From Roseivivax isoporae LMG 25204 (GTDB lineage Bacteria > Pseudomonadota > Alphaproteobacteria > Rhodobacterales > Rhodobacteraceae), in the NCBI RefSeq assembly GCF_000521865.1, contig NZ_JAME01000042.1:1-32986 (forward strand): a stretch of 32,986 nucleotides of DNA, given 5' to 3'. The notes beneath the pieces were generated by a model, which did no database searches, had not been told where the DNA came from, and saw nothing but the letters and a program-made list of their open reading frames with translations. The position numbers and the translations under genes are program-made. This document shows positions 1-32,986 of this stretch, piece after piece (positions within the stretch are counted from its first letter, which is position 1; each line of letters starts with the position of its first letter).

Positions 1-240
1 GGTGGGCGGCCTGCTCGGCGGCGGCGAAGATGACGGCCTGCTCGACGGTGTCCTGGGTGACGAGGGCCTGGTGGGCGGCCTGCTCGGCGGCGACGGCGAT
101 GACGGCCTGCTCGACGGTGTCCTCGGTGACGAGGGCGTGGTGGGCGGCCTGCTCGGCGGCGACGGCGATGACGGCCTTCTCGACGGTGTCCTCGGCGACG
201 AGGGTGTGGTCGGCGGTCTGCTCGGCGGCGACGATGGCGG
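1..240. repeat. 69-bp tandem repeat, about three copies
   Basis: A 69-bp unit beginning GGCGGCCTGCTCGGCGGC recurs head to tail. The two central copies are nearly identical and the outer ones diverge by a few substitutions. The unit is a multiple of three, so copy-number change would keep the frame. The array probably continues to the left of the window. There are no unique spacers, so it is not a CRISPR array. Confidence 0.85.
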
Positions 241-463
241 TGGCCTGACGGGCGGATTGCTCGACGGCGACAGCCCGCTCGGCGGTCTGCTGGGTGGCCT
301 GTCGGCTCAGGACGAAGATTTCAGCTGAGGTATCGCTCACGGACGCAGCTGACCGCGTCTGCCCCGGACCCCCGCCGGGGCAGACGCCCAAGACCAGAAG
401 CGCGACGAAGATCCAGGAACGCGGCGAATCCCCAGGCGACGTCCGACAGGAGACAGAAGACAT
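1..463 (-). CDS. Secreted alanine-rich helical repeat protein, N-terminal part (runs off the left edge)
   Basis: This minus-strand frame is open from an ATG at 463 to the window edge, so its C-terminus is missing. The N-terminus looks like an export signal: arginines at residues 7 and 15 precede a hydrophobic stretch (WIFVALLVLGVC). After a linker the protein becomes Ala/Val/Glu/Gln-rich and repeats a 23-residue unit resembling AVIAVAAEQAAHHALVTEDT, about three times and coded by a 69-bp tandem repeat. Codons in the repeats end almost only in G or C. No good ribosome-binding site precedes ATG 463, and that ATG overlaps the start codon of the divergent gene; GTG 340 is an alternative start without the signal. 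The plus-strand frame over the same DNA (stop at 328) reads as a Gly/Leu/Asp repeat and cannot be fully excluded. I do not recognise the family; an extended helix or coiled coil is plausible. Confidence 0.5.
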   Translation of the reverse strand, partial: MSSVSCRTSPGDSPRSWIFVALLVLGVCPGGGPGQTRSAASVSDTSAEIFVLSRQATQQTAERAVAVEQSARQATAIVAAEQTADHTLVAEDTVEKAVIAVAAEQAAHHALVTEDTVEQAVIAVAAEQAAHQALVTQDTVEQAVIFAAAEQAAH

Positions 464-800
464 GGAAGGTTCGAGATTCCCTGCAAGTTCCCGCAGTGCC
501 CATCATGCGCACGCCACGTCCAGTTCCGCCGAGGCGCGCGCCACGGACAGGCAGGGAGCGTCCGGCGCGCCGCGCCAGGTGCGCCCTCTCTGGACCTCCC
601 GCACGTTCGTCGATCCCGATCCTCTCGCCGATCGACTGTCCCAGGCGGATGGGATGTCGCCGGCGGGCGTCCGGGGCGGCCGGTCCTGGCCGGCGCAGGA
701 CAGCCGGGACCCCATGCTCGCCGGGGGCTGGTGGATCCTGCCCTTCTTTTTCCTCGGGATCTTCTTGTGGGTCAGCGTGCTGCTCCTGATCGCAGCCTGA
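462..800 (+). CDS. Small protein with one C-terminal membrane segment, unknown function
   Basis: The product is 112 residues. The first 85 or so are polar and low in complexity, rich in Arg, Ser, Ala and Pro. A single hydrophobic segment follows at about residues 90-111 (GGWWILPFFFLGIFLWV then LLLIAA), so it is likely tail-anchored. The start at 462 is chosen because AGGAGA lies 8 bases upstream (448-453); the frame is open further upstream without a better start. It is followed after 42 bases by a response regulator and may be co-transcribed with it. I do not recognise a family. Confidence 0.6.
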   Translation: MEGSRFPASSRSAHHAHATSSSAEARATDRQGASGAPRQVRPLWTSRTFVDPDPLADRLSQADGMSPAGVRGGRSWPAQDSRDPMLAGGWWILPFFFLGIFLWVSVLLLIAA

Positions 801-842
801 CCGCGCGAAGGTTCCCCGTTTCCGGAGCTCAGGGAGTAGACC

Positions 843-1844
843 ATGAGGTTGCTTGCCGTCGACGACAGCGCCATCGTGCGCGACCTTCTCTTCCGCCTGT
901 TCCAGAAGAGCGGCTATCCGGAGATGCGTCTCGCGGAGGATGGCGAAACGGCTCTCGCCATGATCGACGGGCCCGGTGCGCAGTTCGACTGTTTCCTGCT
1001 CGACATCGAGATGCCTGGCATGTCCGGGATCGAGCTGTGCGCGCGCATCCGCTCCCGGCCTGAGCATCGGGATACCCCGATCATCATGCTGACCGCACTC
1101 AAGGACGCGGAGACGATCGAGAACGCCTTCGCCGCCGGCGCAAACGACTACATCGTCAAGCGCTTCGACGTTAAGGAATTCACCGGACGCCTGCGGGTCG
1201 CCGAGCGTCTTCTGTCGCGGCCCGCGCCGGTCAGGATCATTCCGTCGTTCTCGCCGAAGGCGCGCGCGCGCGTGGGGCGGGATGTGGGCAGACATGCCTT
1301 CACGCCCGAGGACGAACTGATGGTGGCCGGCGTCGACAGGCTCATCCCTCCCTTTTCGCTCGGGAACTACCTGTCGCAGCTGCCGAGCGGCGCTCTGGGT
1401 GCCGCGTCGCTCGTGGCCGTGCGCATCGAGCGGGTGGACGCTGTCCATGGCGCGACGTCGGGCACGGACTTTGCCACGCTGCTGGCCGCGGTCGCCCTCG
1501 GGATCCAGGACACGCTGGACAGCCGGAAACTGCTCATGACCTACGCGGGATCAGGGGATTTCGTCTGCATATTGCGCGACGGGCAGGTGCCGCCACCTGC
1601 GGAGTTCGAGCACGAGCTTGGTCGGTATCTCGAACACTTCGCCGAGATGTCCGGACTCGAGGTGCTGAACCAGCTGCAGCTGACGGCCGGAACCCCCGTG
1701 CCGCCCTTTGCCAACCGCACGCAGCGGGTGCGCAGGTCGTTCGAGCGCGCCCGGGAACGCGCCCACGCACAGTCCCTGGCCAAGCGCGCGACGCGGCGAC
1801 CGCCGCAGGCGGCGCGCTTCGAGAAGCGGGCGTCCGGGCTGTGA
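843..1844 (+). CDS. Response regulator: receiver domain plus degenerate GGDEF-like domain
   Basis: The protein has 333 residues. Residues 1-125 form a CheY-like receiver: the acidic pair D7/D8, the phospho-acceptor D54 in LLDIEMPGMSG, T84 in IIMLTA and K106 are all present. The C-terminal half (about 180-290) has the size and pattern of a diguanylate cyclase, but the signature is GSGDF (236-240) instead of GGDEF, so catalysis is doubtful. It may be a nucleotide-binding or purely protein-binding output. The tail is very basic (Arg/Ala-rich from about residue 290). AGGGAG lies 6 bases before the ATG. No histidine kinase is adjacent. Assignment as a receiver protein is firm; the output is inferred. 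Confidence 0.85.
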   Translation: MRLLAVDDSAIVRDLLFRLFQKSGYPEMRLAEDGETALAMIDGPGAQFDCFLLDIEMPGMSGIELCARIRSRPEHRDTPIIMLTALKDAETIENAFAAGANDYIVKRFDVKEFTGRLRVAERLLSRPAPVRIIPSFSPKARARVGRDVGRHAFTPEDELMVAGVDRLIPPFSLGNYLSQLPSGALGAASLVAVRIERVDAVHGATSGTDFATLLAAVALGIQDTLDSRKLLMTYAGSGDFVCILRDGQVPPPAEFEHELGRYLEHFAEMSGLEVLNQLQLTAGTPVPPFANRTQRVRRSFERARERAHAQSLAKRATRRPPQAARFEKRASGL

Positions 1845-1956
1845 ACCGCGGATCTCCTGCGGCCGGCCAAACGGGGGTGGCCCTGCCGCCCGCGTGACGG
1901 CGGACAAGAGAGCGTAGCGCCGCGGACGTCATGCACGCGACCCTGCGCCAGTGCCC

Positions 1957-3054
1957 TCATGCGGCGTCGCGCTCCTCGGCGCCGCGGAGGAGGAGGCGCA
2001 GGATGTCCGACCGCGTCAGGATGCCGTCGAGCCGGTCGCCCCGGGTGACCGGGATCACCTCGCTGCCCTCGGCGGCCAGGCGGTTGAGGAGCGCACCGAC
2101 CGGCATGTCGTGCGGGACCGCCCGATCCGGGGCGCGCATGACGTCCGCGACCCTGTCCTGCCTCGTCCGGGGCGACCAGGTGGCGCGAGGGGTGCGGGCC
2201 GCAGCCGCGAGAAGGTCGGCCTGCAGCACGAGGCCGCGCAGGGTCATGCCGTCCGCGACCACGGGCAGGCTCTTGATGGCATGTGTCCGGAAGAGCCGCG
2301 CCGCCTCTGGCAGAGGGGTGTCCGGACGAACGGTGATCAGGTCCGTGGTCATCACGTCGGCGCAGGTCGTGCCGTCGAAGCGGTGGTGCACCGCCTCGGC
2401 CTCGGCCGCGGCCAGCAGCCGGCCCAGATCCGCCACGCCGAGATTGGTCGACTGGTTGAACCGGTCGAGCAGCGCGCCGAGCTGGTCGGTGGAGAGCCCC
2501 AGTCGCGGCGCGGGCTCCCGGGCGCCTGCGGTCTCGGGCTGGCGGAACGGGTAGACCCGGCCGGTCGCGCGGTTGTAGAGCACCGCGCCGAGGACCAGCA
2601 CCGCCGTGGTGAGCCCGACCGGCATCAGCGCGAAGAGCGGGCCCGCGTCCAGGGCGGGCGCCGGGTCGAGAGCCGTCAGCAGGGCGACGGCGCCCCCCGG
2701 CGGGTGCAGGGCCCGGACGAGCATCATCGCCGCGATGGCCGCGCCGACCGCGACGCCGACGGACCAGGCGCCCGGGACGACCTCGATCACCGCCAGCGCG
2801 ACAAGCGCCGCGATCATGTTGCCGACGATGGCCGACCAGGGCTGGGCCAGCGGCGAGTTCGGCACGCAGAAGACCAGCACGGCGGTCGCCCCGAGCGGCG
2901 CCACGAGATGGAGCGACGAGAGGCCAAAGGCGCCGCCGACGCTGACCGCGAGGGCGCACAGGGTAATCCCCAGCATGGCCCCAATACCGGCGCGCAGCTG
3001 TTCGCGGCCGTGGAAGGCGGGCAGGGCGGGGCAGAGATGGTGCCAGGCGCGCAT
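1957..3054 (-). CDS. HPP-family membrane protein with C-terminal CBS pair
   Basis: The product is 365 residues from the ATG at 3054. Residues 20-175 contain four to five hydrophobic helices with the family signature ALHPPGGA (HPP at 117-119). Residues 235-355 hold two CBS modules, of the kind that usually bind adenosyl nucleotides and regulate a transporter. HPP proteins are implicated in anion transport in some organisms, including nitrite in cyanobacteria and plastids; the substrate here is unknown. The frame is open upstream to 3351, but that extension is Arg/Pro-rich with no transmembrane character. A weak GAGG lies about 8 bases before 3054. It is divergent from the ArsR-ArsC gene, so it may share regulatory DNA with it. 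Confidence 0.85.
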   Translation of the reverse strand: MRAWHHLCPALPAFHGREQLRAGIGAMLGITLCALAVSVGGAFGLSSLHLVAPLGATAVLVFCVPNSPLAQPWSAIVGNMIAALVALAVIEVVPGAWSVGVAVGAAIAAMMLVRALHPPGGAVALLTALDPAPALDAGPLFALMPVGLTTAVLVLGAVLYNRATGRVYPFRQPETAGAREPAPRLGLSTDQLGALLDRFNQSTNLGVADLGRLLAAAEAEAVHHRFDGTTCADVMTTDLITVRPDTPLPEAARLFRTHAIKSLPVVADGMTLRGLVLQADLLAAAARTPRATWSPRTRQDRVADVMRAPDRAVPHDMPVGALLNRLAAEGSEVIPVTRGDRLDGILTRSDILRLLLRGAEERDAA

Positions 3055-3177
3055 CGGCGAGACCTCGGGCAGGATCGCGGAATAGCCCGCTTCGTGAGCG
3101 GTTCTTGCGTCATATGCCCTGATCTTGTGCAGATTGGAAACAGGCTCGCAGGTCGAAAAGACGGGCGTTCGCGCCGG

Positions 3178-3206
3178 GGCGGCATGTGGCGAACCCACAT
3201 GCCGCC
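3178..3206. promoter_or_regulatory. Perfect 12-bp inverted repeat between the HPP-CBS and arsR-arsC genes
   Basis: GGCGGCATGTGG (3178-3189) and CCACATGCCGCC (3195-3206) are exact inverted copies separated by CGAAC. The repeat lies in the 300-bp divergent intergenic region, 150 bases before arsR-arsC. There is no T-run on either side, so an intrinsic terminator is unlikely. It could be an operator for a dimeric regulator or a leader hairpin. Confidence 0.5.
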
Positions 3207-3346
3207 GGGACCGGTGCGGAAAGGACGCGCGGTCCCCGCCATGCCGTTCCGTCGGCGGTCCGGACACACGCGCCGATCGGGCCCGGGAATTGTGAAACTT
3301 CTGTAACGGCGTGCGCGGGCGATTGCCCGGCCCTTTATTTCTGATA

Positions 3347-3361
3347 TCCATGAAATATGGA
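3347..3361 (+). promoter_or_regulatory. Possible ArsR operator overlapping the arsR-arsC start
   Basis: TCCAT and ATGGA form a short dyad with a 5-base centre inside an AT-rich patch, in otherwise GC-rich DNA, directly over the ATG at 3357. ArsR-family repressors usually bind short AT-rich dyads at their own promoters. The arms are only 5 bp, so this is tentative. Confidence 0.3.
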
Positions 3362-4202
3362 AGAAATGATTCCCTCGCGCCTGTCGGTCCTCGGGCATCC
3401 GCAGCGGCTCGCCGTCTTCCGGCTCCTCATGCGCCGGTACCCGGACCGCGTGCGTGCCGGGGAACTGGCGGAGGCGCTGGATCTCAAGGCGTCGACGCTG
3501 TCGGCGTACCTGTCGGCCCTGCAGCAGGTCGGACTGGTCTCGCAGGAGCGGGTCGGGACGTCGCTGCTCTACTCGATCGCCATGACGGAGGTGCGCCGCA
3601 CCTTCGACCACCTGCTCCTCGACTGCTGTCGCGGTCGGCCGGAGCTCTGCCTGCCTCTTTCCCTGGTCTCCGCAACAGGACAAACGCCCATGACCGACCG
3701 AAAGTACAAGGTGCTCTTCATCTGCACCGGCAATTCCGCCCGCTCGATCTTCGCCGAATCCATCCTGCGCAAGGAGGCCGGCGACCGGTTCGAGGCCTAT
3801 TCCGCCGGCACCCGGCCGCGCTCCGAGCTCAACCCGTTCGCGCTCGAGGTGCTGGAGCAGAAGGGTCACGACATCTCGGTGCTCCGCGCCAAGAACATCG
3901 CCGAGTTCCAGGGCGAGGGCGCGCCGAAGTTCGATTTCGTCTTCACGGTCTGCAACCGGGCCGCAAACGAGGAATGCCCCGCCTGGAGCGGCCAGCCGGT
4001 GAGCGCGCATTGGGGCATGCCGGACCCGGTGAAGACCGAGGGCACGGACGCCCAGAAGAGCCTCGCCTTTCACCAGGCCTACGGGGCGCTGCACAACCGG
4101 ATCACCGTGTTCACCGGGCTTCCGATTGCCTCGCTCGACAGGATCTCGCTGCAGAAGGCGGTGGACGACATCGGCCGGACCGATGCCGGGGCGCCCGCAT
4201 GA
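3357..4202 (+). CDS. arsC: ArsR-ArsC fusion: arsenite-responsive repressor joined to arsenate reductase
   Basis: The protein has 281 residues. Residues 1-100 are an ArsR/SmtB winged-helix domain with C90, C91 and C98 near its end, a three-cysteine arrangement like the As(III) site of the Acidithiobacillus ferrooxidans ArsR. Residues 112-281 are a low-molecular-weight phosphatase-type arsenate reductase: the P-loop CTGNSAR (C123-R129), C199 and C207 for the disulfide relay, and HWGMPDP with D223. There is no stop between the domains. An in-frame ATG at 3690 (M112), preceded by AGGA, could also give free ArsC. The start is 3357 or 3366; neither has a strong ribosome-binding site. The stop overlaps the next start by ATGA, so translation is coupled with the GAPDH gene. 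Confidence 0.93.
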
Positions 4203-5197
4203 CGGTCTACGCCCTCAACGGCCTCGGACGGATCGGCAAGCTGGCACTGAAGCCGCTGCTCGCGCGCGGCGCGTCCATCGCCTGGATCAACGACACGGTC
4301 GGCGACCCGGCGATGCACGCCCATCTCCTGGAATTCGACACGGTCCACGGGCGCTGGGACGCGGCCTTCGACCATGACGACGAGAGCGTGACCGTCGACG
4401 GCACGCGGCTGCCGTTCGTGGGCGCGCGGGACCTGTCGGCACTGCCGCTCGACGGGGTCGACGTGGTCATCGACTGCACCGGCGTCTTCAAGACCGAGGC
4501 AAAGCTCGCCCCCTACTTCGAGGCGGGAGTGAAGAAGGTGGTGGTCTCGGCGCCGGTCAAGGATGGCGGCGCCGCGAACATCGTCTACGGCGTGAACCAC
4601 GACATCTACGATCCCGCGACGCACCGCATCGTCACCGCCGCGAGCTGCACGACGAACTGCCTCGCGCCGGTCGTCAAGGTCGTCCACGAGGCCATCGGCA
4701 TCCGGCACGGGTCCATCACCACGATCCACGACGTCACCAACACGCAGACCATCGTCGACCGTCCCGCGAAGGACCTGCGTCGCGCGCGGTCTGCCCTGAA
4801 CTCGCTGATCCCCACGACGACCGGTTCGGCCACGGCGATCACGCTGATCTATTCCGAACTCGCGGGCCGGCTGAACGGCCACGCGGTGCGCGTTCCGCTG
4901 CTGAACGCCTCGATCACCGACTGCGTCTTCGAGGTCGAGCGGGAGACGTCGGTCGAGGAGGTCAACGCGCTCTTCAAGGCCGCCGCCGACGGGCCGCTCC
5001 ACGGCATCCTCGGTTACGAGGAACGCCCCCTCGTGTCGGCCGATTACACCAACGACCCGCGATCGAGCATCGTCGACGCGCCCTCGACCATGGTGGTGAA
5101 CGGCACGCAGGTGAAGGTCTACGCCTGGTACGACAACGAGATGGGCTATGCGCACCGCCTCGTGGACGTGGCGCTGATGGTGGGGGCCTCGCTGTGA
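4199..5197 (+). CDS. gap: Glyceraldehyde-3-phosphate dehydrogenase of the ArsJ arsenate-efflux pathway
   Basis: The product is 332 residues, the usual GAPDH length. It has the N-terminal Rossmann motif NGLGRIGK (7-14), the catalytic C150 in SCTTNC, H177, and the C-terminal WYDNEMGY. In ars operons a dedicated GAPDH uses arsenate in place of phosphate to make 1-arseno-3-phosphoglycerate, which ArsJ then exports. The gene starts within the stop of arsR-arsC (ATGA) and ends within the start of arsJ (GTGA), so the three are translationally linked. This context separates it from a housekeeping glycolytic copy. The enzyme is cytoplasmic. Confidence 0.93.
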
Positions 5198-6462
5198 GCC
5201 GCCGACCCGAGGGCCTTTCCGCCTACATCGCCGTCACCGCGTCCTACTGGGCGTTCATGCTGACGGACGGCGCGCTGCGCATGCTGGTGCTCCTGCACTT
5301 CCACACGCTGGGCTTCACGCCGGTGCAGCTCGCCTATCTCTTCGTGCTCTACGAGATCGCCGGGATGGTGACGAACCTCGCCGCCGGCTGGATCGCGGCG
5401 CGCTTCGGGCTGACCTCGACGCTCTATGCGGGCCTCGGCATCCAGGTCGTGGCTTTGCTGGCCCTCGCGCAACTTGATCCGGGCTGGGCCATCGGCCTGT
5501 CCGTGGCCTTCGTCATGGTGGTGCAGGGCGCCAGCGGCGTCGCCAAGGACCTGGCCAAGATGTCCTCGAAATCCGCGGTAAAGGTGCTGGCTCCGGCCGA
5601 GAATGGCGGCCTTTTCCGCTGGGTCGCGGTGCTGACGGGGTCGAAGAACGCGGTGAAGGGGCTTGGCTTCCTTCTCGGCGCCGCGCTCCTCGCCACGGTC
5701 GGCTTCGTCTGGGCCGTCCTGGCGATGGCCGCGGTCCTCTCGGCGATCCTCGTGGCGGTGCTGGTCGCCATGCCGCCGGGCCTGCCGAAGGGCCGCAAGG
5801 GCGCGAAGTTCTCCGAGGTCTTTTCCAAGTCCGCCAACGTCAACTGGCTCTCGGCCGCCCGGGTGTTCCTTTTCGGCGCGCGCGACGTCTGGTTCGTCGT
5901 GGGCATCCCGATCTATTTCTACGGCGTCCTGTCGGACGGAACGACCGAGGGCGACCGCGCGGCTTTCTTCATGATCGGCACCTTCATGGCGCTCTGGATC
6001 ATCCTCTACGGCGCGGTGCAGGCCTCGGCCCCGCGGCTCCTGCGCGCGGCCAGCACGCCGGAGCGCGACCTCGTCGCCAAGGCCCGCGGCTGGGCGTGGA
6101 CGCTCGCGGCGATCCCGGCCGCGCTGACCGCGGCGGCGCTCGCCTCGGGCGAGCCGCAGCCATGGCTCACCGCCACGCTGGTGGCGGGGCTGCTCGTCTT
6201 CGGCGCGGTCTTCGCGGTGAACTCGGCGCTCCACTCCTATCTCATCCTGGCATTCACCAGGGTCGAGCGGGTCACGATGGACGTGGGCTTCTACTACATG
6301 GCGAACGCCGGCGGGCGGCTGCTCGGGACGGTCCTGTCCGGGTTCACCTACCAGGTGGGCGGTCTGCCCCTGATGCTTGGAACCGCCACGGTGCTGATCG
6401 GCCTCTCCGCGCTCGCCTCGGGGCGTCTCACGGCGACGGAACCCGAACTGACGCCCGCATGA
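5194..6462 (+). CDS. arsJ: ArsJ, exporter of 1-arseno-3-phosphoglycerate (MFS)
   Basis: This 422-residue membrane protein has about 11-12 hydrophobic helices and the N-terminus typical of ArsJ ([17 protein letters not shown]). ArsJ is a major facilitator that expels the unstable organoarsenical made by the neighbouring GAPDH; outside, it breaks down to arsenate. The start is GTG 5194, which overlaps the gap stop by four bases; no later start gives a complete first helix. A 7-bp hairpin without a T-run (6468-6492) follows the stop and may end the operon. Confidence 0.93.
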
Positions 6463-6467
6463 AAGCC

Positions 6468-6492
6468 TCCCCGGGGGCGGTCCTGCCGGGGA
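6468..6492 (+). terminator. Hairpin after arsJ, weak terminator candidate
   Basis: TCCCCGG (6468-6474) and CCGGGGA (6486-6492) are exact inverted copies with an 11-base loop just after the arsJ stop. No run of T follows, so termination is uncertain. Confidence 0.3.
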
Positions 6493-6533
6493 TTTCAGGG
6501 GCCCCGCGTTCTCGAATGACGAATCATTTACAA

Positions 6534-6549
6534 AACCAGTTTTCTGGTT
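6534..6549 (+). promoter_or_regulatory. Likely operator of the second ArsR
   Basis: AACCAG (6534-6539) and CTGGTT (6544-6549) flank TTTT in an AT-rich island that ends 13 bases before the arsR ATG. The position, symmetry and AT-rich setting fit an autoregulatory ArsR operator. Confidence 0.5.
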
Positions 6550-6561
6550 ATTTTGGATCTC

Positions 6562-6879
6562 ATGACAACGACCAGCCCCAATGCCCGCGCCCTTGCCGCC
6601 CTCGGCCACGATGCGCGCCTGTCGATCTTCCGCCTGCTGGTCAAGGCGGGGCAGGACGGCCTGCGGGTCAGCGACATCGGCGAGCATCTGGGGCTCGCGC
6701 CCTCGACGCTCGCGCATCACCTCTCGACGCTCGTCGACGCGGGGCTCGTGCTGCAGGACAAGCAGGGGCGCGAGGTGTTCAACCGCGTCGACTTTCCCGC
6801 GATGCACGCGCTTCTCGGCTTCCTGACCTCGGAGTGCTGCGCCGGCGTGGCGGTCCACCGTGCGGAGGACGCCGCGTGA
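6562..6879 (+). CDS. arsR: ArsR-family repressor with a vicinal cysteine pair, upstream of arsP
   Basis: The product is 105 residues with the winged-helix core LAPSTLAHHLSTLVDAGLV at about 45-63. Its only cysteines are C92 and C93 in SECCAG near the C-terminus. Canonical As(III)-responsive ArsRs use three thiolates, while the methylarsenite-selective ArsR of Shewanella putrefaciens uses a two-cysteine site and controls arsP. The same arrangement here suggests a trivalent organoarsenical inducer, by analogy. The ATG at 6562 is preferred over an in-frame TTG at 6553. Together with the ArsR domain at 3357 this gives two different arsenic sensors in one island. Confidence 0.92.
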   Translation: MTTTSPNARALAALGHDARLSIFRLLVKAGQDGLRVSDIGEHLGLAPSTLAHHLSTLVDAGLVLQDKQGREVFNRVDFPAMHALLGFLTSECCAGVAVHRAEDAA

Positions 6880-6933
6880 GGCGTGCATGTCCTTTCCCGC
6901 GCCTGAAACAACGGCAATTCCGGAATCTTGGTG

Positions 6934-7983
6934 ATGACTGACACGTCCCTTGCGGTCCCCGGCCTTCGGTCCGCCCTGCGCAGTCTCTGGCAGGACCAGC
7001 GCGTCTGGCTCGCCTCGGCGCTGATGCTCGCGGTCCTCGCCGTGGCCGACAGGAACCAGGCCGCCGCAAGCGCGACCTTCGCGGCCACCGCGCTCCTGAA
7101 CACGGCGCCGTTCCTTGTCCTGTCGATCGCCATCGCCGCCTGGGCCGGGGCGACCGGGGCCGACAACCTGATCGCCAAGGCCTTTACCGGCGCACCGGTC
7201 CTGATGATCGGTCTCGGCGCGCTGGCGGGGGGCCTCTCGCCCTTCTGTTCCTGCGGGGTGATCCCGCTGATCGCGGCGCTCCTCGCGATGGGCGTGCCGC
7301 TCTCGGCGGTTATGGCCTTCTGGCTCGCCTCGCCGATCATGGACCCGTCGATGTTCGTGCTGACGGCGGGCGTGCTCGACCTCGAATTCGCGGTGGCCAA
7401 GACCCTTGCCGCCATCGGGCTCGGCGTGTTCGGCGGGGCCGTGGTGCACCTGATGATGAAGCGCGGCGCCTTCGCCGACCCGCTGCGCGACGGGATCGGC
7501 AATGGCGGCTGCGGCGGTGCGAGGGTCCGCGCGCCGAAGCCCGTGGTCTGGCGGTTCTGGACCGATCCCGGACGGCGCACGAAATTCGCCAGGACGGCGC
7601 TGAGCACGACGCTGTTCCTCGCCAGGTGGCTGGTGCTCGCCTTCATCCTCGAAAGCCTCATGCTGGCGTGGATCCCCGCCGAAACGGTGACCGCGACGCT
7701 CGGGGGGGACGGGCTGCTGCCCATCGTCACGGCGACGCTCGTGGGCGTGCCCGCCTATCTCAACGGTTACGCCGCCCTGCCGCTGGTCGGCGGCCTGATC
7801 GACCAGGGCATGGCGCCGGGTGCGGGCATGGCCTTTCTCGTCGCCGGCGGCGTCACCTCGATCCCGGCGGCCATGGCGGTCTGGGCGCTGGCCCGCCCGC
7901 CCGTGTTCCTGCTCTACATCGGGCTTTCCCTGACCGGGGCCTTCGCCTCCGGGCTGCTGTTCCAGCTCTGGCAGGTCCTGTGA
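6934..7983 (+). CDS. arsP: ArsP, organoarsenical efflux permease (DUF318 family)
   Basis: The 349-residue protein has about eight hydrophobic helices and the family signature SPFCSCGVIPL with C105 and C107. ArsP proteins export trivalent organoarsenicals such as methylarsenite and reduced roxarsone. The second ArsR lies 54 bases upstream and an MFS gene 4 bases downstream, so these three form one operon. The ATG at 6934 is used; GTG 6931 and TTG 6928 are in frame directly before it and no ribosome-binding site is clear. A short Gly/Cys/Arg-rich cytoplasmic loop (about residues 185-205) separates the two halves. Confidence 0.88.
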   Translation: MTDTSLAVPGLRSALRSLWQDQRVWLASALMLAVLAVADRNQAAASATFAATALLNTAPFLVLSIAIAAWAGATGADNLIAKAFTGAPVLMIGLGALAGGLSPFCSCGVIPLIAALLAMGVPLSAVMAFWLASPIMDPSMFVLTAGVLDLEFAVAKTLAAIGLGVFGGAVVHLMMKRGAFADPLRDGIGNGGCGGARVRAPKPVVWRFWTDPGRRTKFARTALSTTLFLARWLVLAFILESLMLAWIPAETVTATLGGDGLLPIVTATLVGVPAYLNGYAALPLVGGLIDQGMAPGAGMAFLVAGGVTSIPAAMAVWALARPPVFLLYIGLSLTGAFASGLLFQLWQVL

Positions 7984-7987
7984 CGCC

Positions 7988-9175
7988 ATGACGGACGCGA
8001 CATTCACTGCCGCGGAGCGGCGATGGCCGGTCATCTCGGCGCTCGGCCTCGTCATGATCTTCACCTGGGGAAGCACCTATTACCTCATGACCGTGCTCGC
8101 CGCGCCGATCGCGGCCGACACGGGATGGGGGCTCACCGCCATCACCGGGGCGCTTTCGGCGGGATTGCTCGTGGCCGGCCTCGTCTCGCCGCTCGTGGGC
8201 CAGGCGATCTCGCGGCGCGGGGGCCGTCCGGTCCTCGCGGTCGGCTGCGGGCTGACCGCCGGCGGCCTCCTGGTGATCGCCGGTGCGTCGGAACTCTGGG
8301 TCTTCTGGGCCGGCTGGCTGGTGCTCGGGCTCGGGATGGCCGCCTGCCTCTACGACCCGGCCTTCGCCGCGCTCGGGCGCCTCTACGGACAGGACGCCCG
8401 GAGCGCGATCACCGCGCTCACGCTCTGGGGCGGTTTCGCGAGCACCGTCTGCTGGCCGCTCTCGACCCTGATGCTCGAGGCCTGGGGCTGGCGCGGGGTG
8501 GCCGTGGCCTATGCCGCGATCCACGTCTTCGGCACCCTGCCGCTGATCCTGCTCGTGATCCCCGCGGTCCCCGCGCGTGCGGAGGGACACGCCTCGGGCG
8601 GCCCCGCAGCCGAGCCGCTGGAGCGTCACGAGGTGATCGTGTTCGCCCTGATGGCGGCGACGCTCATCCTCAACGGGCTCGTCGTGGTGAACATCTCGAT
8701 CTGGCTCTTCACCTTCCTTCAGGCGCAGGGCTACGCGCTGTCGAGCGCCGTGGCCCTCGGCGCGCTCATCGGTCCGGCACAGGTCGGCGCGCGCGTCCTC
8801 GAGATGGCCGGACGGGGACGCCATCACCCGATCTGGACGCTCGCCTTTTCCAATCTCGCGCTGGCGATCGGGCTTCTGCTGCTGGCGGCGGATTTCGGGA
8901 TCGCGGGGGCGGCGCTGGTGCTCTACGGGGGCGGCAACGGCCTCTTCTCGATCGCGCGGGGAAGCCTGCCGCTCGCCGTCTTCGGCGCGGCGCGGTACCC
9001 CGCGCTGATGGGACGCCTGGCGCGGCCGTCGCTCATCGCGCAGGCGGCCGCGCCGCTTCTCGGGGCGTGGCTCCTCGCCCGCGCGGCGCCGGAGACGGCA
9101 CTCTGGACGATCTCGGTGCTGGCGCTGGGGAACGCGGGCCTGCTTGCCCTGCTGTGGCGCAACATCCGCGCGTGA
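7988..9175 (+). CDS. MFS transporter in the ars operon
   Basis: The 395-residue protein has 12 predicted hydrophobic helices with a polar central loop at about residues 200-215, the usual major facilitator layout. The conserved loop between helices 2 and 3 is visible as GQAISRRGGRP. It starts 4 bases after arsP and is therefore co-transcribed. Its place suggests export of an arsenical or antimonial. ArsK of Agrobacterium is an MFS exporter from comparable clusters, but I cannot confirm orthology by reading. Confidence 0.85.
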   Translation: MTDATFTAAERRWPVISALGLVMIFTWGSTYYLMTVLAAPIAADTGWGLTAITGALSAGLLVAGLVSPLVGQAISRRGGRPVLAVGCGLTAGGLLVIAGASELWVFWAGWLVLGLGMAACLYDPAFAALGRLYGQDARSAITALTLWGGFASTVCWPLSTLMLEAWGWRGVAVAYAAIHVFGTLPLILLVIPAVPARAEGHASGGPAAEPLERHEVIVFALMAATLILNGLVVVNISIWLFTFLQAQGYALSSAVALGALIGPAQVGARVLEMAGRGRHHPIWTLAFSNLALAIGLLLLAADFGIAGAALVLYGGGNGLFSIARGSLPLAVFGAARYPALMGRLARPSLIAQAAAPLLGAWLLARAAPETALWTISVLALGNAGLLALLWRNIRA

Positions 9176-9193
9176 GGCCCCCACCGCCGCGAG

Positions 9194-9220
9194 GCCGCGG
9201 GGTGCCGGCCGGCACGCGGC
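9194..9220. promoter_or_regulatory. Strong palindrome between the arsP operon and aioX
   Basis: GTGCCGGCCGGCAC (9202-9215) is a perfect 14-bp palindrome flanked by a further GCCGC/GCGGC pair with a 3-base bulge. It follows the MFS stop by about 20 bases and precedes aioX by about 60. It has no T-run. It may be a terminator hairpin or an operator for aioX. Confidence 0.35.
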
Positions 9221-9277
9221 GCATTGCCTGAGGCCGGCTCCCGTCGCTGCCGTGCGGGGCAGGGGAGGCGATAGTCG

Positions 9278-10126
9278 ATGAACAGGAGGCGATTCCTCGC
9301 CGGATCGGCGGCAAGCGCGGGCATCGGCCTGCCAGCCCTCGCGCGGGTGGCAGAGCCCTTCCGCCTCGGCTTGACCCCTGTGTTCCTCGACAACGACGCG
9401 GTGGTCATCGAACGGCTGAGATCGGCCCTGTCGCAGGCCCTCGGCGAACCGGTCGACCTGATCCAGCGCAGGACCTACCAGGAAATCACCGCGTCGCTCC
9501 TCGACGGGTCGGTGGATGCCGCGTGGATCTGCGGCTATCCCTTCCTGCAACACGGCGACAGCCTGTCGCTGCTCGGCGTCCCCGTCTGGCGCGGGCGACC
9601 GCTCTACCAGTCCTACCTGATCGTGCGGCACGACGACGCTGCCCTGCGGCTCGAGGACCTGCGGGGCGACGTGCACGCGTTCTCGGACCCCGACAGCAAT
9701 TCCGGCTATCTCGTCACCGCCTCCGACATCGCGCGCCTCGGCGAGACGCCCGAGCGTTTCTTCTCGCGGTCGATCTTCACCTATGGCCACCGCAACGTGG
9801 TGCGGGCGGTCGCGGGCGGACTGACCCGGTCGGGGAGCGTGGACGGCTATGTCTGGGAGACGCTGGCGCGGGTGGAGCCGTCCCTGACCGAACGGACGCG
9901 GGTCGTGACGCAGTCCGAGTGGCTGGGCTTCCCGCCCTTCGCCGCCCGTGCGGACCGCGCGACGGACCCTTTGGTCCGGCAGTTCGGTGCGGCCTTGCGG
10001 GGGCTCGATGCGTCCGCGGCGGGGCGCGACGCGCTTCGGCAGCTGTTCCTCGACCGGGTGCAGCACGGCGACCCGGGCCTGTTCGACGGCATCGCCGCGC
10101 GGATGGCCGAAGTGCCGCGGCGCTGA
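9278..10126 (+). CDS. aioX: AioX, periplasmic arsenite-binding protein (PhnD family)
   Basis: The 282-residue protein begins with a twin-arginine-like export signal (NRRRFLAG, cleavage near residue 22). The body has the PhnD-type periplasmic binding fold. Its only cysteine is C85 in WICGYP, in the ligand-cleft region; a single essential cysteine is known in Agrobacterium AioX. AioX hands the arsenite signal to the kinase AioS, encoded two bases further on. GGGGAGG lies 8 bases before the ATG. The identification rests on family plus the order aioX-aioS-aioR-aioB-aioA. Confidence 0.9.
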   Translation: MNRRRFLAGSAASAGIGLPALARVAEPFRLGLTPVFLDNDAVVIERLRSALSQALGEPVDLIQRRTYQEITASLLDGSVDAAWICGYPFLQHGDSLSLLGVPVWRGRPLYQSYLIVRHDDAALRLEDLRGDVHAFSDPDSNSGYLVTASDIARLGETPERFFSRSIFTYGHRNVVRAVAGGLTRSGSVDGYVWETLARVEPSLTERTRVVTQSEWLGFPPFAARADRATDPLVRQFGAALRGLDASAAGRDALRQLFLDRVQHGDPGLFDGIAARMAEVPRR

Positions 10127-10128
10127 CC

Positions 10129-11553
10129 ATGCGGCTGCGTCCGGGCACATGGCCGGTCACGGTGCGGGTCGCGGTCGCCACCGCGGTGCTCATGGTGCTG
10201 CTCGGCCTCGCGGCGTCGCAGCAGGTCCTCGCCACCCTCGGAAGGCTGCAGGACGCGCGGCTCCAGGAATATGCGCGGCTGCATGTCGAGGGCCTGGCCG
10301 TCGCCCTGGGGCCGTTCGCGCTCCATCGCGACGTCTGGGAGGTCTACGACACGCTCGACCGCGCGCGGACCAACGCGTCGGGCGAACGGATCCTGTTCAC
10401 CGTCGTCGCCGATGACAGGGGCCTCGTGCTGGCCGCGACGCATCCCGAACGGGCCCCGGTGGATACGGCGATCGACGCTTTCGCGGCCGAGGCGATGCCC
10501 GTGGGCGAGGTCACCGCCGCGCACGGACGCTCGGTCGTGCGGGTGATGGCCCCGCTGTTCGTACAGGGCAGGGATGTCGGCCGGATCGTGACGGAACTCG
10601 ACGTGAGCGACCTTGTCGCGCAGCGGCGCACCGCGGCGCTCGCGCTCTTGGCGGGCAATGCGCTGGCCACGCTCATCCTCGTGCTCGCGGGGTATTTCGT
10701 GATGGCGCGCATGCTGAAGCCGGTCGAACTGCTGGCACACCACATGGGTGAGGCCGGGGGGACGCCGCATCCCATCCCGGAGCGGGCGATCCCTCGCTCG
10801 GACAGCGTCCTCGCAAGGCTCCTGCGCAACTTCAACGCCATGGCCGGGGCGATCGACGCTCGGGCCGAAGCCGAACGGCGGCTTGCCGAACGGGAACGGT
10901 TCGTCAGTCTCGGGCGGCTGTCCTCGTCGCTCGCGCACGAGATCAACAACCCGCTCGGCGGGCTCCTCAATGCGACCGACACGATCCGCAGCTACGCCGA
11001 CCGGCCGGAGGTGGTCCGCCAGTCCGCCGAGCTCATCGACCGCGGTCTCCGCCATCTCCGCGACGTGAGCCGGGTCATCCTGGAGGAGAACCGGATCGAC
11101 CGGTCGGGGCGCGCGTTGTCGAGGGCCGACTTCGAGGACCTGCGCCTGCTCTTCGAGCCGGAAACGACCCGGCGTGGCCAGCGGCTCTACTGGCGGATCG
11201 ACGGTGGCGAGGCCGCGTTCGGCGGCCATCCGTCGGCACCTGTGCGCCAGATCGCGCTGAACCTCCTCCTGAACGCGTCCTCGGCCGCGCCCGAGGGCGG
11301 CTCGGTGGCCCTCGGCGTGCGGACCGAACGTGGCTGGCTGCGGCTGGCGGTGGCGGATGACGGACCCGGCCTCTCCGGCGCGGCCCGGGCGCGCCTCATG
11401 TCCGAGGCCCCGCTGGAGCCGGGCGGGGGCGTCGGGCTGCGGCTGGTGCGTGACCTTGTGGCCATGCTCGGGGGGCGGGTGGACTGCACCCGTGCGGACT
11501 GCCGTACCGAGATCATCGTCCGCATCCCGGCAGGGGGGCAACCACCATGCTGA
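10129..11553 (+). CDS. aioS: AioS, sensor histidine kinase for arsenite
   Basis: The 474-residue kinase has two membrane helices (about 11-30 and 169-192) around a 140-residue periplasmic sensor, a HAMP-like linker, a HisKA segment with the phospho-acceptor H270 in LAHEINNPLGG, an N-box (IALNLLLNAS) and a G-box (DDGPGLSG). It should sense arsenite through AioX and phosphorylate AioR. It starts 2 bases after the aioX stop and its end overlaps aioR by 7 bases, so all three are translated together. Confidence 0.93.
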   Translation: MRLRPGTWPVTVRVAVATAVLMVLLGLAASQQVLATLGRLQDARLQEYARLHVEGLAVALGPFALHRDVWEVYDTLDRARTNASGERILFTVVADDRGLVLAATHPERAPVDTAIDAFAAEAMPVGEVTAAHGRSVVRVMAPLFVQGRDVGRIVTELDVSDLVAQRRTAALALLAGNALATLILVLAGYFVMARMLKPVELLAHHMGEAGGTPHPIPERAIPRSDSVLARLLRNFNAMAGAIDARAEAERRLAERERFVSLGRLSSSLAHEINNPLGGLLNATDTIRSYADRPEVVRQSAELIDRGLRHLRDVSRVILEENRIDRSGRALSRADFEDLRLLFEPETTRRGQRLYWRIDGGEAAFGGHPSAPVRQIALNLLLNASSAAPEGGSVALGVRTERGWLRLAVADDGPGLSGAARARLMSEAPLEPGGGVGLRLVRDLVAMLGGRVDCTRADCRTEIIVRIPAGGQPPC

Positions 11554-12761
11554 CGGGCCGCTACCTCGTCCTGATCGAGGACGATGCCATCATGGGACAT
11601 TCGCTGGTGCAGCGCCTCGAACTCGAGGGCGCGGAGGTCACGTGGGTGAAGCAGGCGGTCCGGGGCATCGCCGCCGTGCGCACCCCGCGCCGGCCGGTCG
11701 ATGCGGTCATCTGCGACATCCGGCTGCCGGACGGGTCCGGGGAGGAGATCTTCGCCACGGTGTCGCGCCGGATCGCTCCGCCCCCCTTCCTCTTCATCAC
11801 GGGCCAGGGCGAGATCGACCAGGCGGTCCGGCTGCTCAGGGCCGGAGGGGCCGACTACATGACGAAACCTTTCGACATGTCAGCCTTCCTCCGGCGGCTC
11901 GTGCAGATCCTGCGGCCCTATCCGGGCGCCGGCCTGCCGCCGCAGACGGGGATTTCCCCGCTGGCGCGGCAGGTCGATTCCCTCGTTGCGGACTTCGCGC
12001 GCCATGACGGGCCTGTCCTGATCCGGGGCGCGCGCGGCCTCGGCAAGGAACGCCTCGCGCGGCGCATCCACGCGCTGTCCGACCGGCGGTCCTCCGCGTT
12101 CGTCGTGGCGAACGCCTTCCGGGACTCGGTGTCGGCCGACAGGCTTCGCGCGGCGATCGGGACGGTGCGCGACGGGACGCTGTTCGTGAACGGCGTCGGG
12201 CGTCTCGACGGCGCGGCCCAGCACTGTCTGATCGACGCGCTCGGGCAGGCATCCTTCCGGCTGATCGCCGCTTGCGGCACCCGGATCGACGAGAAGGTCG
12301 CCGCGGGCGGCTTCCGCTCCGACCTTCTCTATGCCCTCCTCGCACACGAGATCGTCGTGCCGCCGCTCGCACAGCGGGGCGAGGATGCGGCGTGGCTGGC
12401 GGGGCAGATGTTCGAAGCCCTGAACGTCCGCCGCGAGGCGCCGCTGCGCGGCATCTCCGAACTCACGCTGGCAGCCATCCACGATCACGACTGGCCGGGA
12501 AACGGCCGCGAGCTGCGGTCCCGGCTGCTGCGCGCGATGGAGGTCGTGACGGGCGACTGGATCTATCCCGCCGACGTCTTCCCCGAGCTCAACGAGCACG
12601 CGCGCGAGGTCCGCCCGCTGTCCGAGGCCCGGGACCTCGCCGAGCGTCACCAGATCATCCGGGCGCTCGAGCACACGGGCGGGCAGGTGGCCGAGGCCGC
12701 GCGGCTGCTGAAGGTCTCGCGGACCACCCTCTGGGAGAAGATGCACAAGCTCGGTCTTTGA
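11547..12761 (+). CDS. aioR: AioR, NtrC-type response regulator lacking the sigma-54 contact segment
   Basis: The protein has 404 residues. The receiver (1-120) keeps D12, D57, T85 and K107. An AAA+ domain follows with Walker A GARGLGKE (161-168), the FRSDLLYAL arginine-finger segment (R257) and WPGNGREL. The stretch between Walker A and Walker B is about 35-40 residues shorter than in NtrC-type activators and contains no GAFTGA. The Walker B segment reads LFVNG (212-216) where LFLDE is usual, so ATP hydrolysis is probably lost. A Fis-type helix-turn-helix ends the protein (about 378-402). Regulators of this type without GAFTGA, such as Rhodobacter capsulatus NtrC, work with the housekeeping sigma factor. 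It lies directly before aioBA, its expected target. Confidence 0.92.
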   Translation: MLTGRYLVLIEDDAIMGHSLVQRLELEGAEVTWVKQAVRGIAAVRTPRRPVDAVICDIRLPDGSGEEIFATVSRRIAPPPFLFITGQGEIDQAVRLLRAGGADYMTKPFDMSAFLRRLVQILRPYPGAGLPPQTGISPLARQVDSLVADFARHDGPVLIRGARGLGKERLARRIHALSDRRSSAFVVANAFRDSVSADRLRAAIGTVRDGTLFVNGVGRLDGAAQHCLIDALGQASFRLIAACGTRIDEKVAAGGFRSDLLYALLAHEIVVPPLAQRGEDAAWLAGQMFEALNVRREAPLRGISELTLAAIHDHDWPGNGRELRSRLLRAMEVVTGDWIYPADVFPELNEHAREVRPLSEARDLAERHQIIRALEHTGGQVAEAARLLKVSRTTLWEKMHKLGL

Positions 12762-12771
12762 GCCCGGACAC

Positions 12772-12787
12772 GTTCGGAAATCCGAAC
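12772..12787. promoter_or_regulatory. Perfect dyad upstream of aioB, candidate AioR site
   Basis: GTTCGGA and TCCGAAC flank AA, a perfect 16-base dyad 10 bases after the aioR stop and 121 bases before aioB. Position and symmetry suit a dimeric Fis-type DNA-binding protein. AT-rich DNA (12790-12820) follows and could hold the promoter. No convincing sigma-54 element (GG-N10-GC with GGCAC and TTGC) is present; TTGCA at 12817 has no partner. Confidence 0.5.
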
Positions 12788-12908
12788 ATCCGTAATAATT
12801 CATTGAAATCAATTTATTGCAGGGTGGCCTGTCGCCGCCCCGCGTTCCCATCCTGCCTCCGAATTGGCCTAGGCTGCCGAAAAGCGCAGCAAGGGGAGGA
12901 CTCCACCC

Positions 12909-13433
12909 ATGAAATGCAACCGCATGGTCGATGTCGGACGGCGCCAGTTCCTGCGCGGCGGGATCGTCGGCGCGGCCGGAGCCGCAGCCGCCGCCGTGGT
13001 GCCCGGAAGCCCGGCGAGAGCGCAGGGCCTCGCCCGGGTCGACTATCCCGCGAACCGGCTCGCGAACATCGCCGATCTCGTCGTCAACGAACCGATGGAC
13101 ATCGCCTATCCCGACGCCGACAGCCCCGGTGTCCTGCTGAAGCTCGGGCAGGCGGTCGAGGGCGGCGTCGGGCCGGACGGCGACATCGTCGCCTATTCGG
13201 TGCTCTGCCCGCACAAGGGGTGGCTGCTGTCCTACAACGCCGCCGACAAGACGCTGAACTGCCCCGGCCACTACTCGCGCTTCGACTGCGAGGCCGGCGG
13301 ACAGCAGACCTGGGGACACGCGACCCAGAACCTGCCGCAGTTCGAGCTGCGCGTCGACGGCGCCGGGGACATCTTCGCCGAGGGCGTGGACGAGCTCATC
13401 TACGGCCGCCTGTCGAACGTCCTGGAAAGCTGA
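12909..13433 (+). CDS. aioB: AioB, Rieske subunit of arsenite oxidase
   Basis: The 174-residue protein has a twin-arginine signal (GRRQFLRGG, cleaved near residue 39) that should also export the signal-less AioA partner. The [2Fe-2S] ligands are C100 and H102 (CPH) and C118 and H121 (CPGH). The two positions that form the disulfide in most Rieske proteins are W105 and G120, so there is no bridge, as in Rhizobium sp. NT-26 AioB and unlike Alcaligenes faecalis. AioB passes electrons from AioA to a periplasmic cytochrome or cupredoxin. GGGGAGGA lies 8 bases upstream of the ATG. Confidence 0.96.
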   Translation: MKCNRMVDVGRRQFLRGGIVGAAGAAAAAVVPGSPARAQGLARVDYPANRLANIADLVVNEPMDIAYPDADSPGVLLKLGQAVEGGVGPDGDIVAYSVLCPHKGWLLSYNAADKTLNCPGHYSRFDCEAGGQQTWGHATQNLPQFELRVDGAGDIFAEGVDELIYGRLSNVLES

Positions 13434-13444
13434 GGAGGGAAACG

Positions 13445-15910
13445 ATGGCCTACAAGCGATTCACCGACCGCCTGCCGATCATCCCGGCCGACGCGGACGA
13501 GCACAACGCGGTGTGCCACTACTGCATCGTCGGCTGCGGCTACAAGGCCTACACCTGGCCGCTGAACCGCCAGGGGGGCACCGCGCCGAACCAGAACAAG
13601 TTCGGCGTCGACCTGAGCGCGCAGCAGTTCCAGGACACCGAGGCCTGGTATGCGCCGTCGATGTACAACGTCGTCAAGAAGAACGGCCAGGACGTGCATC
13701 TGGTCATCAAGCCTGACGTGAACTGCGTCGTGAACTCGGGCCTCGGCTCCATCCGCGGCGCGCGCATGGCCGAGAACCGCCGCTCGGACGTGACGGGCAC
13801 CCAGCAGCAGCGGCTGACCGATCCGCTGGTGTGGCGCTACGGCACCTGGCAGCCCACCACGTGGGACGACGCGCTCGATCTCGTCGCGCGCGTGACCGCC
13901 CGGTTCGTCGAGCCGGAGGACGAGGACCAGCTCTACGTCTCGATGTTCGACCATGGCGGCAGCGCCGGCGGCTACGAGAACACCTGGGGCACCGGCAAGC
14001 TCTACTTCGGCTCGATGAAGGTGAAGAACTGCCGGATCCACAACCGGCCCGCCTACAATTCCGAGGTCCATTCCTCGCGCGATATGGGCGTGGACGAACT
14101 GAACTACGCCTACGCGGACTACACGCTGACCGACACGATCATGATCGTGGGCGCGAACCCGCTCGAGACGCAGACAAACCTCTTCCTCAACCACATGGTG
14201 CCGGGGATGCAGGGCGGGGCCCGGGCGATCATCGTCGACCCGCGCCGCACGGTGACGATCCGGGCCTGCGAAGAGGCCGCCGGCGCCGGGAACGTGCTGC
14301 ACCTTCAGCCGAAATCCGGCACGGATCTCGCGCTTTTCAACGCGATCCTCACCCACATCGCCGACCAGGGCTGGGTGGACACCGACTTCATCGCCGCCTC
14401 GACGATCCAGGCCGCGGTCGAGGTGCCGCAGAGCGAGACTCACCCGGCCGCGCTCGGCAGCTTCGAGGCCGCGCTGGAGGCGATCCGCATCTCGACGGCC
14501 GAGGCGGCCGAGATCACCGGGGTGCCCGAGGCCGACATCATCAAGGCGGCCGAGTGGTACGCGCGGCCGCACGACGACGGGGCGCGGCGCAAGGCGATCA
14601 TCGCCTACGAGAAGGGCATCATCTGGGGCAACGACAATTACCGCACCATCGGTGCTCTGGTGAACCTCGGCCTTGCCTGCGGCAACATCGGCCGCGAGGG
14701 CGGCGGCGTCTGCCGTCTGGGCGGGCACCAGGAGGGCTACTACCGGCCCGGCGACGGGCATGTGGGCCGTCCCGCGCCCTATTTCGACCGGTTGCTGATC
14801 GACGGCGGCGGCGCCGTACACCACGTCTGGGCCTGCGACCACTACAAGACGACGCTGAACGCGAGCCGCTTCAAGCGCGCGTACAACCAGCGCACCAACA
14901 TGGTGAAGGAGGCCATGGACAACGCGATCGGTGCCACCCGCGAGGAGCTCGTCGACGCCATCGAGGGGGCGATCCGTGCGGGCGGCCTGTTCTCGGTCAA
15001 CGTCGACATCATCCACACCCAGATCGGGCAGGCGGCGCACGTGATCCTGCCGGCGGTCGAGGCGGGCGAGATGAACCTGACCTCGATGAACGGCGAACGC
15101 CGCCTGCGGCTGACCGAGAAATACATGGACGGACCGGGCCAGGCGCTGCCCGACTGCCTGATCGCCGCGCGGCTCGCCCAGGCGATGGAGCGGGTGCTGA
15201 CCGAGGAGGGGCGCCCCGACTACGCCGCCCGCTTCCAGGGCTACGACTGGCAGACCGAGGAGGACGCCTTCATGGACGGCTACAACTCGGGCAACCCCGA
15301 AGTGACCTACGAGCGGCTGCGCGCCGCGGGCACGAACGGGGTGCAGGAGCCTGTCCTGGGCTTCGAGAACGGCCAGCTCGTGGGAACGCCGCGCCTCTAC
15401 ACGGACGGCGTGTTCACCCGGCACGGCCGCGAGGACGGCAAGGCGCTGTTCTGCCACGCGACGTGGCGCGGGCTCCAGGCCGCGGGCAAGGCGCAGCAGC
15501 GGGACAGCCACCGCTTCCTGATCAACAACGGCCGGTCGAACCTCAACTGGCAGAACTGGTTCCTCGACCAGGACAACGACTTCGCCATGGACCGCTGGTC
15601 GGTGCCCTTCCTGCAGATCAACCCCGAGGACGCGGCCGAGCTCGGCGTCGGCAACGGCGACCTCGTCGAGATCCACAATGCCGACGGCGCCACCCAGGCC
15701 ATGGTCTACCTCGAGCCGACCGCGCGGCGGAACGAGACCTTCATGCTGTTCGGCGCGCCCTCGGGCACGCAGGGCAACGTGATCAACGGCGGCGTGAACG
15801 AGCTGGTCCTGCCGAACTACAAGCAGACCTGGGCCGACATCCGCAAGATCGCCGACGCCACTCCCGCCGCGCGCAGGCAGAGCTTCAAGTCGTGGGAGGT
15901 CGAGCTTTGA
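13445..15910 (+). CDS. aioA: AioA, molybdopterin subunit of arsenite oxidase
   Basis: The 821-residue protein is of normal length for AioA. It carries C24, C27 and C31 (CHYCIVGC) with a serine in the fourth ligand position region (GLGSIRG), as for the [3Fe-4S] cluster of arsenite oxidases, followed by the bis-MGD molybdopterin domains. It oxidises arsenite to arsenate in the periplasm. It has no export signal of its own and should be co-exported with AioB, 11 bases upstream. GAGGAGGGA precedes the ATG. No molybdenum cofactor gene (such as moeA) or cytochrome c follows directly, unlike some aio operons. Confidence 0.97.
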   Translation: MAYKRFTDRLPIIPADADEHNAVCHYCIVGCGYKAYTWPLNRQGGTAPNQNKFGVDLSAQQFQDTEAWYAPSMYNVVKKNGQDVHLVIKPDVNCVVNSGLGSIRGARMAENRRSDVTGTQQQRLTDPLVWRYGTWQPTTWDDALDLVARVTARFVEPEDEDQLYVSMFDHGGSAGGYENTWGTGKLYFGSMKVKNCRIHNRPAYNSEVHSSRDMGVDELNYAYADYTLTDTIMIVGANPLETQTNLFLNHMVPGMQGGARAIIVDPRRTVTIRACEEAAGAGNVLHLQPKSGTDLALFNAILTHIADQGWVDTDFIAASTIQAAVEVPQSETHPAALGSFEAALEAIRISTAEAAEITGVPEADIIKAAEWYARPHDDGARRKAIIAYEKGIIWGNDNYRTIGALVNLGLACGNIGREGGGVCRLGGHQEGYYRPGDGHVGRPAPYFDRLLIDGGGAVHHVWACDHYKTTLNASRFKRAYNQRTNMVKEAMDNAIGATREELVDAIEGAIRAGGLFSVNVDIIHTQIGQAAHVILPAVEAGEMNLTSMNGERRLRLTEKYMDGPGQALPDCLIAARLAQAMERVLTEEGRPDYAARFQGYDWQTEEDAFMDGYNSGNPEVTYERLRAAGTNGVQEPVLGFENGQLVGTPRLYTDGVFTRHGREDGKALFCHATWRGLQAAGKAQQRDSHRFLINNGRSNLNWQNWFLDQDNDFAMDRWSVPFLQINPEDAAELGVGNGDLVEIHNADGATQAMVYLEPTARRNETFMLFGAPSGTQGNVINGGVNELVLPNYKQTWADIRKIADATPAARRQSFKSWEVEL

Positions 15911-15930
15911 AGTGCATGTGACGCAAGGGC

Positions 15931-15952
15931 CGTGGCGCCGTCAGGCGCCGCG
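15931..15952 (+). terminator. Hairpin after aioA, candidate terminator
   Basis: GGCGCC (15934-15939) and GGCGCC (15944-15949) pair around GTCA, extended by CGT/GCG with one G-T pair, 20 bases after the aioA stop. It lacks a T-run, so it may need Rho or act as an RNA-protecting stem. Confidence 0.4.
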
Positions 15953-16797
15953 GCGGAGGATTGATAGGGCACGGTAGACGAGCTTCACTGGTCTTTCCCG
16001 CGCCGCTCTACAGGCGGCATTCCACGGAATGGACTTTCGAGCCAGATGGAAAACGCATGATATCAGAACCCTGCGATCGCCGGCGCAGCAAGTAGAGTGC
16101 CACACGAGTTGGTTCTTGGGGCCGACCTACGAAAGGGGATTGGAGATGGCATTGGCTACGTTCCAGCGGAATTCTCAGACCGCACGGTCCGAGCGTTGTA
16201 CATGCGGGAGGAACGCGGCGGTGCAGGATGTCATGGATCCGGTAACCGGGACTGCGCGCTGACGAGTGGGAGGCGACGCTGGCGGTACGCTCACACGTGT
16301 ATGACCCTTCGCCGAGGCTCCGGTCGCATGGCCGCCTGGAAACACTCGTCCCCACCGAATGATCCCTCACGCGGGATTCCTCACGGCGTTGCGGACGGGC
16401 TTCAGGCTTGTGCCGGGGCTCAAGACGATCCAGCCACCTCAGTTCTGCCGAACTTCTCGAAAACACGGGGGGAAGTTTCCCGTGGTCAAGAATGATGGCT
16501 CTCGATGACTCCGCCGCGATTCTGGCAGTTGGTCAATTTTGCGCAGCGTAGCAGCGTAAGAGGGGTTAAACGGCTGCCGTCGCCACCAGATCGAAACAAG
16601 GAGGTTCGGCAACATGGATCTTCTCGCTTCCATACTCAGTTGCAGGAGGGCAGGAGTGCTGGGCGACAAGATGCGCGGACCGACAACCGACATCCGCAAT
16701 CGGCGGTTGGGCACGTTCCCAAAAGTGGTCCCCCCCGTTCGCAGACCTGTCACATAGCGCTGATAGCCCGCCCCTGATTTCAATTCGGGAGTGATCC
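15953..16797. other. Gene-poor stretch, possibly decayed sequence
   Basis: About 850 bases between aioA and the next transporter gene hold no ORF with the codon pattern of the neighbours. GC is visibly lower, and overlapping short ORFs occur on both strands without recognisable motifs or ribosome-binding sites. A 49-codon frame (16359-16508, plus) has a basic, protein-like end but no start signal. The stretch may be the remnant of inserted DNA or a relic gene. Its last part must contain the promoter of the next operon. Confidence 0.4.
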
Positions 16798-17790
16798 ATG
16801 AACCGTACCGCTGCCATCGCCCTTGCCGCGGCCCTCGCCGCCGTGCCGGCCGTTGCACAACAATCCGGCGAAAGCCTGTCCGGATCGCTCGTGCTCTACA
16901 CCTCGCAGCCCGATCAGGATGCACAGCAGACCGTCGACGCCTTCAACGAGGTCTATCCCGACATCGACGTCGAATGGGTCCGCGACGGCACCACCCAGAT
17001 GATGGCGCGCCTGCGGGCGGAGTTCGAGGCGGGCCAGCCGCAGCCCGACGTGCTGCTGATCGCGGACACGGTGACGATGGAGAGCCTCGAGCAGGAAGGC
17101 CGGCTGATGGCCTATACCGACGCCGACGTCTCGGCCTACGACGAGGGCCTGATGGACCCCGAGGGCTACTATTTCTCGACCAAGCTCATCACCACCGGCA
17201 TCGTCTACAACGAAGCCGCCGAGATGGTGCCCCAGAGCTATGCCGACCTGCTGGAGCCCGCGGCCGAGAACAACATCGTCATGCCCTCGCCGCTCGAATC
17301 GGGCGCGGCGACGATCCACATGGTCTCGCTCACCGGCCTGCCGGAGCTTGGCTGGGACTATTACCAGGGCCTCGCCGACCAGGGCGCCATCGCGCAGGGC
17401 GGCAATGGCGGCACCTACCAGGCGGTGGCCGGCGGTCAGGCGCTTTACGGCTTCGTCGTGGACTTCCTCGCGCTGCGCAACATCCAGGACGGCGCGCCGG
17501 TCGGCTTCGTCTTCCCCGAGGAAGGCGTCTCGGCGGTGACCGAGCCGGTGGCGATCCTCGAGACGGCGCGGAACGTCGAGGCGGCGCAGGCCTTCGTCGA
17601 CTTCCTGCTGTCGGAGCGGGGCCAGGAACTGGCCGCGGCGCAGGGCTACCTGCCGGCGCATCCCGACGTGGCGGCGCCCGACTACTTCCCCGACCGCTCG
17701 ACCATCAAGGTCATCGATTTCGACCCGGCGGAGGCTCTGGCCAACGACGCCGCGTACAAGGAGCGGTTCGCCGAGACCTTCGGCGGCTGA
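16798..17790 (+). CDS. ABC transporter periplasmic binding protein, iron/aminoethylphosphonate type
   Basis: The 330-residue protein has a Sec signal (first 20 residues, ending AVAQQ) and a family 1 solute-binding fold of the FbpA/AfuA type, starting with LVLYTSQPDQDAQQ. Relatives bind Fe(III), 2-aminoethylphosphonate or thiamine; I see no motif that decides the ligand. GGGAG lies about 8 bases before the ATG. Its stop overlaps the permease start (TGATG). Lying between the arsenite oxidase and a phosphonate-type importer, it may belong to phosphorus supply, but iron remains equally possible. Confidence 0.85.
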   Translation: MNRTAAIALAAALAAVPAVAQQSGESLSGSLVLYTSQPDQDAQQTVDAFNEVYPDIDVEWVRDGTTQMMARLRAEFEAGQPQPDVLLIADTVTMESLEQEGRLMAYTDADVSAYDEGLMDPEGYYFSTKLITTGIVYNEAAEMVPQSYADLLEPAAENNIVMPSPLESGAATIHMVSLTGLPELGWDYYQGLADQGAIAQGGNGGTYQAVAGGQALYGFVVDFLALRNIQDGAPVGFVFPEEGVSAVTEPVAILETARNVEAAQAFVDFLLSERGQELAAAQGYLPAHPDVAAPDYFPDRSTIKVIDFDPAEALANDAAYKERFAETFGG

Positions 17791-19478
17791 TGCCTGCCCG
17801 ACCCCGCGGCGAGGGCATCGCCCTCGCCGGACTTCTCGCGGTGGCGGCGGCGCTCTTCGTGCTGCCGCTCGCGCGTCTCTTCGCCACCGGCCTCGCGGGC
17901 GGCTCGGGCCCGGTGCTCGAGACGCTGCGGTCGGACGCGACGCGCGGAGCGCTGCTCAACAGCCTCGACAGCGCGTCCGTCTCGGCCCTGAGCGCGCTGG
18001 CGCTCGGCAGCGCGCTCGCATTCGTCATCGGCCTGACCGACCTGCGTGCCAAGGGCGTCTTTGTCTTCCTGCTGCTCCTGCCCATGATGATCCCGCCGCA
18101 CGTGACGGCGATCTCGTGGATCCAGGCGCTGGGCCCGTCGAGCCCCGTCCTCGGCTGGGTCGGCCTGCAGCCCAAGATCGGCGTCGCGCACCCGCTCTAT
18201 TCGCGCGCGGGGGTCATCGCGCTTCTGACCCTCCAGCACACGCCGCTCGTCTTCCTCGTGGTGCTGGCAGCGCTGCGCGGCCTGCCGCGCGAGATGATCG
18301 AGGCCGCGCGCATCGCCGGGGCGGGTCCGAGACGGCTCCTGCGGCGGATCCTGCTGCCGCTCCTCGCGCCGTCGCTGATCGCGGCGCTGGCGCTGGCCTT
18401 CGTCTCCGCGCTCGGCAATTTCGGCATCCCGGCGCTCCTCGGCATCCCCGGCCGCTACGTGACGTTGCCCGTGCTGATCTGGCGCCGGCTCGCGGGTTTC
18501 GGCCCGAGCGTGCTGACCGACGTGGCCACCCTCGCCATGCTGCTCGCGATCGTGGCGGTCCTGGCCGTGACGCTGCAGACGTGGCTCCAGCGCCGCGCCC
18601 GGTCGGGGCTGATCGGTCCGCCGCAGCCGGCGCTGCGCATCACCCTCGGCCGCGCGCGGCCCATCTGCGAGGCGGCGCTCGCGCTCTTCGTCGCGGCCGT
18701 GCTGGCCTTGCCCCTTGTTTCGCTCGTCGCCACCGCGCTGGTGCCGACCTACGGCGTGCCGCTGACCCTCGAGAGCGTGACCTGGGACAATTTTGCCGAG
18801 GTGATCCTGCGCCAGAGCGCGCCGGCGCGCGCCTTCGCCAACTCGACGCTGCTCGCCGGGACCGCCGCGCTGGTCCTCGCGGGGCTCGCGGCGCTCGTCG
18901 CGCTCTTCGGCGCGCGGCGGGACCGGCTGGGGCGCGCCACCGGGACCGGCGTCGCGACGCTCGCCGAGATGAGCTACGCGATCCCCGGCATCGTCATCTC
19001 CATCGCCTTCATCCTGGTCTACATCCGGCCGATTCCGGGCACCGGCCTGTCGCTCTACAACACGCTCGCGTTGATCCTGCTGGCCTACCTGACCGCCTAT
19101 TTCGCCGTCGGGCTGAAGCCCGTGGCCGCCGCGGCGGGCCAGCTCGATCCCGCGCTCGACGATGCGGCGCGGGTGGCGGGCGCGCGCTTCGGGCGGCGCC
19201 TCTGGCGCGTGCACCTGCCGCTTCTCGCCCCTGCCGCGGCGTCGGGCGCCATCCTCGTCTTCCTCACCGCCTACAACGAGGTCACGGTGTCGGCGCTGCT
19301 CTGGAGCCGCGGCAACGAGACCATCGGCACGACGATCTTCAACTACGAGGACGGCGGCTACACCACGCTCGCGGCCGCCATGGCGTCGGTCACGGTGCTT
19401 GCCACCGTGGCTCTGATGACCCTACTCGACCGGCTCGGCCGACGCCTGCCGCCCGGCGTCGTGCCCTGGCGTCTCTGA
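17790..19478 (+). CDS. ABC transporter permease, fused double-domain (FbpB type)
   Basis: The 562-residue membrane protein contains two consecutive permease halves of about six helices each. Each has an EAA-type cytoplasmic loop, EAARIAGAGPRRLLRRILLP in the first half and DDAARVAGARFGRRLWRVHL in the second. The duplicated form is typical of Fe(III) and aminoethylphosphonate importers. It is coupled to the binding-protein gene by a one-base overlap. Its 3' end overlaps the convergent ATPase gene by 57 bases. Confidence 0.9.
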   Translation: MPARPRGEGIALAGLLAVAAALFVLPLARLFATGLAGGSGPVLETLRSDATRGALLNSLDSASVSALSALALGSALAFVIGLTDLRAKGVFVFLLLLPMMIPPHVTAISWIQALGPSSPVLGWVGLQPKIGVAHPLYSRAGVIALLTLQHTPLVFLVVLAALRGLPREMIEAARIAGAGPRRLLRRILLPLLAPSLIAALALAFVSALGNFGIPALLGIPGRYVTLPVLIWRRLAGFGPSVLTDVATLAMLLAIVAVLAVTLQTWLQRRARSGLIGPPQPALRITLGRARPICEAALALFVAAVLALPLVSLVATALVPTYGVPLTLESVTWDNFAEVILRQSAPARAFANSTLLAGTAALVLAGLAALVALFGARRDRLGRATGTGVATLAEMSYAIPGIVISIAFILVYIRPIPGTGLSLYNTLALILLAYLTAYFAVGLKPVAAAAGQLDPALDDAARVAGARFGRRLWRVHLPLLAPAAASGAILVFLTAYNEVTVSALLWSRGNETIGTTIFNYEDGGYTTLAAAMASVTVLATVALMTLLDRLGRRLPPGVVPWRL

Positions 19479-20510
19479 GGCCGGCCCGGGCAGGACCCAG
19501 GCCGCTTCGACCGACAGCGCCAGCGTCTCGCCGTCGCGGAGGGGCGAGGCGCTCGCGACGGGCAGCGGATCTGCGAGGCCCTCGACCGCCGCGAGCCCCT
19601 CCCAGGAGCCGCCGCGGTAGAACACCCGCTCGAGCCGGCCCGGGAACGGACCCGCGCCGAGCCGGACGTCGCCGGGCCGCACGACGACCCTGGCCTGCCC
19701 GGGCGGGGCCGTGCCCTCGGCCGTGACGGAAACGCGCTGGCCGCCGAGCGATGCGCCGCCCGTGCCGTCGATCTCCGCGTCGAGAACGGCGGCGCGGCCG
19801 ATGAAGCGCGCGACCTCCTCGCTCGCTGGCCGGTCGTGGAGGTCCTGCGGCGTCGCCACCTGCTGGAACCGCCCGCGCGCCATGACCGCCACGCGGCTGG
19901 CGAGCGCCATTGCCTCGCGCTGGTCGTGTGTGATGTAGAGGGTCGTCGCGCCGGCCTCGCGGTGAAAGGCGTGGATCTCCTCTTCCATGACTGCGCGCAG
20001 GTGCGGGTCGAGGTTCGCGAGCGGCTCGTCCATCAGGATCGTGCGCGCCCCTCCGGCCAGGCAGCGCGCCAGCGCCACGCGCTGACGTTGGCCGCCGGAC
20101 AGCTCCGCCGGCCGCCGCGTCGCGAAATCCTGCAGCGCGACGGTGGCGAGGTGCCGCTCCGCGCCGGCGCGGGCGGCCTTGCGCGACTGGCCGGCGTTCT
20201 CGATGGGAAAGGCCACGTTGTCGCGCACGTCCATGTGCGGCCAGAGCGCGTAGGACTGGAAGACGACGCCCACGTTCCGCGCCTCGGGCGGCACGTGCAG
20301 GCCGGGCCCCGCCACGCGGCGCCCGCCGAGCGCGATCTCCCCGGCGTCGAGCGTCTCGAGACCCGCGATCATCCGCAGGAGCGTCGACTTGCCGCAGCCC
20401 GACGGGCCGAGGACCACGAAGAACTCGCCGTCCGCGATCTCGGCGGTCACGCCGTCGACCGCCGCCCTGTCGCCGAAGGTCTTGCGGATGCCGCTCAACG
20501 ATACCGCCAT
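19422..20510 (-). CDS. ABC transporter ATPase, FbpC/PotA type, inverted relative to its partners
   Basis: The 362-residue protein has Walker A GPSGCGKST (35-43), the signature LSGGQ (137-141), Walker B with ILMDEP (158-163), the switch histidine in YITHD, and a C-terminal TOBE-like domain (about 240-345). It matches the FbpA/FbpB-type proteins encoded just upstream on the other strand and is probably their motor. The start at 20510 has AGGAGGAAG directly upstream; an ORF extension to 20612 has no support. It is convergent with the permease gene and divergent from phnD, so it is expressed from its own promoter. Confidence 0.92.
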   Translation of the reverse strand: MAVSLSGIRKTFGDRAAVDGVTAEIADGEFFVVLGPSGCGKSTLLRMIAGLETLDAGEIALGGRRVAGPGLHVPPEARNVGVVFQSYALWPHMDVRDNVAFPIENAGQSRKAARAGAERHLATVALQDFATRRPAELSGGQRQRVALARCLAGGARTILMDEPLANLDPHLRAVMEEEIHAFHREAGATTLYITHDQREAMALASRVAVMARGRFQQVATPQDLHDRPASEEVARFIGRAAVLDAEIDGTGGASLGGQRVSVTAEGTAPPGQARVVVRPGDVRLGAGPFPGRLERVFYRGGSWEGLAAVEGLADPLPVASASPLRDGETLALSVEAAWVLPGPASETPGHDAGRQASAEPVE

Positions 20511-20725
20511 GGCTTCCTCCTGTCGCGTCGGCGCCTGTCTCGGGGCCGGGCCCGCGACAGTCAAGGCCGGATGCCCCCGTGCCCGCGGGCGGCGGCTGCG
20601 AGAGGCACGCATCCGTTCGGGGCGCCCCGCGGTCCGCGTCGCAAGGACAGGAAATTCCCTCGGGATTACTTGGCTGTCACATTCGGCACGTAGGCGGGGC
20701 CCGACAGCAATGACAGGGGAACCTC
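20511..20725. promoter_or_regulatory. Divergent promoter region between the ABC ATPase and phnD
   Basis: This 215-base region must hold promoters for both directions. A CTGTCAC (20674-20680) resembles one half of an alphaproteobacterial Pho box, and inverted CTGTC copies occur near 20705-20718, but no pair has the 11-base spacing expected for PhoB. Phosphate control is therefore only a possibility. Confidence 0.3.
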
Positions 20726-21676
20726 ATGAAAACGCTCAGCCTGGCCACGGTCATCGCAAGCCTGCTCGCCGCCGGTACCGCGCACGCCCAGTTCGCTCTC
20801 GGCGATCGCTACGTCGACAATGACGGCGACCTGATCGCCGACATCCCCGAGGACGAGTCGCAGCTCATCGACCCGGACACGCTCATCTTCGCCTATACGC
20901 CGGTCGAGGACCCGGCGGTCTATGCCGAGGTGTGGCAGGGCTTTCTCGACCACATGTCGGAAGTGACCGGCAAGGAGGTCCAGTTCTTCCCGGTGCAATC
21001 GAACGCCGCGCAGATCGAGGCGATGCGTGCGGGCCGCCTGCACGTCGCCGGCTTCAACACCGGGTCGAACCCGCTGGCCGTTGCCTGCGCCGGTTTCCGG
21101 CCGTTCGCCATGATGGCGGCCGAGGACGGCTCGTTCGGCTACGAGATGGAGATCATCACCTATCCCGATTCGGGCATCGAGGAGATCGCGGACCTCGAGG
21201 GCGAGACGCTCGCCTTCACCTCCGAGACGTCCAACTCGGGCTTCAAGGCGCCCTCGGCCATCCTCAAGGCCGAGTTCGACATGACCGCCGGCGAGGATTT
21301 CGAGGCCACCTTCTCGGGCGCGCATGACAGCTCGATCCTCGGCGTCGCCAACCAGGACTACATCGCCGCCTCCATCGCCAACTCGGTCAAGGCGCGGATG
21401 ATCGAGCGCGACGTGATCTCCGAGGACCAGATCGAGGTGGTCTACCAGTCCCAGACCTTCCCGACGACGGGCTACGGCACGGTCTACAACCTGACCCCCG
21501 AGCTGCAGGACAGCATCCGCGAGGCGTTCTTCAGCTTCGACTGGGAAGGCACCGCGCTCGCCGAGGAATTCGGCCAGAACGGCGAGGACCAGTTCATCGA
21601 GATCTCCTTCCAGGACGACTGGGAAGTGATCCGCACCATCGACGAGGCCAACGGCGTCTCGTACGACTGCAACTGA
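20726..21676 (+). CDS. phnD: PhnD-type periplasmic binding protein (phosphonate/phosphite/phosphate)
   Basis: The 316-residue protein has a Sec signal (AGTAHA cleavage near residue 21) and the PhnD fold with the family-typical stretches PVQSNAAQIEAMRAGRLHVA, GFNTGSNPLAV, and TSETSNSGFKAP at about 165-180, which forms the oxyanion-binding loop. Relatives bind phosphonates, phosphite, hypophosphite or phosphate. AGGGGA precedes the ATG. An intrinsic terminator follows the gene, so the binding protein can be made in excess over the membrane parts. Confidence 0.93.
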   Translation: MKTLSLATVIASLLAAGTAHAQFALGDRYVDNDGDLIADIPEDESQLIDPDTLIFAYTPVEDPAVYAEVWQGFLDHMSEVTGKEVQFFPVQSNAAQIEAMRAGRLHVAGFNTGSNPLAVACAGFRPFAMMAAEDGSFGYEMEIITYPDSGIEEIADLEGETLAFTSETSNSGFKAPSAILKAEFDMTAGEDFEATFSGAHDSSILGVANQDYIAASIANSVKARMIERDVISEDQIEVVYQSQTFPTTGYGTVYNLTPELQDSIREAFFSFDWEGTALAEEFGQNGEDQFIEISFQDDWEVIRTIDEANGVSYDCN

Positions 21677-21699
21677 GCCTCCCCTTCCGGCCCAGATCG

Positions 21700-21725
21700 A
21701 CGGGCGGCTCCGGCCGCCCGTTTTT
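21700..21725 (+). terminator. Intrinsic terminator/attenuator between phnD and phnC
   Basis: ACGGGCGGC (21700-21708) pairs exactly with GCCGCCCGT (21713-21721) around TCCG and is followed by TTTTT. This is the clearest Rho-independent terminator in the window. Partial read-through would set a high phnD to phnCE ratio. Confidence 0.8.
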
Positions 21726-21745
21726 CGTTCGACGAGGAGACCGCG

Positions 21746-22567
21746 ATGCTGCACCTGAAAGGTGTGTCCAAGACCTACACGAGCGGCGACCCGGCGCTCA
21801 GCGACGTGACGCTGTCGGTGCCGAAGGGCCAGATCCTCGGCCTGATCGGGCCCTCGGGCGCGGGCAAGTCGACCCTCATCCGCTGCATCAACCGGCTGGT
21901 GGAGCCGAGCGCGGGAAGTGTCACGCTGGGCGACGTGGATCTCGTGCGCCTCGGCAAGGCCGACCTGCGCCGCCAGCGGCGCCGCATCGGCATGATCTTT
22001 CAGGAATACGCGCTGGTCGAACGGCTGACAGTGATGGAGAACGTCCTGTCCGGGCGGCTGGGCTACGTGCCCTTCTGGCGCAGCTTCCTGCGCAGGTATC
22101 CCGCGCGCGACGTGCAGACGGCCTATCGCCTGCTCGACCGCGTGGGGCTGATGGACCGCGCCGACAGCCGGGCCGACGCGCTCTCGGGCGGACAGCGCCA
22201 GCGCGTGGGCATCGCCCGGGCGCTGGCGCAGGAGCCCGAGCTTTTGCTGGTGGACGAGCCGACCGCGAGCCTCGACCCCAAGACCTCGCGCCAGATCATG
22301 CGGCTCATCACCGAGATCTGCGCCGAGCGCGGGCTGCCGGCGATCGTCAACATCCATGACGTGCCGCTGGCCCAGCAGTTCATGCAGCGCATCGTCGGCC
22401 TGCGCGCGGGCCGCATCGTGTTCGACGGCCCGCCCTCCGAGCTGACCGAGGACGCGCTGACCGAGATCTACGGCGCCGAGGACTGGAACGCCATGCGCCA
22501 GGGCGATGCCGAGCAGGCCGAGGCCGAGGCGGACGCGAAACGGCGGATGGAGGCTCTGGCGCAATGA
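21746..22567 (+). CDS. phnC: PhnC-type ABC ATPase
   Basis: The 273-residue ATPase has Walker [10 protein letters not shown] (35-43), signature LSGGQ (146-150), Walker B LLLVDEP (166-172) and the switch histidine in NIHDV. The length and the phnD and phnE neighbours fit the phosphonate importer family. GAGGAGA precedes the ATG. Its stop overlaps the first phnE start by ATGA. The C-terminus ends in an acidic, Ala/Glu-rich helix (about residues 250-270). Confidence 0.94.
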
Positions 22568-23367
22568 GCACGGCCTATCCTGCCACCTGGCGCAAACCGC
22601 CGCAGCTCATCCGGTCGACGCGCTGGCGCTATGCCGTCCAGCTCGGGATCGCGCTCTACCTCGCGATGGCGCTCGGCACGATCGAGGTCGACTGGTCGCG
22701 CGTGGCCGAGGGGCTGGCGCGCGGGCAGCGTTTCGCCGCGGGCTTCCTGCAGCCGGATTTCACCAGCCGCTGGACGGACATCTCGCGCGGGCTGATCGAG
22801 AGCCTGACCATGACGCTCACCTCCACGGTGGTGGGCGTGCTGATCTCGGTGCCGATCGGCATCGGCGCGGCCGCCAACCTCGTGCCCGCGCCCGTCTACT
22901 ATGTCTGCCGCGGGATCATCGCGGTCAGCCGCGCCCTGCAGGAGGTCATCATCGCGATCTTCCTCGTGGCCATGTTCGGCTTCGGCCCCTTCGCGGGCTT
23001 CCTCACCCTGTCCTTCGCCACCATCGGCTTCCTGGCCAAGCTTCTGGCCGACGACATCGAGGAGATCGAGCCGGGCCAGGTCGAGGCCGTGCGCGCGACA
23101 GGCGCGTCGTGGGCGCAGCTCGTGGATTATGCCGTGCAGCCGCAGGTCATGCCGCGCCTGATCGGCCTGTCGCTCTACCGGCTCGACATCAACTTCCGCG
23201 AAAGCGCGGTGATCGGGATCGTCGGCGCGGGCGGCATCGGCGCGACGCTGAACACCGCGATCGACCGGTACGAATACGACAGCGCGGGCGCGATCCTGCT
23301 GCTGATCATCGGCATCGTCATGATCGCGGAATACGGCTCCAGCTACCTGAGGAAGTTCCTGCAATGA
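22564..23367 (+). CDS. phnE: PhnE-type permease, first copy
   Basis: The 267-residue membrane protein has about six hydrophobic helices and the EAA loop [20 protein letters not shown], followed by the typical [18 protein letters not shown]. It pairs with the second phnE to form the channel. It is coupled at both ends by 4-base ATGA overlaps. Confidence 0.93.
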
Positions 23368-24173
23368 CCGCCGCCCCCTATTCCGAGATCTGGCACCGCA
23401 GAACGCCGCGCGCGCGGCTCGTGCGCTGGATGGGCTGGCTGTGCCTCGTCGCCCTGTTCGTGTGGTGCTGGCAGGTGATGACCGAGACCACCATCTGGGC
23501 GTTCGTCACCGACGCGCCCCGGCAGGCCGCGGATATCGGCGGCCGGATGTGGCCGCTCGAATGGGGCTACGTGCCCGAGCTCCTGCTGCCGCTCTGGGAC
23601 ACGATCAACATCGCGACGCTCGGCACGCTCGGCGGCGTCGCGATGGCGTTTCCCATCGCCTTCCTCGCGGCGCGCAACACCACGCCCTCGGCCATGGTCC
23701 TGCGCCCCGTCGCGCTCTTCATCATCGTGGCGTCGCGCTCGATCAACGCGCTGATCTGGGCCTTGCTGCTGGTGGCGATCATCGGGCCCGGGCTCCTGGC
23801 CGGCATCGTCGCGATCGCGCTCAGGTCCATCGGCTTCGTCGGCAAGCTGCTCTACGAGGCGATCGAGGAAACCGACGCGCGGCAGATCGAGGCGGTCGCT
23901 GCCACGGGCGCGAGCGGTCCGCAGGTCCTGAACTACGGGATCCTGCCGCAGATCATGCCGGCCTTCTGGGGCATCTCGGTCTTCCGGTGGGACATCAACA
24001 TCCGCGAAAGCACGATCCTCGGCCTCGTCGGAGCAGGCGGCATCGGTCTCAAGCTCAATGCCTCGATCAACACCCTCGCATGGGACGAGGTCGCGGTGAT
24101 CCTCCTCCTGATCCTCGGCACCGTGGTCGCAAGCGAATGGGTCTCTGCCCGCCTGCGTCGAGCGATCATCTGA
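23364..24173 (+). CDS. phnE: PhnE-type permease, second copy
   Basis: The 269-residue protein is a diverged paralogue of the preceding permease, with the EAA loop EAVAATGASGPQVLNYGILP and INIRESTILGLVGAGGIG. Two distinct PhnE subunits per operon are common in Rhizobiales and Rhodobacterales. It ends the operon; the convergent peptidase gene stops 17 bases away. Confidence 0.93.
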   Translation: MTAAPYSEIWHRRTPRARLVRWMGWLCLVALFVWCWQVMTETTIWAFVTDAPRQAADIGGRMWPLEWGYVPELLLPLWDTINIATLGTLGGVAMAFPIAFLAARNTTPSAMVLRPVALFIIVASRSINALIWALLLVAIIGPGLLAGIVAIALRSIGFVGKLLYEAIEETDARQIEAVAATGASGPQVLNYGILPQIMPAFWGISVFRWDINIRESTILGLVGAGGIGLKLNASINTLAWDEVAVILLLILGTVVASEWVSARLRRAII

Positions 24174-24189
24174 TCGGCCGGCCCTGCCG

Positions 24190-26271
24190 CTACCAGATGT
24201 TCACGCGCTTCTCGGGCGCGAGCCACATCGGGTCGCCCTCGACGATCCCGAATGCCTCGTAGAAGGCGGGCAGGTGCTGGAGCGGCGCCACGGCGCGGTA
24301 GGCGGGGGCCGCGTGCGCGTCGGTGGCGGTGATCGACCTGAGGAAGTTCTCGGCCACCTCTGCCGTCCAGGTCTGCGACCACGACACGAAGCAGCGCTGG
24401 TCCGGCGTCAGGCCGTCGATCGTCACGTCGGCCTCGGGATGGTCGGCCAGGTAGCCGCGGAGGGCCTCGTGGGCGAGCGTGAGGCCGCCCACGTCGGCGA
24501 GGTTCTCGGTCACCTCGAGCGCGCCGTTGCCGAAGAGCCCCGGCAGCACCTCGAAGGCGTCGGTCTGGGCCACGAGCTTCCGCGTCTCGGCCGTGAAGGC
24601 GGCGGTGTCCTCGGGCGTCCACCAGTCGGCGATGCTGCCTTTCGCATCGAAGGCGCGGCCGAAGCTGTCGAAGCCGTGGGTCATCTCGTGGCCGATCACC
24701 GCCCCGATCCGGCAGAAGTTCACCGCCGGATCGCCGCCCGCGTCGAACATGGGCGGCAGGAGGATCGCAGCGGGTATCTCGAAGCCGTTGAGCTGGGGGT
24801 TGTAGCCGGCATTGACGACGGTCGGCAGGGTCGCGCTCGGGTCCGAGAACGCGTCGAACACCACCGGGCCGCCGAAGCGCGCGTGCTGGAGGTCCTTCCG
24901 GAAGGCGACGGCGTTGTCGACGTTGGCGACGAGGTCGCTGCCGATCTCGACGCCGGAATAATCGAGCCAGGTGTCGGGGTAGCCCACGCGGATCGTGAAG
25001 GCGTCGAGCTTTTCGGCCGCGGCCGCGCGGGTCGGTTCGGACAGCCATGCCCGCGTCGGGATCCGGCGGGCGAAGACCTCGCGCACCCGGGCGATCATGT
25101 CGGTGGCGGCGGCCTTGTCGGCCTCGGTGAAGGTGGCGGCGACGAAGATCTGACCCACGGGATGGCCGAGCACGCCCGCGATCAGGGCGAAGGCGCGGTC
25201 ACCCAGCGGCTCCAGCGTCGAGGTGCCGAGCAGCGCTTCGCCGAGCGCGCGGCCCGGCTCGTCGAACGCCGTCGTGAGCACGCCCGAATAGCCCACGACG
25301 AGGCTCACCGCCGCGTAATCCTTGAGGTCCTCCAGCGACCGCTCGCGCAGGACCCTGGACAGGACCGGGAAATAGCGCGGCTCGGGCACGGTCACGGTGT
25401 CGGGCGCCGCGTAGCCCATCGCCTCGAAGACGAGGGACAGGTCCAGCTCGGGGATCTGCGCCTGCAGCGCGTCGAGCGGCATGACGTTGTTGATGAGCGC
25501 GGGATCGTTCGCCTCGAGCGGCGAGAGTTCGCCCGCATGCAGCTCGACCTCGATCGCCACCGCGAGGTCGGCAAGGCGCGCGGCCTCCGCCGGCGACCGG
25601 CCGGCGATCTCCATGACCTGCCGGAGATAGGCACGGTAGGCTTCGAGACGCGGCGCGCCGGGCGGCTCTTCCAGCACGTCCTCGAAGGTGAGGCCGAAGG
25701 TGCCGCTCGAGGCGAACATCGCGTAGCTGCGGCTGTCCGCGAAGTCGATGTCGGGCCCGACCCGCAGGAGCAGCGCCGGTGCGGCGGTGGTCCGGGCGAA
25801 ATGTCCGATCAGACGGGCCAGGTCGTCGCGCGAGCGCACCGCCGCGACGGCGTCGAGATGCGGCTGAAGCGGCGCGATCCCGGCCGCGTCACGCGCGGCG
25901 ACGTCCATGTAGGCATTGTAGACCGTGCCGACCTGGGCCTCGGGGCTTCCCGGTGCGGCGATGTCCGCATTCCTGCCGGCCGCCGCCAGCAGGTCCGCCA
26001 TGATGGCCTTGTTGCGCGCGCCCAGCGTCTGGAAGATGCCCCATTCCACGAGCGTGTCCGGACGTTCGTTCCGGTCGAGCCACGCCCCGCCGGCATAGCG
26101 GCCGAAATCGACCCGCGGATCGACCGAGAGGTCCATGTTCTCGACCGAGAACGCGAGCTCGTCCGGCGTGGGGGCGGCGCGCTCCCCGGCCGCGAGCGGC
26201 GCGGCGGCCGCGATCGAGGTGACCAGGAGGCCGGAGGCGAAGGGCGTGAGGGCAGCGCGACGGAAAGGCAT
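24190..26271 (-). CDS. M13 family zinc metallopeptidase (neprilysin/PepO type), exported
   Basis: The 693-residue protein starts with a Sec-type signal (residues 1-30). The zinc site is HEMTH (528-532) with the third ligand E589 in ENLAD (589-593), as in M13 peptidases. The substrate-binding motif reads NAGYN instead of NAYYN. The C-terminus is RVNIW, as in bacterial PepO-like members. These enzymes cut short peptides, here probably in the periplasm or outside. The start at 26271 is preferred because the signal peptide begins there; the frame stays open far upstream, but that region belongs to the neighbouring gene. No link to arsenic is apparent. Confidence 0.9.
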   Translation of the reverse strand: MPFRRAALTPFASGLLVTSIAAAAPLAAGERAAPTPDELAFSVENMDLSVDPRVDFGRYAGGAWLDRNERPDTLVEWGIFQTLGARNKAIMADLLAAAGRNADIAAPGSPEAQVGTVYNAYMDVAARDAAGIAPLQPHLDAVAAVRSRDDLARLIGHFARTTAAPALLLRVGPDIDFADSRSYAMFASSGTFGLTFEDVLEEPPGAPRLEAYRAYLRQVMEIAGRSPAEAARLADLAVAIEVELHAGELSPLEANDPALINNVMPLDALQAQIPELDLSLVFEAMGYAAPDTVTVPEPRYFPVLSRVLRERSLEDLKDYAAVSLVVGYSGVLTTAFDEPGRALGEALLGTSTLEPLGDRAFALIAGVLGHPVGQIFVAATFTEADKAAATDMIARVREVFARRIPTRAWLSEPTRAAAAEKLDAFTIRVGYPDTWLDYSGVEIGSDLVANVDNAVAFRKDLQHARFGGPVVFDAFSDPSATLPTVVNAGYNPQLNGFEIPAAILLPPMFDAGGDPAVNFCRIGAVIGHEMTHGFDSFGRAFDAKGSIADWWTPEDTAAFTAETRKLVAQTDAFEVLPGLFGNGALEVTENLADVGGLTLAHEALRGYLADHPEADVTIDGLTPDQRCFVSWSQTWTAEVAENFLRSITATDAHAAPAYRAVAPLQHLPAFYEAFGIVEGDPMWLAPEKRVNIW

Positions 26272-26438
26272 GGCAAGGGATCCACGAAATCGGCCAACGG
26301 GTGCAGCACGTGAGGCGCCCGCGCGTGAGACCGGCCCGTGCCGTCGACATCCGAGCGCGAACGAGGCTCGCGGATTTCTCGCGCCCGCCCGTGCCTGCTG
26401 TCTATCCGGTTCGCGAAAGCGCCAGGCCGCTCGGCCGG

Positions 26439-27962
26439 TCACATCGTGTCGGTGCTTGCCCCCGGGAGCGCGGCGGGCTGCCGGGGGCCGGTGCTCGCGC
26501 CGCGGCCGGTCAGGTCCGGTCGCGGCGGAAGGACCAGAAGCTCCCCGTCGTCGTCGAGGAATCCGGACGCCCTCGTGTCCGCCACGCCCCAGACCGGGAC
26601 GGCGAGCGGCATCACCCAATCGTCGGGCGACAGGTAGGCCAGCGGCACGGCGGTGAGGTCGACCGCAGGATCGACGAAATGCTGCGCCGCGCGACCGTTC
26701 AGGGATTTCCGGATCTCCGCGCGGACCGCCACGTCGCGGTAGCCCGCGTCTTCCCAGACGTCCTCGAGGTAGCCCGCGAACTGGTGGACCATGTCGGCCC
26801 GCACCATCATCTTGTCCGCCTGCCGGGCCGTCAGGTATTCGGTCGGGGCCACCGTCCAGTGCTGCCCGTCGGCGGCGACGACGAAGCTGCCCTCCGCCTG
26901 CCGGTCGTAGATGCGCATCCGCCAGGAGAAGCGGTGCCCGTCTCCGCTCCAGCGCACCTCGGTCGGGAAGTAGGCCGCGCGGAGGGGAAGCGCGACCTGA
27001 ACGGCGATCCATCCGGCCATGGCCACCAGCGCGGCACGTGGCAGGGTCCGCGGGGCCGGAAATGCGGGCGGGGCATAGGGCGGCAGCGCCTCGAACCGGC
27101 CGAGCAGCCAGCGCGCCGCGCGCCGCGGCCAGTCCGGCGCGAAGAAGATCGTGGTCGCCGCGATGGTCAGCCACGGAAAGATGCCGATGTTGAAGAACAT
27201 GGCGTTGGCGCCGTGAAAGACGCAGTAGACCGCGAATGTCGCCAGCCGCGTCCGGTGCCAGAGCAGCAGCGGCGCACCGAGCACGTGCAGCGCGACCGTC
27301 CCCCATGTGCCCGCGAGGATCACCCAGTCGTAGCGGAACAGGGCGCCGAGGGCGACATCGTCCGCCTGGTTCCGCAGCCACAGGCCCAGCGGCTCCCCGG
27401 CCAGCCAGTCCGGCGTCAGCTTCACCAGACCGGCGAAGACCAGCATGATCTCCATCTGCGCGCGCAGGATGAAGACCGCGGCATAGGGAACGTGGTCGCG
27501 CCGGACGCGCGGTCGCAGACGCGCATCGAGCGACAGCGTCCGGTGTGCCGGCAGGACGCACAGGAGGACCAGGAACAGGAGGACCAGGTAGAAATGGTTG
27601 AGGTACTCGGCCTTGTCGAGAAGGAAGAAGTACCCGAAGCTCAGCGTCAGCGCGACGATGGCCACCCGGTAGAACAGCCCCAGCATCACGAGCAGCGCCG
27701 CCAGCCCCATGCCGAGCCAGGCCAGCTGGATGTAGGGCTCGGGGAGCGGCGTGACCCAGCCGAAGCCCGGATAGGTGAAGTGGAAGTCCGGCGCGATCCA
27801 GTAGCGCCATATCCGATCGTACCTGATGAACCGCCAGCAGTCCCAGACCAGAAGCGCGCCGAGCGCGATCCGGAAGACCGCGAGCGACAGGGCCGGGACA
27901 GGGGTCGAAAGGGCGTCCGTCGCGCGCCCCCAGAACTGCGCCGCACGGTACCTCGGGATCAT
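26439..27962 (-). CDS. HTTM-domain membrane protein (vitamin K carboxylase-like)
   Basis: The 507-residue protein has about eight to ten hydrophobic helices in its first 340 residues, starting with SLAVFRIALGALLVWDCWRF, typical of HTTM proteins. A soluble region of about 170 residues follows. HTTM proteins resemble vitamin K-dependent gamma-carboxylases, but bacterial functions are mostly unknown. The start at 27962 has GGAGAGGAC just upstream. It is divergent from a DCC thiol-oxidoreductase gene, a frequent neighbour of this family. Confidence 0.85.
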   Translation of the reverse strand: MIPRYRAAQFWGRATDALSTPVPALSLAVFRIALGALLVWDCWRFIRYDRIWRYWIAPDFHFTYPGFGWVTPLPEPYIQLAWLGMGLAALLVMLGLFYRVAIVALTLSFGYFFLLDKAEYLNHFYLVLLFLVLLCVLPAHRTLSLDARLRPRVRRDHVPYAAVFILRAQMEIMLVFAGLVKLTPDWLAGEPLGLWLRNQADDVALGALFRYDWVILAGTWGTVALHVLGAPLLLWHRTRLATFAVYCVFHGANAMFFNIGIFPWLTIAATTIFFAPDWPRRAARWLLGRFEALPPYAPPAFPAPRTLPRAALVAMAGWIAVQVALPLRAAYFPTEVRWSGDGHRFSWRMRIYDRQAEGSFVVAADGQHWTVAPTEYLTARQADKMMVRADMVHQFAGYLEDVWEDAGYRDVAVRAEIRKSLNGRAAQHFVDPAVDLTAVPLAYLSPDDWVMPLAVPVWGVADTRASGFLDDDGELLVLPPRPDLTGRGASTGPRQPAALPGASTDTM

Positions 27963-28050
27963 CTGTCCTCTCCGTCCGTCATGCTCCGGGGAATTACGTC
28001 CGGCGGCACACGTTATTCCCGCATCCGCCAGACGACCGGGAGCGAAGGCC

Positions 28051-28437
28051 ATGAGCGATCACATCACCGTCCTCTATGACGGGCACTGCCCGTTCTGCGC
28101 ATCCTACACGTCGATGCTGCGCCTGCGCGCCTCGGTCGGCCGGGTCGACCTGGTCGACGCGCGCTCGGACGATCCCCGCGTCGCCGCGGCGCGCGCCGCG
28201 GGCCACGATCTCGACGCGGGCATGGTGGTGACGTGGCGCGGCCGGCAGTTCCACGGGCGCGACGCGGTGCACCTTCTCGCCACCCTGTCGGCGCCGGGGG
28301 GGATCCTGAACGACCTGCAGCGCAGGGTCTTCGCGTCGCCGCGGCGGGCGGCCCTCGCATATCCGGTCCTCGCGCGGGGCCGGCGCCTCTTCCTTCGGCT
28401 GGCCGGGCGTCCGCCGATCGGCACGCGGCGGGAATAG
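28051..28437 (+). CDS. DCC-family thiol-oxidoreductase (DUF393)
   Basis: The 128-residue protein opens with VLYDGHCPFCASY, the family signature with the redox pair C13 and C16, on a thioredoxin-like fold. Its partner is unknown. The divergent HTTM gene 88 bases away is a common association and may be functional. GGGAGCGAAGG precedes the ATG. The C-terminus is strongly basic. Confidence 0.88.
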   Translation: MSDHITVLYDGHCPFCASYTSMLRLRASVGRVDLVDARSDDPRVAAARAAGHDLDAGMVVTWRGRQFHGRDAVHLLATLSAPGGILNDLQRRVFASPRRAALAYPVLARGRRLFLRLAGRPPIGTRRE

Positions 28438-28455
28438 ATCCCGGCCCCGCCCGTA

Positions 28456-28489
28456 CTCCTTCCGAGCCGCAGGACCGGCTCCGAAGGAG
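28456..28489 (+). promoter_or_regulatory. Hairpin covering the ribosome-binding site of the first Asp-rich gene
   Basis: CTCCTTCCGAGCCG (28456-28469) pairs with CGGCTCCGAAGGAG (28476-28489), 13 of 14 positions, around a 6-base loop. The 3' arm contains most of AAGGAGG, the ribosome-binding site of the gene at 28498. The hairpin would hide this site in the mRNA. It lies 18 bases after the preceding gene, so it could also act as its terminator, but no T-run follows. Confidence 0.65.
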
Positions 28490-28497
28490 GAATGACC

Positions 28498-28791
28498 ATG
28501 CGTTACCTTGGAACACTCGCGGCGTCCGGCCTGATGTCCGCCGCTCTCGGCCTCGCGCCGACGCCGACGCCGGCACAGGAGGCCGACATGATCCTGCGCC
28601 TCTTCAACGGCCTGATCGCGAACGAGTTCGCAGCCCGGCGCGGTGACATCCGCGGCGCCTATCGCGACGACGACGATGACGACGGGTACCGACGCCATCG
28701 CCACGACGACGATGATGACGGCAACCGGCGCGCCCGGAACGACGACGATGACGACGGTCGCTGGCGCCGCCGGAACGACGACGACGACTGA
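28498..28791 (+). CDS. Small secreted Asp-rich protein
   Basis: The 97-residue protein has a Sec signal (first 27 residues, ending PTPAQ) and a short middle region. The C-terminal half consists of runs of four to six aspartates separated by basic or aromatic triplets: DDDDDDGYRRHRH, DDDDDGNRRAR, DDDDDGRWRRRN and a final DDDD. Such tracts can chelate Ca2+ or other divalent cations; this is inference. The ATG at 28498 has AAGGAGG at the right distance; the ATG at 28492 is too close to it. The next gene encodes a larger Asp-rich protein. Confidence 0.75.
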   Translation: MRYLGTLAASGLMSAALGLAPTPTPAQEADMILRLFNGLIANEFAARRGDIRGAYRDDDDDDGYRRHRHDDDDDGNRRARNDDDDDGRWRRRNDDDD

Positions 28792-28831
28792 TCCCTCGCG
28801 CACCCGCACGACCCATCCCATGGAGGAAAAG

Positions 28832-29329
28832 ATGAAGACCACCCACTTGCATGCGCCCCTTCTCGTCGGCGCGCTCCTGCTCGCCTCGACATCGGCCGTG
28901 GCGCAATCGGCGCGGTTCTCCGACGTCGACCGGAACGGGAACGGCGTCCTGTCCTACGAGGAACTGGTTCAGAGCTTCGGCCGGCCCGGCGCCGACAGCC
29001 TGTGGTCGCGCGGCGGCGGAGACCCGCTGTCCCGGGGCGACGTCACCCGCATCAACCAGAGCCGGGACGACGACGACGACGACGGCCGGCGTGGCCGCTC
29101 GGGCCGCGACGACGACGACGACGACGGCGGCCGCGGCGGCTCGGGCCGCGACGACGACGACGACGACGACGGCGGGCGCGACGGCTCGGGCCGCGATGAC
29201 GACGACGATGACGACGGCGGCCGTGGCGGTTCCGGAGGCTCCGGCGGGGATGGAGGCGACGACGATGACGACGGCGGTCGCGGAGGCGACGACGGCGATG
29301 ACGGCGAAAGTGACGACGATGACGATTGA
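28832..29329 (+). CDS. Secreted Asp/Gly/Arg-rich repeat protein with one EF-hand
   Basis: The 165-residue protein has a Sec signal (residues 1-25, ending STSAVAQ). Residues 29-43 contain an EF-hand loop, DRNGNGVLSYEE, with D, N, N and a terminal E in the calcium-ligand positions. From about residue 78 it is low complexity: four repeats of 14-15 residues (GRDDDDDDGGRGGS type) and an acidic tail ending ESDDDDD. The ATG at 28832 has GGAGG just upstream (28822-28827); the ATG at 28820 overlaps that site. Calcium binding is likely from the EF-hand; a role in matrix or surface attachment is speculative. It is 40 bases downstream of its smaller relative. Confidence 0.78.
   Translation: MKTTHLHAPLLVGALLLASTSAVAQSARFSDVDRNGNGVLSYEELVQSFGRPGADSLWSRGGGDPLSRGDVTRINQSRDDDDDDGRRGRSGRDDDDDDGGRGGSGRDDDDDDDGGRDGSGRDDDDDDDGGRGGSGGSGGDGGDDDDDGGRGGDDGDDGESDDDDD
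29070..29300. repeat. GAC-rich repeat tract coding for poly-aspartate
   Basis: Runs of five to seven GAC/GAT codons alternate with GGCGGCCGC-like segments in units of 42-45 bp. Such tracts can slip in replication in steps of three and change the length of the protein. The antisense frames give long poly-Ser and poly-Val ORFs that are not genes. Confidence 0.8.
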
Positions 29330-29717
29330 GGCGCGCGGCCCTCGCTCGTGCTCACCAGACGACGGCACCGCACGGCCCGAGGGCCGCTCCAGGCGCAGCA
29401 CCCGCGATCGTCAAGGGCATCGGCGCCTGCCTGCAGCGTCGGTGCCTTGCCGATCGGTATAATTATCCCGCATGCCTTTCAGACGGAAACATGAACCGGC
29501 GCCGCCGCCCGCGTCGGCTGCCGGTGCGGTCCCAGGCGTTTCGATGCATCTCTGAAGTTCGTTTCGGCGAAAAACTCCGCGTCCGGGAGTACTGGGTCGA
29601 AGTGACGAACCGGTAGGACTGAAGATCCGCAAACGCCAATCCGCAATATACGCAGCTTGGTTCATTTGGACCTCGCCGGCCCGCTGATCAAGCGGAGCCG
29701 AGAGCGTCGCCGGAGGA
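29330..29717. other. Intergenic region with no recognisable gene
   Basis: About 390 bases between convergent genes, with locally lower GC. A TATAAT occurs at 29458-29463 but has no matching -35 box. Short ORFs on both strands lack codon bias and ribosome-binding sites. Confidence 0.5.
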
Positions 29718-29745
29718 GAGGGGGCGGCGCGGGTGCCGCCCCCTC
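29718..29745 (-). terminator. Hairpin after the amine oxidase/cytochrome/RidA operon
   Basis: GAGGGGGCGGC (29718-29728) pairs exactly with GCCGCCCCCTC (29735-29745) around a 6-base loop, 23 bases after the ridA-like stop on the minus strand. The 11-bp GC stem is strong, but only a pyrimidine stretch (TCTCCTCC), not a T-run, follows. Confidence 0.55.
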
Positions 29746-29767
29746 GCAGGTCACGCGGGGTCGGCGG

Positions 29768-30262
29768 TCACTCGGAGCGGACGGCCACGACCTCGATCTC
29801 GACCAGCCAGGACGGGTTCGCGAGGCCCGCGACCTCGAAGACCGAACGCGTCGGCAGGTTCGGCTGCTCCTCCGTGCCGAAATACTGGGTGTAGCCGTCC
29901 ATGAAGCCTGAGAAATCCATGCCCTCCGCACCTTCCGGCGCCACCAGGTAGACCTGCATCTTGATGACGTCGCCCATGTCGAGGTCGAGGCTCTCGAGCT
30001 TCGCATCGATCGACGCGAGCGTCGTCTCCGTCTGCGTGGTCGTGTCCCCCCAGCGCTCGGGAGAGCCGTCCTCGGCGGTCTCGTCCGCCACCTGCGGGAC
30101 CGTGCCGCTCAGGTAGACGAGGGTCGCGCCGGGCGGCACCTCGACGGCCTGCAGGATCGGGAAGTCCGAATCGGGGATCGGGTGGCGCGTCACCTCGCCG
30201 GACTGGGCCGAGGCGATGCCGGCCGAGGCGAGAAGGGCGCAGAGTGTCAGAGTGGACCGCAT
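29768..30262 (-). CDS. RidA-family imine deaminase with export signal
   Basis: The 164-residue protein is a RidA/YjgF fold preceded by a Sec signal (residues 1-20, ending GIASAQ). The catalytic arginine is kept (R139 in LPTRSVFEV), as is E155 in VEIEVVAV. Cytoplasmic RidA hydrolyses reactive imines and enamines to ketones and ammonia. A signal peptide puts this one in the periplasm, where the amine oxidase of the same operon should produce imines. The ATG abuts the stop of the cytochrome gene (TGAATG), so the two are co-translated. Confidence 0.88.
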   Translation of the reverse strand: MRSTLTLCALLASAGIASAQSGEVTRHPIPDSDFPILQAVEVPPGATLVYLSGTVPQVADETAEDGSPERWGDTTTQTETTLASIDAKLESLDLDMGDVIKMQVYLVAPEGAEGMDFSGFMDGYTQYFGTEEQPNLPTRSVFEVAGLANPSWLVEIEVVAVRSE

Positions 30263-30724
30263 TCAGTGTTCTCCCGTGGTCTGTTGAGGGTCTTCCGGAC
30301 GGGCGGAGCGCACCTGTTCGACGGTGGCATCCGACTCGTAGTCGTTCAGGCCGGTCTGGAGGTATTCCACCACCTCGACGATCTGGTCGTCGGACATGAT
30401 CGGCCCGAGCGCCGGCATGCCCTTCTGGCCGTTGACGATGATGTAGATCGGGTAGCTGGCGAACTCGAGCTGCGGGTTGTCCGCGAGCGCGGGGTACATG
30501 CCGGCGCCGAACGCCCCTTCGCCCTCGGGCATGTGGCACCCGGCGCAGACGTTGTCGTAAATCTCCTTCCCCTCCGTGCCGGTGATCGACGTGTCGGAAA
30601 AGGTCGCGAGCGGCAGCCCGGTCGCCGCGTCCTCGCGGTCGTCGCTCTGGTCGTCCTGCGCGTACGCCATGCCGGCCGAGAGCACGAACGCCGTGGAAAT
30701 CATGATCTTCAGCATCTGTCTCAT
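30263..30724 (-). CDS. Periplasmic cytochrome c, likely electron acceptor of the amine oxidase
   Basis: The 153-residue protein has a Sec signal (residues 1-22, ending GMAYAQ), one haem site CAGCH (60-64) and a probable axial methionine M103 in GMPALG. The start at 30724 overlaps the amine oxidase stop as ATGA; M4 at 30715 is an alternative. Its place between a flavin amine oxidase and an exported RidA suggests that it takes electrons from the flavin. The cytochrome fold is certain; the partner is inferred. Confidence 0.9.
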   Translation of the reverse strand: MRQMLKIMISTAFVLSAGMAYAQDDQSDDREDAATGLPLATFSDTSITGTEGKEIYDNVCAGCHMPEGEGAFGAGMYPALADNPQLEFASYPIYIIVNGQKGMPALGPIMSDDQIVEVVEYLQTGLNDYESDATVEQVRSARPEDPQQTTGEH

Positions 30725-32295
30725 CCGTTCTTGATCTTGTCGTGGAGGCGCGTGATCGCGTCGAGCGACGAGAGGATGGCGCCCTCCTGCCAGGCCGGCA
30801 GATACGAGATGTGTTCGCCGGCGCAGACGACCCGGCGGTCGATCTTGGCCGCGGCCTCGTAGTCGCGGTCCTTGTCCTGCCAGATGCCCGAACATCCGAG
30901 GACCCATGGCACCTTGTGCCACGACACGCTGACCCCGGTCTTGAACTCGTCGCGGTATTGCGGGTGGATCCGCGAGCCGTATTCGAGGGCGACTTCGAGG
31001 CGCTCCTGGGGCGTCATGGCGTTGAACTCGAAACTGTTCGGCCCGCGCCAGGTGTAGCCCCCGAGCAGGACCGCGGGTCCCCCGGACAGGTACCCGGTGG
31101 AGGGATAGCTGATCTGGGTGATCGGCAGGTCGGTGTAGCTGACCCCGCCGTAGATGTGCTCGTCCTCTTCCCAGAAGCGGCGGTTGAACTCGAGGCCCCA
31201 CTTCACCGAGCCGTTGTAGAACATGCTGTCGATGACGGAGCTGAGCTCGCCCGAGAGATTGTGGTCGATCTGGCCGAGGATCGAGAAGGGGATCGTGCAG
31301 ACGCAGTAATCGGCCGTGGAGGTCTGCTGGCCGCCGCCGCCTGTGTCCTCCCAGGTGACGGTCACGCCGTCCTCGTCCTGCTGCAGCGACAGGACCTTGG
31401 CGTTGTAGGTGATCAGGTCGCCCACCTCGCGTTCGAAGCCGCGCGCGATCTGGTCCATGCCGCCCACGGGCTGGAACATGGTCAGCTGGTGGTTCAGCGA
31501 TTCGTGGGTCGCGAGCCACGTCCACAACCTCGAATCGAGGATCGTCGACAGGTCGATGGGCGCGGTCGGCTCCGGTGCCGCGTCGAGACCGCCGCCCGGG
31601 GTCTTCGAATAGCCGCGGTAATACGCGGTATCGAGGCTCTCGACGTATTCGTACTTCTCGTTCAGCACGCCCACCGTCTTCAGGCTTTCGAGCAGCGCCT
31701 CCCGGTCGTCTGCCGTGACCATGTCGTCGAGCTTGCCCTGGTCGACCGCCTTCGCGAGCAGTTCGGAGGTATGGCCGCGATGGTCGGTGGCGATCTCCTT
31801 GAAACGCACGGGCTTGCCGCCGAACGCGTCCTGGCGGTGCAGGTAGGTGTTGTAGTTCTTCTGGATGAAGGGTTCGAGTTGGACCCCGAGCCGGCGGCAA
31901 TAGTCGAGGATCGCGTGGTGATAGTGCGGGATGCGCCAGGGCCCAGGGTTGAGGTAGTTGCCCTCGGCGAAGTCGACGTTCTGGGTCTCGCCGCCCAGCT
32001 CGGTGTAGCTGTCGCCCGAATGCAGCGTCCAGCAGCGACCGCCGGCCTTCTCGCGGAACTCGAGGACCTCGACCTCGTAGCCCGCGGCCCGCAGTTCCAG
32101 CGCCGCGGTCAGGCCGGCGAGGCCCGCGCCGAGGACCAGCACCTTCGTTCCCTCGGGCGCTCCATCGAGCTTGATCGGCCCCGAATAAGTCGAGCCCTGG
32201 GCGTGCCCCATGACCGACATTGCATGCAGCATCGCCGCGCTGCCGGCAGCGGTGCCGACGATCTGCAGCATCTGCCGTCTCGAGAGTTCTGACAT
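30721..32295 (-). CDS. Exported FAD-dependent amine/amino acid oxidase family protein
   Basis: The 524-residue protein starts with a twin-arginine-type signal (SRRQMLQIVG, cleavage near 33). The FAD-binding motif is VLVLGAGLAGLTAALEL (GxGxxG at 56-61), followed by GGRCWT, and the C-terminal FAD segment reads CAGEHISYLPAWQEGAI. The segment GPWRIPHYHHAILDY (118-132) resembles amino acid and monoamine oxidases. It oxidises an amine to an imine; the substrate is unknown. Known relatives such as NicA2 of Pseudomonas putida use cytochrome c instead of oxygen, and a cytochrome c gene follows here with a 4-base overlap. GAGGAGG lies 5 bases upstream of the ATG. Confidence 0.92.
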   Translation of the reverse strand: MSELSRRQMLQIVGTAAGSAAMLHAMSVMGHAQGSTYSGPIKLDGAPEGTKVLVLGAGLAGLTAALELRAAGYEVEVLEFREKAGGRCWTLHSGDSYTELGGETQNVDFAEGNYLNPGPWRIPHYHHAILDYCRRLGVQLEPFIQKNYNTYLHRQDAFGGKPVRFKEIATDHRGHTSELLAKAVDQGKLDDMVTADDREALLESLKTVGVLNEKYEYVESLDTAYYRGYSKTPGGGLDAAPEPTAPIDLSTILDSRLWTWLATHESLNHQLTMFQPVGGMDQIARGFEREVGDLITYNAKVLSLQQDEDGVTVTWEDTGGGGQQTSTADYCVCTIPFSILGQIDHNLSGELSSVIDSMFYNGSVKWGLEFNRRFWEEDEHIYGGVSYTDLPITQISYPSTGYLSGGPAVLLGGYTWRGPNSFEFNAMTPQERLEVALEYGSRIHPQYRDEFKTGVSVSWHKVPWVLGCSGIWQDKDRDYEAAAKIDRRVVCAGEHISYLPAWQEGAILSSLDAITRLHDKIKNG

Positions 32296-32965
32296 GGGGT
32301 CCTCCTCAGGTTGTGAACCGATGTGAGGTCAACCACGCAAACGCTTCAAAGTTCGCAGGTCAACGCATAGCGGACATGATGCCGCAAGCCATTGCCGGGA
32401 TTGGGTTTCGCGCTAAGGGCTCCTCCGCGCACGCTGCATGCAGGGAATCCGTGCCCGACGGCGCCTCCCGACGTTCCAAGCCGGGCCGGCGCGATATCCG
32501 GCGATTGCTGAATTCATGGGCAGGTTCCGGGCTGACCGGAAGGGGCCGGCAAGCTTGGCGCGTACCCGCGCGCCTCGGCTGCCCGCCGCCGTCAGCCTCG
32601 CCCGTAAGGCTGCGCGGACGCTCCGGACGAAGGCGCGCCGGCGGTCATGAAGTGTCTGGTCTGGTGGGGGGCTGCCGGAAAGGAACTGGCGAATGCCAAT
32701 TTCTACCGAAGGACAGGTTGTGTGGCGGAGAGACAGTCCGTCGAAAATGGAGATGTGTTCATTTTTTAGTATGTAAAGCTGATACTTACATTCTGACTTC
32801 TTTCTTGCGTGTAGCAATATGTGTAGCAAAACTCGGTTGTTGATAGGTGGCTTCTGGAGGGCGCAGTAGAGGATCTCAGCGTGCGTGAGGCCCAAAATGC
32901 GAGAAACCACCGCGGTAGGACCGGCGAAGGCGTCGCAAGCATCGCTCGTTGCGGGGAACTCAGCG
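32296..32965. other. Region without a convincing gene, AT-rich in its middle
   Basis: About 670 bases with no ORF showing the host codon pattern. A clearly AT-rich patch at 32755-32830 contains an imperfect dyad, ATGTAAAG (32771-32778) and CTTACAT. The longest frame (32413-32910, minus) is basic and unlike known families. The first 150 bases must include the amine oxidase promoter on the minus strand. Confidence 0.4.
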
Positions 32966-32986
32966 TGACCTGCTCCCCTGAAAAGT
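32966..32986 (+). mobile_element. Possible end of an IS3-family (IS407-group) insertion sequence
   Basis: The window closes with TGACCTGCTCCCCTGAAAAG, which resembles the terminal inverted repeats of IS407-group elements (TGACCTGCCCCC type). No transposase is visible inside the window; the element would extend to the right. The call is based on recalled similarity over about 12 bases only. Confidence 0.3.

Follow-up and report, generated by a model that had tools for sequence, protein, structure and literature searches.

Three genes in the order lao, cccA and ridA, for an L-amino acid oxidase (LAAO), a cytochrome c and a Rid protein, were found as an operon in Gluconacetobacter diazotrophicus PAL5 by Tn5 mutagenesis (GDI2456-2455-2454; Rodrigues et al., 2016, PMC5053998). 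In the parts of that paper available to us, lao mutants left tryptophan largely unused and made no detectable indole-3-acetic acid (IAA), the transcripts of all three genes fell in the mutant tested, and ccm mutants are cited as keeping 5% of normal IAA. Its authors propose that the cytochrome accepts electrons, that RidA hydrolyses the imine and that the LAAO is periplasmic by virtue of a twin-arginine (Tat) signal. PMC5053998 further cites a complex of LAAO with RidA (Vallon, 1993), and a periplasmic LAAO is drawn together with a RidA protein for the LAO1/LAO2 (RIDA) pair of Chlamydomonas, which differs from the bacterial case in being algal, in that LAO1 yields H2O2 and in that a cytochrome partner goes unmentioned in the available text (PMC10805672). 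The original prediction for the locus described here had supposed that no system with a periplasmic RidA in such a role had been described; the operon and the algal pair overturn that, and beyond these two the open-access literature yielded no exported RidA acting in this way.

Flavoproteins with a Tat signal encoded next to a Sec-exported cytochrome are also known from the relatives of NicA2 and Pnao, and stopped-flow measurements have assigned most of them to the cytochrome c-using dehydrogenases (Akram et al., 2025, PMC12224317). According to the portion of that study that was available, most NicA2-related enzymes that go with monohaem cytochromes strongly prefer the cytochrome; in an exception, the B. 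anthina enzyme, the reactions with O2 and with its own cytochrome are comparable, and three clade 1 enzymes, which are paired with dihaem c4 cytochromes, react modestly with them. A conserved lysine on the flavin side is present in the dehydrogenases too, and does not discriminate them from oxidases; the terms 'RidA' and 'L-amino acid' do not occur in the text. As to the Rid family, PSPTO3006 and PFL1385, both classed as Rid3, remove imines made by snake LAAO in vitro, and a ridA mutant was rescued by four of six non-RidA plasmids in a pattern independent of subfamily (PMC5619798, the text of which mentions neither periplasm, signal peptide nor cytochrome). Rid3 proteins keep the catalytic Arg and Glu and have Ile in place of the active-site Tyr, and RidA genes, sometimes Rid3 genes, have been reported next to those for FAD amine oxidases (Niehaus et al., PMC4433059, in the part available). 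Finally, the LAAO of R. opacus (PDB 2JAE), which is named an oxidase, also bears a Tat signal according to the accessible text of PMC5053998; no cytochrome or RidA partner for it came up in the literature consulted.

The three genes and their products

The window (the whole stretch of 32,986 nucleotides analysed, from Roseivivax isoporae LMG 25204) contains three minus-strand genes running without gaps from 32295 to 29768 and encoding a flavoprotein, then a cytochrome c, then a RidA protein, each overlapping its neighbour by 4 nt or abutting it:

30721..32295, minus strand: lao, Tat-signal LAAO-like FAD flavoprotein, 524 aa (PF01593, 2JAE match, SRRQMLQ, conserved residues)
30263..30724, minus strand: cccA-like gene, monohaem cytochrome c with predicted Sec export, 153 aa from ATG (PF13442, CAGCH, M104)
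29768..30262, minus strand: ridA, Rid3-type predicted imine deaminase with predicted Sec export, 164 aa (PF01042, PDB matches, R139, I36)
29718..29745, minus strand: G+C-rich hairpin of 11 bp, 22 nt past the ridA stop, without a U-run (from folding)

The lao stop TGA (30723-30721) and the cytochrome ATG (30724-30722) overlap as ATGA, and the RidA ATG (30262-30260) directly abuts the cytochrome stop (30265-30263). Pfam matches were to Amino_oxidase (PF01593, E 8e-52), Cytochrome_CBB3 (PF13442, 4.8e-13) and Ribonuc_L-PSP (PF01042, 6.6e-16). The overlapping or abutting trio with export signals throughout was thus correctly foreseen, in coordinates and strand as well as in the Tat signal of the flavoprotein and the Sec-like signals of the other two. 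Region 29680-29770 has a folding z of -3.57, with equal stability in none of 200 shuffles, and the hairpin at 29718-29745 is a possible transcript end for the trio; a scan for intrinsic terminators returned no site at the locus, the hairpin included, and a promoter scan of the locus none either.

For comparison, relatives were gathered by scanning a single genome for each species, the best 80 of 124 being taken (loci are numbered from L001). The resulting alignments hold 77 LAAO, 72 cytochrome and 61 RidA members, after removal of L069 and L073 from the first, L002 and L004 from the second and L005, in which RidA is cut by a contig end, from the third.

Among the matches listed, the closest solved relative of the flavoprotein is the R. 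opacus LAAO 2JAE (E 5.4e-91, residues 50-521), followed by an ancestral and other LAAOs; the near-full-length solved matches listed are LAAOs, with 5ts5 named only 'Amine oxidase', and the other PDB matches listed cover parts of the protein, often the FAD motif alone. The R. opacus enzyme is accordingly a full-length homologue in which the Arg, Tyr, Lys and Trp are conserved: R121, K365 and W502 were present in 77 of 77 aligned relatives and Y414 in 74 of 77. R121 and Y414 correspond to the LAAO residues that we take to bind the substrate carboxylate. Given the LAAO-type similarity and the conservation of these two residues, L-amino acids are the expected substrates, and the flavoprotein, which is LAAO-like, is probably an L-amino acid dehydrogenase or oxidase. 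The 'amine dehydrogenase' of the original prediction has to be amended in this sense. A NicA2-type amine substrate was considered and rejected, the near-full-length solved matches being LAAOs and the other rows listed partial. A twin-arginine motif, SRRQMLQ, lies near the N terminus, and an RR (or KR) motif occurs within the first 30 residues of all 78 LAAO relatives with a readable start (among the best 80 of 124).

In the cytochrome, the single CxxCH (CAGCH; C61/C64/H65, P0001 numbering) recurs in every one of the family members aligned (72 of 72), as does M104 (same numbering), a candidate, and likely, second haem ligand. Its N terminus, MLKIMISTAFVLSAGMAYA, is signal-like by a home-made predictor, which found a signal on 71 of 74 cytochromes of relatives (best 80 of 124); among the other three, L002 and L004 have no start by the rule applied and L003 was read from too early a start. 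The window resembles NicA2, Pnao and the relatives described in 2025 in having a Tat flavin amine oxidoreductase beside a Sec cytochrome c, which is monohaem as in clades 2 and 3, but those enzymes were found by their similarity to NicA2, whereas the window flavoprotein is LAAO-like.

The best PDB matches of the RidA protein were PSPTO3006 (1.6e-32) and PFL1385 (1e-24), which makes its closest solved homologues proteins with imine deaminase activity on LAAO products. R139 and I36 (aligned to the Tyr of TdcF) are present in 61 of 61 members, and either E155 (60/61) or E157 (58/61) may be the catalytic Glu. By these residue marks the protein is of Rid3 type, and a predicted imine deaminase. The haem site and the catalytic arginine of RidA, both expected to be intact, are in fact invariant (72/72 and 61/61).

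The N terminus of the window RidA, MRSTLTLCALLASAGIASA, is also signal-like, and it aligns with the start of the PFL1385 chain, which is signal-like too. A likely signal peptide was predicted on 62 of 62 RidAs of relatives (best 80 of 124) when starts up to 25 residues from the expected one were allowed; the nearest start suffices for 59, and the other three need a different one in this range. The predictor is home-made (not SignalP), simple and lenient, and it also called a signal for 12 of 62 mature RidA sequences when these were treated as starts, and for 36% of N termini after shuffling. Five Rid-family genes were found in the window genome, and a signal-like N terminus on the window RidA alone: none of the other four proteins gave a signal with any start codon tried. 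A cytoplasmic RidA, the alternative considered here, is opposed by the signal-like N terminus of every RidA from the relatives (62 of 62; best 80 of 124), as judged by this lenient predictor. A loose lipobox pattern was present in five of the 62 RidA N termini, and three of them appear lipoprotein-like by eye (L035, L036 and L070, with LALAGC, LLVSC and LLGGC), which suggests that these RidAs are membrane-anchored.

Homology to the G. diazotrophicus proteins was judged indirectly, from six published RT-qPCR primers, whose translations (short peptides only) were slid along the three family profiles. In all six cases the best-scoring place was the corresponding position: YPSHGYF (404) and QVIHPNY (447) of the LAAO fell best at window residues 397 and 441, AIYQHV (41) and NYVRSH (108) of the cytochrome at 55 and 121, and ASTIYL (48) and KLGKID (113) of RidA at 46 and 111. 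The almost equal offsets of the RidA peptides suggest that G. diazotrophicus RidA likewise carries an N-terminal extension of signal-peptide size. The same three families stand in the same order in one operon, with a Tat signal on the LAAO, and on this sequence evidence the window trio is a member of the lao–cccA–ridA kind already described in G. diazotrophicus in 2016. The published account differs in that, in its available text, a signal peptide is mentioned for the LAAO only and the role is tied to indole-3-acetic acid; RidA is the subject at none of the four places there where signal peptide, export, secretion or translocation is mentioned (PMC5053998).

Conservation and spread of the trio

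Within the best 80 of 124 relatives, 74 loci encode the cytochrome and 62 RidA; 59 have the complete trio, of which 57 share the gene order of the window and two (L036 and L070) have ridA some 5.7 kb upstream. The remaining loci comprise 15 with lao and cytochrome, three with lao and RidA, two with neither partner and one (L034) without an intact lao frame. Spacing is at most 200 nt in 70 of 71 measurable lao–cytochrome pairs and 55 of 57 measurable cytochrome–RidA pairs. The trio spans alpha-, beta- and gammaproteobacteria, Palleronia marisminoris being one of its carriers, with LAAO identity as low as 44% (L076), and the next commonest neighbour family, by eye an ABC ATPase, occurs in only 14 of the 80 stretches (shadow frames of the trio excluded). 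An association this frequent, over such diverse taxa and at such low identity, goes beyond chance, and the co-occurrence of the three families with signal peptides that had been put forward as a check is borne out. We conclude that the trio is a genuine, conserved set of genes that makes functional sense.

In the LAAO tree, built from the window and 77 relatives (78 rows), 72 rows group as a Pseudomonadota clade with full support; every one of them, window included, has the cytochrome, and 15 lack RidA. The cytochrome-only state requires at least seven changes on this tree. At the 15 loci with lao and cytochrome, an HMM of the 61 RidAs found no other Rid match within the flank, and the next open frames, read by eye, revealed no common substitute. 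Outside the clade, a long-branched Duganella row has all three genes, and two Chitinophagaceae loci have a Tat-signal LAAO with no cytochrome or RidA match in the flank. In three Paenibacillus loci (L077-L079), the gene after that for a Tat-signal LAAO encodes a RidA whose N terminus is signal-like, and there is no cytochrome match in the flank. As far as gene content goes, then, in Pseudomonadota it is the cytochrome that forms the core partner of the LAAO, and the exported RidA, which follows a LAAO even where the cytochrome is lacking, is tied to the LAAO reaction rather than to the cytochrome, and is dispensable. The Paenibacillus loci offer a natural comparison for the role of RidA.

Within the family, a lao match at E 1e-100 was found in 13 of 394 genomes, window included, and the other genome of the genus examined was without one. 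The 12 further family loci have the cytochrome in 10 cases and RidA in four (flanks of about 1.5 kb); they were not pooled with the 80, as L088, L090, L091 and L092 repeat L005, L007, L009 and L014. Relatives in the plasmid collection numbered 37 records at E 1e-40, many annotated as 'flavin monoamine oxidase family', and the surroundings of four were viewed in a gene table that is incomplete. On a Sulfitobacter faviae plasmid the trio is annotated in the same order, with IS3 transposases on both flanks. On plasmid pDSHI02 of Dinoroseobacter shibae, the lao and cytochrome genes are preceded on their strand by ctaD, a small gene and one for cytochrome oxidase assembly, with no RidA annotated at that locus in the incomplete table. 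The D. shibae ctaD piece matched only L093 and L094 among loci L001-L098, so a neighbourhood of this kind is rare, with no instance among the 80 relatives. The cytochrome gene is upstream of the flavoprotein gene in Deinococcus radiodurans and downstream of it in Rhizobium gallicum, in each case with no annotated RidA within 3 kb (again by the incomplete table). From its patchiness in the family and its relatives on plasmids, the module looks accessory. The window genome has four COX1 matches, one to CcmF and one to TatC.

A probable L-amino acid dehydrogenase module of the periplasm

What the genomes show directly, from gene order and protein families to intact catalytic residues, likely export signals and conservation, leads us to regard the trio as a likely periplasmic L-amino acid dehydrogenase module. 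After export in the folded state by the Tat route, the FAD enzyme would oxidize L-amino acids to 2-imino acids; electrons would leave the reduced flavin singly for the co-encoded cytochrome c, which would hand them on to a cytochrome c oxidase. In the same compartment the exported Rid3-type RidA would speed the conversion of 2-imino acid to 2-oxo acid and ammonium. Substrate, main electron acceptor and RidA activity are assigned here by analogy with the relatives named above. The identity and substrate residues of the LAAO favour this scheme, as do the presence of the cytochrome in 74 of 80 relatives (best 80 of 124) and throughout the clade, the contrast between the RidA signals of the relatives and their absence from the four paralogues of the window genome, and the ctaD that precedes the D. 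shibae pair, together with the COX1, CcmF and TatC matches of the window genome. From the literature, as far as the sources were available, come the association of a Tat flavoprotein and cytochrome c with dehydrogenases in the NicA2 relatives (PMC12224317), the phenotypes of the G. diazotrophicus lao and ccm mutants (PMC5053998) and the action of Rid3 proteins on LAAO-made imines (PMC5619798). The original idea of a co-exported amine oxidase, cytochrome and imine hydrolase thus gains from the NicA2-relative operons and the Rid3 activities, and loses its amine substrate.

Several observations pull the other way. In the available parts of the cited literature, no LAAO-type enzyme is tested with its own cytochrome; the solved relatives are named oxidases; and the Tat and cytochrome signpost is imperfect, as the B. 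anthina and three clade 1 enzymes demonstrate (PMC12224317). The invariant K365, a lysine associated with O2 reactivity, does not discriminate, since dehydrogenases keep such a lysine too. RidA is absent from 15 of the 72 clade rows and present in only four of the 12 further family loci, and the module is patchy, being found in 13 of 394 family genomes and lacking a match in the other genome of the genus.

It is unlikely, in our estimation, that RidA is a passenger or has a role other than imine hydrolysis (e.g. protein protection). Its repeated absence from the clade speaks for such a reading, and imines also hydrolyse spontaneously. Against it are the invariance of R139 and of the Rid3 isoleucine (61/61), the RidA with a signal-like N terminus that follows a cytochrome-less LAAO in Paenibacillus, and the two Rid3 proteins measured acting on LAAO imines in the available text of PMC5619798.

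Quite unlikely, too, is an H2O2-forming periplasmic L-amino acid oxidase, with the cytochrome as peroxide scavenger or minor acceptor. The names of the nearest solved relatives and the conserved flavin-side lysine would suit such an enzyme, as would the Tat-signal relatives without a cytochrome match in the flank (three in Paenibacillus, two in Chitinophagaceae) and the one published Tat/cytochrome enzyme that reacts comparably with O2. The unbroken presence of the cytochrome in the clade (72/72) argues against it, however, as do the ctaD near the D. shibae pair and the strong preference for cytochrome of most measured enzymes with such a gene arrangement and a monohaem cytochrome (PMC12224317, in the part available). 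Despite the breadth of the Amino_oxidase family and the many relatives annotated as 'flavin monoamine oxidase family', a non-amino-acid amine as substrate, as first proposed, is very improbable in view of the near-full-length LAAO matches (5ts5 'Amine oxidase', among the matches listed), the conserved Arg and Tyr, presumed to bind carboxylate, and the need for the G. diazotrophicus relative in tryptophan use.

Returning to the dehydrogenase module, we lean, by a little, towards the broader proposition that another, independent cytochrome c-using dehydrogenase lineage lies within the LAAO branch across Pseudomonadota and is served by a dedicated exported Rid3 branch that would carry out periplasmic imine hydrolysis. 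If so, many proteins annotated as 'flavin monoamine oxidase' would be respiratory L-amino acid dehydrogenases, through which cells could draw energy and ammonium from extracytoplasmic amino acids with no formation of peroxide. Rid proteins, known for metabolite repair in the cytoplasm, would gain a periplasmic role, and the loss of auxin in cytochrome c maturation mutants of G. diazotrophicus would be accounted for in part.

Finally, we draw attention to genes close to the trio in the window. The gene at 28643-29329 (plus strand) codes for Asp-rich repeats, in which runs of D stand between Gly/Arg residues, and its product matches the EF-hand below threshold (20.2 bits against a cut-off of 25.4); the open reading frame just before it (28492-28791) ends in a comparable Asp-rich tail, without any match in Pfam. 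A protein with HTTM and vitamin K-dependent gamma-carboxylase lumenal domains (26439-28052, minus strand) is adjoined on the opposite strand by a DCC1-like thiol-disulfide oxidoreductase (27826-28437, plus strand). Further along are an M13 family metallopeptidase (24190-26310, minus strand) and a phosphonate-type ABC transporter made up of a binding protein, an ATPase and two permeases (20726-24173, plus strand).
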